Positions 1 to 64,000 of a stretch of DNA of 64,000 nucleotides are shown one piece after another; position 1 is the first letter of the stretch, and the number at the start of each line of letters is the position of its first letter. The stretch lies in contig CALVFJ010000008.1 in the NCBI GenBank assembly GCA_944326795.1, forward strand, positions 1 to 64,000. The letters run 5' to 3'. The DNA comes from an uncultured Erysipelotrichaceae bacterium (GTDB lineage Bacteria > Bacillota_I > Bacilli_A > Erysipelotrichales > Erysipelotrichaceae). The notes under the pieces are model-generated. The model was given only the letters and a program-made list of their open reading frames with translations. It did not search any database and was not told where the DNA came from. The position numbers were made by a program, and so were the translations under genes.

Positions 1-41
1 TCTATGCTTAGTTCAAAGAACATTATTGTTGATATAGTAAA

Positions 42-77
42 TGACGGATTTTTAATCCGTCACTTTTTTATTTTTTT
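42..77 (+). terminator. Rho-independent terminator at the left edge
   Basis: An 8-bp perfect stem (TGACGGAT / ATCCGTCA) with a 5-base loop is followed on the plus strand by two T runs. It most likely ends a plus-strand transcript entering from outside the window. The stop codon of the minus-strand YfhO-like gene lies inside the stem, so the hairpin may also serve that gene, although the minus side has only a weak T run. No gene can be assigned to bases 1-41. Confidence 0.8.
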
Positions 78-2325
78 GATAATTGATAATAATCAAAGCT
101 AAAGTAAGGAGCATACCTGTCATGCTCATTATCAATCCAAGTTTTAAACCGTGAGGAATAAAAGACATGTAAATTTCATTGTAGCCAGCTTGAATTGGTA
201 TTCCCATGAATCCTCCATTGACTTGAAATGGAGTAATCTTATTACCATTCACGCTAACGCTCCAACCTGGATCATTTGGTACAGATATAACGATGAAGCC
301 ATCTTCAGTTGTTTCTATGGTTGTGTATAAAGTGTTGTTTGTTTTGGTGACATCTTCGATATAAACAACTTCTTTTCCTAATAAATTTTTTATTTCATCA
401 TAGTCTTCGGTTTCACAAATTACATAATCATCTAATTGACTTGTTTCGGAATAATTATCATAAGTAATTAAATTGGTATAAGTTTTTCCAAGATTATAAT
501 AGTCTGTATTTTGATAAATTTTAAAATAATTAAAATCAGTTATATACTGATAATTAGCAAATGGTACTTGAGATTCATCGGTAACAATCGCATACTTGGT
601 GTTCACAAAATTAATGATGTCTTTATCACGAATATCAAATGTCCATGGTAAGTATGCTTCTATGTCAGATAAACGCTTCAGGTCATTAACTGTAGCATTA
701 TATGTGGAATCGTAGGCTAGAAGCCCCATGATATTAAAATCTAGATTTAGATTAATTGACATATCCCAATATACCGCTGATGGGTCAACATATACTCGAT
801 AAAAATCTGTTTGATTTTTAGGATCAATAGATATCATGTAATTGTTAAAATCATTCTCATTTAATAATACATTATGAATTTGTTTTATTGTTTTCTTGTC
901 GAATGAACTAAAAAATGGGGATATATAATATGAAAATAAACTGCAGATGGACAGTTCAGTAACTAATGCGATGATGATAAATTTTTGATTCTGTTTTTTT
1001 ATGGCAATGTATATGAATATTGCAGTAAATATAAAAGGTAATAATAGCAAATATTCTTTAAACATTGCTGCAAAGTTATTGTTAGTTAAAAATGTTGTTA
1101 GTGGTGTAGAAAATAAAATTATTAATATTGCGATATATAGGGTTGTTTTTAATTTTTTAGAATCTATTGTTTCTAAGTGTTCAATGAAAGGTAATATAAT
1201 TACTATCAAGAAAAAGGTTGATGATTGTAACCATCTAAATGATGGCTCACTGAAACCATGCATAAATGATGATAAAAATGGAATCAAAGCAAATAAGCTA
1301 ATGATCATAAGCGGTAAAGCATTTGTTAATCTTTTTTTCTTATCATTAAATAATTGTGGAAGAAGTAAAAATCCTAAAGAACTTGACCATAAAAATACAG
1401 CCATTACACTTTCGTTAGCACTAACATATGAGTAAATAACAGAAATTGCTGAATCACGATTGGCTAATATAGAGGTTGGAATGAATATGCTGGTAATATA
1501 ATTTAAATAAGGAATTATGCTATCATAGACCAAAATTGAGCTTGAAGCTCCAACGCGCTCGTTAGCTAATATTGCCAGCGCCTCAGGAACAAGAGCAAAA
1601 CTAGATAGGAGAATGCCTATAAAATAACAACCTATCAAAGGTAAAGCAGAAAGCATGAAACCTTTTATTTTTTTATGAACGGAAAAATAACGATATATAA
1701 AATATAATATTGTAAAAATAGAAACAGAATAGAATAAATAATAGTTATTTATTAATAAGAAAAAAGTAATGAAGATATATCCTAAATATTTTTTATTATA
1801 GATATAATTATCTACTGCCAAAAAATAAAGTGGTAAAAATACATAAAATGAACCAAAGAAAGGATGCATCATTGTTTGAAGGCCATATGCGGAAAATGCA
1901 AACATTAATGATCCTATAATTGAAGTTTTTTCACTATGCTTATTAAATCTAGCATATGCCCAAAAACAAAAACCAGCTGTAATAAATTTTAAATATGTTT
2001 GAATCTTTATTACTGTGTAATAACTTAGACTTGTAAAAGCGAAAGGATAGTCAAAAATATCCTGAAAATAAAATAATTTGCTGGAATAATAGTCGTTACC
2101 TAAAAACGAATGCCACGACCAAAATGGTAATTCTTTGTTTTCAATGCATGAATGTATAAAGTTTCTTAGGCCTTCAAAGTTAGAACTGTATAAAGTTCTC
2201 ATATCCCAACCTAAAACAAATTCAGTATCACTCAATAAATAGGGTATGAATATAAATCCACATATAATAGTTAGTAGTCCAAAGAGAATCAATGGGTATT
2301 TTATTTTGTAAAATCGTTTTTTCAT
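52..2325 (-). CDS. yfhO: YfhO-family polytopic membrane protein (GT-C-like glycosyltransferase)
   Basis: This 757-aa protein has about a dozen membrane segments and a C-terminal extracytoplasmic beta-rich region (about residues 530-720) followed by a last helix. The first loop carries GWDMRTLYSS (Asp41), and the C-terminal NGNKITPFQVNGGFMGI stretch is typical of YfhO. In Bacillus subtilis, YfhO is the GT-C enzyme that transfers a sugar from an undecaprenyl carrier to lipoteichoic acid with CsbB and GtcA; homologues of both lie within 3.5 kb here. The ORF opens at 2349, but AAGGAA sits 9 bases before the ATG at 2325 and nothing supports the upstream ATG. The polymer and the sugar transferred cannot be read from sequence. 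Confidence 0.85.
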   Translation of the reverse strand: MKKRFYKIKYPLILFGLLTIICGFIFIPYLLSDTEFVLGWDMRTLYSSNFEGLRNFIHSCIENKELPFWSWHSFLGNDYYSSKLFYFQDIFDYPFAFTSLSYYTVIKIQTYLKFITAGFCFWAYARFNKHSEKTSIIGSLMFAFSAYGLQTMMHPFFGSFYVFLPLYFLAVDNYIYNKKYLGYIFITFFLLINNYYLFYSVSIFTILYFIYRYFSVHKKIKGFMLSALPLIGCYFIGILLSSFALVPEALAILANERVGASSSILVYDSIIPYLNYITSIFIPTSILANRDSAISVIYSYVSANESVMAVFLWSSSLGFLLLPQLFNDKKKRLTNALPLMIISLFALIPFLSSFMHGFSEPSFRWLQSSTFFLIVIILPFIEHLETIDSKKLKTTLYIAILIILFSTPLTTFLTNNNFAAMFKEYLLLLPFIFTAIFIYIAIKKQNQKFIIIALVTELSICSLFSYYISPFFSSFDKKTIKQIHNVLLNENDFNNYMISIDPKNQTDFYRVYVDPSAVYWDMSINLNLDFNIMGLLAYDSTYNATVNDLKRLSDIEAYLPWTFDIRDKDIINFVNTKYAIVTDESQVPFANYQYITDFNYFKIYQNTDYYNLGKTYTNLITYDNYSETSQLDDYVICETEDYDEIKNLLGKEVVYIEDVTKTNNTLYTTIETTEDGFIVISVPNDPGWSVSVNGNKITPFQVNGGFMGIPIQAGYNEIYMSFIPHGLKLGLIMSMTGMLLTLALIIINYQKNKKVTD

Positions 2326-2411
2326 AACATAAATTTCCTTTTTTAGCATTATTATTTTATCATTATTAATGTATAATTAAATATAATAAATTTATAATTA
2401 TGAGGGTGAAG

Positions 2412-4160
2412 ATGAATAAAATCAAAAACATTAATAAAATAAATTTAATCTCAGTTATTATATTTATCATTATTTTTAGCTTGAATCTTTTAACAATAAA
2501 AGTAGCAGATGATTATGGTTACTCCATTTCTAATGGGATCATTGATATTTTTAATAAGGAAATAGTACAATATTTCACTTGGAATGGACGAAGTATTGCA
2601 CATATCATTGCAAGATTTTTCTTGAGCTTACCTAAAATTATTTTTGATATAGCAAATTCATTGGTTTTTGTTTATATGTTAAATTTAATGTATCGGCTTA
2701 TAACTAAAGCAAAAGATGATCATATCTTATTTTTGATGATAACCTGTGCAGTATTTTTATTTGTTCCTTTTTTTGGACAAACGATTTTGTGGGAAACAGG
2801 TTCATGCAATTATTTGTGGATGACTACGATCATTTTACAGTTTTTGTATTTTTATCAGTATGATATAAAAATAAATGCATTTGTATTATTCGTTTTAGGA
2901 ATCTTAGCTGGTTGGAGCAATGAGAATACTGGTGGAGCTTGCATATTAATTGCACTTTCATTATCTATTATAAGATATATTGAACAAAAAAAAGTTCCAA
3001 ATAGATTGGTAAGTGGACTTATTGGTGCTATCATAGGCTTTTTGATGTTAGTTTTAGCTCCTGGAAATGCAATGCGTGCAATGGAATTTGCTAATGATAA
3101 TTCGACTCTTTACACAATAGTTCATGATTTTACTAGTGCAATAAGAGTGATAAAAGAGGGTATGATATATTTTATTGTATCTTATGTTTTCTTAATGTTG
3201 GTACTATGGAAAAGTGAACGAAAAATATTGTTGGTTGCTAGTATTTTTATGGTAGCTGCTATTGCAGATGTAGGAGCAATTATTTTAAGTCCTGTTCCAG
3301 TCTTATGGGATAGATCAATGTTTGGAGCAGCGATTTTATCAATTATTTCGTTGGGAATGCTGATATCAGGTTTAGATAAAAAAGTGCTGATCAATAAGTA
3401 CCTAGCTAATGGAACTTTGGCGTTGATGGTAGTAGTAAGTTGTTTGCGTTTAAGTCATGCATATTTTGATATAGGATATATTTTTGTTCAAAATTATCAG
3501 CGTAATCAATACATTCAAGAACAGAAAATTCAAGGAAATCTTGATCCGATTGTTTTTCAGTTTGATAGCGAATTTTTAAGTACTTATAATGCAGTATATG
3601 GATTGAACGATATAACCCCTTATTATTCGTTTTGGTATAATGAAGATTTTGCCAAAGTTAATGGCTTGAATACTATTCAAGCGACTAATAAAAGTAAATG
3701 GCAACTAATTTATCAAAACGGTGATGTTAATTTGATGAGCATAAGCTTATTGCAAGAATATATTGATTATTTGATGAAACATACAGATCAATATCTTATT
3801 TTTATTAATACGAGCACTTTAGATGAACGTTATGAAGAATATTTGCCATATCTTAAAAAACTAGGTATTGATATTGATCATGAAAATTTTGTAGCAGTAA
3901 TAGATGATGGTAGTGTCGTAAATGAATGTAGTAGCAATGAAGGCTGTGAACTTTATGGTAATTTTAATGAAAAAGAGTATTATGTAGCTAGTTATGCTAC
4001 GGGTAATCTTAGCGATATAGTTATAGATGGTGTTGAATATACCAATAATCATTCTGGAATTAATTTTGTTGTATTTGATAAAAATGAATATCGAATCGTT
4101 GATTCCATATCATTTGTCCTTGATTATGGTATGCAAGGAATTAGATATGAAGTTGAATAA
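2412..4160 (+). CDS. DUF6056-type polytopic membrane protein, putative GT-C glycosyltransferase
   Basis: A 582-aa protein with about ten hydrophobic segments in its first 350 residues and a soluble C-terminal part of about 220 residues. The first extracytoplasmic loop has ADDYGY (residues 32-37) and WNGR (57-60), and NYLW follows later. This is the pattern I associate with DUF6056 (formerly DUF3329) proteins. Acidic residues in the first loop are a hallmark of GT-C transferases, so a lipid-linked sugar transferase is a reasonable inference but not established. The start at 2412 is preferred because GAGGGTG precedes it; the ORF itself opens at 2400. It is transcribed divergently from yfhO and convergently with the GT2 gene. 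Confidence 0.6.
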   Translation: MNKIKNINKINLISVIIFIIIFSLNLLTIKVADDYGYSISNGIIDIFNKEIVQYFTWNGRSIAHIIARFFLSLPKIIFDIANSLVFVYMLNLMYRLITKAKDDHILFLMITCAVFLFVPFFGQTILWETGSCNYLWMTTIILQFLYFYQYDIKINAFVLFVLGILAGWSNENTGGACILIALSLSIIRYIEQKKVPNRLVSGLIGAIIGFLMLVLAPGNAMRAMEFANDNSTLYTIVHDFTSAIRVIKEGMIYFIVSYVFLMLVLWKSERKILLVASIFMVAAIADVGAIILSPVPVLWDRSMFGAAILSIISLGMLISGLDKKVLINKYLANGTLALMVVVSCLRLSHAYFDIGYIFVQNYQRNQYIQEQKIQGNLDPIVFQFDSEFLSTYNAVYGLNDITPYYSFWYNEDFAKVNGLNTIQATNKSKWQLIYQNGDVNLMSISLLQEYIDYLMKHTDQYLIFINTSTLDERYEEYLPYLKKLGIDIDHENFVAVIDDGSVVNECSSNEGCELYGNFNEKEYYVASYATGNLSDIVIDGVEYTNNHSGINFVVFDKNEYRIVDSISFVLDYGMQGIRYEVE

Positions 4161-4162
4161 GA

Positions 4163-4203
4163 AAAAGCGCATCTTCCTTTATTCATAAGGATGATGCGCT
4201 TTT
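4163..4203. terminator. Bidirectional terminator between convergent genes
   Basis: An 11-bp stem (AAAAGCGCATC / GATGCGCTTTT) has an inner CCTT/AAGG pairing. A and T runs at the two ends let it work in both directions. It separates the DUF6056-type gene from the convergent GT2 gene, whose last codons lie inside it. Confidence 0.85.
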
Positions 4204-5123
4204 ATTACTTCTTTAATTACATATTGCGGAGATTTATTTAAACTTATATAGATTCTACCGATATATTCACCAATTAGCCCTAAGGTCATTAATATTAGTC
4301 CGCTAAATAAGCTAATGACTGATATTAACGAAGTCCATCCTAGTTCTAAAGAAGGGTCTGTAGCTTTTTGGAATAATGCGTATATTATTAAGAAAATACT
4401 AAACACTGCTGAAAGTAGTCCAATTACTACAGAAACACGTAAAGGCTTGATGCTAAAAGCGGTAAAACCATTGAACCATAAAGAGATTAATTTTTTTAAA
4501 GTATAAGTTGACTCTCCAACTAATCGATCACGATGGTTAATAGAAACATTGCACATATTTGATGTTGTTCTAAGCAATAATCCGCGAATATATGGATAAG
4601 GATTGTCATAATTTAGTATTTCGTCAATGACAAACCTTCTTGCAACAAAATAACTGCATAGATATAAATCTTTTGGTTTATTGATGAGCTTGCAAGCCAT
4701 AAAATCGTTTACTTTGCTACCCCAGTTTCTAAATTTACTGTGATGTTTTTGGGGGTATTTTCCAAAAACGACATCATAGCCATCTTCTAATTTATTTATC
4801 AATGTCATTACTTCACATGCTGGTGTTTGTCCATCATCATCTAAAGTTATTACATATTCTCCACTAGTATGGGCATAGCCTGCTAAACATGCTGAATCTT
4901 GACCAAAATTTTTTGGAAACTGGATAGCAGTGATATTATTATTAGTCTGGGCTAATTGTTTTATTATTTTACCAGTATTATCTTTAGAATAGTCATTAAC
5001 CAAAATAATTTCGTAATCAAAAGAACTGATATTTTCTTGTTTCATCGTAACAGAAATTTCTTCTATAACAATAGAAATAGTGCTTTCAGAGTTATAACAT
5101 GGAATTACAAAAGAGTATTTCAT
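4179..5123 (-). CDS. DPM1-like family 2 glycosyltransferase (CsbB type)
   Basis: This 314-aa protein has an N-terminal GT2 domain: VIPCYNSE at 6-13, the nucleotide-sugar motif VNDYSKDNT at 42-50 and DDDGQTP at 95-101. Two C-terminal membrane helices follow (about 229-255 and 264-290). This layout is that of bactoprenol-phosphate glycosyltransferases such as CsbB and GtrB, which load one sugar onto undecaprenyl phosphate on the cytoplasmic face. The metal motif reads DDDGQTP rather than the usual DADLQDPP seen in the paralogue at 24789. A divergent GtrA flippase gene starts 88 bases away. TATAAT-like elements occur on both strands of that gap, but no convincing -35 box was found. Confidence 0.88.
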   Translation of the reverse strand: MKYSFVIPCYNSESTISIVIEEISVTMKQENISSFDYEIILVNDYSKDNTGKIIKQLAQTNNNITAIQFPKNFGQDSACLAGYAHTSGEYVITLDDDGQTPACEVMTLINKLEDGYDVVFGKYPQKHHSKFRNWGSKVNDFMACKLINKPKDLYLCSYFVARRFVIDEILNYDNPYPYIRGLLLRTTSNMCNVSINHRDRLVGESTYTLKKLISLWFNGFTAFSIKPLRVSVVIGLLSAVFSIFLIIYALFQKATDPSLELGWTSLISVISLFSGLILMTLGLIGEYIGRIYISLNKSPQYVIKEVIKAHHPYE

Positions 5124-5211
5124 GGTACATTATCCTTTCAAATTTCTTATTTATTATACAATAAATATTAAATAATTGTTATAATTAATTAGTTAAATGG
5201 AGTTATAAATC

Positions 5212-5634
5212 ATGATTAATAAAATAATAGCAAAATTTTATGATAAAAAATTTTTGATTTTTTGTATTATTGGAGCAGTAAATACTATTTTAGCTCAAAT
5301 TATATATATGATCTTGGTAGCACTTAGTCTATGTGCTCCTGGACCAGCAAGTGTAATGGGTGATGTATTAACGATAGCAGTATCATATGTTTTAAATATG
5401 AAACTGACCTATCATGAAAGGTTGTCAATAAAAAGTGCAGTTAGTTTTCCAATAAGTTATATACCAGGCACGATCATTAATATGATTATTGTGATGATTG
5501 TTGTTAATATTTTGCATTTTCCGAAGATTTTTGCAAAATTAATTTCATTGCCAGTAACAATACCATTAAATTATATTTGTGTTTCTTTGATTGTTAAGAT
5601 TACAAGAAAGGAGGATAAAGCTTGTGTTAAATAA
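5212..5634 (+). CDS. gtcA: GtrA/GtcA-family lipid-linked sugar flippase
   Basis: A 140-aa protein with four membrane helices and the GtrA-family opening FCIIGAVNT near residue 20. The family is thought to move undecaprenyl-phosphate-linked sugars across the membrane so that GT-C enzymes can use them. The divergent GT2 and the nearby YfhO complete the usual three-part set. Its last 11 bases overlap the next gene, and the AAAGGAGG ribosome site of that gene lies inside this reading frame, so the two are probably translated together. Confidence 0.87.
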   Translation: MINKIIAKFYDKKFLIFCIIGAVNTILAQIIYMILVALSLCAPGPASVMGDVLTIAVSYVLNMKLTYHERLSIKSAVSFPISYIPGTIINMIIVMIVVNILHFPKIFAKLISLPVTIPLNYICVSLIVKITRKEDKACVK

Positions 5635-7135
5635 GCAAAATAAAAAAATAATTTCGTTTGGTATCATTGCTTCATTAGGAATATTGTTTTTTATCATTTC
5701 ATACTGGACTCCTCTTGCAGGAGACGATTGGTGGTACGCAGTAGTTGCGAGATATAATACACCTTTACAAGCTGCTATTAAACAATATATAGCATGGTCG
5801 GGAAGGTTTTTAAGCGAATTGTGGGGATATGCAATCACTCCGCATAAATGGCTTTGGAATATAATTAATCCATTGCTATTTGTTGGAATTTTTGTCTATG
5901 TTTTAAAAACTGCAAATGTAAAGAAAAACACAATTTTATGTACACTGCTAGTTCTTTTTTTGATCTTGAGCGTGAATGATTACGTGCGAATGCAAACATA
6001 CAGTTGGATAATGGGCACAACATATGTTATTCCTTTGCTTTTGATTTTAATTTATATATCATTAGTGAAAAAAGTTGTATTTGATGGGAATAGCAAATGG
6101 TGGGTGCTGTTGACAGCTGCAGTGTTAAATTTGGCAATTCCATTATTTATGGAAAATGTTGCTGCAGCTTTAGTTGGGGCAAACATATTGTTGATCGTTT
6201 ACAATTTTTTTGAAAAAAGAAAAAATGTAAAATATTTTATCTGCTTTTTTATATTGTCAATAATTGGGGTGTTAATTATTAGGTTATCACCAGGTGCAAT
6301 ATATCGTCTTGAAAGTTCACATGCTGAATGGACACAAATGAATTTTGTAGAACAGATGATTAGTAATTGGCCCAATTTCATTAGATTTACTTTTTTAGAT
6401 AACAAATATTTAATTTGTGTTTTGAGTTTGATATTGATAGTTTTCGTTTTAACCAATAAATATCGCTATACAAAAGCAAAATGGCATATTTATGTATTGG
6501 TAGCTATTTTTGCTTTAGGCTTTGTTCAAAGCATAAGCGCAAACATAAATAGTTATTTTAACTGGTTTTTAATTTACAATATTTATGACTTAAATTATCC
6601 TTATACATTATTGATTACATCAGTCATTTATGTTCTTTATGTATCAGCAATCATATACTTGATTTGTAATTTTTATCGAGATGAGGATAAATGGGAATTA
6701 TTATTTATCTTTTTAGTTGGTGGAAGTGCAAATATTGCAATGATGCTATCACCAATTTTTGACTCTAGAAGCAGTATATATACTATTTATTTTATGTTCA
6801 TCGTAGCTGTAAAGCTATTTGATGATATAGTTTTTCCAAATGATATCGTTATTTATTTGATAGGCATCTTTTTAGTTGTCGGAAGTTTATTATTTGCTAA
6901 GCAATATATTTATAAATATAAATTAGTACGAGATACAAACAATGAAAGAATGGAACAGATAAAGTATTATCAAGATCATTGGGAGGATACTAATGCATAT
7001 TTGATAAAAATGCCAAAGATGACCATTCACTCAGGTGATGTTGAAGATGGAGATACATTTCATCATGAAGCTTTTTATAAGTATTTTAACTTGAATCCTG
7101 ATATAGAATTGCATTTTTATTATAAAGATAATTAA
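5624..7135 (+). CDS. Second DUF6056-type membrane protein, putative GT-C glycosyltransferase
   Basis: A 503-aa polytopic protein (about eleven hydrophobic segments) with AGDDWWY at 32-38 and WSGR at 58-61, the same first-loop pattern as the protein at 2412. The frame is open from a TTG at 5591, but AAAGGAGG ends nine bases before the GTG at 5624, which I take as the start. It overlaps the GtrA gene by 11 bases, which points to coupled expression. This is the best sequence-level hint that it uses the flipped lipid-linked sugar. The function is inferred only. Confidence 0.6.
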   Translation: MLNKQNKKIISFGIIASLGILFFIISYWTPLAGDDWWYAVVARYNTPLQAAIKQYIAWSGRFLSELWGYAITPHKWLWNIINPLLFVGIFVYVLKTANVKKNTILCTLLVLFLILSVNDYVRMQTYSWIMGTTYVIPLLLILIYISLVKKVVFDGNSKWWVLLTAAVLNLAIPLFMENVAAALVGANILLIVYNFFEKRKNVKYFICFFILSIIGVLIIRLSPGAIYRLESSHAEWTQMNFVEQMISNWPNFIRFTFLDNKYLICVLSLILIVFVLTNKYRYTKAKWHIYVLVAIFALGFVQSISANINSYFNWFLIYNIYDLNYPYTLLITSVIYVLYVSAIIYLICNFYRDEDKWELLFIFLVGGSANIAMMLSPIFDSRSSIYTIYFMFIVAVKLFDDIVFPNDIVIYLIGIFLVVGSLLFAKQYIYKYKLVRDTNNERMEQIKYYQDHWEDTNAYLIKMPKMTIHSGDVEDGDTFHHEAFYKYFNLNPDIELHFYYKDN

Positions 7136-7149
7136 GAAATGGAGATTAG

Positions 7150-9054
7150 ATGAATTATTCGATTATAAGTAAATATCGTAGCCATCTAATGGGGGTCGCT
7201 ACGCTATGGATTGCATTGCTTCATGCTTCAATGTGGTTTCCCATTGAACCGATAAATTGGATAAAATTAACTGGGCAAGGTGGAGTGGATATATTTTTAT
7301 TCTTGTCAGCTTTTGGTTTGTATTATTCATATAAAAATGACAATAATAAAATCAGCTTTTGGAAAAAACGCTTCATTCGTATTTTTCCTATCTTTATTCC
7401 TTTGGCACTGCTTCGTTGGTATTATAATGATTATTCTTTTGATCAAGGATTAATGATGATAAGTACAACATTATTTTGGCTTACAGGAGATAGAAGCACT
7501 TGGTATATTTCGGCCATTATACCTTTGTATTTAATAACCCCTTTTTATCTTAAAAAATTTGATACAAAGCCTAGGATGTATACTGTGGCTGCAATTATTG
7601 CTAGTTTGATCTTAAGTGTTTTTTTCTTTAGTGGACCATATATTGTTTTCTTTGCACGAATACCAGTGTTTTTCTTGGGATTTTATGCAGGGTATCTGGC
7701 GTATAATAAAAAAATAATTACTAAAAAAGCTTGGCTATTTCAAATATTGTTATTTATTATCGGTTTCGGTATGCTGCGCTATGTTTTTCTTTATACCAAT
7801 GAAACGATATTATGGAATTATGGATTATATTGGTTTCCAATGTTATTTGCATCATGGCCATTTTGTTTATTGTGTTCGGTGTTATTTGCTAAGTTAGATG
7901 ATTATCATATACCAATTATAACATCAGTATTTAAAAAATTAGGGGTTGTTACGCTAGAGTTTTATCTTTTACATGATTTAATGATTAAATTTTTCACTAA
8001 TATTTTGACTATTAATCCTATGTACTCAGCATATGGCATTGTCTTAAATATATTGGTTATATTTGCAACATATTATATTGCTTTGTATTATCACGATGCA
8101 ATGAATTGGCTGATGAAACAAATGAAAAATTATTTTAAAAAAATATGGTTATTTTTATTGATTATTTGCGTTTGTTTATCAGGAGTTATTATATATAAGT
8201 CTTTTTCTAATAAAAGTATCGATTTAGCTAGCAATGAAATAGTATCAGATGGTATGAATTTTGAAGTTCAAGTTATTGAGAACAGTTCAGAATTAAAGGA
8301 ATTTATTGCAAATTATCCAGACATAACATTTAAAACTAGTCAGGTTAATTCTGTTCCAGTCCTAGAGGCTTATATTGATGATGGCAATAAAAAGCCTTTA
8401 GTTTTTTTTCTTCATGGCTTGAACGGTAATAAAGAGTCTTTTGCTTATTTGTTAAGTATATTTGCTCAAAATGGATATCATGCAGTAGCGTTTGATGCAG
8501 CTAGCCATGGAACACGAAATGATGGAAGCCATTATTTCTATGAAATAATAGTACAAACAGGATATGATTGTGAGATGTTATTAACGTACTTTAGCCAAGA
8601 TAGTGAGGTTGATGTAAGTAAATATGGAGTTGTTGGCTTCTCCATGGGAGGAATGAGTGCATATTGGCTTGTATCAAATGGCAAGTATAAACCAGCCATA
8701 ATAGCTCCTATAGCTTCAACGCCAAATTACTTAGATATTCAAAACTTATATCTAACAGATACAGTGGTTGAAAATGGAATTTCTGGAAGTGATGAATCAA
8801 GGCATGATGATATGGTAGAAATACTAAGCATAAATAATCCAAGCAATAATATTGAAGCGTTTAATAATGTTTATACAATTATATGTCATGGGAAAAATGA
8901 TTTATTAATTTCTTATTCATTTGATGAATTGTTTTATCAAGAATTAATAGATAGAGGATATATGTCTAAATTATACTTGTATGACTGCGGTCATGTAATT
9001 CCTAGTGAATTTGTTCCAACTTTAGTTCAAGAATTTACTATTTTACAAGAATAA
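7150..9054 (+). CDS. Acyltransferase-3 fused to an alpha/beta hydrolase
   Basis: This 634-aa protein has two parts. Residues 1-330 are an acyltransferase-3 (OafA-like) membrane domain, with His25 in helix 1 (IALLHASM) and the basic stretch WKKRFIRIFP at 71-80. An extra helix at about 331-350 leads to an alpha/beta hydrolase at about 375-634. That domain has the oxyanion-type HGLNG at 422-426, the nucleophile elbow GFSMGG with Ser498, and the likely partners Asp584 (GKND) and His615 (DCGH). Such a topology places the hydrolase outside the cell. The acyltransferase would O-acylate a surface glycan; the hydrolase could deacylate or transacylate it. The gene lies 14 bases after the DUF6056-type gene with GGAG before the ATG, so it probably shares its operon. 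Confidence 0.8.
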   Translation: MNYSIISKYRSHLMGVATLWIALLHASMWFPIEPINWIKLTGQGGVDIFLFLSAFGLYYSYKNDNNKISFWKKRFIRIFPIFIPLALLRWYYNDYSFDQGLMMISTTLFWLTGDRSTWYISAIIPLYLITPFYLKKFDTKPRMYTVAAIIASLILSVFFFSGPYIVFFARIPVFFLGFYAGYLAYNKKIITKKAWLFQILLFIIGFGMLRYVFLYTNETILWNYGLYWFPMLFASWPFCLLCSVLFAKLDDYHIPIITSVFKKLGVVTLEFYLLHDLMIKFFTNILTINPMYSAYGIVLNILVIFATYYIALYYHDAMNWLMKQMKNYFKKIWLFLLIICVCLSGVIIYKSFSNKSIDLASNEIVSDGMNFEVQVIENSSELKEFIANYPDITFKTSQVNSVPVLEAYIDDGNKKPLVFFLHGLNGNKESFAYLLSIFAQNGYHAVAFDAASHGTRNDGSHYFYEIIVQTGYDCEMLLTYFSQDSEVDVSKYGVVGFSMGGMSAYWLVSNGKYKPAIIAPIASTPNYLDIQNLYLTDTVVENGISGSDESRHDDMVEILSINNPSNNIEAFNNVYTIICHGKNDLLISYSFDELFYQELIDRGYMSKLYLYDCGHVIPSEFVPTLVQEFTILQE

Positions 9055-9090
9055 AAAGAATATTAAGCTTTTTTGCTTAATATTCTTTTT
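9053..9090. terminator. Perfect 16-bp bidirectional terminator
   Basis: AAAAAGAATATTAAGC pairs perfectly with GCTTAATATTCTTTTT around a six-T loop. It lies between the convergent acyltransferase-hydrolase gene and the minus-strand membrane protein gene, and T runs occur on both strands. Confidence 0.9.
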
Positions 9091-10652
9091 ATTTTTTTAC
9101 GGCTTTTTTCAAAAGTTTCAAATAAACCAGTTGCAGCAATTGGAAATAATTGAATGTAATATAATACTGAATATTGAGCTTTTCCTTCCCATAATGTTAA
9201 AAATAAGAAACCTCCTAATAAGATTGTTGGAATAAATAAATCCGCATAATTTAATGATTTCCAACGTAATATTATATAAATAAAACTAAATATATAGATA
9301 ATATTTTGTAAATTGTTGATAATAAAAAAAATTAAATTATGAATGATCCCATAAATAAAAGAATTTGTCAATAAACTATATTGATCGTTGGCTGGATCAT
9401 AATCAATGAATAAGAATGATTGTTTTTTTACGTCTCCTTGCCCACGATTTTGTTCTTTATTTGCGTTTATGGTCCAAAAGCCCTGAAAATCAGGGTTAAT
9501 CCATATGGATTTTGATTTAATATTATAAAAATATAAGAGTTGGTGTGAATTAATTAGATTGTTGAAATTTTCTTTTAGTTGCCTTTTAGCTTCTTCTTGT
9601 TTGGCACTTTCATCATTTCCAAATTTATCTATTAAAGTTTGACCATATCCGGTATACCATCCAGCAGATCGTCCTCCCCAACTGCTTCCCATAACTAATG
9701 CAACTCTAGTGTAAAGGTTTGTTGAAAGATTTATGTCATCATTGAATTGCTCGATGGAATAATTTAATATTTTAGGAACTGAAATCAATAAAGAGGTGCA
9801 AATTAATACAGTGATGATATGCTTCTTATTGAGATATGTATATTGATAAAAGAAAAAAATTATTATAAAAGCAATAAGAATGACATAAGATGTTCCTTTA
9901 AAAAGAACTGCAAGAGTTAATGTGATAAAACCTGGAATTAAACTGTTATAGTTTTTAGAATAAAAATATTTGCAAAAATAGTAAATGCTGATTGACGTGA
10001 ACATTGCTGAAGGAATATTAGAGTATAAGAACATCACATACATCTGCATAGGAATGAACATGATGCAAAACATTAAGCAAATAATAGCAGTTGTCTTGTT
10101 ATTTAATAGTAATGCAGTTTTTATTAAAAAATGGTACATAACAAGAAGAAACAATAAATTAACTAGCTGAAATACGATATAATTTGTTTCGCCAATTATA
10201 ATATTTAAAAAATAAAAATATAAAACTGTAGGAGTTAGAAAAGGATATGTTGATAAATAATTGCCCGGCAAGAATGCATCATAGATACCTTGTTTTAAAT
10301 CAACAGCAGCATTATTTACAAATAGTGCATCCCAAGATGGATGAAGATTAATGTTTCCAATTAGATATATCATATATACAGTTATCATTAACATAAATAC
10401 AAAGTAAATAATGGTTAAATTAAAATGTGATAATAGCCTGGCAATATAATAAATAAATGCACTTAATATTATAAAAAATAGTATATTTAAAAAGATGTTA
10501 TCATTGATAAAATATGTATATTCTGCCATGTTATAATCCATCATTGCCGTTTGGGTGAATGACAAAAAAATCAAATAAAATAGTAAAATAAGGGCAAGAA
10601 CTGCGCCAATTTTAAAAGATGTTTTGTTTAATTTTTCTAACATTTTATTCAT
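9063..10652 (-). CDS. Polytopic membrane protein, GT39/PMT-like glycosyltransferase candidate
   Basis: A 529-aa protein with about eleven to twelve hydrophobic segments and a soluble loop at about residues 300-410. It has acidic residues in the loops after helices 1 and 3 (MMDYNMAEY; HPSWDALF) and resembles in general layout GT39/GT-C membrane proteins of Firmicutes glycan clusters. I do not recognise a specific family. Its gene stands alone on the minus strand in the surface-glycan block, so a role in glycan decoration is inferred from context. Base use is very AT-rich, like the genes to its left. The 103-base gap to the next gene holds a TATAAT on the plus strand (inside ATGATATAAT near 10730) but no clear -35 box. 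Confidence 0.5.
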   Translation of the reverse strand: MNKMLEKLNKTSFKIGAVLALILLFYLIFLSFTQTAMMDYNMAEYTYFINDNIFLNILFFIILSAFIYYIARLLSHFNLTIIYFVFMLMITVYMIYLIGNINLHPSWDALFVNNAAVDLKQGIYDAFLPGNYLSTYPFLTPTVLYFYFLNIIIGETNYIVFQLVNLLFLLVMYHFLIKTALLLNNKTTAIICLMFCIMFIPMQMYVMFLYSNIPSAMFTSISIYYFCKYFYSKNYNSLIPGFITLTLAVLFKGTSYVILIAFIIIFFFYQYTYLNKKHIITVLICTSLLISVPKILNYSIEQFNDDINLSTNLYTRVALVMGSSWGGRSAGWYTGYGQTLIDKFGNDESAKQEEAKRQLKENFNNLINSHQLLYFYNIKSKSIWINPDFQGFWTINANKEQNRGQGDVKKQSFLFIDYDPANDQYSLLTNSFIYGIIHNLIFFIINNLQNIIYIFSFIYIILRWKSLNYADLFIPTILLGGFLFLTLWEGKAQYSVLYYIQLFPIAATGLFETFEKSRKKIKRILSKKA

Positions 10653-10755
10653 TTTATATCTATCCTTTTTTTTATTTTATCATATGAGAATAGTAAATAA
10701 TACGAAGAATATAAAATATATTTTATGATATAATTTTTTAAGGGGCTAATTTAGT

Positions 10756-12126
10756 ATGATATTAAGTTCAATTGCTTTTTTATTAAGCTTTTTTTCGATG
10801 GCTATCATTTATTATTTTAGCCGGATAACGATGCGTAAAGTGCTGTTGGTATTGGCAAATACCATTTTTTATCTTTACTTTGGTTTGAATGGTTTTATTT
10901 ATTTATTTTTGATCACATTAGTTAGTTATTGGGCCGCAAAGCGCAAGCAAATCAATTTAGTATATGTAACGATCATCATCATTTTGTTTGGCTTAGCAAT
11001 CAGCAAGTATTTTACAAAAGAATTTGATATCATCGTGCCTGTAGGCATATCTTTTTTCACTTTTAAGATCGTTGGCTATTTATGTGATGTAAAAAATGAT
11101 AAATATGCACCGGTTGATAATTTCTTTGATTATTATAATTATGTTTTCTTTTTTGCACAGATCACGGCAGGGCCTATTGAACGCTGCAACAATTTTGTTA
11201 AACAAATAAATGAACTTGACCGCCAATTATCATATGAAGAACTTAAGAGCGGTTTTGTGATCTTTGGCTTGGGCATGTTTGAAAAGATCATCATTTCGGC
11301 AAGATTAAGTACGGTTGCTAATAATATCTTTGCGCAGGCTGGTGATTTATATGGCGTTTATATCCTTTTAGGGATCTTTGCATATGGTTTGCAGATCTAT
11401 ACGGATTTTGATAGTTACAGCAATATTGCAATTGGTTTGGCTAAGATGTTAGGTATCGATACGATGCGAAATTTTAATGTTCCATATCTGGCTCATAATC
11501 TAAGTGACTTTTGGCGAAGATGGCATATTTCTTTAAGTTCTTGGCTAAGGGATTATCTATACATTCCTTTGGGAGGAAATCGTAAGGGGACATGGCGCAA
11601 ATATCTAAATGTGTTGGTCGTTAGTTTAGCTAGTGGGATCTGGCATGGCAATACAGCTAATTTTGCCATGTGGGGATTTTTGCATGGTATCGGGCAGATC
11701 GTAGCCAATATGTTTCATATCAATATCAGCAAGAAGCTAACTTTCAATAAGCGTATGTGGCAAATCATTGGTAAGATATCAAGCATTATCGTTACTTTTG
11801 CTTTTGTGAATGTTTGTTGGTTGTTTTTTAGATTGGATTTTAATGCAGCTATGATGTGTATCAGTCATATGTTGAAGTTTGATGGTTGGCAGATTGATCT
11901 AACACTGTTAGGTATCAGTTACTTTGAGTGGGTAGCGTTGTGGCTGTTGATCGGTTTATTATTTATCAGTGATTTATTTCGCTATTTTGCTGAAGGTATC
12001 AAGGATTTTAATCGTTTGCCATTCATCGTGCGTTGGGTAGTTTATTTGTTGGTCGTATTCTTGTTTGTGATGCTATACCCTTATGGGGGCAATTATGTCA
12101 GTGATTTTATTTATAGCAATTTTTAG
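10756..12126 (+). CDS. MBOAT-family O-acyltransferase (AlgI/DltB-like), copy 1
   Basis: A 456-aa polytopic protein with the MBOAT signature: TAGPIER near 137, the conserved stretch FWRRWHISLSSWLRDY near 253-268, and the catalytic His297 in GIWHGN. AlgI-like enzymes take an acyl group from a cytoplasmic donor and pass it across the membrane to a polysaccharide or to an SGNH partner. The following gene is such a partner, eight bases downstream. A paralogue starts at 14026. From here to about 19.2 kb the codon use is visibly richer in ATC than in the genes to the left. Confidence 0.9.
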   Translation: MILSSIAFLLSFFSMAIIYYFSRITMRKVLLVLANTIFYLYFGLNGFIYLFLITLVSYWAAKRKQINLVYVTIIIILFGLAISKYFTKEFDIIVPVGISFFTFKIVGYLCDVKNDKYAPVDNFFDYYNYVFFFAQITAGPIERCNNFVKQINELDRQLSYEELKSGFVIFGLGMFEKIIISARLSTVANNIFAQAGDLYGVYILLGIFAYGLQIYTDFDSYSNIAIGLAKMLGIDTMRNFNVPYLAHNLSDFWRRWHISLSSWLRDYLYIPLGGNRKGTWRKYLNVLVVSLASGIWHGNTANFAMWGFLHGIGQIVANMFHINISKKLTFNKRMWQIIGKISSIIVTFAFVNVCWLFFRLDFNAAMMCISHMLKFDGWQIDLTLLGISYFEWVALWLLIGLLFISDLFRYFAEGIKDFNRLPFIVRWVVYLLVVFLFVMLYPYGGNYVSDFIYSNF

Positions 12127-12134
12127 AGGTATTC

Positions 12135-13457
12135 ATGATTAAGACGATATTTAAAGCTGGTTTTAAATTATCTATCCTTATTGGCTTCGCCATTTGCGTG
12201 GCACTTTTTGCGTCAAAATTAACTAGGCCGCAAACATATTTAGAAATTGATAATACCAAAGCTAAGGTTGATGGGTTTTATGCTTTAGAAGAAAGTAGCA
12301 TCGATGTCTTAGGCATTGGTACCAGTCATTTATATAGCGGATTGAATCCTAGCGTTTTGGCACATTATACTGGGCTATCTTCATATGATTTTGCCGGACA
12401 ATGCCAGCCAATTGAGATAACTTATACTTATTTGACAGAAGCATTGAAGACGCAAGATCCGCAGTTGGTAATTTTGGATATCTTTGCTTTGAGCGAACAA
12501 GCAACGGCTTGTCAGGTAGCAGGAGCATATCGTGCCAATATTCAAGATCTTAAACCTACCTTTGATAAAGTAAAAGCATATAAAAATGTATATGATCATA
12601 ACTTGGTTGAAAATATATTTGATATTTCGCTTTATAGCCATCGTCTATCTATCATCGATTATAAGAATTTGGATAATATCTTTGTTCATCCGGATAACTA
12701 TTATTTTGGTTATACTTTTGTATATACCAGTGGCGATAATATTTGGGACATTTCAGCTCCGCATGCAACTAAAGCCATTGAACCAGAAAATAGGCGTTTG
12801 GAATATTTAAATAAGATCATCGATTTATGCCAGCAGGAAGATATTCAGCTGTTGATGATAAAGACACCATATTATATTACGGAAGATGATGCAAACATCT
12901 ATGCGTATGTTTGGCAGCTGTGTGAAGAAAAAGGCATACCTTATATCGATTTTAATTATATGTTAGATGAATTGGACTATCAGTATGAGCTGGATGGTGA
13001 CTCGTGGCATGCAACTGGATCAGGAGCCTTCAAGATCACAAAATACATTGCTGATTATATAAATGCTAATTTTGTTTTTACTGAAAAAAACGCAAATCGA
13101 TATCAAGATAATTATGACGATTTATATTTTGAAACGATGCAGGTGATCTTTAAATTTAATAAGCAGTTTGAGCGGATGATATCTTTGCTTGATGAAACAG
13201 ATACATACGCAATAATACGCGATAACAAGAAGATATTTAATGATGCGGAAAATATCATTGTTTATAATAAAGGAACGATGTATTTTGATCGTTATTTAGA
13301 ATTGAATGGCAATAGTTTAGAAGTTAAAGATAATGGCAGCGTATGGTTTAATGGCGAACAGATATATGGTGAAAATGAAAGTTTTTTTGTGGTGATAGTT
13401 GATACGGCAAGTGGCAATGTCATTGATATTGCGGATGAATACCGATTTATGGGGTAA
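12135..13457 (+). CDS. SGNH/AlgJ-like partner protein of the MBOAT, copy 1
   Basis: A 440-aa protein with one N-terminal membrane anchor (about residues 10-28) and an extracytoplasmic SGNH-hydrolase-like domain. Block I is GTSH with Ser64, and a late DSWHATG motif (His near 292) supplies the Asp/His pair. Proteins of this kind (AlgJ, AlgX, DltD analogues) act with MBOAT transferases to place acyl groups on glycans. The C-terminal 130 residues are an additional region without a family I recognise. The paralogue at 18574 shares GSSH, the CQPM/CQPI stretch and ALKTQ. Confidence 0.75.
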   Translation: MIKTIFKAGFKLSILIGFAICVALFASKLTRPQTYLEIDNTKAKVDGFYALEESSIDVLGIGTSHLYSGLNPSVLAHYTGLSSYDFAGQCQPIEITYTYLTEALKTQDPQLVILDIFALSEQATACQVAGAYRANIQDLKPTFDKVKAYKNVYDHNLVENIFDISLYSHRLSIIDYKNLDNIFVHPDNYYFGYTFVYTSGDNIWDISAPHATKAIEPENRRLEYLNKIIDLCQQEDIQLLMIKTPYYITEDDANIYAYVWQLCEEKGIPYIDFNYMLDELDYQYELDGDSWHATGSGAFKITKYIADYINANFVFTEKNANRYQDNYDDLYFETMQVIFKFNKQFERMISLLDETDTYAIIRDNKKIFNDAENIIVYNKGTMYFDRYLELNGNSLEVKDNGSVWFNGEQIYGENESFFVVIVDTASGNVIDIADEYRFMG

Positions 13458-13462
13458 TTAAT

Positions 13463-14017
13463 ATGAATGTATATGATTTTGATGAAACGATCTATGATGG
13501 TGATAGTACCGTTGATTTTGTAAGATATTCTATGGTTAAAAGACCAAAGTGTCTTATTTGCCTGCCTAAGATTGCTTTTACCGGTTTATTGTATGTCTTG
13601 CATATCGTTGATAAGCTGACCTTTAAGAAGACCTTGTATAGTTATTTTCGCTATATCGATGATATGGATGATCTGGTTAAAGAATATGTAGAAAAGCATA
13701 TCATGAATATCAAGAAGTGGTATTATGACCAGCAACAAGAAGATGATGTGGTCATTTCAGCATCTCCCTTGTTTATCGTTAAAGCTTTTTGTGATAAAAT
13801 AGGTATCAAGAACTGTATGGCGTCAAATGTTGATCCATATACTGGCAGATATGATGGCAATAACTGCTGGGGCGAAGAAAAAGTAAAGCGTTTTTATGCA
13901 AGATATCCGCAAGGCAAGATCGATAATTTTTACTCCGATTCTTATTCGGATGATCCATTAGCTAAACTTGCAAAGAAGGCTTTTATCGTCAAAGGTAACG
14001 ATATTAAGAAGTGGTGA
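13463..14017 (+). CDS. HAD-superfamily (type IB) phosphatase
   Basis: A 184-aa protein with the HAD motif I DFDET (Asp5 and Asp7), a helical cap, motif II in VVISASP, and motif III/IV around SDSYSDDP. The size and motifs fit HAD-IB phosphatases related to SerB. The substrate is unknown. It lies five bases after the SGNH gene, and its end is within ten bases of the start of the second MBOAT, so it belongs to the same operon. That context suggests a phosphorylated intermediate in glycan decoration. Confidence 0.8.
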   Translation: MNVYDFDETIYDGDSTVDFVRYSMVKRPKCLICLPKIAFTGLLYVLHIVDKLTFKKTLYSYFRYIDDMDDLVKEYVEKHIMNIKKWYYDQQQEDDVVISASPLFIVKAFCDKIGIKNCMASNVDPYTGRYDGNNCWGEEKVKRFYARYPQGKIDNFYSDSYSDDPLAKLAKKAFIVKGNDIKKW

Positions 14018-14025
14018 GGTATCGG

Positions 14026-15405
14026 ATGAGCGTTTTATCATGGCAATTTATCTTATTTGTAGGGATCGTATTTATATTGACGGCATTCGCCAATAATAAG
14101 TTGCGTAAACTTATTATTTTGATCGCGAATGTCTTTTTTGTTTTAACTTATGGCAAACCGATCCATTTGATATGGTTGGTATTGATGATCATTTATAGTT
14201 ATTTGATGGCATACATCTTACGAAAAAGCCGAACTAAGGAATTACTGATCATTAGTATCATTCCGTTGGTAATTGGTTTGGCTTTTTTCAAATATTGTGG
14301 TTTATTTGGCTTTGATAATATCATCATGCCGATAGGCTTATCTTTTTATACCTTTAAGATCATCAGTTATTTATATGATCTGTATAAGAAAAAGATCAAG
14401 CGTATCAGTTTGATTGACTATGCTGTCTATGTTAGCTTCTTTCCGGTAATTACTGCTGGGCCGATCAATCGTGCTAAGTCCTTTGTTCAGCAATTAAATG
14501 CACCATATGCCTTTTCTTATAATGATGCTAAAAATGGGGCGGTATTATGCGCTTTTGGCATGTTTCAAAAGATGGTGTTTGCCGATTATCTTGGCATGGT
14601 GTGTAACAATGTATTTGCAAGTGAAGCAACCGGCATAACATTGATCTTTGGGGTCGTTCTTTATGCTTATTATATTTATTTGGATTTTGATGGTTACAGC
14701 AACATTGCGATCGGCATCAGCCAGATGTTAGGTTTTAAGATCGACCGCAACTTTAAGACTCCATATCTTGCCGCATCGATCATGCAGTTTTGGGATCGTT
14801 GGCATATATCTTTAAGTTCATGGTTAAAAGATTATATTTATATTCCTTTAGGGGGAAATCGTAAAGGAACTTTGCGCAAATATGTTAATATCATGATCGT
14901 ATTCATCATCAGCGGTATCTGGCATGGTTCGACCTGGGTATTTGTTTTCTGGGGCATTGGACATGGCGTGGTAAATATCATCGAGAATATGATCAAGAAA
15001 GCTTTTAAAGGTGTCAATTGGCCAACGATGCTAAAAGTGATTGGCATGGTGATGGGCATCATCGTTAATTTTGTGATCGTATCCTTGCTGTGGATCTTCT
15101 TTAGAAGTGCTAGCATGGCAGAAGCTTTTGCCATCATCAAGGGCATGTTTGCAATCGATGGTTTAAGCATAGACTATCAGATGATCGGTATAACGATCAA
15201 AGAATTATATTGGCTGATGATCATCATCGCTATTACGATCATAACGGATATCATGCGTAATAATACTGATATGATCGCTTGGTTGGCAAGAAGGAACTTT
15301 ATCATTCGCTGGGGCGTATATATCATATTGATCTTTGTTGTATTGATCTTTGGGGTATATGGTCCTGGTTATGATGCTAGTGATTTTATATATGCGATTT
15401 TCTAG
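14026..15405 (+). CDS. MBOAT-family O-acyltransferase, copy 2
   Basis: A 459-aa paralogue of the protein at 10756, with ITAGPIN, FWDRWHISLSSWLKDY and the catalytic His300 in GIWHGS. The frame is open from a GTG at 14011, but GTGAGG lies just before the ATG at 14026, so that start is used. Unlike copy 1, it is followed by a zinc-ribbon gene and not an SGNH partner. The nearest SGNH partner is three genes downstream at 18574. Two MBOAT copies suggest two acylation positions or two acceptors. Confidence 0.88.
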   Translation: MSVLSWQFILFVGIVFILTAFANNKLRKLIILIANVFFVLTYGKPIHLIWLVLMIIYSYLMAYILRKSRTKELLIISIIPLVIGLAFFKYCGLFGFDNIIMPIGLSFYTFKIISYLYDLYKKKIKRISLIDYAVYVSFFPVITAGPINRAKSFVQQLNAPYAFSYNDAKNGAVLCAFGMFQKMVFADYLGMVCNNVFASEATGITLIFGVVLYAYYIYLDFDGYSNIAIGISQMLGFKIDRNFKTPYLAASIMQFWDRWHISLSSWLKDYIYIPLGGNRKGTLRKYVNIMIVFIISGIWHGSTWVFVFWGIGHGVVNIIENMIKKAFKGVNWPTMLKVIGMVMGIIVNFVIVSLLWIFFRSASMAEAFAIIKGMFAIDGLSIDYQMIGITIKELYWLMIIIAITIITDIMRNNTDMIAWLARRNFIIRWGVYIILIFVVLIFGVYGPGYDASDFIYAIF

Positions 15406-15414
15406 GAGGTTTGC

Positions 15415-16512
15415 ATGAGCGAGCTGCAAGAGTTTAAATGTCCAAATTGTGGGGGCAGCGTTGAATTTGATCCCCATGCACAAAAATTGAAATGTCCATA
15501 TTGTGATAGTGAATTTGAAGTTGAAGCTTTGAAAGAATATGGGCAACAATTAGATCAAGAACAAGAAAGCGAGATAAAATGGAACAATACCGCCGGTAGC
15601 AATTGGCAAGATGATGAGCTTTCTAAGATGCGTACCTATGTATGTCAATCATGCGGAGGAGAGATCATTACCGATGATACGACAGCGGCATCTTTGTGTC
15701 CATTTTGTGGCAATGCCGTGGTAATGAAAGCTAATTTTGCTGATGATCTAAAACCAGATCTTGTAATTCCCTTTTGTTTGGATAAGCAACAAGCTAAACA
15801 AATGTTGCTAAAGCATTATCGTGGTAAAAAATTATTGCCTAAGTATTTTAAAGAAGAAAATGTCATTGAAGAGATCAAAGGCGTTTATGTGCCTTTTTGG
15901 CTGTTTGATGCTGATGTTGAAGCGAAGATGCGCTATAAAGGAACAAGGACTCGTTTTTGGAGCAGTGCGGATTACGATTATACCGAAACTAGCTTCTATG
16001 CCATCGTTAGAGAAGGAAATATCGGGTTTACCAAGGTTCCGGTCGATGGTTCAAGCAAGATGAGCGATGAGCTGATGGAAGCTATCGAGCCTTTTGATAC
16101 TAGTGCGGCGGTTGATTTTGAAACCGCATATTTAGCAGGATACTTTGCTGATCGTTATGATGTTGATGTCGACCGAAGCATCGATCGGGCAAATGAGCGG
16201 ATCGTGCAAAGCACCAAAGATGCCTTTGCCACTAGCGCCGGTGGTTATGGCGCCTTGGTTTGTGAACATGCCGGTATCCATCTGGATAATAATCAGGTGC
16301 GCTATGCGTTATATCCAGTATGGTTATTGACGACATCGTGGCAAGGCAAGAGCTATACCTTTGCGATGAATGGCCAGACCGGAAAGTTTGTTGGCAATCT
16401 GCCTTGTGATCCTAAATTAGCGCTTTTATGGTTTATTGGCATCAGCATCGGGGCGATGATACTATGCTATGTCTTGATCTTGTTATTATGGAACATGGGG
16501 ATCTTGAGGTGA
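15415..16512 (+). CDS. ydjG: YdjG-like double zinc-ribbon membrane protein
   Basis: A 365-aa protein with two N-terminal CxxC zinc ribbons (C9/C12 with C27/C30, and a second pair at about 77-97), a mixed middle domain, and one C-terminal membrane helix (about 337-360). Databases often mislabel such proteins as RNA polymerase or primosomal proteins. The next two genes are TPM and SPFH proteins, the order of Bacillus subtilis ydjG-ydjH-ydjI, whose products recruit PspA and respond to membrane stress. No pspA is present in this window. The stop codon overlaps the ATG at 16512. Confidence 0.78.
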   Translation: MSELQEFKCPNCGGSVEFDPHAQKLKCPYCDSEFEVEALKEYGQQLDQEQESEIKWNNTAGSNWQDDELSKMRTYVCQSCGGEIITDDTTAASLCPFCGNAVVMKANFADDLKPDLVIPFCLDKQQAKQMLLKHYRGKKLLPKYFKEENVIEEIKGVYVPFWLFDADVEAKMRYKGTRTRFWSSADYDYTETSFYAIVREGNIGFTKVPVDGSSKMSDELMEAIEPFDTSAAVDFETAYLAGYFADRYDVDVDRSIDRANERIVQSTKDAFATSAGGYGALVCEHAGIHLDNNQVRYALYPVWLLTTSWQGKSYTFAMNGQTGKFVGNLPCDPKLALLWFIGISIGAMILCYVLILLLWNMGILR

Positions 16513-16517
16513 TGAAG

Positions 16518-17300
16518 ATGAAGAGGATCTATAAATTACTGATGATTATCGGTTGTATCTTTGCCTTTGGTTTAAATGTCAATGCTCAGAAACAATTGAT
16601 CGTTGATGATGCTGATCTTTTAAATGAACAGGAAGAACAGCAATTACAAAACACTTTAACGCAGATAGCTGATGAATATAAGATGGATGTCGTTATCGTT
16701 ACCAATAACAGCTTAGATGGTAAAAGTTCACAGGCTTATGCTGATGATTACTTTGACTATAACGGTTATGGGCAAGGCAGCAATCATGATGGCATCTTGT
16801 TGCTGGTCTCGATGGAATATCGTGAATGGGCGATCTCGACCTGCGGTAAAGCCATCAATGTATTTACGGATGCAGGATTAGATTATTTAGAAGATCAATT
16901 TATTGGGGATCTATCTCAAGGAAATTATTATGAAGCTTTTGACACGTTTGCTTCAACTTGTGATAATTTCATGCAGCAAGCCCAAGATGGTAGGCCGTAT
17001 GATAATGGAAACATGCCTAAAGGTAAATTAAGCTCGATGTGGTTATTTTTAGCGATAGGATTAGGCTTAGTGGTAGGTGGCACAAGCACATATATGATGT
17101 ATAGCGATCTCAATAGCGCTAAACCTCAGAAAGATGCCATTGACTATACGATACCTGGCAGCATGAAGATCACCAAGAGCCGGGATATATTCTTATATCG
17201 TCATGTTACCCGGCGCGCTAAACCTAAACAAACACATGGTTCTAGTACGCATATCAGTTCGTCAGGTCGTAGCCATGGCGGATCAAGCGGAAGATTTTAA
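16518..17300 (+). CDS. ydjH: TPM-domain secreted/membrane protein (YdjH/YgcG-like)
   Basis: A 260-aa protein with a signal peptide (residues 1-23, ending at NVNA), a TPM domain (about 24-150, including VDDADLLNE), a membrane helix at about 172-190 and a Ser/Gly/His-rich tail. TPM domains are found in thylakoid TLP18.3 and in the Bacillus YdjH stress protein. The frame extends upstream inside ydjG, but GAGG sits eight bases before the ATG at 16518, which also gives a proper signal peptide. It is coupled to ydjG and 14 bases ahead of the SPFH gene. Confidence 0.78.
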   Translation: MKRIYKLLMIIGCIFAFGLNVNAQKQLIVDDADLLNEQEEQQLQNTLTQIADEYKMDVVIVTNNSLDGKSSQAYADDYFDYNGYGQGSNHDGILLLVSMEYREWAISTCGKAINVFTDAGLDYLEDQFIGDLSQGNYYEAFDTFASTCDNFMQQAQDGRPYDNGNMPKGKLSSMWLFLAIGLGLVVGGTSTYMMYSDLNSAKPQKDAIDYTIPGSMKITKSRDIFLYRHVTRRAKPKQTHGSSTHISSSGRSHGGSSGRF

Positions 17301-17314
17301 AGGAGGATGTAATC

Positions 17315-18559
17315 ATGGGATTGATAAAAGCAGGATTAGGTGCGATCAACAGCACCTTAAAAGATCAATGGAAAGAATTTATTTATTGTGACGCTTTAGA
17401 TAATGAGACCTTGGTGGTAAAAGGTCAGAAAAAAACTTCTAGGCATTCAGCTAACCATGGAAATGACAATATCATTTCCAATGGTTCAGGAATCGTGGTG
17501 GCAGATGGTCAATGCATGATCATCCTGGAACAAGGAAGGGTCGTTGACATCTGTGCGGAAGCTGGGGAATATACGTATGATATTTCTAGCGAACCTAGTT
17601 TATTTACCAATAATTTAAGCGATGGCATCATGGAAACTTTTAAGACGATAGCTGCAAGATTTGCCTTTGGTGGCGATGCTGGTAAAGATCAAAGGGTATA
17701 CTATTTCAATATCAAGGAATTGATGAATAATAAATTTGGTACCGCTAATCCGATCCCATTTAGGGTCGTGGATGCTAATATTGGTTTAGATATCGATGTA
17801 GCTGTTAGATGTAATGGTGTTTACAGCTATAAGATCGCTGATCCGTTATTATTTTATATGAATGTTTGTGGCAACATTGATAGCGTGTATCATAAATCTC
17901 AGCTTGATCAACAATTGAAAAGCGAGTTTATCAGTGCTTTGCAGCCAGCTATGGCTAAACTTTCTGCCTTGGGCATGCGCCCTAATGAGATCGTTGGTCA
18001 TGTCGATGAACTTTGTAAAGCAATGAATGAAGCTCTAAGCGAAAAATGGATAAAAAATCGTGGTTTAGAAATCGTGACCATCGCGCTAAACTCCTTGACG
18101 TTACCGGAAGAAGATGCCCAAATGATCAAACAAGCGCAAAAAAGTGCGATCTTACGCGATCCATCCATGGCGGCTGCCCAATTGGCCGGAGCCCAGGCTG
18201 ATGCGTTACGCATGGCTGCTAGCAATGCTAATGGCGCTATGACTGGTTTTATGGGCATGGGCATGGCTAACGCTAATGGCGCTAATTTTCAAGAACTTTA
18301 TGCAATGGGGGCAACAAAAAACGATAAGGCCCAATGGCAGTGCAGCTGTGGCACAACCAACGATGGTAAATTTTGTCAAAACTGTGGTAAACCTAAACCA
18401 AGCAATTCAAATGATTGGATATGTGAATGTGGAACCATCAACGATGGCAATTTCTGCAAAAATTGTGGTAAAGCGCGTCCTAGCACAACATGGCAATGCA
18501 CTTGTGGTACGGTAAACGATGGTAAATTTTGTAAGAATTGCGGAAAACCGCGTAATTAA
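17315..18559 (+). CDS. ydjI: SPFH-domain YdjI-like protein with three zinc-ribbon repeats
   Basis: A 414-aa protein starting after a strong AAAGGAGGATG site. Residues 1-300 form the SPFH/virion-core domain of the YdjI family, followed by an Ala/Gly/Met-rich linker. The last 75 residues are three copies of a zinc ribbon of about 24 residues (W-x-C-x-CG-T-x-NDG-x-FC-x-NCGK). Each copy has four cysteines. SPFH proteins form membrane microdomain scaffolds. The repeated ribbons suggest a protein-protein interface. The trio 15415-18559 is tightly spaced and sits inside a polysaccharide O-acylation cluster. Confidence 0.8.
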   Translation: MGLIKAGLGAINSTLKDQWKEFIYCDALDNETLVVKGQKKTSRHSANHGNDNIISNGSGIVVADGQCMIILEQGRVVDICAEAGEYTYDISSEPSLFTNNLSDGIMETFKTIAARFAFGGDAGKDQRVYYFNIKELMNNKFGTANPIPFRVVDANIGLDIDVAVRCNGVYSYKIADPLLFYMNVCGNIDSVYHKSQLDQQLKSEFISALQPAMAKLSALGMRPNEIVGHVDELCKAMNEALSEKWIKNRGLEIVTIALNSLTLPEEDAQMIKQAQKSAILRDPSMAAAQLAGAQADALRMAASNANGAMTGFMGMGMANANGANFQELYAMGATKNDKAQWQCSCGTTNDGKFCQNCGKPKPSNSNDWICECGTINDGNFCKNCGKARPSTTWQCTCGTVNDGKFCKNCGKPRN

Positions 18560-18573
18560 AAAGGATGATAACA

Positions 18574-19986
18574 TTGAAAAACGTTTTTAAGATTTTATTT
18601 AAGGTTATCTTGATCTTACTGATCTTTGTGGGAGCTTGGAGCATCTTGACCCCGGTTTTTCGTTATGATGAAAGCAACGAAGGAAATCAATTCCGTAATC
18701 TTCCTGAGGATATCTTAGATATCATCGTGCTAGGATCTTCACATGCGCAGTATTCGATGAATCCAGCCGTCATCTACACGGAAAGCGGATATTATAGCTA
18801 TGTGTTGGGAAGTGGCTGTCAGCCTATGAGCATGTCTTATCATTTTTTGGTCGAAGCTTTGAAGACGCAATCGCCAGAGGTCGTATTGTTAGATGTATTT
18901 ACGATGATGCCAGCTAGAAGCGTGTGCTACGCTGATGGTATGTACTATAATGCTATCCAGCAGATGACCGGATTGAATCGTTTAGAAGCAGGACTTGATG
19001 TCGAAAATGATGAGAAAAAATATGAATACACTTTTGATTTGTTGATGAACCATGGTAAATGGAAGCAAGACGATTTTTTAGAAACAAAAGATAATAATGA
19101 ATATAATGAAATGCTAGGCTATGTTGCGCAACAGCCAGTTGATCTGCAATTCAATCATCTTATTCCTTTTGAGCGACAAGATACGCAAATTTCCTTTAGG
19201 GAAAATGATCTTGAAGCTTTGGATAAAATAATTGATTTATGTCAAAAACATGATATAAAATTAATCTTATTTAAAGCGGCAATTGATATCGATCAAGAAA
19301 ACTATGATCATTTGCAAGCAATCTGGGATCTTGCCGATGAAAAAGGAATCGAACATGTAGATTTTTTAGCCTTGGCCGAAGAAATTGGCTTTACGTTAGG
19401 TATGGATGGCGATACTTGGCATAATAATACTTGGGGCGCACAAAAATCTAGCAAATATATTGCAAATTATATCAAAGAAAATAATTATGTAACCAAACAT
19501 CAAGATAATGCAACATACGATCAATTATTAGATGATTTATCAGCAATTACCGTTGCAGCTTTATTTGATCAAAATGTTGATGTATATCAGTTGTTGGATT
19601 ATGCCAGTAAATATGATCTTACATTAGTGGTTAAGTATACAGGTGCTTATAATACGACGATTGGCGATTATGAAAATCAATTATTGCAGGCTGCAGGAAT
19701 CAATTTTGACTTCATCAACAGCAAGAGCCAAAATTATTATGGGGTTATCGTTGATAAGCAAGTAGTTGTATCAGGAAATGAGCCAATCGATACCAATGTA
19801 AATGGAACAAATATTCAAATTTTACAGGAAAAGATCGTTATTGGTGATCAAACATTTGAAGATCTTGGTGAATTAGAAATAATTTTCTGTGGTGATAATT
19901 TTGATTGGTTCAATGAAATGTCAATCAATTATGCTTCGAGATTTTTTTGGAAAAATGGTTGTGATGGTTGGAATTGTGAAGAATAA
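18574..19986 (+). CDS. SGNH/AlgJ-like partner protein, copy 2
   Basis: A 470-aa paralogue of the protein at 12135: one N-terminal membrane anchor, GSSH at about residues 53-56, CQPM, ALKTQ, and a late GDTWHNNT motif (His near 282). It is the expected partner of the MBOAT at 14026, separated from it by the ydjGHI trio. The frame is open from the ATG at 18565, but AAAGG lies directly against that ATG and about nine bases before the TTG at 18574, so I favour the TTG. Codon use changes inside the gene: the first third is ATC-rich and the rest is more AT-rich. Confidence 0.72.
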   Translation: MKNVFKILFKVILILLIFVGAWSILTPVFRYDESNEGNQFRNLPEDILDIIVLGSSHAQYSMNPAVIYTESGYYSYVLGSGCQPMSMSYHFLVEALKTQSPEVVLLDVFTMMPARSVCYADGMYYNAIQQMTGLNRLEAGLDVENDEKKYEYTFDLLMNHGKWKQDDFLETKDNNEYNEMLGYVAQQPVDLQFNHLIPFERQDTQISFRENDLEALDKIIDLCQKHDIKLILFKAAIDIDQENYDHLQAIWDLADEKGIEHVDFLALAEEIGFTLGMDGDTWHNNTWGAQKSSKYIANYIKENNYVTKHQDNATYDQLLDDLSAITVAALFDQNVDVYQLLDYASKYDLTLVVKYTGAYNTTIGDYENQLLQAAGINFDFINSKSQNYYGVIVDKQVVVSGNEPIDTNVNGTNIQILQEKIVIGDQTFEDLGELEIIFCGDNFDWFNEMSINYASRFFWKNGCDGWNCEE

Positions 19987-20012
19987 AGATAGCAAAAAGC
20001 TATCTTTTTTTT
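19985..20012 (+). terminator. Rho-independent terminator after the acylation cluster
   Basis: AAAGATAGC pairs with GCTATCTTT around AAAAA and is followed by T residues. It marks the end of the long plus-strand unit that starts at 10756. Confidence 0.88.
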
Positions 20013-20054
20013 GTAGAAACATATTTTTTTGTTATACTAATATTGGTGATTATC

Positions 20055-21017
20055 ATGAATGAACTAGTTAGCATCGTTGTACCGGTGTACAATGTCGAAA
20101 ATTATTTGCCTAGATGCGTTGATAGCATCATTCAGCAGACATATAAACATTTGGAGATCATTTTAGTTAATGATGGCTCAACTGATCGTAGCTTGGAAAT
20201 CTGCAAAAATTATGCCATCAAAGACATCCGGATCAAGATCATCAATAAACCTAATGGCGGTTTAAGCGATGCGCGAAATGTTGGTATCGAACATGCAACC
20301 GGAGAGTATATCGCTTTTATTGACAGCGATGATTTCATCAAAGAAACGATGATCGAGAAGATGATGATAAGCTTAAATGAAACATCTAGTGATATCTGTG
20401 TCTGTGATATGGAATATCTATATGATGATGGACGTATGAATTTTGCTAGCGGTGGAGATTTTAAAGAAGGTAATGTCCATGATGATCCAGATTTGATGGT
20501 AATAAACAATAGTGCCTGCAATAAATTATATCGAACATCATTATTTAATGATTGGCTATTTCCTGTAGGCAAATACTATGAAGATCTAGCTACGGTACCG
20601 GTTCTTTTGTATAAAGCTAAAAAACTTTGTAAGGTAGATGAAGCCTTTTATGTTTATTATCAGCGCAGCGGATCGATCGCTCATAGTGCGAATAAAAAGA
20701 TCTTTGAGATCTATGAAGCTATTCATCGCTGCTTAGAATATGTTAAAATAAATAGTAATGATCATGAATTGATAGCTAAGCTATATAGTTTATACATCAT
20801 TCATGGACTAGATCTAACAACCATCAGGATCAAAGATTTTGATGACAAAACAATAAGAAATGCATATCTTGCGGAAAATATAGCAAATTTGAAAAAATAT
20901 TATCCTAATTATAAAAATGATATATGTTATCGTAAGTATGGATTGAAGAAAAAATTGATCTTTAAATTATTGGAGAAGGGAAAGTATAACTTGGTATTAA
21001 AGATTTATGATAAATAA
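20055..21017 (+). CDS. Family 2 glycosyltransferase
   Basis: A 320-aa GT2 enzyme of the EpsH/WcaA type: IVVPVYNVE near the N terminus, NDGSTDRS, the DSDD metal motif, and the ED...YYQR acceptor-side pattern near the middle. There are no membrane helices. The start at 20055 follows TTGGTGATT; an in-frame ATG lies 12 bases upstream. It opens a four-gene operon (GT2-GT4-polymerase-GT2) that probably builds a repeating surface polysaccharide. Donor and acceptor sugars cannot be told. Confidence 0.85.
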   Translation: MNELVSIVVPVYNVENYLPRCVDSIIQQTYKHLEIILVNDGSTDRSLEICKNYAIKDIRIKIINKPNGGLSDARNVGIEHATGEYIAFIDSDDFIKETMIEKMMISLNETSSDICVCDMEYLYDDGRMNFASGGDFKEGNVHDDPDLMVINNSACNKLYRTSLFNDWLFPVGKYYEDLATVPVLLYKAKKLCKVDEAFYVYYQRSGSIAHSANKKIFEIYEAIHRCLEYVKINSNDHELIAKLYSLYIIHGLDLTTIRIKDFDDKTIRNAYLAENIANLKKYYPNYKNDICYRKYGLKKKLIFKLLEKGKYNLVLKIYDK

Positions 21018-22161
21018 ACGTAAGGTTCTTTTTGTAAATGATGAAATGCGAATGGGGGGCGTAGCAAGGGTTTTAAATACGCTCATTTTGTATTTAGATA
21101 AAGACAAATATGATATCGATCTTTTGGTATTGCATCCTCATGGCGTATTGATGAAAGAGATACCTTTGAACGTCAATATCATTTATGGAACGCCTTTTTT
21201 TGATACGATCGATGAATCACTAGTTGAACTAGTGCGAAAATTTCAGGTCCATAAGCTTATCAAAAAGCTTAGGTTATTATTTTATATGAAAACTGGTTTG
21301 ATCAAGAAGAAGATCGTAAAAGAACGTAAGAAGATGCTTAACAAGCAGTATGATGTCGAAATGGCTTGTAAAGAAGGCTTTTGCACGATATTTACGGCTT
21401 ATGGCGATAGCTTGAAAAAATTAAACTGGGTATTAACTGATTATAGCGTATGCAATTATTCGAAGAATCATATGAAGTTGGTAAAGGATGCGTTAAGCAA
21501 TATCGATCTAAATATTGCCGACAGCAAGCAAGCGATGATCGCTTATGAAAAGGTATTTGATGTTAATAATGGTGCAGTCATCCATAATTTGATGGATATT
21601 GAAAAAGTTGTAAATGGTGTTAAGGATAAGAATGCTTGTATCGTAAATACTAGTGGCTTAAATGTTATCAGTGTGGCGCGTTTTCATCCGCAGAAGGCTT
21701 TGGATCGCCTATTATATGCGCATAAGTATGCCTTGGATCGGGGAATCAAGCATAACCTATATATCGTTGGCAGCGGTTTTCAGGAACCATTGTTAAGAAA
21801 GATCGTCAAAGATTACAATTTGAAAAATGTCTTCTTTGTTGGCATCAAACAAAATCCATATGCTGATATTGCAAAGTGTGATCTGTATGTGCTTTGCAGC
21901 AAATATGAAGGATTTGCAACGGTCATCAATGAAAGCTTGATCGCGGGGACCCCAGTATTATCCACAAGGGTAAGTGGGGTTGATGAACAGATCATGGAAC
22001 CATGCCATGGCTGGATCTGTGAAAATACTCAGGAAAGCTTGAATATTGCATATTATGAGGCTTTGAAAGATCCAGATCGTTTACATAAGATGAAGCAAGA
22101 GCTAGAAAATTATTATTATCCTAATGATGAAATATTGGAACAATTTGAGGAGGTTCTTTAA
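21007..22161 (+). CDS. Family 4 glycosyltransferase
   Basis: A 384-aa GT-B enzyme. It opens with the donor-independent N-domain pattern MGGVARVLNTL. The C-terminal domain has VARFHPQKALDRLL, IVGSGFQE and the EGFATVINESLIAGTPVLST stretch with the E-x7-E nucleotide-sugar signature typical of GT4. It overlaps the preceding GT2 by 11 bases, and its TAA overlaps the next ATG, so the operon is tightly coupled. The role is inferred as adding one sugar to the repeat unit. Confidence 0.87.
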   Translation: MINKRKVLFVNDEMRMGGVARVLNTLILYLDKDKYDIDLLVLHPHGVLMKEIPLNVNIIYGTPFFDTIDESLVELVRKFQVHKLIKKLRLLFYMKTGLIKKKIVKERKKMLNKQYDVEMACKEGFCTIFTAYGDSLKKLNWVLTDYSVCNYSKNHMKLVKDALSNIDLNIADSKQAMIAYEKVFDVNNGAVIHNLMDIEKVVNGVKDKNACIVNTSGLNVISVARFHPQKALDRLLYAHKYALDRGIKHNLYIVGSGFQEPLLRKIVKDYNLKNVFFVGIKQNPYADIAKCDLYVLCSKYEGFATVINESLIAGTPVLSTRVSGVDEQIMEPCHGWICENTQESLNIAYYEALKDPDRLHKMKQELENYYYPNDEILEQFEEVL

Positions 22162-23738
22162 TGATCAAAAAAATTGTTAATGAAAAAGTATTGATGTGGG
22201 CGGTAATCTTATTGATCGCCTTGCAGCCTTTGATCGATATGGATTATCTAATATATGATTTCTTGGATCAATTTGGTTTGCCAAGACTTTCAACGATCAT
22301 TAGATTTATCATTATTCCATTGTTGATCTTAATGACCTTTTATCTAAAAGATAAACATAAAAAGAAGACAGTTATTTTCGCAAGTATTTATGGCATTTGT
22401 CTTGTGGTATATTTTATCTTGCATTGTCAGCAAGCTGTTTTGCTTTATCCTGAATTATCTTTAACAACTAATTTTAAGTTTAATTGGTTCCAAGAACTTA
22501 CATATGTTTTAACTCTGGTATTACCTTATGGCATCGTATATTGTGTTTATAATTTGCATTTTACCGATAAAATAGTAAGAAATATTACATATTTTATGTC
22601 TGCAATAATAGCAATTCCTATTTTTTTAGGAGACCTTTTGGTTTTTGGTAAAAGTACATATTACGGGTATACGATTGCAAATTTCTTCAGCTGGTTTACA
22701 GGAATATATGAAAATAATCATCCGCGTGAATTAGCTAGTAAGTTCTTTTTTAATGAAGGTAATACGATCGGAATCTTGATGTTTGCCTTGTTGCCTTTGT
22801 TATATTACTTTTTCAGCAAAGCTAATAGCAAAAAAGAAAAGGTATTGGTTGGTGGATTGATTGTGATCCATAGTTTATCGATGCAGATCTTGGGGACAAG
22901 GGTAGCTACATATGGCGCTCTATTATTGCCAGCATGTTTTTTAATTTTATATCTATTTGATTGTTTGATCATGAGACATCAAAAGATCAAGATTAATGTT
23001 GTTGCCCTTGCTGGAGCATGTACGATCATTTTTGCCACTATTTTACCTTTTACTCCTGCAATTCAAAATCAGCAAGTTGATGCAGTAAATGATTTAGCGC
23101 TTTTGGACAATGGAATGGCTGATGAAGGTAGAGAAGCTTTTGCCAAAGATGTAGACTTGATACCAGGCTCAGTTGAATTTAATCAATATTATATTTATAT
23201 GTTTGAACAATATGGTATCAAAGCTAAATATGCTCAAAGCATTCCAACAATGTATTATATTGACTGGTATAATTATAAATTTGATCCTTATTTTTGGTGT
23301 GATATGATCTTGAATCATGAAGTTGAAGAAAGGGTTGGTGGACGCCAAATACAAAAACTTTTCATGGATTATAAGTATGCAACTTTGGATACCAAGGAAA
23401 AATTCTTGGGTATGGGTTATTCTACATTCATGAATGGTTCTATATTATTGGAACAAGATTTTGTTCAACAGATCTATACCTTAGGTTATGTCGGTGAATT
23501 ATTATGCTGCGTTCCATGGGTACTGTTAACAGTTGGTGGTGCAGTCTTGGTATTGCTAAGATGGAAGAAGCTAATTAATCTAGAGGTGATGGTTTATGCT
23601 ATGGCAGTTGTTGCCACATTAGGGTGTGCATATACTAGCGGGCATACCTTAGACCAGTTTGTAACGACGATTTTCTTAGCAATGTTAGTGGCTATATTGC
23701 TTAACCGTATAAATGATTCATATAAGAAGGTAGAATAA
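22161..23738 (+). CDS. O-antigen-ligase/Wzy-like polysaccharide polymerase
   Basis: A 525-aa polytopic protein (about 11-12 hydrophobic segments) with a large extracytoplasmic loop at about residues 305-430, the hallmark layout of Wzy polymerases and O-antigen ligases. The loop contains several Arg, His and Asp residues. It is translationally coupled to the GT4 gene (TAATG). A polymerase between glycosyltransferases implies a flippase-polymerase route, but no Wzx-type flippase is in this window. Confidence 0.75.
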   Translation: MIKKIVNEKVLMWAVILLIALQPLIDMDYLIYDFLDQFGLPRLSTIIRFIIIPLLILMTFYLKDKHKKKTVIFASIYGICLVVYFILHCQQAVLLYPELSLTTNFKFNWFQELTYVLTLVLPYGIVYCVYNLHFTDKIVRNITYFMSAIIAIPIFLGDLLVFGKSTYYGYTIANFFSWFTGIYENNHPRELASKFFFNEGNTIGILMFALLPLLYYFFSKANSKKEKVLVGGLIVIHSLSMQILGTRVATYGALLLPACFLILYLFDCLIMRHQKIKINVVALAGACTIIFATILPFTPAIQNQQVDAVNDLALLDNGMADEGREAFAKDVDLIPGSVEFNQYYIYMFEQYGIKAKYAQSIPTMYYIDWYNYKFDPYFWCDMILNHEVEERVGGRQIQKLFMDYKYATLDTKEKFLGMGYSTFMNGSILLEQDFVQQIYTLGYVGELLCCVPWVLLTVGGAVLVLLRWKKLINLEVMVYAMAVVATLGCAYTSGHTLDQFVTTIFLAMLVAILLNRINDSYKKVE

Positions 23739-23739
23739 G

Positions 23740-24699
23740 ATGAATAAATTAAGTGTAATAGTTCCTTGTTATAATAGTGAAAAATATATTGCTAAATGCT
23801 TAGATAGTTTAGTTAACCAAACCTTAAAAGATCTAGATATCATCATTATTAATGATGGTTCAACAGATGGCTCGTTGGAAATAATAGAGGAATATGCAGC
23901 AAAATATCCTAATATCAAGGTATATACCAAAGCAAATGAAGGTATTGCTGCTGCTAGGAATTATGCTTTGGATAAGGTGGAGACACCTTATTTTGGCTTT
24001 TTAGATAGTGATGATCATGCGGAACAAACGATGTTTGAAAAGCTGTATCAAAAAGCAATTGATACGAAAGCCCAAGTTGTTGTTTCTAATTTTATATGGG
24101 TAGAAAATGACAAGCAGCGCTTAGAAAAAGAAGGACCATATGAACCGCATCAAGATATGATGATCAATTTGTTTGCAGTTTTATGGAACAAGCTTTATGA
24201 AACACAATTTGTCAAAAATACACATATTCGTTTTCCAGATGGCAATCGTTATGAGGATGCATATTTTCTGTATTGTTTATGTGCGTATGTAGAGAAAATT
24301 GCATTTGTTGATGAGGCATTTGTTTATTATGTTCAGCATGGCAAAAGCATAACGCATACTAATAATCATGAAGTAAAAAATATGATAACGGTATTCAATA
24401 AGATCGTTGAGCATTATCAGCAGATCGATAAGTACCAACAATATCATGATGAATTAGAATATCTGCATATCAAGTTTTTCTTAGGAAATAGTTTTTTGCG
24501 CAGTGCTAAGATCAAAGATAAACAAGATCGTAGTGAAACGATCATGATGGGCTGGCAGCTATTAAACGAACGTTTTCCGCATTGGAGCAAGAATAAATAT
24601 TTAAAGATCTTACCAGGTATGAAAAATAAATATTTTAAGATCGTTCGCAGTTGGAATATCATGTTTTTTGCGTGGGTGTTTAGAAACTTAGCTAAATAA
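23740..24699 (+). CDS. Family 2 glycosyltransferase
   Basis: A 319-aa GT2 enzyme with VIVPCYNSEKY, NDGSTDGSLE and DSDD. The C-terminal half (EDAYFLYCLCAYVEK) resembles the protein at 20055, with which it is probably paralogous. It starts one base after the polymerase stop and is the last gene of the operon. A soluble enzyme acting on a lipid-linked oligosaccharide at the cytoplasmic face is the usual role of the family. Confidence 0.85.
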   Translation: MNKLSVIVPCYNSEKYIAKCLDSLVNQTLKDLDIIIINDGSTDGSLEIIEEYAAKYPNIKVYTKANEGIAAARNYALDKVETPYFGFLDSDDHAEQTMFEKLYQKAIDTKAQVVVSNFIWVENDKQRLEKEGPYEPHQDMMINLFAVLWNKLYETQFVKNTHIRFPDGNRYEDAYFLYCLCAYVEKIAFVDEAFVYYVQHGKSITHTNNHEVKNMITVFNKIVEHYQQIDKYQQYHDELEYLHIKFFLGNSFLRSAKIKDKQDRSETIMMGWQLLNERFPHWSKNKYLKILPGMKNKYFKIVRSWNIMFFAWVFRNLAK

Positions 24700-24731
24700 G
24701 CTTTTAGTTTGTTAAAAAATCAAGAATAATA

Positions 24732-24761
24732 TTAAAATTTACTTTTTAAGCAAGATATAAT
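24732..24761 (+). promoter_or_regulatory. Possible promoter of the second DPM1-like gene
   Basis: A perfect TATAAT (24756-24761) lies 27 bases before the ATG at 24789, with a weak TTAAAA-like -35 element about 18 bases upstream. The -10 box is clear, the -35 is not. Confidence 0.4.
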
Positions 24762-24788
24762 AAAATATCAAAGATACGGAGGAAGAAT

Positions 24789-25745
24789 ATGAGCTTGTTA
24801 TCGATCGTTGTTCCATGTTATAACGAGCAGGAAACAGTTTCGTTATTCTTTGATGCCACTAGCAAGGTATTATCATCGATGGATATGAATTATGAAATAA
24901 TTTATGTTAATGATGGTTCAAAAGATAATACCTTAAATGAATGCATCAAGTTATATGAAAAACATCCTGATGTCGTAAGAGTAATTGATTTTAGTCGTAA
25001 TTTTGGTAAAGAGGGAGCTTTGCTAGCTGGGCTAGAGCATGCAAAAGGTGATTATGTTACAGTAATGGACGCAGATCTACAAGATCCTCCTGAGTATTTA
25101 CCAATTATGTTTGAACAAATATCTAAAAGCTATGATATCGTTGGAACTAGAAGAGTTTCACGCAAAGGAGAGCCACCTATCAGATCTTTTTTTGCTAGGC
25201 AATTTTACAAATTAATTAATCGATTTACTGAAGTAGAAATTGTGGATGGAGCAAGAGATTTTAGACTTATGACCAGACAAGTAGTAGATTCTATTTTAAA
25301 ACTGCGTGAATATCATCGCTTTTCTAAAGGTTTATTTGTGTGGGTAGGATATAAAACAAAATATTTAGAATATGAAAATGTAGAAAGAGTTGCTGGGGAA
25401 ACTAGTTGGAGTTTTTGGGGCTTGCTGAAATATGCAATTGAAGGAATTATTGCCTTTACCGTTGCTCCTTTAAGAATGGCTACATTTATGGGAATACTGA
25501 TATCATTTATTGCTTTTTGTAGCTTAATTTTTGTTGTTGGCAGAGCTCTAATATTCAGTGATCCTGTTAGTGGTTGGCCTAGCATGGTTTCTATTATGCT
25601 GTTTTTAGGAGGTATTCAACTATTGGCTTTAGGTATAATTGGTGAATATTTATCTAAAACTTATATGGAAGTAAAAAAACGGCCAAACTATATTATCAAG
25701 AAAATATATGAGAACGGAGGAGATTATGAGCAGACAAACAAATAA
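24789..25745 (+). CDS. DPM1-like family 2 glycosyltransferase with two C-terminal helices
   Basis: A 318-aa protein with VVPCYNEQ, NDGSKDNT, the canonical DADLQDPP metal motif and two C-terminal membrane helices (about 235-260 and 270-295). It belongs to the bactoprenol glucosyltransferase group and is a more canonical relative of the protein at 4179. ACGGAGGA precedes the ATG. A second carrier-loading GT2 implies a second lipid-linked sugar donor, but only one GtrA flippase gene is present in the window. Its last 20 bases overlap the next gene's start. Confidence 0.87.
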   Translation: MSLLSIVVPCYNEQETVSLFFDATSKVLSSMDMNYEIIYVNDGSKDNTLNECIKLYEKHPDVVRVIDFSRNFGKEGALLAGLEHAKGDYVTVMDADLQDPPEYLPIMFEQISKSYDIVGTRRVSRKGEPPIRSFFARQFYKLINRFTEVEIVDGARDFRLMTRQVVDSILKLREYHRFSKGLFVWVGYKTKYLEYENVERVAGETSWSFWGLLKYAIEGIIAFTVAPLRMATFMGILISFIAFCSLIFVVGRALIFSDPVSGWPSMVSIMLFLGGIQLLALGIIGEYLSKTYMEVKKRPNYIIKKIYENGGDYEQTNK

Positions 25746-26439
25746 ATCACAACTTACCTCAGAAGAAAAAGCAAAAAGAAGAAGAATTAAAAAGGCAAAT
25801 AATAATATTATATTAAGCATGATAGTATTATCGTTAGTTGTTATTGGCTTTTTTTCTTTTAATATAGCAAATATTTCATTGAAACATTCAAGTTCATCTG
25901 GTGACACTTTATTGGTTGAGTCAGGTAATAAACTATCTAATGATTTATATGAAATAGGCAATAATCCAACTGACATCCAAAAAGAATACTTTAATGAATT
26001 GACAAATGCTTTAGAAGATGATGACGATATGAAAGCAGTTGAATATTTGGTGAAGTCGTTTGTTGCTGATTGCTTTACATGGACCAATAAAGATGGTAAT
26101 TATGAAGTTGGCGGGCTACAATATCTATATGGGCCTAAATATACGATGTTTCAGACACAAATGCGCTATGAATTTTATGCTGATTTAGATTTATATATTT
26201 CTCAATTTGGTCGTGAAAATTTACTTGAAGTTGACAAGGTCGAAACGCCGATAGTAGATAGAGCTGCAGATTATGTAACAGATGGTGTATCTTATAGTGC
26301 ATATTATATCGAAGCTACATGGACATATAAACCATCTTCAAAAATTGATGTAGATGAGTTTCAAAAACAAGGGTATTTTACAATTATCGATCATGATGGA
26401 AGATATGAGATCGTATCCATTTACGATAACTGGGATTAG
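25726..26439 (+). CDS. Single-pass membrane protein of unknown function beside LCP
   Basis: A 237-aa protein with a basic cytoplasmic head, a membrane helix at about residues 30-50, and an extracytoplasmic domain of about 185 residues with a Tyr/Trp-rich C-terminal half (ASYYIEATWTYKP-like region ending in IVSIYDNWD). The fold may be NTF2-like, but I do not recognise a family. CGGAGGAG precedes the ATG at 25726. It lies 11 bases upstream of the LCP gene, so a partner role in polymer attachment is the natural inference. Confidence 0.6.
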   Translation: MSRQTNKSQLTSEEKAKRRRIKKANNNIILSMIVLSLVVIGFFSFNIANISLKHSSSSGDTLLVESGNKLSNDLYEIGNNPTDIQKEYFNELTNALEDDDDMKAVEYLVKSFVADCFTWTNKDGNYEVGGLQYLYGPKYTMFQTQMRYEFYADLDLYISQFGRENLLEVDKVETPIVDRAADYVTDGVSYSAYYIEATWTYKPSSKIDVDEFQKQGYFTIIDHDGRYEIVSIYDNWD

Positions 26440-26450
26440 GAGGTGAAAAA

Positions 26451-29258
26451 ATGCAGAGTAAAAAAACATCTTCTAGAAAATTTAGTTCAAATATGGTTCC
26501 GTATAATATTTTAATTGCAGTTTTAATTACATTGGTAGATTTTGGAATCATTTTTTTGATGTATTCATTAACACAGTTTTCTAACTTTAGTAAATTAATT
26601 TTTATTTTGATTAATATTTTTGTACTTTTAGTTTTATTGATGATTAATATTTTATTTATTATAAGTATAAAAAGCCGAAAGAAAAGTATTTTCAATACAA
26701 CAATAATATTAGTTGTGATATTTGCTATGATATCTGGTTATGGAACATATGCTTCGCTTAAATTAAATAAAAGTGTAGGCAAAATTGTTACAACAGGGGA
26801 ACAACAGGAAGTAGTTGAAGCTGCCGTTGTAGCTAAAAAAGACATTACTGCAGTTAGTGAACTTGATGGTAAAACTGTAGGTATTATGCCTGGGGCAACA
26901 TATACATCTATAGGGCAGTCTAATATTGATAATGCAGTAACTAGTGTAGATTATATGGAATATACTGATTTAAACTCTCTTTTTACAGCCTTGATTGCTG
27001 ATGAAATAGATGCTGCTATCATGCCAAGTAACTACTCTGGAATTTTTGAAGTCGTTGCTGGCTATGAGGAAGCATTGGAAAGCGTTGCAACAGTTGATGT
27101 ATATAGTGATACTATTTCTGTATCAGTAGATAAATCAGAAAAAGATATTACATCTGAACCAATTTCTATTCTTGTGCTTGGCGTAGATGAGGGTAGATCA
27201 GATGCAAATATGTTGGTGACCTTTAATCCGATCAGTTTAACTATTACAATGACTTCTATAGCTAGAGATAGTTATGTTCCTATTGCTTGCTACGCAGGAC
27301 AAGCAAGTGATAAATTAGGACATGCTAGAGTCCAAGGAATTCAATGTACCATAGATACTATTGAAGATTTGCTTGATATTGAAATCGATTATTATTTTGA
27401 AAGCAATTTCCAGGGCGTAGTAGATATCGTAGATGCACTAGGAGGTATTGTAATAAATAACCCTTATGAATTTACCGGTCAGAATTCATCTGATGAACGT
27501 GGCCATTATACGGTTTGGATACCTGCGGGAGAAAATGTGCCAGTAAATGGTGAACAAGCATTAGCTTTCGCGCGAGAAAGACATTTATATGCAACTGGTG
27601 ATTTCCAACGGCAAGCAAATCAGCAACAAGTTGTTACATCTATTTTGACAACAGCAATGCGTACCCGTGATTTAAATAAATTGCTAAATGTTTTGGATGC
27701 CGCAGGTGATAATATAACTACTAATATTACGGTAGATCAATTCATTGACTTATTCAATTATGTAATGAAAAAAACATCAAGGATTTATAACCAAGAAAAT
27801 ATTGAAAGTGTATTTAATATCGTTGGATCGAGGGTTACAGGATATAATTCAAGCGTTTGGTCAGAATCTGCACAATTAGCATTATCGATTGTGCGCCCGT
27901 ATGAAGGATCAATCCAAGATAATCATGATGCGATTATAAGAAATTTAAATTTAGATAGTGAAATAACAGCTCCTAAATCATTTAAATGGGATGCTAACTG
28001 GGAATTCTATGCCCCAACAATTTCTAATGAAACTTATTCAGAACAGATCATTCAATCTGAGACACCACAGTCTTACTGGTGTACAACAACTGGCGGAACA
28101 TGGAATGGATCATCATGCGCTTGCCCAGCTGGTGAATTTGTTGAAAATAAGGGATGTGTACAAGATAGCGCATCAAACTATGCTGATGTAACTTCTTGTC
28201 AAGGCGCAGGCTTTATCTGGGATGAGTCAACAAATGCTTGTGTAACGACATGCCCTGCAGGAACGACATCTGATGGCAAGTATTGTCATGCTATTAAGGC
28301 AGATCCTAGCACATATGCTAGCCAAGGCGAATGTATCACAGCAGGATATAAATGGAACGAAAACATGTGTGTAGCTTCTTGCCCAACAGGAACCGATGAT
28401 AATGATGGCGATGGTGTATGTAAAGCAACATCAAATGATTCTGCGACTAAGTATACTTTGACTGTTAGATATGCAATGAGTGATGGCAGCAAAGCACCAG
28501 AAACATATACGGGAAGTTATGCCGAAGGTGAAAGTTATTCGGTAAATAGTCCAAGTGTTTCTGGATATACACCTGATGTAGCAACAGTAAGTGGAACAAT
28601 GGGAACAAGTAATATTGATGTTACGGTTACTTACAAGAAAAATGAATCAACACCAGATCCTAATGAAACATTATGTAAAAATAGTGGAGGAACATGGAAT
28701 AATGGTGCATGTTCATGTCCAAACGGACAAACATGGGATAACACAAATGGCTGTATCGTGAAAGAAACCGAAGAACAGAAATGTAAAAATAATGGCGGTG
28801 AATGGATAAATGGTCAGTGTGTGTATAAGTCAGAAGAACAAAAAGCATGTGAGACGCAAGGAGGTACATGGAGCAATAATACATGTACATGTCCAAACGG
28901 TGGCGTTTGGAATTCAGGAACAAAAGCTTGTGAGGCAGCAAAGACCGAAGAACAGTTATGCGCTGAAAAAGGTGGATATTGGTATAATGGATCATGTTTA
29001 ACTGACCAAAATCAAATAACTTGCATAAAAGGTGGAGGTGTATGGGCTAATTCAGCATGTAGCTGTAGTGATCCAAACTCTACTTGGGATGGAAGTGCTT
29101 GTGTTCCAAAGCAACCAGAGGGTAATACAGGAGAAAGCGGAGGAGATGGTAATGGAAATCAGCCAACTCTATCAACTTATTCGCAAAATTTATTAGAAAA
29201 TAATAAATTAAGTTTGATTGAATATATCTTTAAGAACCTAACATTCATAAATAAATAA
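26451..29258 (+). CDS. Very large LytR-CpsA-Psr (LCP) protein with solute-binding-like, MucBP-like and Cys-rich regions
   Basis: A 935-aa protein with three N-terminal membrane segments. A region at about 125-230 (LDGKTVGIMPGATYTSIGQ) looks like one lobe of a periplasmic solute-binding domain. The LCP catalytic domain follows at about 238-400 (ILVLGVDEGRSDANML; SIARDSYV; GEQALAFARERH). After residue 530 come eight Cys-rich modules of the form C-x3-GG-x-W-x(4-6)-C-x-CP-x-G, interrupted by a MucBP-like repeat at about 666-730. LCP enzymes attach undecaprenyl-linked wall polymers to peptidoglycan. The tail is far longer than the usual LCP C terminus. It has no LPxTG signal. A terminator follows. 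Confidence 0.85.
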   Translation: MQSKKTSSRKFSSNMVPYNILIAVLITLVDFGIIFLMYSLTQFSNFSKLIFILINIFVLLVLLMINILFIISIKSRKKSIFNTTIILVVIFAMISGYGTYASLKLNKSVGKIVTTGEQQEVVEAAVVAKKDITAVSELDGKTVGIMPGATYTSIGQSNIDNAVTSVDYMEYTDLNSLFTALIADEIDAAIMPSNYSGIFEVVAGYEEALESVATVDVYSDTISVSVDKSEKDITSEPISILVLGVDEGRSDANMLVTFNPISLTITMTSIARDSYVPIACYAGQASDKLGHARVQGIQCTIDTIEDLLDIEIDYYFESNFQGVVDIVDALGGIVINNPYEFTGQNSSDERGHYTVWIPAGENVPVNGEQALAFARERHLYATGDFQRQANQQQVVTSILTTAMRTRDLNKLLNVLDAAGDNITTNITVDQFIDLFNYVMKKTSRIYNQENIESVFNIVGSRVTGYNSSVWSESAQLALSIVRPYEGSIQDNHDAIIRNLNLDSEITAPKSFKWDANWEFYAPTISNETYSEQIIQSETPQSYWCTTTGGTWNGSSCACPAGEFVENKGCVQDSASNYADVTSCQGAGFIWDESTNACVTTCPAGTTSDGKYCHAIKADPSTYASQGECITAGYKWNENMCVASCPTGTDDNDGDGVCKATSNDSATKYTLTVRYAMSDGSKAPETYTGSYAEGESYSVNSPSVSGYTPDVATVSGTMGTSNIDVTVTYKKNESTPDPNETLCKNSGGTWNNGACSCPNGQTWDNTNGCIVKETEEQKCKNNGGEWINGQCVYKSEEQKACETQGGTWSNNTCTCPNGGVWNSGTKACEAAKTEEQLCAEKGGYWYNGSCLTDQNQITCIKGGGVWANSACSCSDPNSTWDGSACVPKQPEGNTGESGGDGNGNQPTLSTYSQNLLENNKLSLIEYIFKNLTFINK
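28071..29130 (+). repeat. Cys-rich module repeat array within the LCP gene
   Basis: Eight imperfect modules are encoded here. Most contain Gly-Gly, one Trp and two to four Cys in fixed order, for example CKNSGGTWNNGACSCPNG and CETQGGTWSNNTCTCPNG. Three modules precede and five follow the MucBP-like repeat. They look like products of internal duplication. Confidence 0.8.
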
Positions 29259-29264
29259 GAAAAG

Positions 29265-29306
29265 GCTGTTTTACGCATCTAAAGATGTGTAAACAGCTTT
29301 TTTATG
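29265..29306 (+). terminator. Rho-independent terminator after the LCP gene
   Basis: GCTGTTTTACGCATC pairs with GATGTGTAAACAGC around TAAA with one bulge, followed by a T run. Confidence 0.85.
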
Positions 29307-29342
29307 ATACAATAAATAAGGTTAAAAGGAGATATTTATAAT

Positions 29343-30242
29343 ATGAAAGGTATCATTCTTGCAGGAGGAAGCGGGACCAGATTATACCCGATCACAAAAG
29401 TAACAAGCAAACAATTATTACCAATATATGATAAGCCGATGATTTACTACCCATTATCTACATTGATGTTGGCAGGAATAAGAGAAATTTTGATCATTAG
29501 TACGCCACATGATCTGCCAAATTTTGAACGGTTATTGGGAGATGGCAGTCAGTTTGGGGTAAGCTTTTCTTATAAGGTGCAAGAACAGCCAAATGGTTTG
29601 GCTCAAGCTTTTGTCATTGGAGAGGAATTCATTGGCGATGATGATGTATGTTTGGTGCTAGGTGATAATATCTTCTATGGACATAAATTTGGTACGACCT
29701 TGCGTAAGGCTGCTAATAATAAAGGACGAGCAACCGTGTTTGGTATTCACGTAAATGATCCAGAACGTTTTGGGGTCGTTGAGTTTGATGGTAGCGGTAA
29801 AGTGCTATCATTGGAAGAAAAGCCTTCGTATCCGCGTAGTAATTATGCAGTAGTTGGCTTATATTTCTATGATAATCGGGTGGTGGAATATGCTAAACAG
29901 CTTAAACCAAGCGCAAGAGGTGAGTATGAGATTACCGATCTAAATAAGATCTATTTAGCAAATGGCGAACTAGATTGTGAATTACTAGGACGTGGTTTTA
30001 CTTGGTTAGATACAGGAACGGTTGAATCTTTGGCACAGGCTAGCAATTATGTAAAGATCATTGAAGATGTCCAAGGTATCAAGATCAGTGTTCCGGAAGA
30101 AATTGCTTATTATAATAAATGGATAAATGAAGAAGAAATGCTGAAAGCAGCCGAAAGCTATGGCAAGAGCCCTTATGGGGAACATTTACGCAGGGTTGTC
30201 AGCGGTGCAGTACAGACAACATATAACAAAGGTGGTAAATAG
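29343..30242 (+). CDS. rmlA: Glucose-1-phosphate thymidylyltransferase
   Basis: A 299-aa enzyme that makes dTDP-glucose from dTTP and glucose-1-phosphate in the cytoplasm. The signature [17 protein letters not shown] is at residues 8-24, with the following [18 protein letters not shown] region, LGDN and the EEKP stretch all intact and the length normal for the family. It opens a four-gene precursor operon (rmlA, SDR, rmlB, glf) after a terminator. TACAAT, a possible -10 box, lies near 29308. Codon use returns here to the ATC-rich style. Confidence 0.95.
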
Positions 30243-31129
30243 TGAAGGTAATATTTATAGGTTGTGGATATTTAGGATATAATTTAAGCAAAGGATTATT
30301 AAATAAATATGATGTATCGATCTTAGGTATCGAAAGTCCTTATGTCGAGCATTCACCTTGGTTTAGATATGCTGATGTATTTGATATGGGAACAATGATC
30401 AATCAAGATCTGCAGGATGCTATCGTTATTGATACAGTAAGCTTGGTAGGAAATAGGACAACTAGCGATGATCCAGAACGCTTGTTGCGTAATATAAAAT
30501 ATAAATATCAAGGCTTGTTAGATGTTTTAAAAGCTAAAGGGGTCAAGCGTTATATCTTTTTTAGCAGTGGGGGAACGATCTATGGCGATAGCGCAGAACC
30601 AATCAAAGAAGATCATGTTTTGAACCCTAAAAGCTTATATGGCAAAAGCAAGATGATGCTAGAAGAGTTGATCAAAGCAAGCGGAATTGATTATTTGATC
30701 TTAAGACCTTCTAATCCTTTTGGTGGTTTTCAAGTAACTAATGGTCAAGGGGTCATTCCAATCTTGATCAATAAGGCATTAGATCAAGAAGCATTTGATA
30801 TGTATGTTGAAAAAGACAGCGTTAGAGATTATTTTTATATCGATGATTTCGTTGATATCTTGGATAAACTTATTGCCAAAGATATTTCTAAAGAAACCCT
30901 GAATGTAGGATCAGGGATTGCCACTTCTTTGCAAGATGTCATCGATTGCGTAGAAAAATGTACTAAGCAAAAGATCATCATCAATGAAGTGGAAAAAGAT
31001 GAAACAGCCGTCAAAAGCATCGTTTTAGATATCAGCAAGCTGAAAAAATTGATAGATCATGAAAATAGCGTTAGTTTAGAAGAAGGAATCAAATTAGAAA
31101 CGGAAAGAATAGAAAGAGGAAGAGAATGA
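30242..31129 (+). CDS. NAD(P)-dependent sugar epimerase/reductase (extended SDR)
   Basis: A 295-aa extended short-chain dehydrogenase. GCGYLG at residues 7-12 binds the nucleotide, FSSGGTIYG and the YGKSK catalytic Tyr-Lys pair are present, and RPSNPFGG follows. The GTG start overlaps the rmlA stop and the TGA overlaps the rmlB ATG. Its place between rmlA and rmlB suggests it reduces or epimerises the 4-keto-6-deoxy product of RmlB, for example to dTDP-fucose. It is not a typical RmlD, and rmlC is absent from the window. The exact product is unknown. Confidence 0.75.
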   Translation: MKVIFIGCGYLGYNLSKGLLNKYDVSILGIESPYVEHSPWFRYADVFDMGTMINQDLQDAIVIDTVSLVGNRTTSDDPERLLRNIKYKYQGLLDVLKAKGVKRYIFFSSGGTIYGDSAEPIKEDHVLNPKSLYGKSKMMLEELIKASGIDYLILRPSNPFGGFQVTNGQGVIPILINKALDQEAFDMYVEKDSVRDYFYIDDFVDILDKLIAKDISKETLNVGSGIATSLQDVIDCVEKCTKQKIIINEVEKDETAVKSIVLDISKLKKLIDHENSVSLEEGIKLETERIERGRE

Positions 31130-32148
31130 AGATATTAGTAACAGGTGGTGCCGGTTTTATCGGCGGAAATTTTGCTCACTATATGACCAATACCTATCCT
31201 GAAGATCAGATCGTGGTGCTGGATGCATTAACATATGCCGGTAACTTGGAGACATTGGAACCAATCATGGATAAACCAAATTTCAAGTTTATCAAAGGAG
31301 ATATTCGTGATAGGTCTTTTATCGATGATTTATTTGCTAAGGAAAAATTTGATATCGTGGTTAATTTTGCTGCTGAGAGCCATGTTGATCGCAGTATTGA
31401 AAACCCTGGCCTTTTTGTGGAAACCAATGTCATGGGCGTACAAGTATTGTTGGATGCGTCACTTAAATATGGCGTGAAACGTTATCATCAGGTGTCTACG
31501 GATGAGGTATATGGTGATTTGCCGCTTGATCGAAAGGATCTGATGTTTACTGAAGAAACACCTTTGCATACTTCTAGTCCTTATAGTGCTTCTAAAGCTA
31601 GTGCTGATTTACTGGTATTGGCATATCATCGAACCTTTAAATTGCCAGTAACTATCAGCCGTTGTTCCAACAACTATGGACCATACCATTTTCCTGAAAA
31701 GCTTATTCCTTTGATGATCAGCCGCGCTTTGGCTGATGAAAGCTTGCCGGTATATGGCAAAGGTGAGAATGTTCGCGATTGGCTGCATGTGCATGATCAT
31801 TGCACCGCTATCGATCTAGTTATCAGAAAAGGCCGTGAAGGTGAAGTATATAATATTGGTGGTCATAACGAAAGAACTAATTTAGAGGTCGTTAAGACCA
31901 TCTTAAAACAATTAGGTAAACCGGAAAGCTTGATCCATTTTGTTACTGATCGTCCAGGTCATGATCTGCGTTATGCAATCGATCCAACAAAGATCGAGAA
32001 TGAATTAGGCTGGAAGCCAGTTTATAATTTTGATACTGGCATCAAGCAAACGATCGAATGGTATCTAAATAATAAGACCTGGTGGGAAAACATCATCAGT
32101 GGCGAATATCAGGAATACTATGCCAAGATGTATAAAGATCGTCAATAA
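31126..32148 (+). CDS. rmlB: dTDP-glucose 4,6-dehydratase
   Basis: A 340-aa extended SDR with GGAGFIGGNF at 7-16, the TDEVYGDL stretch and YSASKASAD with the catalytic Tyr and Lys. The length and motifs are those of RmlB, which converts dTDP-glucose to dTDP-4-keto-6-deoxyglucose. It overlaps the SDR gene by four bases and is followed within 15 bases by glf. Confidence 0.95.
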   Translation: MKILVTGGAGFIGGNFAHYMTNTYPEDQIVVLDALTYAGNLETLEPIMDKPNFKFIKGDIRDRSFIDDLFAKEKFDIVVNFAAESHVDRSIENPGLFVETNVMGVQVLLDASLKYGVKRYHQVSTDEVYGDLPLDRKDLMFTEETPLHTSSPYSASKASADLLVLAYHRTFKLPVTISRCSNNYGPYHFPEKLIPLMISRALADESLPVYGKGENVRDWLHVHDHCTAIDLVIRKGREGEVYNIGGHNERTNLEVVKTILKQLGKPESLIHFVTDRPGHDLRYAIDPTKIENELGWKPVYNFDTGIKQTIEWYLNNKTWWENIISGEYQEYYAKMYKDRQ

Positions 32149-32162
32149 GGAGGAAGCAAGAT

Positions 32163-33320
32163 ATGAGTTATGATGTAATTGTCGTAGGAGCTGGATTTGC
32201 AGGAAGCGTTATTGCGCAAAAGTTTACAGCTGATGGCAAAAAAGTCTTGGTCATCGAATCAAGAAAACATATCGGTGGTAACATGTATGACTATATTGAT
32301 GAAAATGGAGTCAATCGTCATCAATATGGGCCACATATCTTCCATACCAACAGCAAGCGGGTCGTTGATTATCTAAGCAATTTTACCCAATGGTATCCTT
32401 ATGTGCATCGGGTATTAGGTAATGTCAATGGGCATATCGTACCGATTCCTTTTAACTTAAGATCGATTGAAGAATCATTCGAGGCTGATAAGGCAGAAAG
32501 ATTGAAAAAAGTCTTGGTTGATAGCTATGGCATGGATAAGAAAGTTCCTATCTTGCAATTACGGCAAAATAAGGATCCTAATGTCGTAGAATTAGCTAAT
32601 TATATCTATGAATATGTTTTTAAATACTATACGATGAAGCAATGGGGGCTAACGGTAGAACAGATCGATCCTGAAGTAACCAATCGAGTACCGGTAAATG
32701 TTAGCTATGATGATCGCTATTTTGCTGATGAATATCAGATCATGCCTAAGGAAGGCTATACTAAGATCTTTGAAAAGATGCTTTCTGGGGTTGAGGTATG
32801 GTTGGATACCAAGGCAAATGATGTCTTACGTGTAGATACTGACAATAAGAAGATCTATTTTAAAGATGAAGAATTTAAGGGTATCGTCGTTTATACCGGT
32901 GCCGTTGATGAGCTGTTGGATTATCGTTTGGGAGAATTGCCATATCGTTCTTTGCGATTTGAAATTGAAACACATGATGGTCAGTACCAACAAGCAACAA
33001 CGATCAATTATCCTACGCCGCATAGTCAAAATGCCTTTACAAGAATTACGGAATATAAATTGATGATGGAAAATTATCCACAGGATAAGACAACGATCGC
33101 TATCGAATATCCATTGGCTTATGATCGTAAGGCTTATGAAGGAAATATTCCTTACTATCCGATCTTTACGTTGGATAATCAGGCTAAATATGAACGCTAT
33201 TGTGATTTGCTAAATGGTATCGATAATTTATATCTTTTAGGACGCTTGGCAGAATATAAGTATTACAATATGGATGCCATCGTTGATAAAGCTTTAGATT
33301 TATATGAAAATATTAAATAA
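32163..33320 (+). CDS. glf: UDP-galactopyranose mutase
   Basis: A 385-aa flavoenzyme with GAGFAGSVIAQ (FAD site), the GGNMYDY and HQYGPHIFHT stretches and the C-terminal LAEYKYYNMD motif of Glf. It converts UDP-galactopyranose to UDP-galactofuranose, so the surface polymer probably contains galactofuranose. GGAGGAAG precedes the ATG. It is the last gene of the precursor operon, and a perfect 12-bp terminator follows. Confidence 0.96.
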   Translation: MSYDVIVVGAGFAGSVIAQKFTADGKKVLVIESRKHIGGNMYDYIDENGVNRHQYGPHIFHTNSKRVVDYLSNFTQWYPYVHRVLGNVNGHIVPIPFNLRSIEESFEADKAERLKKVLVDSYGMDKKVPILQLRQNKDPNVVELANYIYEYVFKYYTMKQWGLTVEQIDPEVTNRVPVNVSYDDRYFADEYQIMPKEGYTKIFEKMLSGVEVWLDTKANDVLRVDTDNKKIYFKDEEFKGIVVYTGAVDELLDYRLGELPYRSLRFEIETHDGQYQQATTINYPTPHSQNAFTRITEYKLMMENYPQDKTTIAIEYPLAYDRKAYEGNIPYYPIFTLDNQAKYERYCDLLNGIDNLYLLGRLAEYKYYNMDAIVDKALDLYENIK

Positions 33321-33350
33321 GCAAAGTGTAAAAAACTTTGCTTATTTTTT
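33316..33350 (+). terminator. Rho-independent terminator after glf
   Basis: AATAAGCAAAGT pairs perfectly with ACTTTGCTTATT around a 7-base loop, followed by T residues. The glf stop codon lies in the left arm. Confidence 0.9.
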
Positions 33351-33360
33351 AAAATAATGG

Positions 33361-33389
33361 TTGACATGACGGTTAGCTAATGCTAACAT
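33361..33389 (+). promoter_or_regulatory. Possible promoter overlapping the large inverted repeat
   Basis: TTGACA (33361-33366), a 17-base spacer and TAACAT (33384-33389) form a plausible promoter. The -10 box and half of the spacer lie inside the left arm of the inverted repeat, as in a repressor-controlled promoter. No coding gene follows on the plus strand before the terminator at 33606. Confidence 0.45.
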
Positions 33390-33409
33390 ATAGTTAGCAT
33401 TAGCTAACC
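33371..33409. repeat. Perfect 17-bp inverted repeat (operator-like)
   Basis: GGTTAGCTAATGCTAAC and GTTAGCATTAGCTAACC are exact reverse complements separated by ATATA. Each arm is itself nearly palindromic (GTTAGC-TAAT-GCTAAC), so the site can also be read as two tandem dyads. There is no T run, so it is not a terminator. Confidence 0.9.
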
Positions 33410-33605
33410 TAGTAATAGTCTCCTCATCTTTATACATCCATAAAGATACTAGTGCATGTTAGACGAATGCTTCCTTGATAATCTTGATGATATATTTATC
33501 TAAATGATAAAAAGCGCATATATCATCAATCATAACTTGAAGCAAGCTTTATTTACCTTGATCAACCACTTAGTCTTTCCTTTTAATTATCTTGCTTTAA
33601 GTTTC
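33410..33605. other. Gene-poor stretch: leader, small RNA or decayed minus-strand gene
   Basis: No intact gene is visible. Read on the minus strand from about 33560 to 33340, one frame gives protein-like text (MIDDICAFYHLDKYIIKII, then LWMYKDEETITRLANANYM and LANRHVNHYFKK) broken by two stop codons, as in a gene remnant. Read on the plus strand, a promoter-like site at 33361 and a terminator at 33606-33636 would frame a transcript of about 240 bases. The sequence alone does not decide. Confidence 0.4.
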
Positions 33606-33636
33606 GCTCTTTGTTTAGATGCAAAGAGCTTTTTTT
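33606..33636 (+). terminator. Rho-independent terminator with no evident gene
   Basis: GCTCTTTG pairs with CAAAGAGC around TTTAGATG and is followed by seven T residues on the plus strand. It is a second plus-strand terminator 260 bases after that of glf, which hints at a short transcript in between. Confidence 0.8.
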
Positions 33637-33644
33637 ATGCAAAG

Positions 33645-33667
33645 AAAAAGATGCTAGGCATCTTTTT
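33645..33667 (-). terminator. Terminator of the minus-strand GT-B-like gene
   Basis: AAAAAGATG pairs with CATCTTTTT around a 5-base loop that contains the stop codon of the gene at 33654. Confidence 0.65.
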
Positions 33668-34748
33668 GGTTGGCTAAGATGATTTCTTTGATCTTTTGGC
33701 ATCCGCCGAATTGTTGGAAGTATGTAGCTAGTTCCTGCATGTTTTTTTGATATTTATGATCGTCGACCAAGGCCTTGAAATCCTCATAGATATATTTTAC
33801 GCTGAACAAGCTTTGACTTAAACGAAAGGCCCCGTTATTCTTGTACATGATACTGGCATTAGCCTGATGTGGATAAAAGTTATTGGTGATGATGATCTGG
33901 GGGATACGATATTGTAAAGCTAGGTAGGTATTGATATCGCTGCCATCATGGATAAAGACGCAGGCATCCTTTAAGACCGATGACATGATCAGATTATCTG
34001 CAACATGAAAGTTATAGGCTTGTAAACTTAGTCGTGGGCTATACATCTGTACATCATATGGACTATGCATGAAAGCTTCTTTGATGATCTTTAGTTGTTT
34101 ATTTTCTGAAATGATCGCGTTTGCTAGATTGACCACGATCTTCTTATCGTAGCTGCTGCAGATATCATCTAGATCTTCGCCAACGAAGGTAGTTTTATCA
34201 TCCATAGGAATTGGTTGGTAATTTAGTGATGAAAAAATAAAGCGATGATCGAGCTTTTCATAAAATTCATTCAATGATAAGACCTGTGGCAATTGATAAT
34301 ATGATAAGATGCGATTCAAAGCGCTGATGCCTTTGGCATAGATGGTCTTACGGTGCAAATAATAGCTGTATGTCCCATAGCATTTAGTGTTGGTCAGCTG
34401 GGCAGCGATGATCGCATTGAGATTATAATGGCTATAGATGGCATCAGGCTTATATTCCTTGATAGCTTTGATCATCGTTTCGATTTCTTCGATGCAGGTA
34501 ATTTTATCTAGCATCTTATAATGATATAAGAATTCATCAAAGCTTTTGATTTCTAGCTTATTGTTTTGATTCAAACGGAATGAAGAATAGCGAATGTTCT
34601 TGATCAGAAAAAAAGGAATGTTCTTATTATGGTATTCGGGATTGCCCATGATGGCGGCATTATCAAAAGCCTGGGCCAGACGTTTTATCTTATGGGCACA
34701 GGAAAGATTTTTGCTGATGTAATTCATAGGTGCAATTAATATTTTCAT
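33654..34748 (-). CDS. Putative GT-B glycosyltransferase (GT1-like)
   Basis: A 364-aa soluble protein. The C-terminal region DACVFIHDGSDINTYLALQYRIPQ resembles the donor site of GT1/MurG-like enzymes (HxG-x-N-T-x-EAL-x-x-x-xPQ), and the N-terminal half fits the acceptor domain. Similarity is weak and the assignment is tentative. It is monocistronic, between two plus-strand units. There is no Shine-Dalgarno before the ATG at 34748, and a TATACT box on the minus strand ends about six bases before it, so the mRNA may be leaderless. Confidence 0.55.
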   Translation of the reverse strand: MKILIAPMNYISKNLSCAHKIKRLAQAFDNAAIMGNPEYHNKNIPFFLIKNIRYSSFRLNQNNKLEIKSFDEFLYHYKMLDKITCIEEIETMIKAIKEYKPDAIYSHYNLNAIIAAQLTNTKCYGTYSYYLHRKTIYAKGISALNRILSYYQLPQVLSLNEFYEKLDHRFIFSSLNYQPIPMDDKTTFVGEDLDDICSSYDKKIVVNLANAIISENKQLKIIKEAFMHSPYDVQMYSPRLSLQAYNFHVADNLIMSSVLKDACVFIHDGSDINTYLALQYRIPQIIITNNFYPHQANASIMYKNNGAFRLSQSLFSVKYIYEDFKALVDDHKYQKNMQELATYFQQFGGCQKIKEIILANQKDA

Positions 34749-34794
34749 GCCATAAGTATATCATATTTGTCCTTGAGTATTTATAAGAAATCAA

Positions 34795-34823
34795 TTGCAA
34801 ACTTTGATTTTGTTAGATATCAT
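34795..34823 (+). promoter_or_regulatory. Promoter of the pyrophosphatase gene
   Basis: TTGCAA, a 17-base spacer and TATCAT lie 26 bases before the start codon at 34850. GAAGGAGC lies between as ribosome site. Confidence 0.6.
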
Positions 34824-34849
34824 ATTTATATGAAGGAGCTCTTTAGAAA

Positions 34850-36466
34850 ATGGAAAGAGAAATTTATGTTATTGGCCACAAAAATCCGGATTGTGATAGC
34901 GTGGTCAGTGCCATTGCCTTAGCTCATTTAAAGCAATGTTTAGGTTATAATTGTGCGGCAGGGATCCTTTCAGATATCAATAATGAAACTAGGTATCTGT
35001 TGTCGCGTTTTAATTTTGCGATTCCCAAGATGCTTTATAGTGCTAGGTGCATGCTGAAGGATATCGAATATGATCATGCTATCTTGGTTTCTAGCGATAT
35101 CACGATGAAGGAAGCTTTGGATAAATCGCTATCAATGAAAAATAAAGGCGTCATCGTCATTGATGATGATCAGCATCTGCTTGGTGTTGTATCGATGAGC
35201 GATCTTACTAGTTTATGGACCTTTGATGAAAAGGTCTTAAGTCAATTGATGAGCAAGGTAAAATTTGCCAATATCGTTAAGACCCTTAAAGGACAGATCT
35301 ATTATGAACATCCTAATTTTCATACCAGTGGCAGCATTCAGCTGTTGCCTTCGCTTACCAACAGCATGACCATCGGTCAGGATAGCATCGTTATCGTAGG
35401 CAACAATCCTGATGTTCAGCGTAGCATCATTGCTAATGGTGCGAGCTTGATGATCATTGCTGGTGAAGATTGGATCGATGGAGTGACCTTGGAACTAGCG
35501 CGTAAGCATGGGGTCAGCGTGATCTATACACCGTTTACCGCAATGAAGGTCAGCCAATTGATCTTTCAATCTACCAGCATCAAAGAGATCATGACCGATG
35601 AGGTCATCAGCTTTAAGGCTAATGAATATGTCGAAGATGTAGTAGCTAAGATGGCCAAAACTCGTTTTCGCATGTATCCGTTGCTAGATGAAGATGATAA
35701 GGTCATCGGTTCGATCAGTCGCTATCATTTATTTAATTATGCAAAGAAGCAGTTCATCTTGGTCGATCATAATGAATATGGGCAATCGATCAAAGATCTA
35801 GAGTATGGTGAGATCCTTGAGATCGTCGATCATCATCGCTTAGGAGGATTAGAGACCAATGTGCCGATCAGCGTTACCAGCTTACGGGTTGGCAGCTGTG
35901 CCACCATCATTGCGAAGATGTATCTAGATCATAAGATCGAATTGTCATCGCAAATGGCGGGCATCTTGCTAGGGGCGATCATTAGCGATACCTTGTGCTT
36001 AAAATCACCAACCACAACCGAGCTAGATAAAAAGCTTGCTTCAAGTTTAAGCCAGCTTGCGCAAGTTGATATCGATGAATTAGCGCAAGCTATGATCGAG
36101 GCAAATGATTCGATCCTGAAGAAAAGTTATCTGGATCTTCTATATAGTGATTTTAAAGAATTCAGACAGGATGGTAAAAAATTTGCAATTGGGCAATGCA
36201 GCTGTCGTTTTTATGAAGATTATCAGCAGCTAAAAGCAGGCTTTACTCATTATTTGCAGGAAGTGGCTCAGCATCAAGGCTATGATCTGATCCTTTATAT
36301 GTTTACCGATCCGCTTGGCAAAGGATCATATTTCTTAAGCGTAGGCAAATATGCGCATATCATCGAAGAAGGTTTTGAGAATATCGATGAAAAGGGCTTT
36401 GTTAAAGATGTGATCAGCCGCAAGCAGCAAGTATTGCCGGTCATTGTATCTTTGCTGAAAGAGTAA
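34850..36466 (+). CDS. ppaC: Manganese-dependent inorganic pyrophosphatase with CBS and DRTGG domains
   Basis: A 538-aa family II pyrophosphatase. The N-terminal DHH part has IGHKNPDCDS at 7-16. An insert of about 230 residues holds two CBS domains flanking a DRTGG domain. The DHH part resumes with DHNEYGQ and VDHHRLGG, SDTLCLKSPTTT follows, and a DHHA2 domain ends the protein. It hydrolyses cytoplasmic PPi; CBS-containing members are known to be regulated by adenine nucleotides. The next gene, upp, releases PPi, so the pairing makes metabolic sense. Confidence 0.92.
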   Translation: MEREIYVIGHKNPDCDSVVSAIALAHLKQCLGYNCAAGILSDINNETRYLLSRFNFAIPKMLYSARCMLKDIEYDHAILVSSDITMKEALDKSLSMKNKGVIVIDDDQHLLGVVSMSDLTSLWTFDEKVLSQLMSKVKFANIVKTLKGQIYYEHPNFHTSGSIQLLPSLTNSMTIGQDSIVIVGNNPDVQRSIIANGASLMIIAGEDWIDGVTLELARKHGVSVIYTPFTAMKVSQLIFQSTSIKEIMTDEVISFKANEYVEDVVAKMAKTRFRMYPLLDEDDKVIGSISRYHLFNYAKKQFILVDHNEYGQSIKDLEYGEILEIVDHHRLGGLETNVPISVTSLRVGSCATIIAKMYLDHKIELSSQMAGILLGAIISDTLCLKSPTTTELDKKLASSLSQLAQVDIDELAQAMIEANDSILKKSYLDLLYSDFKEFRQDGKKFAIGQCSCRFYEDYQQLKAGFTHYLQEVAQHQGYDLILYMFTDPLGKGSYFLSVGKYAHIIEEGFENIDEKGFVKDVISRKQQVLPVIVSLLKE

Positions 36467-36469
36467 AAA

Positions 36470-36498
36470 GTGTTAAAATTGTTAAAACGGTATATAAT
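36470..36498 (+). promoter_or_regulatory. Possible promoter of the upp-atp unit
   Basis: TATAAT (36493-36498) is preceded at 17 bases by a poor -35 match, GTGTTA. It lies in the 52-base gap before upp and is followed by AAGAGGTG. Confidence 0.45.
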
Positions 36499-36518
36499 TT
36501 AACAAGAGGTGAAATAAT

Positions 36519-37136
36519 ATGTTACATGTAATCGAACATCCGCTGATTACCCATAAGCTGGCGATCATGCGGGACAAAAATACGAAGACCAAGGATTTTC
36601 GTGAAAACTTGGATGAGATTGCAGGCTTGATGGCTTATGAGATCTGTCGTGATCTACCAACCATCGATGTCAAGGTGGAAACGCCGATCACTACCTGCAT
36701 GACCAAAAAATTAGCTAAAGATATCGTCTTGGTTCCGATCTTAAGGGCGGGCTTAGGCCTGGTCAATGGTATCAGTGCTTTGATCCCTTCCTGTAAGGTA
36801 GGTTTTATCGGGATGTATCGTGATGAAGAAACCTTATTGCCGCATGAATATTTTGCGAAGTTTCCTCAGATGGATGAGGCTACGGTCATGGTCTTGGATC
36901 CAATGTTAGCGACCGGTGGCAGTGCTGCCGCCGCGATAACCAATATCAAAAAACGAGGAGCCAAAGATATTCGTTTGGTATGTTTGGTTGGAGCACCTGA
37001 GGGCGTTAAGACCATCCAGGAAGCCCATCCGGATGTAGATATATATCTAGCCGCTTTAGATGATCATCTAAATGAAAAAGGCTATATCGTGCCAGGACTT
37101 GGCGATGCTGGCGATAGGATCTTTGGTACCAAATGA
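36519..37136 (+). CDS. upp: Uracil phosphoribosyltransferase
   Basis: A 205-aa enzyme converting uracil and PRPP to UMP and PPi. The PRPP site [16 protein letters not shown] lies near residues 127-142, and the C-terminal GLGDAGDR uracil-binding stretch is intact. The length is typical. Its last four bases overlap the start of the atpZ-like gene, so upp is translationally coupled to the ATP synthase operon, an arrangement also seen in other Firmicutes where upp precedes atp genes. Confidence 0.96.
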
Positions 37137-37321
37137 TGAAAACGCTGGTTAAGTTTTTAAATCTAGGCATCGTCATCATCTTATGCTTGCTGGCAGGGGT
37201 GGCAATCGGCCATTTGGTTGATATGGCATTTAACCTAGGTGTCGTTGGTAAATTTGTTGGTTTGTTAGCAGGCACCTTGTTAGGCTTGATGTATTTATGG
37301 AAGATCGGCAAAGATGGCTGA
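37133..37321 (+). CDS. atpZ: AtpZ-like small membrane protein
   Basis: A 62-aa protein with two membrane helices (about 8-28 and 34-54) at the head of the atp genes. Its place, size and the GxxxGHLVD pattern match AtpZ/AtpI-type accessory proteins, which help c-ring assembly or Mg2+ supply. It overlaps upp by four and atpI by eight bases. Confidence 0.7.
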
Positions 37322-37661
37322 TAAAAAAGATTATCTATATTGCTTGATCATCGGAATCATAGCAGCGCTCATCGCTTACTTTTTTAATTTTACATGGGGC
37401 AATGGTTTGTTGTTAGGGCTAGTTACCGGCTTGTTGCATTATTTGATCATGGCTTATTGTTTGGGCAAATTATTACAAAAACAAAGGTTTTCACCTATCC
37501 TTTTTGTATTATATTTTGCAGGCAATATGGGCTTGATGGCTTTGGCTTTGGCTATTAGCTGTTTCTACCCGACCATCTTCAATGTAATTGCTTGTGCCGT
37601 TGGCTTGATCATGCATAATTTATATATTTATTTACAGGCTTTTATTAGCCGTCGAAAATAG
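37314..37661 (+). CDS. atpI: AtpI-like accessory protein of the ATP synthase
   Basis: A 115-aa protein with four membrane helices. It lies directly before atpB, and its size and topology are those of AtpI, which assists assembly of the c ring in related operons. Sequence conservation in this family is low, so position carries most of the weight. Confidence 0.75.
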   Translation: MADKKDYLYCLIIGIIAALIAYFFNFTWGNGLLLGLVTGLLHYLIMAYCLGKLLQKQRFSPILFVLYFAGNMGLMALALAISCFYPTIFNVIACAVGLIMHNLYIYLQAFISRRK

Positions 37662-37683
37662 AAAGGGGTGTGGTTATCAGGAT

Positions 37684-38379
37684 ATGACGATAGTTATCCA
37701 ACCAGAGGTATTCTATATCATTGCTGTTACCGCTGTGCTTTGTGTATTTTGCGTCATGTGCAAGCACGCTATCGAAAAGATGGATTATATGCAAAAACCA
37801 CATGGCTTGGGCCATTTTGCAGTGATGATCGTCGAAATGGTCGATAAGATGGTTGAATCAAACACCAATAAAAGCAAGGTCAGCAAGCTGGCACCTTATA
37901 TTGGTTGTTTGGCAATGTATCTTTTGGTATGTAATCTGATCGGCTTGTTGGGACTAACGCAACCAACCGGTAATTACAGCGTTACCTTGGCGCTAGCGAT
38001 CATCTCGGTGATCTTAAGAGAGAAAGAAGCTTTGAAGACCAATGGGGTCAAAGGTTATTTTAAAGGCTTATTTGAACCTTTCTTTCCTTTTGTGATCCCC
38101 AATTTATTTGGTAAGATCGCACCGTTGGTTTCAATGTCTTTGCGTTTATTTGGTAACATTTTGAGTGGTTCGATCATTATGACATTGGTTTATGCTTTTT
38201 GTACTTGGTTGAGTTCTTTGGTGCCGGTTATTGGAGCTTTTAATTTTATCGGTCCAATAGTTGCTCCAGTATTACATGCATATTTTGATGTCTTTGCGGG
38301 ATGTATTCAAATGTTTATCTTTATAACATTGACCCAAGTTTATATAGGTAATGAACTTCCGTTGGAAGAAAATAAATAA
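37684..38379 (+). CDS. atpB: ATP synthase subunit a
   Basis: A 231-aa polytopic Fo subunit. SLRLFGNILSGS near residues 155-166 contains the essential Arg of the ion channel. It forms the two half-channels beside the c ring. AAAGGGGTG precedes the ATG at some distance. The c subunit carries a Na+-type site (see atpE), so this subunit may conduct Na+. Confidence 0.95.
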   Translation: MTIVIQPEVFYIIAVTAVLCVFCVMCKHAIEKMDYMQKPHGLGHFAVMIVEMVDKMVESNTNKSKVSKLAPYIGCLAMYLLVCNLIGLLGLTQPTGNYSVTLALAIISVILREKEALKTNGVKGYFKGLFEPFFPFVIPNLFGKIAPLVSMSLRLFGNILSGSIIMTLVYAFCTWLSSLVPVIGAFNFIGPIVAPVLHAYFDVFAGCIQMFIFITLTQVYIGNELPLEENK

Positions 38380-38406
38380 CAATATCAAAGGAGGAAATTT
38401 TAGATT

Positions 38407-38640
38407 ATGGATATTGGTAGAGGTTTAGTAGCAATTGGAGCAGGAATTGCAGTATTCACAGGTATGATGACGGGTATTGGTCAAGGTTTTGCTGCAGGAA
38501 AAGCAGTAGAAGCTGTAGGTAAAAATCCCGAAGCAGAAAGTAAGATTCGTACAATGTTGATCTTAGGTTGTGCTGTTGCCGAAACATGTGCGATCTATGG
38601 CATGCTGATTGCTTTCCTATTGATCTTTGTGTTCAAATAG
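38407..38640 (+). CDS. atpE: ATP synthase subunit c
   Basis: A 77-aa hairpin protein with two helices and a polar loop (GKNPEAESKIR). The ion-binding carboxylate is Glu59. Gln26, Thr60 and Tyr64 stand at the spacings of the Gln32, Glu65, Ser66 and Tyr70 ligand set known from the Na+ c ring of Ilyobacter tartaricus (Q to E = 33, E to Y = 5). The Pro of the PxxxQ motif is replaced by Thr22. A strong AAAGGAGG lies about 13 bases before the start, fitting high translation of this multi-copy subunit. Confidence 0.96.
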   Translation: MDIGRGLVAIGAGIAVFTGMMTGIGQGFAAGKAVEAVGKNPEAESKIRTMLILGCAVAETCAIYGMLIAFLLIFVFK

Positions 38641-38668
38641 GATCAAGCATAAGGATAGGTAAGCAAAG

Positions 38669-39172
38669 ATGGAATTAAGTTTTGATGTTGCAGGACAATT
38701 GTTCCCAAATCTTAACACAATGATCATCCAATGGCTTTCTACCGGCGTATTATTATTTTTTGTCTATAAATATCTATGGGATCCTGCTAGAGAATATCTG
38801 CGCAAAAGAGCTGAATATTCCCAAAGCCAGATCGAAGAAGCCAATCAATTAAAAGCTGAAGCTTCTTTGTTACAAGATGAGGCAAAACATCAGATCAAAC
38901 AAGCAGCCCAAACGGCTAAAGATATGTTGGAAAATGCCAAGAATGAAGGTTTGCAGATAAAAGATGGCATCGTTAAGCAAGCTAATATCGAAGCAAATCA
39001 AAAGCTAGAAGAAGCGCAAAAAGAAATTGCCTATGAAAAGAAACAGATGCAGCAAGAAGTAAAACAAGAAATCGTTGAGGTTGCCCTTGCAGCCTGTGAA
39101 AAACTGATCGGAGAAAAGAATCTTGAAGCTCAAGACCGTAAGGATATTCAAGATTTTATCGATAAGATCTAG
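38669..39172 (+). CDS. atpF: ATP synthase subunit b
   Basis: A 167-aa stator subunit: one N-terminal membrane helix (about 17-35) and a long charged coiled coil rich in Ala, Glu, Gln and Lys. It links Fo to F1 with delta. The stop codon is directly adjacent to the atpH start, with no spacer. Confidence 0.94.
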   Translation: MELSFDVAGQLFPNLNTMIIQWLSTGVLLFFVYKYLWDPAREYLRKRAEYSQSQIEEANQLKAEASLLQDEAKHQIKQAAQTAKDMLENAKNEGLQIKDGIVKQANIEANQKLEEAQKEIAYEKKQMQQEVKQEIVEVALAACEKLIGEKNLEAQDRKDIQDFIDKI

Positions 39173-39715
39173 ATGAAAGATACAAGTGCCGCAAGATATG
39201 CGCAAGGCTTGTTCGATCTAGCTCTTGAAAGGCAAAAAACAGACAATTGGCAAAAACAAATGCGTTTGGTAAAAAAAGTATTTAAACAGGATGAAAGCTT
39301 TAAGAGCTTCTTTATGAATTATCAGATCAGCAAAGATGATAAGAAGGTGGTTTTGCGTCAAGCTTTTGGCGCTAGCATCGATAAAGAAGTTTTAAACTTT
39401 TTGTGTTTGTTGGTCGATAAGCATCGATTAAAAGAAATCGTGATGATCGCTAAAAATTTCAATACGTTATGCAATGAAGCAAAAGGTATCAAAGAAGGCA
39501 TCGTTTATTCAACATTTGAACTAAAAGAAGAAGATGTCAAGCGTTTAGAAAATGCCGTATCAACTAAATTGCAAGCGCAGGTGGAACTAGAAAATCATAT
39601 TGATGATAAACTGATCAGCGGGATCAAGGTCGTCATCGATGATATGGTCATGGATGATTCGATGCGTTATAAGATCGATACGTTAAAAGAAACATTGTTG
39701 AAAGATGTAAGGTGA
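39173..39715 (+). CDS. atpH: ATP synthase subunit delta
   Basis: A 180-aa soluble stator protein with [15 protein letters not shown] at the N terminus and the C-terminal [19 protein letters not shown] region typical of delta. It starts on the base after the atpF stop. It connects subunit b to the top of the alpha3beta3 head. Confidence 0.93.
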
Positions 39716-39719
39716 TGTT

Positions 39720-41240
39720 ATGGATGTAAAACCTACAGAAATTAGTGCTCTGATCAAAGAGCAGATCAAAAATTATGAGTTAAAGATGGAAATGGCCGAT
39801 GTGGGTTATGTCATCAGCGTTGGTGATGGCATTGCCTTGGTGCAAGGCTTGGATAATTGTATGTCTGGCGAGCTGTTGCTGTTTCCTGATGATATATATG
39901 GCATGGCATTGAATCTGGAAGAAGATCATGTTGGTGTCGTATTGCTTGGTGATGATACCAAGATCAAAGAAAATGATGAAGTGCGCCGCACCAACCGTAT
40001 CGTGGAAGTACCGGTCGGTGATGGTATGTTAGGACGGGTCGTAAATGCCTTAGGCCAACCAATTGATGGTCAAGGAGCGATCAGTTATCAGAAGACGCGG
40101 CCGATCGAAAGAGTAGCACCTGGGGTCATGACCCGAAAAGGCGTATGTCAGCCGCTGATGACCGGCTTGAAGATCATCGATTCGATGATCCCGATCGGTA
40201 AAGGTCAACGTGAATTGATCATCGGCGACCGTCAGACCGGCAAGACAGCGATTGCGATCGATACGATCATCAATCAAAAAGGTCAAAATGTTAATTGTAT
40301 CTATGTAGCGATCGGGCAAAAAGCTAGTACGGTTGCGCAGATCGTAGAAAAATTACGGTTGCATGAAGCGATGAGCTATACGACCATCGTAGTAGCTAGC
40401 GCTAGTGAAAGTGCGCCATTGCAATATGTTGCGCCATATGCTGGCTGTGCGATCGGCGAGGAGTGGATGGAGCAAGGCAAAGATGTCTTGATCATTTATG
40501 ATGATCTTAGCAAACATGCAGTAGCTTATCGAACGATGAGCTTATTATTAAGAAGGCCTCCAGGACGTGAAGCATATCCTGGCGATGTTTTCTATTTGCA
40601 TTCACGCTTATTAGAAAGAGCGGCAAAATTAAACGATGAACTGGGTGGGGGCAGTTTAACAGCCTTACCGATCGTTGAGACCCAGGCGGGCGACATCAGT
40701 GCTTATATACCAACCAATGTAATTTCGATCACTGATGGCCAGATCTTTTTGCAAAGTGAATTGTTTAATTCAGGCGTTAGACCAGCTGTTGATTCAGGAT
40801 TAAGCGTATCTCGTGTTGGTAGTGCCGCGCAAACCAAAGCCATGAAAAGTGTCAGTGGATCTTTGAAATTAGAATTGGCCCAATATAATGAATTATTATC
40901 ATTTGCGCAGTTTGGTTCTGATTTGGATAGCGCGACCAAGGCTTCGATCGATAAAGGAGCAAGGCTGCAGGAACTATTGAAACAACCGCAATATAGTCCA
41001 ATGAGCATGTGTGATCAGGTCATCAGCTTGTTTGCAGCGAAAAATGGCCATTTGAAGACGATCAAGGTGGAAGATATCCGTAACTTTGAAAAGCATTTGT
41101 TAAAATATGTAAAGACCAACGGTGCCGATGTATATCAAACGATCGCTGATGAAAAGGTCATTTCAGCGCAAACCGCTGAAAAGCTAAATGAACTGTGTGC
41201 CAAAGCCGCAGGTGAATTCAGCTTATTGCATGGTGAGTGA
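39720..41240 (+). CDS. atpA: ATP synthase subunit alpha
   Basis: A 506-aa protein with the P-loop GDRQTGKT near residues 169-176 and the alpha signature [17 protein letters not shown]. It forms the non-catalytic nucleotide sites of F1. GGTGATGTT precedes the ATG. Its TGA lies in the ribosome-site region of atpG. Confidence 0.97.
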
Positions 41241-41242
41241 TC

Positions 41243-42076
41243 ATGGCACAGTCAAAACAAGCGATCAAAAGTCGGATCCGCTCGATCAATGCGACCAAGA
41301 AGATCACCAGTGCCATGGAACTGATTGCTAATGTTAAATTGCAGAAGCATCGCAATCTTATGAGCAAGAATGCCGAATATACGCTGATGCTGAAGAATAC
41401 CTTAGGCAATATCATTGCAAATAATCCGGATATTGAAAACAAGTTCATCATGAAAAATGATATACAAGATGAATTGTTGTTTGTGATTACCAGTGATATG
41501 GGACTTTGCGGTGGCTATAATATGAATTTGATGAAGCATGAAGCCTTAGCGCAAGCCGCACAGATCATCGTGATCGGTACGCATCAATACCATTGGCTGA
41601 CCAGTAGGAATTATCCGGTGATCAATGAAATGTGTAGCAGCGATGATATCAATTTTCAATGTGTTAAAAGATTAGCTGAAATGGCTGTTGCGAAATATTT
41701 GAACAAGCAGATCGGTAAGATAAGCGTGCTATATACCAAGTTTGTCAATACCGTTAGTTTTCAGGTAGAAAAGGTAGAGATCTTGCCGTTGAAACCTAGC
41801 GATGATTATGAAAAGATCGCTCAGGAAACCTTATTTGAACCTAGCGCTGATGCGATCTTGGATGAGTTGATCCCCATGATGGTCAATAATTTGTTATACA
41901 ATTTATTATTAGAAAGCAAGACCAGCGAGCAGGCCTCACGCCGCTTAGCAATGGAAAATGCTACTGATAATGCGACCGAACTGAATGATAAGCTGGTATT
42001 AGCTTACAATCAGGCTCGTCAAAGCGCTATTACCCAAGAAATTACGGAAATCGTAAGCGGGGCAGATGCAGCTTGA
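41243..42076 (+). CDS. atpG: ATP synthase subunit gamma
   Basis: A 277-aa central-stalk protein. The N-terminal helix has IKSRIRSINATKKITSAM, and the C-terminal helix SRRLAMENATDNATE is also typical. The frame opens at a GTG at 41237, but the ATG at 41243 after GGTGAG gives the standard MAQ start. It rotates within the alpha3beta3 head. Confidence 0.96.
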   Translation: MAQSKQAIKSRIRSINATKKITSAMELIANVKLQKHRNLMSKNAEYTLMLKNTLGNIIANNPDIENKFIMKNDIQDELLFVITSDMGLCGGYNMNLMKHEALAQAAQIIVIGTHQYHWLTSRNYPVINEMCSSDDINFQCVKRLAEMAVAKYLNKQIGKISVLYTKFVNTVSFQVEKVEILPLKPSDDYEKIAQETLFEPSADAILDELIPMMVNNLLYNLLLESKTSEQASRRLAMENATDNATELNDKLVLAYNQARQSAITQEITEIVSGADAA

Positions 42077-42089
42077 TGAAAAGGAGTGA

Positions 42090-43868
<1,779 letters not shown>

Positions 43869-43882
<14 letters not shown>

Positions 43883-44063
43883 TATCAAAAATTTCTTGAT
43901 CTATGTCATGGCTTTTAGTTTAGCGATGTATGCTTTACAAAGCGTGAATTATGAAAAGTTCATCAAGAAGGGCCGTGTCGTAGAAGCTCAATTGCTTTAT
44001 ATCTTGATTGCGATGGCCTTAGGCTATTTGATTGCCCAGTTTATCCTAGGAATAATAAGATAG
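43869..44063 (+). CDS. ywzB: DUF1146 (YwzB-type) small membrane protein
   Basis: A 64-aa protein with two membrane helices. The middle pattern ALQSVNYEKFIKKG and the end AQLLYILIAMALGYLIAQF match the TIGR02327/DUF1146 family, which in Firmicutes commonly follows atpC. The function is unknown. It ends the operon, and its stop codon is at the foot of the terminator. Confidence 0.85.
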
Positions 44064-44092
44064 ATGCTCGTGCAGTACGGGCATCTTTTTTT
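44062..44092 (+). terminator. Terminator of the atp operon
   Basis: AGATGCTCG pairs with CGGGCATCT (one G-T pair) around a 7-base loop, followed by a T run. Confidence 0.9.
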
Positions 44093-44152
44093 GTGGCTTG
44101 CCTTTTTGAAAAATGGGTATATGATAATATGGTATTTTATGAGGTGAGATAG

Positions 44153-44818
44153 ATGAATGATAGCAAAGTTCAAATGTCAGAATCTTTTGATCTGGCAATC
44201 ATTTTAGCTGTAGCTGGAGGATTTTTAGATGCATATACTTATATTTGCCGTGACCATGTGTTTGCAAATGCGCAAACAGGCAATATCGTGCAGGTAGGGA
44301 TCACGCTGGCTAATGGCGATCTTATTAATACCCTGCGTTATTTTATTCCGATCATAGCTTTTTTTATTGGCACCTTGCTGGTCATGTATATTCGTGATCA
44401 CAATCGTACAGCTTGGCATTGGCGCCAATTGATCGTGGCTGCTGAATGCATGATCTTTTTGATCGTTGCATTTTTGCCATTGGAACATGATGCCAATATC
44501 TTAGCAAATGTCTTGGTATCCTTTAGCTGTGCGATGCAGGCAGAGACCTTTAGCAAGGTTTTGGGCAAGCCGTTTTCTTCCATCATGTGTACCGGTAATC
44601 TAAAAAGTGGTACCGAGCATTTATATCATGCTTTGAAAGAACATGATAAAAGGCGGCTAGCTAAGGTAAAGGATTATTTTTTGATCATTGCGTTTTTTAT
44701 CTTAGGGGCAATGTTAGGAGCCTTTGCGACTTCTTTCATGAAGGAAAAAGGAATCTTCGTTCCATTGATCATCATGATCGGAGCCATTATCATGATGTTT
44801 CAGCAAGAAGCAAGATAA
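44153..44818 (+). CDS. YoaK-like DUF1275 membrane protein
   Basis: A 221-aa protein with about six membrane helices. GGFLDAYTYI near residue 23 and the following FANAQTGNIVQVG are the signature of DUF1275/YoaK. The substrate and role of the family are not established. GAGGTGAG precedes the ATG. It forms a single-gene unit between the atp terminator and tagO. Confidence 0.85.
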   Translation: MNDSKVQMSESFDLAIILAVAGGFLDAYTYICRDHVFANAQTGNIVQVGITLANGDLINTLRYFIPIIAFFIGTLLVMYIRDHNRTAWHWRQLIVAAECMIFLIVAFLPLEHDANILANVLVSFSCAMQAETFSKVLGKPFSSIMCTGNLKSGTEHLYHALKEHDKRRLAKVKDYFLIIAFFILGAMLGAFATSFMKEKGIFVPLIIMIGAIIMMFQQEAR

Positions 44819-44883
44819 AAGCATATGTTAAGTAAGTAAGTAATATGTTATAATATTTAAGGTTTAGAAAGGTGGTTCAAGAA

Positions 44884-45948
44884 ATGAATTTAGTTGAAGG
44901 CGCATTTCCGTTTTTTGTCCTGCCTTTTATTTTAAGCTTGGTCTTGGTCCCGATATGTAAGAAGATCGGTTTTAGCTTGGGGGTCTATGCTCAAGAAAAT
45001 AATCGTACCGTTCATCATGGCAAGATCGTTAGGATGGGCGGGGTCGCTGTTTTTGTGGCTTTTATGATCGCGATGGCGGTCTTTGTCAAAGCCGATACGA
45101 CCTTGAATGCGATCTTGATCGGCGGCGCGGTGGTCTTTGCTGGGGGCATCATTGATGATATCTATAATTTAAAACCGTTATATAAATTGTTGTTTGAAAT
45201 TGCAGGAGCCTTGATTGCTTTGATCGGCGGTCAGCTTTATATTCAGACGTTTTATCTGCCTTTTGGTTTGGAATTCAACAATTTGATCTTTAACTTTTTG
45301 GTTTCCTTTGTTTGGATCGTTGGTATTACCAATGCGATCAATCTGATCGATGGTTTGGATGGCTTATCGAGCGGTATTAGTTTTATCGTTTGCTGTGTCA
45401 TCGGCTTGTTGGGCTTTTTCTTAGGCCGAAGAGATATTTGTATCTTAGCTTTGATCTTAGCTGGATCGATCTTGGGCTTTTTACCGTATAATTTTCATCC
45501 GGCTTCGATCTTTTTGGGGGATTGCGGGGCTTTGTTCATTGGCTACATGTTGGCTTGTGTCTCGCTGCTTGGCTTTAAGACCGCGGCAGTAGTAACTTTG
45601 GCCTTGCCGATCTTGATGATGTTCATACCGATCAGCGATACGCTTTTAGCAATCATTAGAAGAAAGCTGAAAGGTCAAAAGATCTCGGAGGCTGATAGAG
45701 GGCATCTACATCATACCTTGATGTTCAAGGTAGGGTTAGGGCATCGCAATACGGTCATTGCCTTGTATATCGTTACCGCCTTATTTGGCTTAAGCGCATT
45801 GGTGATCTTCTTTAACGAGGATCTAGGCTTGATCTTGGTGGTGATCTTGCTGATAGCATTTGAGATCTTTATTGAAGCTACTGGCATGGTCAATGAAAAA
45901 TTCCATCCGGTCATCAGTACTTTCAAGAAAATATTTAAACGCAAATAG
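44884..45948 (+). CDS. tagO: Undecaprenyl-phosphate N-acetylglucosaminyl-1-phosphate transferase
   Basis: A 354-aa polytopic enzyme of the MraY/WecA family with the metal-binding DDIYNL, the NAINLIDGLDGL signature, the FLGDCGALFIG stretch and RGHLHHTL. It starts teichoic acid or other wall-glycan synthesis by putting GlcNAc-1-P on undecaprenyl phosphate. It may therefore supply the lipid anchor for the polymer made by the left half of the window. The frame is open from 44872, but GAAAGGTGG supports the ATG at 44884. TATAAT lies upstream near 44850. Confidence 0.92.
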   Translation: MNLVEGAFPFFVLPFILSLVLVPICKKIGFSLGVYAQENNRTVHHGKIVRMGGVAVFVAFMIAMAVFVKADTTLNAILIGGAVVFAGGIIDDIYNLKPLYKLLFEIAGALIALIGGQLYIQTFYLPFGLEFNNLIFNFLVSFVWIVGITNAINLIDGLDGLSSGISFIVCCVIGLLGFFLGRRDICILALILAGSILGFLPYNFHPASIFLGDCGALFIGYMLACVSLLGFKTAAVVTLALPILMMFIPISDTLLAIIRRKLKGQKISEADRGHLHHTLMFKVGLGHRNTVIALYIVTALFGLSALVIFFNEDLGLILVVILLIAFEIFIEATGMVNEKFHPVISTFKKIFKRK

Positions 45949-45959
45949 GATAAATGATC

Positions 45960-45990
45960 AAACCTCCTTATATATAACATAAGGAGGTTT
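45960..45990 (+). promoter_or_regulatory. Terminator-like hairpin that hides the next ribosome site
   Basis: AAACCTCCTTAT pairs perfectly (12 bp) with ATAAGGAGGTTT around ATATAAC and is followed by TTTTT then ATG. The right arm contains the complete AAGGAGG ribosome site of the gene at 45993, and the left arm is its exact complement. It probably ends most tagO transcripts and blocks translation of read-through mRNA. Confidence 0.85.
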
Positions 45991-45992
45991 TT

Positions 45993-46559
45993 ATGAATTA
46001 TAATAGCGTCGAACAGGTCCTAGGCGGACAGGTACCAGAAGGAATATTTGTTAAAGATCATGCTTGGCATGCTTATCTTAACTCCAAAAGGATCGTATAT
46101 GATGGGATAGATCAAAAGAATGTAGATTATAATATGATATCGGAAGCTAATTGGCTATTGCGCAAGGATGGCCTATCATGCGAAAAATTTGGGATCAATG
46201 TGGAAGCAGGTAATATTTGTTTTATTGATTTTGGTCAGGCATATCTAAATGAGATCGGGTATCAGCATTTTGGTTTGATCATGTCATTTTGCCAAAAGAA
46301 AGCATTGGTCATACCCATGACCAGCAATGCTATCCAGTATGAACATGCATATGATCCTTTAGATAATCCTCAAGGTAAGAAAAATTTATTTCGTTTAGGT
46401 ACCATCAACGGAATGAACAAGCCTTCAGTTTTATTTTTGAATGATGCTAAATATATCAATACCGCAAGGATCATTGATGTAAAAGCTTATATCGATCCGC
46501 GCAGCATATTGTTTAAAAAAATTCGTAAGCAATTATTAGCGATTATGTTTAATTTATAG
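45993..46559 (+). CDS. PemK/MazF-like protein, no adjacent antitoxin
   Basis: A 188-aa protein. Its middle (ICFIDFGQAYLNEIGYQHF, then LVIPMTSN and LFLNDAKYINTARIIDV) follows the PemK/MazF endoribonuclease layout, with an added N-terminal segment of about 70 residues. The usual GD(I/V)-x3-D/L and TS motifs are only partly kept. No antitoxin-sized gene lies next to it. The ribosome site AAGGAGG is excellent but buried in a hairpin. Activity as a toxin is not proven by sequence. Confidence 0.55.
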   Translation: MNYNSVEQVLGGQVPEGIFVKDHAWHAYLNSKRIVYDGIDQKNVDYNMISEANWLLRKDGLSCEKFGINVEAGNICFIDFGQAYLNEIGYQHFGLIMSFCQKKALVIPMTSNAIQYEHAYDPLDNPQGKKNLFRLGTINGMNKPSVLFLNDAKYINTARIIDVKAYIDPRSILFKKIRKQLLAIMFNL

Positions 46560-46588
46560 TTGCGAAAAAGTAAAAGTAATGATATTAT
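46560..46588 (+). promoter_or_regulatory. Promoter of rpmE
   Basis: TTGCGA, a 17-base spacer and TATTAT. It is followed by a leader of about 60 bases. Confidence 0.65.
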
Positions 46589-46592
46589 ATTT

Positions 46593-46651
46593 AGGCATTT
46601 AAGCCTTACTTTAAGCACGCTTGTTTGTTTAAGGCGGAAGGGAGAACAAAA
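46593..46651 (+). promoter_or_regulatory. Candidate rpmE leader with alternative hairpins
   Basis: GCCTTA at 46603-46608 can pair with TAAGGC at 46630-46635, next to the ribosome site GGAAGGGAG. The same GCCT can instead pair with AGGC at 46593-46596. Two exclusive hairpins before a ribosomal-protein gene suggest autogenous control; this is inference. Confidence 0.4.
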
Positions 46652-46855
46652 ATGAAAAAAGGAATTCATCCAGAATACAACAAATGTAAAGTTATTTGCA
46701 CTAGTTGCGGAGCTGAATTTGAATCAGGTTCAACAAAGAAAGAAATCAAGGTAGATACTTGTTCAAATTGCCATCCATTCTTTACTGGAAGACAACGTTT
46801 TGCGGCTGCTCAAGGTCGTGTTGAAAAGTTCAATAAGAAATATGGACTTAAATAA
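46652..46855 (+). CDS. rpmE: Ribosomal protein L31
   Basis: A 67-aa zinc-binding (type A) L31: MKKGIHPEY start, CTSC near residue 17 and [10 protein letters not shown] near 40, giving the four-Cys zinc site. The frame is open 27 bases upstream, but family comparison and GGAAGGGAG fix the start at 46652. A terminator follows immediately. Confidence 0.97.
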
Positions 46856-46880
46856 TAAGGATGCAAATCCTTATTTTTTT
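46854..46880 (+). terminator. Terminator after rpmE
   Basis: AATAAGGAT pairs with ATCCTTATT around a GCAA loop, followed by a T run. Confidence 0.88.
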
Positions 46881-46899
46881 TAGCGTGAGGAATTGATTT

Positions 46900-47508
46900 A
46901 TGAGCATGATGTATAATCAATATCGCCCAGGTTGGGTGGAGGTCATTGCTGGGTGTATGTTTGCCGGCAAGACCGAAGAATTGATCCGCAGGATCAAGGT
47001 CTTAGAGTTTGCTAAGAAAAGAATCGTTGTTTTCAAACCTAAGATCGATAATCGTTACAGCGATACGATGGTCGTATCGCATGCAGGAAGCAGAGTCGAT
47101 TCGATCGTTGTCGATAGAGCCAGCGAGATCTTAGAGCAGGTAGATACTGATATCGATGTCGTCGCTATTGACGAAGTACAATTTTTTGATGAAGATATCG
47201 TAGAAGTTTGTGATATACTAGCTAGTGAAGGAAAAAGAGTTATCGTTGCCGGTTTAGATACGGATTTTCGCGGGGAGCCTTTTGGTATGATGGCTACCTT
47301 GATTACCAAAGCAGAGTTTGTAACTAAGCTAACGGCAGTATGCAATCGCTGCGGAGCGCCGGCAACCCGTACCCAGCGCTTGGTAAATGGCAAACCAGCC
47401 AAATGGCATGATCCTCTGGTCTTGGTCGGAGCTAGTGAAGCTTATGAAGCTAGATGCCGCCATTGCCATGAAATAATCGATAAACCTAATAAGTTAACAA
47501 GGAGGTAA
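46900..47508 (+). CDS. tdk: Thymidine kinase
   Basis: A 202-aa type II thymidine kinase with the P-loop [11 protein letters not shown] at 18-28, DEVQFFD (Walker B) near 90, the lid sequence with CNRCGAPA and CRHCHE zinc ligands, and a family-typical length. It phosphorylates thymidine in the salvage pathway. It is the first gene of a tdk-prfA-prmC unit, an order common in Firmicutes. Confidence 0.96.
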
Positions 47509-47513
47509 GCAAA

Positions 47514-48584
47514 ATGGATGCATTGATCGAAAAGCTTCAGGAATATGAAGATCGTTACAATGAAATAAATGATCTGATGGTTAGTGATGAGATCATCAAT
47601 AAGCCAAAAGAAATGGCCAAATTGGCCAAAGAACAAGCATCGATCAAACAGATCGTCGATGCTTATGAACATTTAAAAAGCATCAACAATAATTTGGAAC
47701 AAGCTCATGAAATGTTAAAAGAACATGATGAGGAACTAAAAGAAATGGCGAAGATGGAGCTGGAAGAACTAGAACCAAAAAAAGCTGAACTATTGGAACA
47801 TATCCAATTATTACTAATTCCAAAAGATCCTAATGATGATCATAATGTCATCATGGAGATCCGTGGAGGAGCCGGTGGTGATGAAGGTAATATCTTTGCT
47901 GGTGATCTATATCGAATGTATTGTAAATATGCGGAATCTAAAGGCTGGAAGGTGCAGTTGCTAGAAGCAAGCGAATCGGAAGCCGGTGGTTTTTCGCAGA
48001 TCATCTTTGCTATCAAGGGTACGGATGTCTATCGGGAATTAAAGTTTGAATCAGGAGCGCATCGTGTTCAGCGCGTTCCTAAGACCGAGACACAAGGTAG
48101 GATCCATACTTCAACGGCGACCGTATTATGCCAGCCAGAAGCTGAAGATGAAGATATCGAGATCCCAATGAGCGATCTGACCATCGAGACCCATCGTGCC
48201 AGCGGTGCCGGCGGTCAGCATATCAACAAGACCGATAGTGCTGTGCGTATCGTGCATGTACCTACCGGAATCACGGTCAACTGTCAAGAAGGACGCAGTC
48301 AGATCGAAAACCGCGAGACCGCATTGCGTTTGATCAGATCTAGGGTATATGAAGAAATGCAACGGATCAAGGAAGAACAAGAAGGTAAAGAAAGAAGAGC
48401 TAAATTAGGTACTGGTGATCGCTCGGAGAAGATCCGTACCTATAACTATCCGCAAAATAGGGTTACCGATCATCGTATCGGCTTGACCATCACCCAGCTA
48501 GATCGCATCATGGAAGGTAAGATGGATGATATCATTGCCGGTTTGTTGGCGGAAGAACAGAAACAACGCTTGAAAGAGGCTTAA
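47514..48584 (+). CDS. prfA: Peptide chain release factor 1
   Basis: A 356-aa RF1 with the GAGGQHINKTDSAVR motif whose GGQ triggers peptide release. AAGGAGG precedes the ATG. Its Gln is the methylation target of PrmC, encoded by the next gene, which starts on the base after the stop. Confidence 0.96.
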   Translation: MDALIEKLQEYEDRYNEINDLMVSDEIINKPKEMAKLAKEQASIKQIVDAYEHLKSINNNLEQAHEMLKEHDEELKEMAKMELEELEPKKAELLEHIQLLLIPKDPNDDHNVIMEIRGGAGGDEGNIFAGDLYRMYCKYAESKGWKVQLLEASESEAGGFSQIIFAIKGTDVYRELKFESGAHRVQRVPKTETQGRIHTSTATVLCQPEAEDEDIEIPMSDLTIETHRASGAGGQHINKTDSAVRIVHVPTGITVNCQEGRSQIENRETALRLIRSRVYEEMQRIKEEQEGKERRAKLGTGDRSEKIRTYNYPQNRVTDHRIGLTITQLDRIMEGKMDDIIAGLLAEEQKQRLKEA

Positions 48585-49442
48585 TTGATGACGACCTTTA
48601 ATCAAGCCGTCCATGCGGCTAAGCAAGCTTGTGAAGCTCAAGGAATTCCTGCGGAAACGGTAATGAGCTATCTTTTTGAGATTGCAAATATGGAAAAATA
48701 TAATCTATATATGCAGTTTGATGAGGAAATGCCTGAAAGTTTATATGAACAATTTAAGGCTGGGGTCCAAAGGATCATCGATCATGAACCACTAGCGCAT
48801 ATCTTAGGATATTCCTGGTTTTATGGCTATAAGTTCAAGATCAATGAAGACGTCTTGATCCCACGCTATGAGACCGAAGAATTGGTAGCACAGATCCTAG
48901 CGCGTAAAGATCGATATTTCAAGGATCAGCAGGTAACAGCCATCGATGTGGGTACCGGTAGCGGCGCTATTGCGATATCCTTGAAAAAGGAAGAAGATAC
49001 CATTAGCATGTATGCTAGCGATATCAGTGAAAAAGCGATCGCAGTAGCTAAGGAAAATGCTATCGCTAATGATGCCAAGGTTGAATTTATGGTGGGCGAT
49101 ATGTTAGAACCTTTTATTGAAAGAAATATGAAGGTCGATATCTTGGTATCAAATCCACCATATATTCCTAATGATGAGAAGCTCGAAACGGAAGTTGTCG
49201 ATCATGAACCGCATGTTGCATTGTTTGGTGGCAATGATGGCATGGATTTCTATCGTATCATCTTGAAGAATTGTCATCGATTGTTAAAACCTAGAAGTTT
49301 CATGGCTTTTGAAATTGGTTTCAACCAATTTGCCGCTTTAGAACAAGAAATAAAAAAATATTGCCCTGAGGCAACATATGAGATCGTAAAAGATATCAAC
49401 GGTAAGGACCGGATGTTGTTCGTATATTTTAACCTTGCTTAA
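48585..49442 (+). CDS. prmC: Release factor glutamine methyltransferase
   Basis: A 285-aa SAM-dependent methyltransferase with an N-terminal helical domain, IDVGTGSGAIAISL (SAM site) and the NPPYIP active-site motif. It methylates the GGQ glutamine of RF1 and RF2. The ATG at 48588 (MTTFNQ) is an equally possible start to the first in-frame one at 48585. Confidence 0.94.
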   Translation: MMTTFNQAVHAAKQACEAQGIPAETVMSYLFEIANMEKYNLYMQFDEEMPESLYEQFKAGVQRIIDHEPLAHILGYSWFYGYKFKINEDVLIPRYETEELVAQILARKDRYFKDQQVTAIDVGTGSGAIAISLKKEEDTISMYASDISEKAIAVAKENAIANDAKVEFMVGDMLEPFIERNMKVDILVSNPPYIPNDEKLETEVVDHEPHVALFGGNDGMDFYRIILKNCHRLLKPRSFMAFEIGFNQFAALEQEIKKYCPEATYEIVKDINGKDRMLFVYFNLA

Positions 49443-49457
49443 AGCAAGGTTTTTTTA
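49432..49457 (+). terminator. Terminator after prmC
   Basis: AACCTTGC pairs with GCAAGGTT around TTAAA, followed by a T run. The last codons of prmC lie in the stem. Confidence 0.88.
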
Positions 49458-50552
49458 TATCAGATAAAGAATGATCAAAAAAATGATATTAGCAGCCGTA
49501 AAGATCAACAGATATTTATTTTTTAGCTGAGGATATCTATTAGCGATCTGTTTATAGGAAATCAAGCTAGCCATCGAAGCAATAAGGGTTCCTAAGCCAC
49601 CAAGATTGGTGCCGATGATCAGATCTTTAAGATTGGTAGTATAGTTAGCTAATAGCATCGCACAAGGAACATTGCTGATGACTTGGCTTAATAAGATGCT
49701 GATCATTTTTTCATTGCCGCTAAGGATCGTTTTGATCAAATTATCAATAGCTGGAAGATGCTTGATATTGCCAACAAAGATAAAAAAGAAGATGAAGGTC
49801 AGCAACAGCGAATAATCAACCTTGCTTAGCAAGCTGCGGTTCTTGATGATGATCATCGCTAAAACGATGACAAAAAGATATAGATGTGGCAATAGCTTCG
49901 CAACACACAGCAAGCACAAAACAAATAAGCATAGATAATAAGCGATATCTCCTTTATCAAGCTTTAGTTCATCCTTCATGATCACTTTTAAAGAACTTTG
50001 AGGATAGCCAAACAAGACAGCGATCACTAGCATGATCAAAGCTGCTAAGGTAAATGGCAGCATCAAGCGTAAAAAGGCTAGGATATCCATTTGTGACAAA
50101 GAAAAAAGATATAGATTTTGGGGGTTGCCGATCGGGGTAAACATGCTGCCAAGATTAGCAGCGATCGTCATCAAGGTGATCGTATAGCAAAGCTTGCTAG
50201 TTTGATTAGCCATTTCTAAGATCATGATGGCAAATGGCACAAAGGTGATCAACGCAACATCGTTAGTGATCAGCATGCTGCTAAAAAAACAAAGCAGGAC
50301 CAAGGTAAGGATCAACGTTTTCTTGGTCGTAACCTTGCTAAGGATCAAGCTGCCGATATATTCAAAAAAGCTAAGATCTTTTAAACCTTCGATAATGACC
50401 ATCAAACAAAATAACAATATCAAGGTATTAAAATCGATATAACCAAGATATTCGTCATTAGGTATCACGATGAAGCATGAAAGAAAGGCCAATATCATCG
50501 CCGTGGTCAACACGACATCTTTTTTTAGAAATGCCCCTAATTTCTTAAACAT
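49455..50552 (-). CDS. SLC13/ArsB/CitMHS-like ion permease
   Basis: A 365-aa protein with about ten to eleven helices. The motifs TNDVALITFVP and SMFTPIGNPQNL match the ArsB/NhaD/SLC13 superfamily, where the second is a hairpin substrate motif. The substrate may be an anion such as citrate, arsenite or phosphate and is not decidable. AGGGGGC lies just before the ATG, and a consensus promoter lies upstream. Confidence 0.8.
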   Translation of the reverse strand: MFKKLGAFLKKDVVLTTAMILAFLSCFIVIPNDEYLGYIDFNTLILLFCLMVIIEGLKDLSFFEYIGSLILSKVTTKKTLILTLVLLCFFSSMLITNDVALITFVPFAIMILEMANQTSKLCYTITLMTIAANLGSMFTPIGNPQNLYLFSLSQMDILAFLRLMLPFTLAALIMLVIAVLFGYPQSSLKVIMKDELKLDKGDIAYYLCLFVLCLLCVAKLLPHLYLFVIVLAMIIIKNRSLLSKVDYSLLLTFIFFFIFVGNIKHLPAIDNLIKTILSGNEKMISILLSQVISNVPCAMLLANYTTNLKDLIIGTNLGGLGTLIASMASLISYKQIANRYPQLKNKYLLIFTAANIIFLIILYLI

Positions 50553-50579
50553 ATAATGCCCCCTAAAATAACAGAATTC

Positions 50580-50608
50580 ATTATAGTTTTATGCTTGATA
50601 GATGTCAA
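50580..50608 (-). promoter_or_regulatory. Consensus promoter of the permease gene
   Basis: On the minus strand TTGACA and TATAAT are both perfect, with a 17-base spacer. The start codon lies 28 bases beyond the -10 box. Confidence 0.85.
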
Positions 50609-50610
50609 AT

Positions 50611-50640
50611 AAAAAAAGACAAGGAGCAAAGCTCTTTGTC
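50611..50640 (-). terminator. Terminator of the unknown membrane protein gene
   Basis: On the minus strand GACAAAGAGC pairs with GCTCCTTGTC around TTT, followed by seven T residues. Confidence 0.85.
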
Positions 50641-51307
50641 AATAGTTCTTACGTTGATTTGCGTTCAATAAACGCTTAAATACGCTAAGGTTCAAGGTTT
50701 GATATAAGATCAAGAATGCTCCGCTACCAATCATCAAAAATAAGCTACCAGCTGTTAAGATCTCACTAAGTGGATAAAAGACCCAGAAAAGATCATCGAT
50801 GATCGCTGGCACAAATACGCCCAAGATAAATAAGGCGATCGCTAAGATGATGCGATTGCTTTGATTAGCTTTCCATTTGTTATATTCATCATTGATAAGA
50901 TCGTAGTCTGCTTCGCTAAGTTCAAGGTTGATCAAGACGTTGCGATCATTTTTGATCAAGCTGCTGCCTTTGATGATCAAAACGACACCAGCAAAGATCA
51001 TGAAGATCATCATCAAGATACCGACGCTTGACAAATAAAAGATCTCATCCATGATGATCAATGGCAAGATCGAAGTGATGAATAAAAAGACCGCAAAAGC
51101 CAAACGATTATTAAAAGCTTTACGATTGCTGATATAATCGATGATTGCGCTGGTAGGGGTATGTAAACCATATATTTCCATCAATGTTTTGTTCAATGGT
51201 GGTTTTTTTTCATTGCGATTATTTTCTTCTTGTTCTTTTTCAGCTAAGATCTTAGAAAGTTCTTGGCTGTCTACTTTGCTGGCTGTTTCCTGAAATTCTT
51301 TTTCCAT
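50639..51307 (-). CDS. Membrane protein of unknown function
   Basis: I do not recognise this 222-aa protein. It has a charged N-terminal region of about 65 residues (rich in Lys and Glu) and two pairs of membrane helices (about 70-87 and 95-112, then 155-172 and 180-205), the pairs separated by a polar stretch of about 40 residues. The two pairs look similar in spacing, which suggests an internal duplication. AAAGGATAG precedes the ATG. The gene is divergent from the sugar-kinase gene. Confidence 0.7.
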   Translation of the reverse strand: MEKEFQETASKVDSQELSKILAEKEQEENNRNEKKPPLNKTLMEIYGLHTPTSAIIDYISNRKAFNNRLAFAVFLFITSILPLIIMDEIFYLSSVGILMMIFMIFAGVVLIIKGSSLIKNDRNVLINLELSEADYDLINDEYNKWKANQSNRIILAIALFILGVFVPAIIDDLFWVFYPLSEILTAGSLFLMIGSGAFLILYQTLNLSVFKRLLNANQRKNY

Positions 51308-51333
51308 ATCTGATCTATCCTTTTAATGGTTAA

Positions 51334-51369
51334 ATTATAGCATAATTTGTTAAAAATATATGCTATACT
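51334..51369. promoter_or_regulatory. Symmetric divergent promoter pair
   Basis: TATAGCATA and TATGCTATA form a perfect 9-bp inverted repeat with a 14-base spacer. Each arm ends in an extended -10 box: TGCTATAAT on the minus strand and TGCTATACT on the plus strand. They would drive the unknown membrane protein gene and the PfkB gene. Confidence 0.6.
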
Positions 51370-51392
51370 TAAAAAAACAAAGAAGGTATATC

Positions 51393-52364
51393 ATGAAAGA
51401 TGCATTATGTGTTATTGGGGAAGCACTTATTGATTTCATTCCTCAGAAGAAAAATTGTCGTTTAAAAGATGTCATTACTTTTGAAAAAGCTGCTGGGGGA
51501 GCACCAGCTAACGTTGCTGGCACGGTTGCTAAATTAGGTGGAAAAGCTAAGTTATTGACCAAATTAGGACAAGATCCATTTGGTGATTATCTGTTGTCAT
51601 GCATGGAACAGCAAAATATCGACACTTCATACATCAAGCAAACATCACAGTATGATACATCGCTGGCTTTTGTTTCTTTGGATGCTCAGGGAAATCGTGA
51701 TTTTAAGTTTTATCGTAAGACAGCTGCTGATCTAGCCTTTGAGATTGACGATATCGATGAAAATTGTTTGAATGATGTCAAGGTCGTACACTTTTGTAGT
51801 GTTGATCTGGTTCCTTCTGCGATGAAAGAAGCACATCGCCATCTTATTGAGCTAGCTAAACAAAAGGGCATATTGATCAGCTTTGATCCTAATTTGCGAT
51901 TTTCTCTATGGGAAGATCATGCGCTGCTAAAGGCAACGGTTAAAGAATTTATGAAATATGCCGATATCATCAAGATATCGGATGAAGAGCTAAATTTTAT
52001 CTGTGATACCGATGATGTCATGATCGCTCAAAAGCAGATCATGAAAGGAAATTGCCAATTATTTATTTACACAAAAGGTGCAAAAGGGGCAGAGATCTTT
52101 ACGCGAGATCAACATATCAAACAAGATGCCTTAAAAGTGAAGGTCATAGATACGACCGGTGCTGGTGATACCTTTACGGGAGCTTTTTTATATAAATTGT
52201 TAGAAAATGGTGAATATGATCTTTTAAGCTTGTCAAAAGAAAAATTACAAGAATATCTATGGTTTGCCACGGTTTATGCGGCATATATGACAACGGTCAA
52301 AGGAGCTTTGGCATCTTTGGCAGGCCATGATACCATTGAAGAATTCATTAATAACTTAAAATAA
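51393..52364 (+). CDS. PfkB-family sugar kinase (probable fructokinase)
   Basis: A 323-aa kinase with the first PfkB signature around GGAPANVAG and the second DTTGAGDTFTGAF, whose Asp is the catalytic base. Family and length fit fructokinases of the ScrK type, but no sucrose genes lie nearby, so the sugar remains uncertain. The frame is open from 51360; AAGAAGG supports the ATG at 51393. Confidence 0.87.
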   Translation: MKDALCVIGEALIDFIPQKKNCRLKDVITFEKAAGGAPANVAGTVAKLGGKAKLLTKLGQDPFGDYLLSCMEQQNIDTSYIKQTSQYDTSLAFVSLDAQGNRDFKFYRKTAADLAFEIDDIDENCLNDVKVVHFCSVDLVPSAMKEAHRHLIELAKQKGILISFDPNLRFSLWEDHALLKATVKEFMKYADIIKISDEELNFICDTDDVMIAQKQIMKGNCQLFIYTKGAKGAEIFTRDQHIKQDALKVKVIDTTGAGDTFTGAFLYKLLENGEYDLLSLSKEKLQEYLWFATVYAAYMTTVKGALASLAGHDTIEEFINNLK

Positions 52365-52395
52365 GCACTTATGCATGCAACATAAGTGCTTTTTA
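52363..52395. terminator. Bidirectional terminator between kinase and ABC genes
   Basis: AAGCACTTATG pairs perfectly with CATAAGTGCTT around a 7-base loop, with T residues on both strands. Confidence 0.88.
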
Positions 52396-54129
52396 ACTGA
52401 ATTGACTGTTGAATAAACGATGATAGAAGCCTTTTTGCATCAGCAATTGTTGATGAGTGCCGTTTTCAATGATATGGCCATCTTTTAAGACTAGGATATC
52501 ATCAGCATTCTTGATCGTTGATAAACGGTGAGCGATGACAAAGCAGGTCTTATCTTTCATTAGCTCTAGCATGGCATTTTGGATCAAGATCTCAGTTTGA
52601 GAATCAACATTAGAAGTAGCTTCATCTAAGATCAAGATCTTAGATGGTGAAAGCATGGCGCGAGCAATTGTCAAAAGCTGTTTTTGACCTTTGGAAATAT
52701 TGATGCCATCATCGGTGATGATGGTATCGTATCCTTGTGGCAAGGACATGATGAAATTATGGATAAAGGCCTTTTTGCATACCGCGATCACTTCTTCTTT
52801 GGTAGCGTTAGGGTTAGCGTATGCGACATTATCATAAATGCTTCCTGCAAATAGCCAAGTATCTTGCAAGACCATCGAAAAGGCTTGTCGTAAGCTTTTA
52901 CGGGTATAATGGTCGATAGGTATATCGTTGATCAAGATCTGGCCGTTGGTAGCGTCATAGAAGCGCATCAGCAGATTGATGATGGTGGTTTTTCCGGCGC
53001 CGGTTGGGCCAACTATTGCGATGGTCTGCTTGCTTTGAGCGATAAAGCTTACATGGTGCAATATCTCTTTATCTAGATCATAACCTAAGCAGATATCTTG
53101 AAATTTGACACTGATATCTTGATCATCGTCGAGCTTGATGGCATTAGGATGATCAGCAGTTTCAATGGGTTCATCTAATAACTTAAAGATTCTTTCGGCT
53201 GCTGAAACTGCCGATTGAATTTCGGTGATGATATTGGCTGTTTCATTGATCGGACCAGAAAATTTACGAGAATACATGACAAATGAAGAAATGGCTCCGA
53301 TCGTGATGCCACCGTTTAGAAATAACAATGCACCAAACATGCTGATCATAGATAATGAAATGTTGTTGATAAAATTGACCGTTGGTCCCATGATGCTGCC
53401 TTCATAGTCGGCATCATAATATGCCTGAGAAGTGGCGGCGTTTTGCAGTTCATAACTAGCGATGATATTATCTTCTTGGCCATATGCTTTGATGGTCTTG
53501 TTGCCAGAAAGCATTTCTTCGGTATAGCCATTTAGCTCACCAAGCTTGCGGGTCCGGCGACGAAATAAGGGCTTGACCTTTTTCATGCGATGTTTGACCA
53601 TGAAAAAAGCGATAGGGATGGTAACGATCGTGATCAAGGATAAGATAGGGGAAATGGTGATCATCAAATAAAAGGAACCGATGACCGTAATGGTGCCAGT
53701 GACAAACTGCAAGATATCGCTGGATAAAGAAGTGTTGATCGTGTCAATATCATAAGAAATACGTGAAATGATATTGCCGGTCTGGTTTTGATCGAAGTAG
53801 CGGATCGGTAGCTGTTCAAGGTGATGAAAAACTTCTTGACGCAGCTGATAGGTAATTCTTTTCGAAGCTTCGATCAATATCAATTGTAGGATGTAGGTCA
53901 TGATGGCTGAGGCAACATATAAGACCACCAGGATGACACAATATCTTAAAATGATGTCCATATCAAATAAGTCATCGATATGGATAGCATCGATAGCGGT
54001 ACCGATCAATTTGGGGGCATATAGCAGCAGTACATTGGAAACAATGGTCAAGATAGCGGCCATGATCAAAAGATATTTGACAGGATCTAGATAGGTCAAT
54101 AAGCGTCTTAAGGTATCTTGTTTATTCAA
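52393..54129 (-). CDS. ABC exporter half-transporter, catalytic partner
   Basis: A 578-aa half-transporter: six membrane helices (residues 1-310), then a nucleotide-binding domain with Walker A GPTGAGKTT, signature ISKGQKQ, Walker B ILILDEATSN with the catalytic Glu, and switch IAHRLST. The signature deviates from LSGGQ. Together with the degenerate partner it gives one full and one weak ATP site, as in heterodimeric drug exporters. GGAGG lies eight bases before a TTG at 54129, while the in-frame GTG at 54138 overlaps that site, so TTG is preferred. It overlaps the partner gene by eight bases. Confidence 0.9.
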   Translation of the reverse strand: MNKQDTLRRLLTYLDPVKYLLIMAAILTIVSNVLLLYAPKLIGTAIDAIHIDDLFDMDIILRYCVILVVLYVASAIMTYILQLILIEASKRITYQLRQEVFHHLEQLPIRYFDQNQTGNIISRISYDIDTINTSLSSDILQFVTGTITVIGSFYLMITISPILSLITIVTIPIAFFMVKHRMKKVKPLFRRRTRKLGELNGYTEEMLSGNKTIKAYGQEDNIIASYELQNAATSQAYYDADYEGSIMGPTVNFINNISLSMISMFGALLFLNGGITIGAISSFVMYSRKFSGPINETANIITEIQSAVSAAERIFKLLDEPIETADHPNAIKLDDDQDISVKFQDICLGYDLDKEILHHVSFIAQSKQTIAIVGPTGAGKTTIINLLMRFYDATNGQILINDIPIDHYTRKSLRQAFSMVLQDTWLFAGSIYDNVAYANPNATKEEVIAVCKKAFIHNFIMSLPQGYDTIITDDGINISKGQKQLLTIARAMLSPSKILILDEATSNVDSQTEILIQNAMLELMKDKTCFVIAHRLSTIKNADDILVLKDGHIIENGTHQQLLMQKGFYHRLFNSQFS

Positions 54130-55837
54130 ATAGCGCACCTCCTAACTGTGAATCGTTGATATCATGATATAGTTTGCAGGTTTTCAATAGTTCTTCATGC
54201 GTGCCTTGAGCCATTATCTTTCCTTCGTCGATGACGATGATCTGATCAGCATGCATGATGCTAGAGATCCTTTGGGTAACGATGATCTTGGTTTTATCGC
54301 GATAATTGGCTTCGAGAGCTTGGCGCAACCGCGCATCGGTGGCATAATCGAGCGCGCTGCTAGCATCATCTAATAATAAGATCTCTGGGTCTTGAGCAAA
54401 AGCACGCGCTAATAATATCCTTTGTTTTTGACCACCAGATAGATTGGTTCCTTTGGAATTTAATTGATGCTCAAAACGCTCAGGAAGCTCAAAGATAAAA
54501 TTAGCCTGAGCTGTTTTGGCTGCATCTTCAATGACAGTTAATGACAGATCTTGACCAAAGGCAATATTTTCTTTGATGCTGCCTTGGAAGATAAAATCAT
54601 TTTGCATGACAGTTCCAAAGTGGCGGCGCAGATCTTTTAGCTCATAACTTTGGATATTTTTACCGTTTAATTTTATGCAACCTTTATCAATATCGTAAAA
54701 TCTTAACAGCAGTTGGATGATGGTGCTTTTACCTGAACCGGTTACGCCTATGACGCCTAATGTTTGTCCGTGTTTTAATTTAAAGCTAAAATCATGGATG
54801 TTATCGATTTTTCCCTTATAAGAAAAACTAACATGATCAAATTCGATGGCAAAAGCAGGATCTGAAGCAGTATTTTTGGGACAGATTGCGATATCATTAG
54901 GAGCGTTCATGATTTGTTCGATACGTTTGGCACTAGCAACGCCTTTGGATATCATGATGAAGATGCGGCTGATCGACATCATGGCAGTACTTATTAAGGT
55001 AAAATAATTGGTAAAGGCGATGATCTTGCCGGTTTCGCTTAGACCTTGGCTAACGCGGATCGCTCCGATCGCGATGACGATCACTAAGCCAATATTGATG
55101 AAAAGATTGATCGCAGGATTGATGATTGCCATCTTGATGGCAGCTGCTTTTTCTTGATTGGCGAGATCTTCATTTACCTTCTGGTATCTTTTTTCTTCAT
55201 CTTCTTGTTTAGACAAGGCCTTGATGACCCTTGCCCCTTGCGCATTTTCTCTAACGACGCTGATCATCTTATCCTGGGCTTTTTGTACGATGGTATATAA
55301 TGGGATACCTTTGGTTGCGCGCAGATAGATCAATAGAGCGATCAAAGGCATGGTTGCTAGCATAACTAATGATAACGTTGGCTCCATCAGATAGGTCATG
55401 ATGATGCCGCCAAGCAAGAGAATTGGAGCCCTTACGCCCATCCTTTGGCTCATGCCGATCATCTGATGGATATTATAGGTATCGCTGGTCAAGCGGGTTT
55501 CTAACGAAGGGATCGTATAATTATCGATCTCATTATTAGAAAGGTTGATGGTCTTGGCAAATAGATCGTGACGCAATTGCTGCGTAACGATCATTGCAAT
55601 TTTGGAAGCATTACGGTTTGCTTTTACATCAAAAAGCCATCCACCAAGGGAAAAAATGATCATTATGCCACCTGCTAATAAGATATAGGAAGTGTTTTGC
55701 GTTGGAATGATAGTATCGATAGTATATTCTAAAAGATAAGGCAGCAGCAAGACCATCAAAGCTCCTAAAGCTTTGATAAAAAGCCCGATGATGATCTGAG
55801 AGCGCAATGGCTTAAGATAAAGACTAAGCGTTTTCAT
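54122..55837 (-). CDS. ABC exporter half-transporter with degenerate ATP site
   Basis: A 571-aa half-transporter with six helices and a nucleotide-binding domain: Walker A GVTGSGKST, canonical signature LSGGQKQRI, but Walker B reads LLLDDASS (Asp in place of catalytic Glu) and the switch reads VTQRISS (Gln in place of His). These are the marks of the degenerate partner in heterodimers such as TM287/288. The frame runs further upstream inside the MarR gene, but MKTLSLYLK at 55837 fits family starts. The three genes form a marR-ABC-ABC operon. Confidence 0.9.
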   Translation of the reverse strand: MKTLSLYLKPLRSQIIIGLFIKALGALMVLLLPYLLEYTIDTIIPTQNTSYILLAGGIMIIFSLGGWLFDVKANRNASKIAMIVTQQLRHDLFAKTINLSNNEIDNYTIPSLETRLTSDTYNIHQMIGMSQRMGVRAPILLLGGIIMTYLMEPTLSLVMLATMPLIALLIYLRATKGIPLYTIVQKAQDKMISVVRENAQGARVIKALSKQEDEEKRYQKVNEDLANQEKAAAIKMAIINPAINLFINIGLVIVIAIGAIRVSQGLSETGKIIAFTNYFTLISTAMMSISRIFIMISKGVASAKRIEQIMNAPNDIAICPKNTASDPAFAIEFDHVSFSYKGKIDNIHDFSFKLKHGQTLGVIGVTGSGKSTIIQLLLRFYDIDKGCIKLNGKNIQSYELKDLRRHFGTVMQNDFIFQGSIKENIAFGQDLSLTVIEDAAKTAQANFIFELPERFEHQLNSKGTNLSGGQKQRILLARAFAQDPEILLLDDASSALDYATDARLRQALEANYRDKTKIIVTQRISSIMHADQIIVIDEGKIMAQGTHEELLKTCKLYHDINDSQLGGALFE

Positions 55838-56246
55838 CTTGATGTTTGTTCCAATTGCTGATGAGCTTTTGCAAAAGGGTATGCAGCTGCTTTTTTTCTT
55901 CATCGCTGAAGCCTTCAAATATGCTATCGATCATTTCTTGACGCAAGGTAATGAATTCTTGCGCCATTTTTTCACCTTGCGGGGTTAAATTAATATGCAG
56001 ATTTCTTTTGTCTTCAGGATCATTGGTACGAATGATCCAGCCTTCATTTTCCAGCTTTTTTAGCATCTCGCTTAAAGAGCCAGCTTGAACTTGCAACACT
56101 TCTAATAATTTTGATTGTGTTATGGGCTGATGATGGTAGATGGTAATGATCACCCGCTTTTGACCTAATTTATAACCGTTATTCAAAAAATGGGCACATT
56201 TTCGGATCATGGTATATAATTCGGCTTCGTTGGAATATTCGTTCAT
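55824..56246 (-). CDS. MarR-family transcriptional regulator
   Basis: A 140-aa winged-helix protein: recognition region QSKLLEVLQVQAGSLSEMLK, wing with DPEDKRNLHINLT, and a C-terminal dimer helix. AAGGAGGAAGG precedes the ATG at 56246; the open frame extends further upstream without support. Its own promoter is flanked by two copies of a palindrome, so it most likely represses itself and the ABC exporter until a ligand binds. The stop overlaps the exporter start. Confidence 0.9.
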   Translation of the reverse strand: MNEYSNEAELYTMIRKCAHFLNNGYKLGQKRVIITIYHHQPITQSKLLEVLQVQAGSLSEMLKKLENEGWIIRTNDPEDKRNLHINLTPQGEKMAQEFITLRQEMIDSIFEGFSDEEKKQLHTLLQKLISNWNKHQDENA

Positions 56247-56272
56247 GGCCTTCCTCCTTAAAAACATAAATG

Positions 56273-56325
56273 TTAGGTACCTAATTATTATATGCTTGTT
56301 CTTAAAAAATAGCAAGGTACCTAAC
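56273..56325 (-). promoter_or_regulatory. marR-ABC promoter with twin operators
   Basis: On the minus strand TTGCTA (56310-56315), a 17-base spacer and a perfect TATAAT (56287-56292) form the promoter. TTAGGTACCTAA at 56273-56284 lies just after the -10, and a related AAGGTACCTAAC at 56314-56325 overlaps the -35. Binding of a MarR dimer to both would block polymerase. Confidence 0.85.
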
Positions 56326-56340
56326 TAATTGAGAAAGAAA

Positions 56341-56361
56341 AAACCTGCTTATTGCAGGTTT
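56341..56361 (-). terminator. Terminator of the acyltransferase gene
   Basis: AAACCTGC pairs with GCAGGTTT around a 5-base loop, followed by T residues on the minus strand. Positions are accurate to about one base. Confidence 0.8.
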
Positions 56362-57583
56362 AGATCGGCCACTCAGGTAAACGTCTTTTTAAGGTGATCA
56401 AAAATAAGGAAATTATGTGTGTACATAGCCAGACTAGGATGATCTGCCAATAGGGGTCACTGTGGATATTGATAATGTCAAATCTTAATAATAGGTAGAT
56501 GATCATAGGGTGTACCAAATAATAGTATTTTGAGAGATCACGAAAAGGAAACTTAAGCTTTTTGGGTTTTTCGGTGATAAAAATGACGCTGACGAATAAA
56601 AAATAACTAAGCGGGATACAAGAAAGCAGGATGTTGCTGTTCAAACGATCGGTATTTCGTAAGAATAAGGCTTCAAATGACAATAAGAAAAAAGAGATGA
56701 TCAAAAGGATGAAACAATGATTGGTAGGCAGTTTTGATCGCTGCCCGACATAATAGCCAAGTATGGTATAAAATAAGCCAAAAAACAAAAAATTACGGGT
56801 CGTAACAAAGATCTTAAAATAGAATTTAATGATCGAGGTTATGGTTAGCGGCAATACACCATAATAGGTCTCGGTTGCTCCAAATAACAATAGGATAAAA
56901 GATATGATCAAAAGATAGCGCACATCAAAATGCTTTTTCCATTTAGCTAAGGTCCAAAGCGAAAGCATCACGGCAGGAAAATACCAAAGATGATAGTAAA
57001 TTCCGGAATAAACCAAGGCAATCAACATGATCAAGGGATAACCGAGCGCCGCTAAAGGAATGTATAAGACAGGTGGTATCTGTTCGATATAGCTCATGAC
57101 AAATACGCGGTTATCATAGGCGTAAGAAATCAAGATCGGTAGATATGCCAAGCTATATACCAGGTATAAAGGTATCATCTTCTTGCAGTAATTTATGATA
57201 TACCTTTGATCATTGCGCTCTTTTTTGGCAACGAAGTAACCGGTGATCATAAAGAAGATCGGCACGCATATACGCGTGATGATGTTGTTCAAAGCAAAAT
57301 CAACATTTGGATATATCGTGTTAAAAAATGGGCGCAGATGCAAGATCATGATCAATACGGCACATATATATTTTAAGATATCTAGATTGTAAAAATTAGG
57401 ATTGTTGGCAATGGCATTTTTATCGATGATATTTTGGATGAACATCGTTATGAAGCTAATGGTGATGATGATCAAAAATAAGGCAAGATAATTGATATAC
57501 CATTCATTTAAATAGCATAACAATAATGTCAAGGCACTGATTACCAACGTGATATAAAAAGCATTCTTATTTCGCATGACCAT
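56360..57583 (-). CDS. Acyltransferase-3 family membrane protein
   Basis: A 407-aa protein with about ten helices. The AT3 domain begins near residue 48: LDILKYICAVLIMILHLRP has the conserved His, and FFMITGYFVAKKERND follows. There is no attached hydrolase, unlike the protein at 7150. It probably O-acylates a surface or extracytoplasmic molecule. A second ATG at 57577 is equally possible and no clear ribosome site decides. The gene is monocistronic and divergent from feoA. Confidence 0.85.
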   Translation of the reverse strand: MVMRNKNAFYITLVISALTLLLCYLNEWYINYLALFLIIITISFITMFIQNIIDKNAIANNPNFYNLDILKYICAVLIMILHLRPFFNTIYPNVDFALNNIITRICVPIFFMITGYFVAKKERNDQRYIINYCKKMIPLYLVYSLAYLPILISYAYDNRVFVMSYIEQIPPVLYIPLAALGYPLIMLIALVYSGIYYHLWYFPAVMLSLWTLAKWKKHFDVRYLLIISFILLLFGATETYYGVLPLTITSIIKFYFKIFVTTRNFLFFGLFYTILGYYVGQRSKLPTNHCFILLIISFFLLSFEALFLRNTDRLNSNILLSCIPLSYFLFVSVIFITEKPKKLKFPFRDLSKYYYLVHPMIIYLLLRFDIINIHSDPYWQIILVWLCTHIISLFLITLKRRLPEWPI

Positions 57584-57605
57584 TCATTTCTTTCTTATTG
57601 AAAAT

Positions 57606-57633
57606 ATTATATCGCGGATATGTAAATAAGCAA
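57606..57633 (-). promoter_or_regulatory. Promoter of the acyltransferase gene
   Basis: On the minus strand TTGCTT, a 16-base spacer and TATAAT lie about 22 bases before the start codon. Confidence 0.6.
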
Positions 57634-57668
57634 ACCGTAATAAAAGTTATACAAAACTAACTTTTTTG

Positions 57669-57696
57669 TTGACATTACGTTAACAAGTGGTATACT
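57669..57696 (+). promoter_or_regulatory. Promoter of the feo operon
   Basis: TTGACA, a 16-base spacer and TATACT. The -10 box is 8 bases before the palindrome at 57704, so a bound repressor would cover the transcription start. Confidence 0.75.
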
Positions 57697-57703
57697 ACAT
57701 ATA

Positions 57704-57719
57704 GTTAGTTAAAACTAAC
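57704..57719. promoter_or_regulatory. Palindromic operator of the feo operon
   Basis: GTTAGTT and AACTAAC are perfect inverted arms around AA. A lone AACTAAC half-site lies at 57655-57661. The position and gene type suggest a DtxR/IdeR-like iron repressor site; the protein is not in this window. Confidence 0.65.
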
Positions 57720-57747
57720 ACTCTTAGGCCTATGGGAGGTATCACAA

Positions 57748-57963
57748 ATGAATTTATCACAAGCAAATGTCGGTACGGAATATCAGATCAAAGATGTTGC
57801 GATCGACGATGAAGAACTAAAGGAATTTTTGTTTACATTAGGATGTTTCAGTGGAGAGAAGATCACGGTTATCGCTCGACAAAAACGTAATTTTGTCGTA
57901 TCGATCAAAGATGCTCGTTATAACATTGATCAAGAACTTGCAGAATATATCTTGATTTGTTAA
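57748..57963 (+). CDS. feoA: Ferrous iron transport protein A
   Basis: A 71-aa SH3-like protein with GCFSGEKITVIARQKRNFVVSI in the middle, the FeoA pattern. It assists FeoB. GGGAGG precedes the ATG. feoB starts 38 bases after the stop. Confidence 0.88.
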   Translation: MNLSQANVGTEYQIKDVAIDDEELKEFLFTLGCFSGEKITVIARQKRNFVVSIKDARYNIDQELAEYILIC

Positions 57964-58001
57964 CAAGATGAATTTATTTGGACTTTTTGGAGGATGGAAT
58001 T

Positions 58002-59996
58002 ATGAGAATTGCATTTGCAGGTAACCCTAACAGTGGTAAGACCACGATGTACAATGCATTGACCGGTAGAAATGAGCGCGTAGGAAACTGGGCAGGCGTA
58101 ACGGTCGATCGCAAAGAAAGCAAGATCAAGAAAACATATTATAAAGGCAGCGAGGAACTAATTGCAGTCGATCTACCAGGGGCATATTCAATGTCGCCAT
58201 TTACCAGTGAAGAAAGCATTACCAGCGGATATGTAAAAAATGAGCATCCGGATGCGATAATCAATATCGTTGATGCGACCAATCTTAGCCGTAGCTTATT
58301 TTTTACGACGCAGCTTTTAGAACTGGGGATACCGGTAGTGGTCGCTTTGAACAAAAGTGATATCAATCGTAAAAAGGAAACGATCATCGATATTACCAAA
58401 TTAACGGAAGAATTAAAGTGTCCGGTCATTGAGACGGTATCGGTCGTCAATGATAATAATGGCTTAGATAAACTGATCGCTGCGGTTGTTGCACTTAAAG
58501 GTAAAAAACAAGAAGCGCCTTATATGCAAGGCAATATCGATCTTACCGATAAAAAAGCGGTAGAAGAAGCTGATCGTCATCGTTTTGATTTTGTAAACAA
58601 GATCGTTGGAAAGGTAGAAACCCGTAAGATCAAAACCAATGAATATAACAAACAAGACAAGGTTGATGAGATCATTACCAATAAATGGATCGGTATACCG
58701 CTGTTTGCAGTTGTTATGTGGATCGTTTTTGATATATCACAGGCGCGTCTTGGTCCTTGGCTAGCTGAGATCCTTGTGGGCATCATCAAAAGTTTCCAAG
58801 CTTGGGTAGCTACGTTAGTAGAAGGTAGCTCGCCATTTATGCAAGCCTTATTGGTTGATGGCATAATTGGAGGCGTTGGGGCTGTAGTTGGTTTTTTGCC
58901 TTTGGTCATGGTCATGTATTTTATGATAGCTTTATTGGAAGATTGTGGATATATGGCAAGGGTCAGCGTTATCATGGATCCGATCTTCAAACGCGTTGGC
59001 TTATCAGGTAAATCGATCATTCCAATGGTTATTGGTACAGGATGTGCTATTCCCGGCATCATGGCTTGTCGGACGATCCGCAATGAGCGTGAGCGTAGAA
59101 CTACGGCCATGCTTACACCTTTTATGCCATGTGGAGCCAAGCTTCCGGTTATTGCCTTATTTGCTGGTGTCTTTTTCCATGATGCTTCATGGGTAGGTAC
59201 CCTGATGTATTTTGTCGGTATTGCTTTTGTATTCTTAGGGGCTTTGTTGGTATTGAAGATTACGGGACAAAAATATCGCAAATCTTTCTTTATCATGGAA
59301 TTGCCTGAATATAAATGGCCTAGTTTGAAAAGAGCAACGATCTCGATGTTTGCTAGAGCAAAGGCTTATATCATTAAAGCTGGAACGATAATCTTGGTAT
59401 GCAATGCGGCGGTACAGATCATGCAAACTTTCAACTGGCAACTGCAGATCGTCGAAGAAGGTATGGAAAGTACTTCGATCCTAGCTAGTATTGCTTCACC
59501 TTTTGCCATCTTGCTGATACCTTTAGGGTTTGGGGCATGGCAATTGGCTGCTGCAGCTATCACAGGCTTTATCGCTAAAGAAAATGTTGTTGGAACCTTA
59601 GCGGTCGTATATGGCTTAACTAATTTTATCAATGTAGATGAATTAGTATTGGTAGGAGGCGCTAATGAAGTGGCAGCAGCCATGGGCCTAACAACAGTAG
59701 CGGCATTGGCATATCTAATGTTTAACTTATTTACACCTCCTTGCTTTGCCGCAATTGGTGCTATGAATTCAGAAATGCAAGATAAAAAATGGCTGTTTGG
59801 TGGTATCTGCTTGCAACTGGGAACAGGATATTCGATAGCATATCTGGTTTATCAGATTGGTACATTGATTACTACCGGTTCGGTTGGTACTGGTTTTGTT
59901 CCTGGCTTGTTCGTGCTGATCGTATTTGTTTTGATCATTGCTTATCTGATCCATCGAACCAACAAGAATTTTGCCAAGGAGTATGCTTTAAAATAA
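58002..59996 (+). CDS. feoB: Ferrous iron transporter B
   Basis: A 664-aa protein with an N-terminal G domain (GNPNSGKTT at 8-16, VDLPGAYSM, NKSD) and a C-terminal membrane domain containing two Gate motifs around CGAKLPVI and PCFAAIGA-type Cys. It imports Fe2+. The frame is open from 57978, but TTGGAGGATGG fixes the ATG at 58002 and gives the standard G-domain start. Confidence 0.96.
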   Translation: MRIAFAGNPNSGKTTMYNALTGRNERVGNWAGVTVDRKESKIKKTYYKGSEELIAVDLPGAYSMSPFTSEESITSGYVKNEHPDAIINIVDATNLSRSLFFTTQLLELGIPVVVALNKSDINRKKETIIDITKLTEELKCPVIETVSVVNDNNGLDKLIAAVVALKGKKQEAPYMQGNIDLTDKKAVEEADRHRFDFVNKIVGKVETRKIKTNEYNKQDKVDEIITNKWIGIPLFAVVMWIVFDISQARLGPWLAEILVGIIKSFQAWVATLVEGSSPFMQALLVDGIIGGVGAVVGFLPLVMVMYFMIALLEDCGYMARVSVIMDPIFKRVGLSGKSIIPMVIGTGCAIPGIMACRTIRNERERRTTAMLTPFMPCGAKLPVIALFAGVFFHDASWVGTLMYFVGIAFVFLGALLVLKITGQKYRKSFFIMELPEYKWPSLKRATISMFARAKAYIIKAGTIILVCNAAVQIMQTFNWQLQIVEEGMESTSILASIASPFAILLIPLGFGAWQLAAAAITGFIAKENVVGTLAVVYGLTNFINVDELVLVGGANEVAAAMGLTTVAALAYLMFNLFTPPCFAAIGAMNSEMQDKKWLFGGICLQLGTGYSIAYLVYQIGTLITTGSVGTGFVPGLFVLIVFVLIIAYLIHRTNKNFAKEYALK

Positions 59997-59999
59997 TTT

Positions 60000-60149
60000 A
60001 TGGCTGATCTGATCGTTTTAACGGTTGTTATAGTTGTATTAGGCTTGGCAATTGGTTATTTGGTCAAAGAGAAAAAACAAGGATCAAAATGTATTGGCTG
60101 TCCTTATGCCAAATCATGCGCCAAAAAGCGTCAAAATAATTGTCATTGA
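60000..60149 (+). CDS. FeoB-associated Cys-rich small membrane protein
   Basis: A 49-aa protein: one membrane helix (about 4-22), a basic linker and a Cys-rich tail (CIGCPYAKSCAKK, plus a terminal Cys). This is the pattern of the FeoB-associated Cys-rich family. It starts three bases after the feoB stop and is followed by a terminator. It may handle Fe2+ on entry or assist FeoB; the function is not established. Confidence 0.88.
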   Translation: MADLIVLTVVIVVLGLAIGYLVKEKKQGSKCIGCPYAKSCAKKRQNNCH

Positions 60150-60154
60150 ATATG

Positions 60155-60190
60155 GGCTATATTTCCTAAAAAGAAATATAGCCTTTTTTT
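60155..60190 (+). terminator. Terminator of the feo operon
   Basis: GGCTATATTTC pairs perfectly with GAAATATAGCC around a 7-base loop, followed by seven T residues. Confidence 0.92.
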
Positions 60191-60200
60191 AGCAATAAAC

Positions 60201-60241
60201 TTGACATGGTCAAACAAAATGAATATACTTGACAAAGTCAA
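60201..60241 (+). promoter_or_regulatory. OYE-gene promoter with twin TTGAC-N3-GTCAA operators
   Basis: TTGACA, a 17-base spacer and TATACT form the promoter. TTGACATGGTCAA (60201-60213) covers the -35, and TTGACAAAGTCAA (60229-60241) covers the end of the -10 and the start region. Two copies spaced 28 bases apart imply control by a dimeric repressor encoded elsewhere. Confidence 0.85.
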
Positions 60242-60257
60242 TTAAAAGGAGAGTGCA

Positions 60258-61367
60258 ATGTTGAAGATAGCCGAAAGTTTTAAATATGGAAAAATAAATC
60301 TAAAAAATCGTATTATTTTTGCTCCAACGTCGATGAGCAAAGATCGTGATGAACAATTACGATGGTTTGAGAAATTAGCGCAAGGAGGTTGTGCGATGAT
60401 CATCGTTGGTGATGTTCCGGTTAGCAATAAGGGACCAATGTCGTTATTTGATGATTCTGCTTTTGCTCACTATCGTCAAATTGCGGATATCGTCCATAAA
60501 TATGATTGTTTGCTATGTGCTCAGCTGCATCAATCAGACAGTAATTTTAAAGCGTTATTACCATATATTCCTGCTTTAAAAGCAAAACTTATAACAGCTG
60601 ATGACCTTCGTGCCAAGATGAATGAACAGGTTGGTCCTTATATCACTAAGCTATCGAAAGAAGAAATTGCGGTAATTACGGCAAATTTTGCTAAGGCAGT
60701 TAAGCAAGCAGTAAAAGCCGGCTTTGATGTCATCCAGATTCATGGGGATCGGATGATCGGCAGTTTTTCATCTTCAATTTTTAATGATCGTAAGGATGAA
60801 TATGGCCAAAGTGCTGAAAATCGAGCACGCTTTGCTTGTGATATCATCAAGGCGGTACGCGCCCAATTACCTGATATCAGCATTGATTATAAATTGGCAG
60901 TTCGTCAAGAAAACCCACATTATGGTAATGCCGGTGTACTTTTGGAAGAATTAGCAACATTTGTTCCATTATTAGAAGAAGCCGGGGTAGATAGTTTTCA
61001 TGTGACGTTGGCTGATCATAGCAAGCTTAGCGATACCATCCCGCCATTTGATCATCCAGAATTTGCTTCCGAAGGATGTTTCTTAAAGTTTTGTGATGAA
61101 GTGCGTAAATATACAAATTTACCGCTTTGCGGAGTTGGTGGTTTAAGCGATCCATGTTTTATTGAAAAGCAGCTTGAATCGCGGCGTGTAGATTGTGTTG
61201 CCATGAGTCGACAATTAATAGCTGATCCATCATGGCCAAATAAGGTGTTTGCTCAGCAAACGGATAAGATCATCAAATGTATTAGATGCAATAAGGGGTG
61301 CTTAGGTGGTTTGATGCATCATACTGGCATGGGTTGTATCTTTGATAGTAAAAAAGACCAAGCATGA
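60258..61367 (+). CDS. Old yellow enzyme-family NADH:flavin oxidoreductase
   Basis: A 369-aa TIM-barrel flavoprotein. The N-terminal KNRIIFAPTSM, the middle VIQIHGDRMIGSF (with His in place of the common HxxN pair arrangement) and VDCVAMSRQLIADP fit the family. The C terminus CIRCNKGC-x(11)-C keeps the Cys pattern that binds a 4Fe-4S cluster in the larger 2,4-dienoyl-CoA/2-enoate reductases, but the protein stops there and lacks their second flavin domain. AAAAGGAGAG precedes the ATG. The substrate is unknown. Confidence 0.82.
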   Translation: MLKIAESFKYGKINLKNRIIFAPTSMSKDRDEQLRWFEKLAQGGCAMIIVGDVPVSNKGPMSLFDDSAFAHYRQIADIVHKYDCLLCAQLHQSDSNFKALLPYIPALKAKLITADDLRAKMNEQVGPYITKLSKEEIAVITANFAKAVKQAVKAGFDVIQIHGDRMIGSFSSSIFNDRKDEYGQSAENRARFACDIIKAVRAQLPDISIDYKLAVRQENPHYGNAGVLLEELATFVPLLEEAGVDSFHVTLADHSKLSDTIPPFDHPEFASEGCFLKFCDEVRKYTNLPLCGVGGLSDPCFIEKQLESRRVDCVAMSRQLIADPSWPNKVFAQQTDKIIKCIRCNKGCLGGLMHHTGMGCIFDSKKDQA

Positions 61368-61377
61368 GCTTGGTCTT
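61354..61377 (-). terminator. Terminator of the antiterminator gene
   Basis: AAGACCAAGC pairs with GCTTGGTCTT around ATGA. A run of T follows only on the minus strand. The stop codons of both convergent genes fall at this hairpin. Confidence 0.82.
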
Positions 61378-62194
61378 AATTGTTACAGATCCTTTCGATA
61401 TGTAAGGCAAGATAACCGATCTCGATATCATCGATGGTAAGATCTAAGCCTTTTTTTAGCTTTTGGATGATGTTGGTAGCGATGATATAGGAAGTTGGAA
61501 AAGCGTTTTTGGTGTAGTCGTTCATATCGATGTGGATCTGTTCCTTTAAGCGGCAGCGCGCAACCAGATATTTGATATGGGTAAGCAAACGCGAATAAGC
61601 TAGGCTGTTAACATCGATGCTGATGTTTAAAAGTTTTTCGATCTCGCTGATCGATTCATTGACCAAAGCAACAAGCATGACAGATTGCGATACTTTTTCA
61701 TCGGTACGAGCACTGTGAAGATGAAGGGTAATATATGAAATTTCATCATCATTGATAAGGATATTACATTTTTCTTTAATGTATTTTTGCGCATTTACGG
61801 CAACTTTGTATTCATCGGCAAATAATAAACGCGCCTCATTTTTAAAAGGATTATTGATGATCATATCGTTTTGGATCCTTTTGATGGCAAACGCGATATG
61901 ATCGCTAAGAGTTAGCAAGATGTTTTCATCAAAATCGGTAAATTGGGCTTTGGCATCTTGGATGATACTGTCGGCAACTTCTAAAAATATGGGATTATTT
62001 TTAGTGACTTGACTAGTGATATCGATGCCAGGTGCCTGAATATATTTTGTTGCTTTGTTTTCATCGATGGTAATTTCCATATTGGTTTTTTTATTAAAAC
62101 CAATGCCGGTACCGATAAAGATTATTTCTTGCATCTTGTTTGGCTCAATAACTAAGATCGCATTGTTATTGAGTACCTTTCTAACTCTGTACAT
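61376..62194 (-). CDS. BglG/LicT/GlcT-family transcription antiterminator
   Basis: A 272-aa protein with an N-terminal CAT RNA-binding domain (MYRVRKVLNNNAILV, GTGIGFNKK) and two PRD domains carrying the phosphorylatable His residues (LSDHIAFAI and LHLHSAR; LLTHIKYL and ALHIERI). Such proteins bind a RAT site in the leader of PTS genes and prevent termination when sugar is present. AAGGGG supports the ATG at 62194 over the one at 62200. It lies seven bases after the PTS gene, downstream and not upstream. Confidence 0.9.
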   Translation of the reverse strand: MYRVRKVLNNNAILVIEPNKMQEIIFIGTGIGFNKKTNMEITIDENKATKYIQAPGIDITSQVTKNNPIFLEVADSIIQDAKAQFTDFDENILLTLSDHIAFAIKRIQNDMIINNPFKNEARLLFADEYKVAVNAQKYIKEKCNILINDDEISYITLHLHSARTDEKVSQSVMLVALVNESISEIEKLLNISIDVNSLAYSRLLTHIKYLVARCRLKEQIHIDMNDYTKNAFPTSYIIATNIIQKLKKGLDLTIDDIEIGYLALHIERICNN

Positions 62195-62207
62195 AAGCAT
62201 CCCCTTA

Positions 62208-64000
62208 TTATTTTATCATTATTACTTGTTCGCCGTGCTTGATAGTTCCTAATTTTGTTACTTCTAGTTTATTATTATCGCTTAGATTTGTAAATACCAT
62301 AACGGTAGCGGTATCTTTGGCGTTGGCTTTGATATATGGAAGATCAAATTTTAATATTGGTTCTCCTGCTTTTACTGATTGACCTTCTTTGATCAAAAGG
62401 TCAAAACCTTCACCATTTAATTTGACGGTATCGATGCCGACATGGATCAGCAATTCTAGTCCAGAAGTATGTTTTAATCCTATAGCATGCTTGGTAGGAA
62501 AGATAAATTCTACATTTGCATCGCAAGGTGCATAGATCGTACCATCTTCGGGAACGAACATCAGACCATCGCCCATCATCTTGGAAGCAAAGGTTTCATC
62601 GGGGGTGTTGGTAATGACATCCGCCTTACCATCAACGATGGCTTGTATCGTTATCATTTCCTTGGTATTTTCTACAGGTGCTTTTTCTTCGATTGCCACA
62701 GGGGATTGAATTGCGTTAGGATTGGCTAGATAATCTTCGATATTTGACTTGATAACTGATACTTTTGGTCCGTAAATAACTTGAATGCCATTACCTTTGA
62801 CGATAACGCCCGCAGCTCCGCTGGCTTTTAAGGTATCTTGTTTTACTTTAGTGCTTTCTTTTACCGTTACTCTTAAGCGGGTGGCACAGCAATCTAGATC
62901 GGTGATATTATCAGCACCTCCTAAGCCATCTACGATCATCTTTGCCTGTGAATCATGAGATGCTGCTTCTTTAGCTTCTACATCTTTACGGGTATAAAGC
63001 TTCACTTCACCATCACCATCTTCACGACCTGGCGTTTTTAAGTTTAATTTTTTGATCAAGAAAGAGAATACAAAGTAATATACGACAAAGTAAATGACAC
63101 CAATGATGACGATCCAGATCCAATTGGTCTTATCATTTCCTTGCAGGATGCCAAATAATGTTAGATCGATCAAGCCTCCAGAGAAGGTCATGCCAACCCC
63201 AACGTTGAAGATATGCATCAACATATATGCTAGTCCGGCAAATACGCAATGGATCACATATAACAAAGGTGCAACAAATAAGAAGGTAAATTCTAATGGC
63301 TCCGTGATTCCAGTAAGCAAGCTGGTCAAGGCTGCACTTAACAATAGACCGCCGACGATCTTTTTCTTATCATCTTTGGCACACATATACATGGCTAGAG
63401 CTGCTCCAGGTAATCCAAAGATCATTAGCGGGAATTTACCAGCCATGAAACGAGTTGCTTCAACGGAGAATTTTACGGTGTTTGGATCAGCTAGCTGAGC
63501 AAAGAAGATGTTTTGAGCACCTTCTACCAGCGTGCCATTGACCATTGCAGTGCCACCAACAGCTGTTTGCCAGAAAGGAATATAGAAGACATGGTGCAAG
63601 CCAAAAGGAATCAAAGCCCTTTCCATCAAACCGTATATCCATGTTCCGACATAACCTGATCCTCTAACAAGATCACCAACGGCATAGATACCTTCTTGGA
63701 TAGTAGGCCAGATGAAGAACATCAGGATACCAACGAATAAATAAACGATGGCACTAATGATCGGAACAAATCTAGTTCCCCCAAAGAAGGAAAGTACTTG
63801 CGGTAATTCGATCTTGTAAAATTTGTTATGCAAAGCGGCAACGCCTAAGCCAACTATGATACCGCCAAATACTCCCATTTGTAAAGATTGGATACCAAGT
63901 ACTGAAGTAATTGATCCAGCAGGTAAGGTATCTGCAATTCCGGTTAGTTCGATAAGGGCGCTGATCGAAACATGCATGATAAAGAAAGCAATTACTGATG
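62208..64000 (-). CDS. Glucose/maltose-type PTS EIICBA (5' end outside the window)
   Basis: At least 597 residues are visible; the reading frame continues past base 64000, because codons before the first ATG (63977) still read as EIIC helix (SVIAFFIMHVSISAL). The order is EIIC (MAGKFPLMIFGLPGAA, GITEPLEF), EIIB (DLDCCATRLRV with the phospho-Cys) and EIIA (HVGIDTVKLNGEGF with the phospho-His). It imports and phosphorylates a sugar of the glucose family. The leader with any RAT site is beyond the edge. Confidence 0.93.
   Translation of the reverse strand, partial: SVIAFFIMHVSISALIELTGIADTLPAGSITSVLGIQSLQMGVFGGIIVGLGVAALHNKFYKIELPQVLSFFGGTRFVPIISAIVYLFVGILMFFIWPTIQEGIYAVGDLVRGSGYVGTWIYGLMERALIPFGLHHVFYIPFWQTAVGGTAMVNGTLVEGAQNIFFAQLADPNTVKFSVEATRFMAGKFPLMIFGLPGAALAMYMCAKDDKKKIVGGLLLSAALTSLLTGITEPLEFTFLFVAPLLYVIHCVFAGLAYMLMHIFNVGVGMTFSGGLIDLTLFGILQGNDKTNWIWIVIIGVIYFVVYYFVFSFLIKKLNLKTPGREDGDGEVKLYTRKDVEAKEAASHDSQAKMIVDGLGGADNITDLDCCATRLRVTVKESTKVKQDTLKASGAAGVIVKGNGIQVIYGPKVSVIKSNIEDYLANPNAIQSPVAIEEKAPVENTKEMITIQAIVDGKADVITNTPDETFASKMMGDGLMFVPEDGTIYAPCDANVEFIFPTKHAIGLKHTSGLELLIHVGIDTVKLNGEGFDLLIKEGQSVKAGEPILKFDLPYIKANAKDTATVMVFTNLSDNNKLEVTKLGTIKHGEQVIMIK

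Follow-up and report, generated by a model that had tools for sequence, protein, structure and literature searches.

A Cps2A-type LCP protein with a lineage-bound cysteine-rich tail and an undescribed partner gene in an uncultured Erysipelotrichaceae bacterium

Introduction

One gene of the window (the whole 64,000-nucleotide stretch of Erysipelotrichaceae DNA analysed here) encodes an LCP protein that carries an extra lobe in front of its catalytic domain and a long Cys-rich tail behind it. One important question is which of these parts are new and what they may do for the enzyme. The ordinary parts of the protein are its enzyme class and its lobe, whereas the unusual part is a set of Cys modules bound to the lineage. 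The kind of enzyme is known; the partner encoded just upstream, hereafter named p243, is undescribed and is the element most worth following. No paper on an LCP protein with an NTF2-like domain or with a Cys-rich tail was found in the literature search.

Results and Discussion

The LCP gene and its cluster

The coordinates of all features are given in Table 1. The ATG of the LCP gene follows an AGGAGG sequence and opens 935 codons without internal stops. The architecture described in the initial annotation (an LCP protein with an extra lobe, a MucBP repeat and eight Cys modules) was found in this single intact ORF, and the approximately 400 Cys-rich residues placed after the catalytic domain correspond to 395 amino acids from residue 541. 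In Pfam, the LCP domain (PF03816) was matched at residues 249–401 (7e-37; 127.3 bits, curated cut-off 24.6) and MucBP at residues 669–729 (5e-5; 24.4 bits, cut-off 23), and a weak NMT1 match of the solute-binding protein (SBP) type at residues 118–194 stayed under its cut-off. The AlphaFold model has a mean pLDDT of 74, with values mostly of 85–94 across the lobe and the LCP domain, moderate values in the tail (about 72–86 for residues 740–850) and values under 50 for residues 539–587. The protein contains 30 Cys, two in the LCP domain (C280 and C299) and 28 in the tail.

Table 1. Positions of the features in the window
Feature	Position	Strand	Remarks
GT2 glycosyltransferase (GtrB/ArnC-like)	24789..25745	+	often directly upstream of the p243-LCP pair
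Block exchanged relative to congener G001	24984..29120	+	borders approximate; DNA identity
p243	25708..26439	+	one TM helix and extracytoplasmic domain; start possibly 25726; adjoins tailed LCPs throughout the lineage
LCP glycopolymer transferase, Cps2A architecture	26451..29258	+	935 aa; variable C-terminal tail
N-terminal membrane region	26496..26786	+	helices 16-41, 48-75, 78-112 (AF2 secondary structure); NCBIfam Cps2A model aligned from residue 15
Accessory lobe	26811..27122	+	residues 121-224; equivalent of Cps2A accessory domain; single SBP lobe fold
LCP catalytic domain	27153..27959	+	residues 235-503
Cys module 1	28080..28157	+	residues 544-569; 4 Cys
Cys module 2	28197..28286	+	residues 583-612; 4 Cys
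Cys module 3	28332..28421	+	residues 628-657; 4 Cys
MucBP repeat	28455..28637	+	residues 669-729; Pfam; MUB type 2 repeat among Foldseek hits
Cys module 4	28674..28754	+	residues 742-768; 4 Cys
Cys module 5 (half)	28782..28820	+	residues 778-790; 2 Cys
Cys module 6	28848..28931	+	residues 800-827; 4 Cys
Cys module 7 (half)	28959..28997	+	residues 837-849; 2 Cys
Cys module 8	29022..29102	+	residues 858-884; 4 Cys
rmlA-like nucleotidyltransferase	29343..30242	+	incl. synteny
rmlB-like dTDP-glucose dehydratase	31126..32148	+	incl. synteny
UDP-galactopyranose mutase (glf)	32163..33320	+	incl. synteny
GT4 (WecA/TagO type) initiating transferase	44872..45948	+	f2 homologue carries a C-terminal p243 domain

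The p243-LCP pair lies between GT2, GT4 and O-antigen-ligase-like genes on one side and rmlA, an epimerase gene, rmlB and glf on the other, and this gene order is conserved in other genera. This setting is consistent with a capsule-like polysaccharide that contains rhamnose and galactofuranose. A hairpin resembling a terminator was located 3' of the LCP gene (29270–29293), although such sites are no commoner than in shuffled sequences. Two extra genes, one of them for a DUF6020 membrane protein, were observed between the LCP gene and rmlA in genome G002 (L080, 10750–12372).

The front half corresponds to Cps2A

The top PDB sequence match of the LCP protein was Cps2A of Streptococcus pneumoniae (Wzg; 2xxp/3tel/4de8), with residues 125–441 aligned to 2xxp by phmmer. 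Residues 120–502 of the model superposed on residues 110–481 of Cps2A (3tel) with a VIA Z of 32.0 and an rmsd of 4.6 over 354 residues. Both proteins, which share 27% identity, consist of a multi-helix membrane anchor followed by the accessory lobe and the LCP domain, and both are located in a capsule cluster. Residues D246, D251, R272, R375, D384, R387 and Q391 align with D234, D246, R267, R362, D371, R374 and Q378 of Cps2A, respectively, the latter being named in the consulted part of a review (PMC7831098), and these catalytic Arg, Asp and Gln residues are mostly invariant or nearly so among 27 relatives. With the catalytic residues conserved, and with a capsule-type cluster for rhamnose and galactofuranose around it, the protein is, on sequence grounds, most likely a CpsA-type glycopolymer ligase. 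It was filed as a Cps2A-like architecture and not as CpsA itself; the score against the CpsA equivalog model of NCBIfam (NF051849) was 167.7 bits, far from the cut-off of 650, so that its specificity may differ.

The full-length alignment of residues 121–503 with pneumococcal Cps2A indicates that the front lobe corresponds to the previously described accessory domain of Cps2A. The initial annotation had taken it for a novel, solute-binding-like lobe that senses a ligand. The SBP resemblance held: the profile of the 27 relatives matched amino-acid SBPs (4ohn, 2e-6) and the lobe superposed on one lobe of phosphite- and amino-acid-binding proteins (PtxB, Z 14.6 over 100 residues). Novelty and ligand sensing were not supported, since the structure is already solved in Cps2A and, of the two lobes and the cleft of an SBP, a single lobe (residues 118–222) was found. 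Hence, a two-lobed ligand trap is absent and a ligand-gated clamshell was rejected. A ligase whose lobe binds a small ligand and thereby controls catalysis would still draw on the likeness to an SBP lobe in sequence and fold, but it would have to do so without a cleft, on a domain that the consulted part of the review describes as accessory and without a known ligand (PMC7831098), and with a lobe that co-varies with p243 (see below); this reading is highly improbable. In the same portion of that review the accessory domain is treated as optional and non-conserved. No published statement of the resemblance of the Cps2A-type accessory domain to an SBP lobe was found in the excerpts of the literature that were consulted.

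Three elements of this locus are not part of Cps2A: the Cys pair of the LCP domain, the tail of about 400 residues and the adjacent p243. The C280/C299 pair is conserved in the lineage, and at least two Cys occur in the domain of 62 of the 67 complete p243-linked LCP proteins. LcpA of Actinomyces oris (5v8c) has a disulfide in its LCP domain, which the consulted parts of PMC6381275 and PMC7831098 present as a trait that sets actinobacterial LCP enzymes apart. In LcpA, according to the same partial sources, C179 pairs with the C-terminal C365, whereas the two conserved Cys of the present protein, which would pair with each other, are 19 residues apart in the segment after the catalytic Arg.

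An obligate neighbour of the tailed LCP genes

The scan of 84,980 species genomes, which was pattern-limited and hence biased to the own subfamily of p243, yielded 78 p243 loci. The LCP gene was the next gene on the same strand in 73 of the 73 loci containing any LCP, a count that includes three cases in which the two genes overlap; six other p243 loci, outside these 73, end at a contig edge. Genome G003 has two different p243-LCP pairs on the short contigs C151 and C198 (L081 and L007), which are either paralogues or a product of mixed strains.

The extracytoplasmic domain of p243 contains the conserved stretch FxADxFTWTNKxGxYxVGG. No convincing family match was obtained for 25 p243 members in Pfam, and nothing was found by sequence in the PDB. 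The AlphaFold model of p243 is confident (pLDDT 88), and its closest structural matches were the NTF2-like domains of DotI, TraM, VirB8 and the N-domain of PBP5fm (MecA_N), with Z values of 8–9.6. The best of these was the periplasmic domain of DotI (VIA Z 9.6 over 128 residues), and the N-domain of PBP5fm reached 8.4; in Foldseek the best E was 0.055, so that no hit fell under 0.001. Because the Foldseek result alone is not significant, an NTF2/VirB8-like fold class is likely for the predicted structure, and not proven. The proteins of the VirB8/TraM/DotI and MecA_N groups share with p243 the placement of an extracytoplasmic domain on a single TM anchor and probably this predicted fold, whereas sequence similarity is not significant and the functions are, as far as known, unrelated.

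Two further forms of p243 were found. In a sister family (f2), p243 matches occurred in 37 genomes and, in 36 of them, within ORFs of 562–633 amino acids. The four f2 loci that were read encode a WecA/TagO-type GT4 that continues into a charged linker and a further TM helix and ends in the p243 domain. Together with the gene pairing described above, this fusion places the p243 domain at the start and at the end of the pathway. The third form is a distant lipoprotein, encoded apart from LCP genes. It adjoins the gene for an unnamed protein of about 400 amino acids (L103, L105, L107), and in two of these three loci an AlaX-like (tRNA_SAD/DHHA1) gene is also beside it.

The distances between p243 proteins track those of the accessory lobe after removal of the GT2 signal, with a partial r of 0.70, compared with 0.40 when the LCP domain takes the place of the lobe (n = 27 loci; the permutation used is not a phylogenetic null). 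For this co-variation the lobe is proposed as the docking site of p243.

The pair is exchanged as a block

Comparison of the window with congener G001 showed a DNA identity of 0.98 at positions 24734–24984, which then drops to about 0.8 and lower and rises above 0.9 again at about 29.12 kb. The flanking genes are 94–98% identical, against 59% for p243, 62% for the N-terminal part of the LCP protein, 83% for the LCP domain and 57% for the tail. Among the five genomes compared, the p243-LCP genes of the window pair with those of G005 (79/77/97%) and those of G001 with those of G002 (88/81/94%), unlike the flanks. This regrouping of alleles indicates that the pair has been exchanged as a unit, a block of approximately 4 kb by sequence comparison, between related species; accelerated evolution on its own would not produce it.

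An origin from mobile elements was rejected. No p243 was found in plasmids, and phage matches, some of them in prophage-like records, were limited to the LCP core alone or to the lobe plus the LCP domain.

p243 might be a neighbour kept by operon conservation, which has no part in LCP action and serves, for instance, the GT2. Its distances follow those of the neighbouring GT2 strongly (r 0.90), and the distant lipoprotein form stands away from LCP genes. This explanation is nonetheless unlikely, as p243 adjoins the LCP gene in all testable loci, is exchanged jointly with it and has its domain fused to a WecA/TagO-type transferase in f2. A partner of the LCP protein is the reading preferred here.

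The Cys modules and the tail

The core C-x3-[GA][GA]-x-[WI] occurs six times in the tail; 20,000 shuffles of the tail gave 0.06 occurrences on average and never more than 2. The longer motif given in the initial annotation, C-x3-GG-x-W-x5-C-x-CP, fits three of the eight modules and fails in the others; more generally, the module reads C-x(11-13)-C-x(1-3)-C-P-x-G-x(6-10)-C. Searches with 20 modules and with the whole protein placed no Pfam family over its cut-off on the Cys modules; the best single-module hits were DUF4215 (0.001) and cEGF (0.0032), and the cut-offs of the EGF-like, furin-like and DUF4215 families were not reached. In the fold comparison of the complete model, the matches were taken up by the LCP part. 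The module profile found nothing below E 0.69 among PDB sequences. At E<=0.001, it detected a single gene in the genome of the window, and matches in 10 of 146 relatives and in 4 of 392 genomes sampled phylum-wide. The modules, as far as these sequence searches reach, are confined to the own genus and a few related genera.

The tail was present and in frame in the four congeners in which the gene was found, with 4–8 modules and with or without MucBP. A misassembled or out-of-frame ORF was therefore rejected, and with it one objection foreseen by the initial annotation, i.e. a tail absent from relatives and out of frame. The variation in module number is real between species, one genome per species having been compared.

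Such LCP proteins are widespread among the 146 related genomes, and their tails vary by genus. Holdemania-like and Anaerorhabdus-like tails have one PASTA-like domain, sometimes with MucBP, and a proline-rich stretch; two or three PASTA domains form the tail in many other genera. PASTA repeats are wall-binding. The PASTA-tailed LCPs of Erysipelotrichaceae (Holdemania, Solobacterium and others) have the orthologous core, the adjacent p243 and a tail at the same position, but PASTA in place of Cys modules. The genus also has a class A PBP with a related tail, in which a PASTA-like stretch is followed at the C-terminal end by one 4-Cys module, CGANATAVNGVCECNSGFEGDPLKGC (G000:C2:78832-81558, L110; G003:C25:14618-17539, L085/L108). 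Tails of this type thus occur on two classes of wall enzyme. In locus L084 (G038:C30), two genes for LCP proteins with Cys, one of 1024 and one of 634 amino acids, lie within 6 kb, and the shorter adjoins rmlA without a p243 of its own.

The adhesin tail suggested in the initial annotation may be considered in this light. The tail could serve chiefly as an adhesin or antigen display, its MucBP and Cys modules binding host mucus or varying under immune or phage pressure, with the LCP part as a mere anchor. One MucBP repeat above the Pfam cut-off is shared with MucBP/MUB surface proteins, the tail is divergent and changes in module number, its block is exchanged between congeners, and the relatives are gut-associated. 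Unlike those surface proteins, however, this one bears a single repeat on an enzyme and has no LPXTG anchor: the combination of LPXTG, a hydrophobic stretch and a charged tail is missing from the C-terminus, which ends NLLENNKLSLIEYIFKNLTFINK and lacks LPXTG. Besides, a catalytically intact LCP protein is an odd anchor, PASTA occupies the same place in most relatives, p243 and the accessory lobe diverge as well as the tail, and a similar tail is carried by the PBP of the genus. A role mainly in adhesion or display is unlikely, and we favour a tail that engages the wall or surface in the service of the enzyme.

Disulfides and redox machinery

Whether the Cys modules are disulfide-bonded or hold metal, a point fairly raised in the initial annotation with its "oxidising exterior or metal", can be approached through the Cys counts. 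The counts of the module-rich tails are all even (28, 28, 28, 16, 16, 14 and 38), which favours disulfides. Half modules retain either C1 and C2 only or C3 and C4 only, and this halving suggests C1–C2 and C3–C4 pairing, with two independent disulfides per module. Evenness as a general rule was rejected: among PASTA-type relatives, 15 of the 50 complete tails with any Cys have an odd number, and the rule is limited to module-rich tails. The CxC spacing and trivial Fer4 matches (E about 0.7) could be taken as signs of zinc or iron-sulfur binding. Against this, there is no His and there are no CxxC knuckles, modules halve by two Cys, the location is extracytoplasmic, Fer4 never rose over its cut-off and the Cys counts are even in every module-rich tail. 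Metal binding is very unlikely, and the sequence pattern points to disulfide-bonded modules.

The initial annotation had proposed a count of thiol-oxidoreductase genes in the genome. Family searches detected no VKOR in 21 genomes and no DsbA or known disulfide oxidase in the genus; the counts for the genome of the window, which is 81% complete, rest on such searches. Each of the six genus genomes gave a DsbD_TM (CcdA-type) match, located in an ORF of 389–395 amino acids; in the genome of the window, CcdA is fused to an AhpC/TSA redoxin domain (G000:C16:8056-9240, L076; 395 amino acids). Of the 28 f1 genomes that have a close p243, 23 contained a CcdA-type protein, as did 23 of the 59 remaining ones (Fisher p 0.0002, hand tally), an association that is weak because the genomes are related.

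Proposed function

We propose, with a probability of about 0.6 for the model as a whole, that the protein is a CpsA/Cps2A-type ligase with p243 docking on its lobe and an exchangeable, wall-engaging tail. The LCP phosphotransferase would take the polysaccharide of the surrounding cluster, which contains rhamnose and probably galactofuranose, off its undecaprenyl-pyrophosphate carrier and attach it to peptidoglycan. p243 would be its dedicated membrane partner, the NTF2-like ectodomain probably docking on the accessory lobe, which would act as a half-SBP scaffold rather than as a ligand-gated clamshell. At the C-terminus, the tail would be an extension that places the enzyme in the wall, of the PASTA type in most relatives and here made of disulfide-stabilised Cys mini-modules and MucBP. 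Only tentatively do we suggest the further step that p243 is an undescribed NTF2-like subunit which, by binding the accessory lobe, couples the WecA/TagO-type first step and LCP ligation in Erysipelotrichales.

The Cys modules represent lineage-restricted, repeated modules of the disulfide type on two wall enzymes, the LCP protein and the class A PBP, in a gut-associated Gram-positive for which VKOR and DsbA were not found in these searches. The role of the accessory lobe in CpsA-type LCP enzymes is unsettled, and p243 makes it a question of binding: as an obligate partner it varies along with the lobe, and its domain is elsewhere fused to the initiating enzyme of the pathway. The p243 domain (25708–26439; loci L099–L102) is also a candidate for a new Pfam entry. 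If p243 does couple the first and last steps, the accessory lobe would gain a function, the LCP-p243 pair would be seen to move between species as a unit along with a disulfide-knotted tail, and an unnamed, lineage-wide protein family would gain a testable place in wall-polymer assembly.

What the first reader, a model, noticed from the sequence alone, without database searches (positions are those of the whole stretch)
45960..46559. Hairpin that both ends tagO and hides the ribosome site of a PemK/MazF-like gene
The 12-bp perfect stem contains AAGGAGG in its right arm and its exact complement in the left. Read-through mRNA would be translated only if the stem opens. Tight control fits a possible toxin that lacks an adjacent antitoxin, placed behind the first wall-polymer gene.
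Basis: partly seen in the sequence, partly recalled or inferred. Interest (0 to 1): 0.6.

Follow-up and report, generated by a model that had tools for sequence, protein, structure and literature searches.

The report
Competence-type promoter inside toxin-like gene's hairpin
A real, conserved RNA hairpin hides the start signal of a toxin-like gene in RNA running in from the gene before it, but the gene seems to have its own DNA-uptake-type promoter inside the hairpin, whose RNA would lack half the hairpin and could be translated.

Summary
The hairpin is real (12-bp perfect stem 45960-45990, Shine-Dalgarno AAGGAGG in the right arm, ATG 45993). It recurs with compensating changes in the genus and beats swapped arms from relatives (z -8.9), though 23 of 59 relatives fall in the worse half of that test. 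The gene is chromosomal and mostly confined to Erysipelotrichaceae (177 of 272 genomes). Its product has a MazF/PemK fold, but the catalytic Arg of MazF is an invariant His, and there is no antitoxin next to it. Only tagO read-through RNA would fold, be silent and perhaps terminate. This is the layout of phage T4 gene e and B. subtilis sigG. The same element precedes comGA, comC and, more weakly, dprA in this genome, and com genes in many relatives. It resembles the sigma-H consensus, and a sigH-like gene is found in the other five genus genomes. So this MazF-fold gene probably belongs to a competence-type regulon. Promoter use, regulator and function are untested.

The parts
44872..45948 (+). 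tagO/wecA-like glycosyltransferase family 4 gene (upstream gene; stop TAG 45946-45948)
   Evidence: PF00953 E 1.1e-39
45946..45955 (+). -35-like box TAGGATAAAT, overlapping the tagO stop codon
   Evidence: motif trained on homologues outside the genus scores this site 12.6; 99th percentile of 1500 random windows 9.3, maximum 15.0
45960..45971 (+). left arm of hairpin (AAACCTCCTTAT), lying between the -35-like box and the -10
45968..45973 (+). -10-like box TTATAT, straddling end of left arm and start of loop (predicted transcription start about 45979-45982)
   Evidence: start site inferred, not mapped
45972..45978 (+). hairpin loop ATATAAC
45979..45990 (+). right arm of hairpin (ATAAGGAGGTTT), contains the Shine-Dalgarno 45981-45987
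45993..46559 (+). gene X: 188-aa protein, N-terminal helices plus MazF/PemK-fold domain (residues about 65-188)
46652..46855 (+). rpmE-like gene downstream (neighbour; no antitoxin-like ORF between)
   Evidence: name from sequence, recalled

Best explanation
The hairpin is a read-through silencer wrapped around the gene's own promoter. In RNA that runs in from tagO both arms are present, the SD is paired and the MazF-fold gene is not translated; the five U after the stem may also stop part of that RNA. From its own promoter (-35-like box on the tagO stop codon, -10 at the end of the left arm) the mRNA should start at about 45980, carry a leader of about 13-15 nt, lack the left arm and be translatable. 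The promoter is of the class that also precedes comGA, comC and dprA, so the gene is probably made with the DNA-uptake genes, most likely under the sigH-like sigma factor of this family. Shown by computation: hairpin, its conservation, shared promoter element, MazF fold. Inferred: start site, sigma factor, translation blocked or allowed, biochemical activity.
For: Hairpin: z -4.7; G003 of the same genus keeps the stem with three two-sided and two one-sided changes and one outer pair lost, G002 with one G-U. Arm swap over 59 cluster representatives: mean -10.96 against -8.27, sd 0.30, 0 of 20000 permutations as low. Promoter: EM and anchored listing; PWM without this genus gives 12.6 here, and over 9.3 (1% of random windows) for 15 of 39 comGA/dprA upstreams, over 6.8 (5%) for 23 of 39. 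In the window's genome a tight pattern hits 7 separate places in 9 rows (4 rows for the reversed control): gene X, comGA, one on the start of comC, the rest inside ORFs; comC itself carries AGGAAAAA...GCGTATAT (PWM 15.8, gene). Predicted SD accessibility 0.00 in read-through RNA, 0.46 in own-promoter RNA (a shorter RNA opens more anyway). Stems are weaker where a separate terminator lies upstream (MWU p 0.012; with a hard cut not significant, p 0.30). sigH-like gene between rlmB and nusG in the genus, best NCBIfam match TIGR02859 although under its cut-off. Published sigma-H consensus RNAGGAWWW / RNNGAATWW (PMC8510167, passage).
Against: No transcript data. 23 of 59 representatives rank in the worse half for their own arm, so the hairpin is not needed by the gene family. 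The -10 here (TTATAT) is not the GAAT of sigma-H; sigH-like genes match in 257 of 272 family genomes, so presence does not discriminate, and none was found at high score in the window's own 81%-complete genome. dprA in this genome scores 8.2 and comGA 8.5, below the 1% line. 16 of 39 com upstreams score under 6.8, partly clades with other boxes. The loose pattern has no clear genome-wide excess (75 against 58).
Confidence: 0.68

Rival explanations
1. One reading: gene X is expressed from tagO read-through RNA and a signal, protein or temperature opens the stem.
For: Stem is stable and covers the SD; S. aureus sigH is held down by a 13-nt inverted repeat over its SD in its own mRNA (PMC3486894, passages).
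Against: A promoter element conserved across the family and shared with com genes excludes the left arm from the mRNA; loop and arms differ between clades and no Rfam family matches at gathering score; many homologues lack the hairpin.
Confidence: 0.1
2. The hairpin is only the intrinsic terminator of tagO, and the SD overlap is economy of space.
For: No other terminator seen between the genes; a run of at least 4 T lies in the 12 nt before the start codon in 7 of 23 hairpin loci against 1 of 36 others, p 0.004; stems are stronger without a separate terminator upstream.
Against: 16 of 23 hairpin loci have no such T run and 10 of 23 have a separate terminator-like structure upstream as well, so termination alone does not explain pairing with the SD; the U tract here is short.
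Confidence: 0.17
3. The palindrome is a DNA operator (for example for autorepression by the protein) overlapping the -10.
For: The inverted repeat overlaps the predicted core promoter.
Against: Arm sequences diverge while pairing is kept; an operator would keep the sequence; many promoters of the class have no inverted repeat.
Confidence: 0.05
4. Same promoter architecture, but read by the housekeeping sigma factor with a competence activator rather than by the sigH-like factor (a variant of the best explanation, not exclusive of it).
For: -10 TTATAT is close to the housekeeping type; B. subtilis late com genes use sigma-A plus ComK (PMC3486894, passage).
Against: AGGA box at a nearly fixed spacing fits the sigma-H consensus; sigma-H or ComX drives com genes in L. 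sakei, S. aureus and streptococci (PMC3364868 passages; PMC3486894 passages).
Confidence: 0.25

Closest known systems
Phage T4 lysozyme gene e leader (PMC3014915, passages read)
   Same: Long read-through RNA hides the SD in a hairpin; promoter lies in the DNA of the 5' strand, so its own RNA lacks that strand and is translated
   Different: Here chromosomal, other promoter class, MazF-fold product; start site and translation effect not measured
B. subtilis sigG read-through hairpin (PMC5942855, passages read)
   Same: Large hairpin proposed to block translation of read-through from the upstream operon; it cannot form in the own-promoter RNA
   Different: Sporulation sigma factor gene, not a toxin-like gene; 20+ bp hairpin; sigma-F/G promoter
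S. aureus sigH 13-nt inverted repeat (PMC3486894, passages read)
   Same: Perfect inverted repeat of similar length over the SD, competence biology
   Different: There the repeat is in the mature mRNA and silences the sigma factor gene itself
MazF/PemK (type II toxins)
   Same: Fold of residues about 65-188 (Z 13.6 to S. aureus MazF 9g48); the conserved GDI, Glu and C-terminal Arg columns align
   Different: Extra N-terminal helices, catalytic Arg replaced by invariant His92, no adjacent antitoxin, shared competence-type promoter

Membership tests
MazF/PemK toxin family | MazF/CcdB fold | tested here: met
   Foldseek 7bxy E 1.1e-5; VIA-align Z 13.6, rmsd 2.4, 108 residues
MazF/PemK toxin family | Pfam PF02452 match | tested here: inconclusive
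   window protein none up to E 1; 20 of 35 homologues match up to E 1, best E 9.9e-5
MazF/PemK toxin family | catalytic Arg of the EQxGxRP motif (role recalled) | tested here: not met
   R25 invariant in 9 of 9 canonical relatives aligned, of 13 extracted; aligned column is invariant His92 in 35 of 35 homologues
MazF/PemK toxin family | adjacent antitoxin gene | tested here: not met
   44 nt to tagO upstream, rpmE downstream, no small partner ORF
MazF/PemK toxin family | sequence-specific RNase activity and toxicity | not testable with these tools
   needs expression and assay
T4 gene e / sigG type read-through silencer | hairpin pairing the SD in read-through RNA | tested here: met
T4 gene e / sigG type read-through silencer | own promoter overlapping the 5' arm, own RNA lacks the arm | tested here: inconclusive
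   boxes and spacing found and conserved; start not mapped
T4 gene e / sigG type read-through silencer | read-through RNA exists and is not translated | not testable with these tools
   needs RNA and reporter data
sigma-H (competence) regulon | RNAGGAWWW -35 and RNNGAATWW -10 at sigma-H spacing | tested here: inconclusive
   -35 AGGATAA agrees; -10 TTATAT does not read GAAT; GAAT appears in several relatives; consensus from PMC8510167
sigma-H (competence) regulon | element shared with late competence genes | tested here: met
   15 of 39 comGA/dprA upstreams above the 1% line, 23 of 39 above the 5% line; comC in own genome
sigma-H (competence) regulon | dependence on the sigma factor | not testable with these tools
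   needs mutant or in vitro transcription
described cis-regulatory RNA (Rfam) | match at gathering score | tested here: not met
   0 matches in 43000-50000; all 8 matches up to E 10 in 45850-46100 lie far below gathering

The most novel reading that the evidence does not exclude
Gene X is a so far undescribed late competence protein of Erysipelotrichaceae: a MazF-fold domain that has lost its antitoxin and swapped its catalytic Arg for His acts on nucleic acid or on translation only in competent cells, and its expression is kept to that state by a promoter built into an SD-hiding hairpin, selected anew in many species.
Probability: 0.3. Interest if true: 0.8.

Novelty: new variant of a known kind. 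Interest (0 to 1): 0.6.

Why it matters
It joins three things not linked in the papers searched here: a conserved MazF-fold gene without antitoxin, a competence-type promoter class in Erysipelotrichaceae (a gut family whose DNA uptake is little covered in those searches), and the T4-gene-e type of read-through silencing on a bacterial chromosome. It makes the role of a 'toxin' fold in competence directly testable and gives a sequence handle on the competence regulon of the family.

Tried and rejected
sigH-like presence as a marker of the promoter: at first (TIGR02859) it seemed to track the AGGA promoter type; a deeper profile matched in 257 of 272 genomes, so this argument was dropped.

Loose genome pattern for the regulon: 75 hits against 58 for the control, not informative by itself. 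Of the best-scoring hits I looked at 24 (20 newly fetched, 4 loaded before) and saw none that is both intergenic and well placed before a gene with an SD; comC (L373) is the one such hit known. About 50 hits were not inspected in context.

comEC as a further com gene: PF03772 gave one weak match in the 22 genomes of the window's family searched; not followed.

MAFFT alignment of the genus hairpin put the G003 arms out of register; the pair comparison was made in SD register instead. In the com-gene scoring the start chosen for comGA of G014 was wrong (the printed codon is not a start) and its dprA hit is doubtful.

The own-promoter RNA accessibility comparison is confounded by RNA length and is used only as illustration; its 78 loci are not clustered. 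Profile search of PDB sequences found nothing up to E 1. Profile-profile comparison with canonical MazF gave E 0.0015 but a probability of only 17%; the residue match rests on that alignment and on the shared motif order. Plasmid records held no match; two viral contigs hold partial relatives, not followed.

The arm-swap ranks include the own arm (1 of 59 = 0.02). Ten of 69 clusters were left out of that test, those whose representative is on a hand-made list of loci without SD. Of 134 loci held at that point 19 were dropped as duplicates, leaving 115; five of these were not used in the motif search (four set aside by hand for unclear start or weak match, one dropped by the script's filters).

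Full report
Observation. The stem AAACCTCCTTAT / ATAAGGAGGTTT (45960-45971 and 45979-45990, loop of 7) is in the sequence as described, 11 nt after the tagO stop codon, with the SD AAGGAGG in its right arm and the ATG at 45993. It folds far better than shuffles (z -4.7). The ORF encodes 188 aa; no small ORF that could be an antitoxin lies between tagO and it or between it and rpmE.

The protein. The window protein itself matches no Pfam or NCBIfam model, but 20 of 35 homologues match PemK_toxin at up to E 1, best 9.9e-5, and an AlphaFold2 model (mean pLDDT 85) matches MazF structures (Foldseek 7bxy E 1.1e-5; VIA-align Z 13.6 over 108 residues). The first 60 or so residues form extra helices. 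Profile alignment with nine canonical MazF relatives places the invariant His92 of this family on the Arg of the EQxGxRP motif (that this Arg is catalytic in MazF is recalled; the profile match is weak, E 0.0015). So it is MazF-like in fold; whether it is a toxin or an RNase is open.

Distribution. Homologues occur in 42 of 98 relatives at first search and in 177 of 272 genomes of the family with a profile (108 of 152 good-quality ones), but in 1 of 40 genomes of the sister family, weakly. Named records among the best 80 of 154 relatives are Erysipelotrichaceae: Solobacterium, Holdemania, Bulleidia, Amedibacillus, Longicatena and MAGs. No plasmid record matches. A tagO-like gene ends 0-300 nt upstream in 29 of 115 distinct loci, so the neighbourhood is common but not fixed.

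Is the hairpin kept? Yes in the genus: against the window, G003 keeps the stem with three pairs changed on both sides and two on one side, and loses the outermost pair of the window's stem; G002 has one G-U; G001 and G005 are unchanged in the stem. Across the family, 59 representatives (70% identity clusters with an SD; 10 of 69 clusters left out) were tested by pairing each SD region with the left regions of all others: own arms pair better than swapped ones (mean -10.96 against -8.27, sd 0.30, z -8.9, 0 of 20000). Own arms are in the best 10% in 23 of 59 and in the worse half in 23 of 59: hairpins are selected in some lineages and absent in others. The arm sequences differ between clades, so pairing rather than sequence is kept.

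The promoter. Motif search on 110 upstream regions and a listing anchored on it show a bipartite element at a nearly fixed place just before the SD: AGGA(A/T)(A/T)... then, about 19-22 nt further, a -10 of the type G-N-(A/G)-(A/T)-A-T. A PWM trained without the window's genus gives 12.6 for the window (TAGGATAAAT 45946-45955, -10 TTATAT about 45968-45973); the 99th percentile of 1500 random window stretches is 9.3 (maximum 15.0), and the 99th percentile of 52 upstream regions of ORFs of the window is 10.4. The predicted start, about 45979-45982, lies at the first bases of the right arm.

The regulon. The same PWM, trained only on gene X, scores 15 of 39 comGA and dprA upstreams of relatives above the 1% line and 23 of 39 above the 5% line (gene sets, regions; one comGA start was mis-set, see Tried and rejected). 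In the window's own genome the comGA element is TAGGCTAATC...GATTATATC (8.5) and dprA scores 8.2, both between the 5% and 1% lines. A tight pattern gave 9 rows at 7 separate places in that genome against 4 rows for the reversed control: gene X, comGA, one on the start of the prepilin peptidase gene comC (PF06750/PF01478), the rest inside ORFs. comC has its own strong element, AGGAAAAA...GCGTATAT, among the hits (15.8, second of 74 scored). Of 24 other high-scoring hits examined, I saw no intergenic site well placed before a gene with an SD. By eye, clades in which gene X lacks the AGGA box show other shared boxes at dprA (for example CGTATATAA in G019), which I did not test statistically.

Which sigma factor? 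The box fits the -35 of the published sigma-H consensus RNAGGAWWW / RNNGAATWW (PMC8510167, passage); the -10 here is not GAAT. A sigH-like gene lies between rlmB and nusG in G002 and G003 and also in G012 and G017 (gene names other than the sigma factor recalled from sequence); its best NCBIfam model in G002 and G003 is SigH, well under the cut-off. It was detected in G001-G005 but not at high score in the 81%-complete window genome (best E 2.6e-10), where I found RpoD, a SigV-like and a SigI-like factor. Presence is near universal in the family (257 of 272) and so is no evidence by itself. sigma-H is reported to activate com genes in L. sakei (PMC3364868, listing with start of abstract and passages) and S. 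aureus (PMC3486894, passages).

What the hairpin does. In read-through RNA the SD is predicted fully paired (open probability 0.00), in own-promoter RNA 0.46; over 78 loci 21 switch from closed to open and 2 the other way (a shorter RNA opens more in any case). Stems are weaker where a separate terminator lies upstream (p 0.012), but the hard-cut comparison is not significant (10 of 23 against 21 of 36, p 0.30). A T run before the start codon goes with hairpins (7 of 23 against 1 of 36, p 0.004), so in a subset, the window included, the hairpin may also terminate. Of the genus com promoters tested, none has its own arm in the best 5% (comGA of the window genome is at 0.07), while comGA of G011, G013 and G028 have a clear one (25 promoters). 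Thus the hairpin is an add-on against read-through, not part of the promoter class.

Known parallels. [quoted passage not shown] B. subtilis sigG: a large hairpin proposed to block read-through RNA cannot form in the own-promoter RNA (PMC5942855, passages). The layout is therefore known; its use on a MazF-fold gene in a competence-type regulon was not found in the papers searched (open-licence PMC papers only).

Verdict. Observation confirmed; interpretation partly supported; mechanism best read as promoter-inside-hairpin silencing of read-through, with the new point that a conserved MazF-fold gene sits in a competence-type regulon. All steps beyond sequence, fold and motif statistics are inference.

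Noticed in passing
L045 (G001) 1698-2168; L023 (G049) 1359-1911: Gene X is frameshifted or truncated near its C-terminus in these two genomes, so it may be dispensable in some strains
   Followed up: no
L022, L025, L026, L030, L031, L034, L037, L040, L102, L107, L131, L133: A clade of gene X (most members starting MEPKEW or similar) has no SD and an A/T-rich -10-like stretch a few nt before the ATG: possibly leaderless mRNA with a different promoter class
   Followed up: partly
L276 (dprA of G006): dprA carries TACGAATA (the streptococcal CIN-box as recalled) a few nt before its ATG
   Followed up: no
L256, L258, L266 (comGA of G011, G013, G028): SD-hiding hairpins around the competence-type promoter also at comGA in these genomes
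   Followed up: partly
L136 1391-2756; L137 1202-2655: Window genome encodes a SigV-like factor with RsiV-like anti-sigma, and a SigI-like factor followed by a protein in RsgI position (the last named from memory)
   Followed up: no
genomes G000-G021: ComEC (PF03772) is not detected in 21 of 22 genomes of this family although comGA-like and dprA matches are common; ComEC may be very diverged or absent
   Followed up: no
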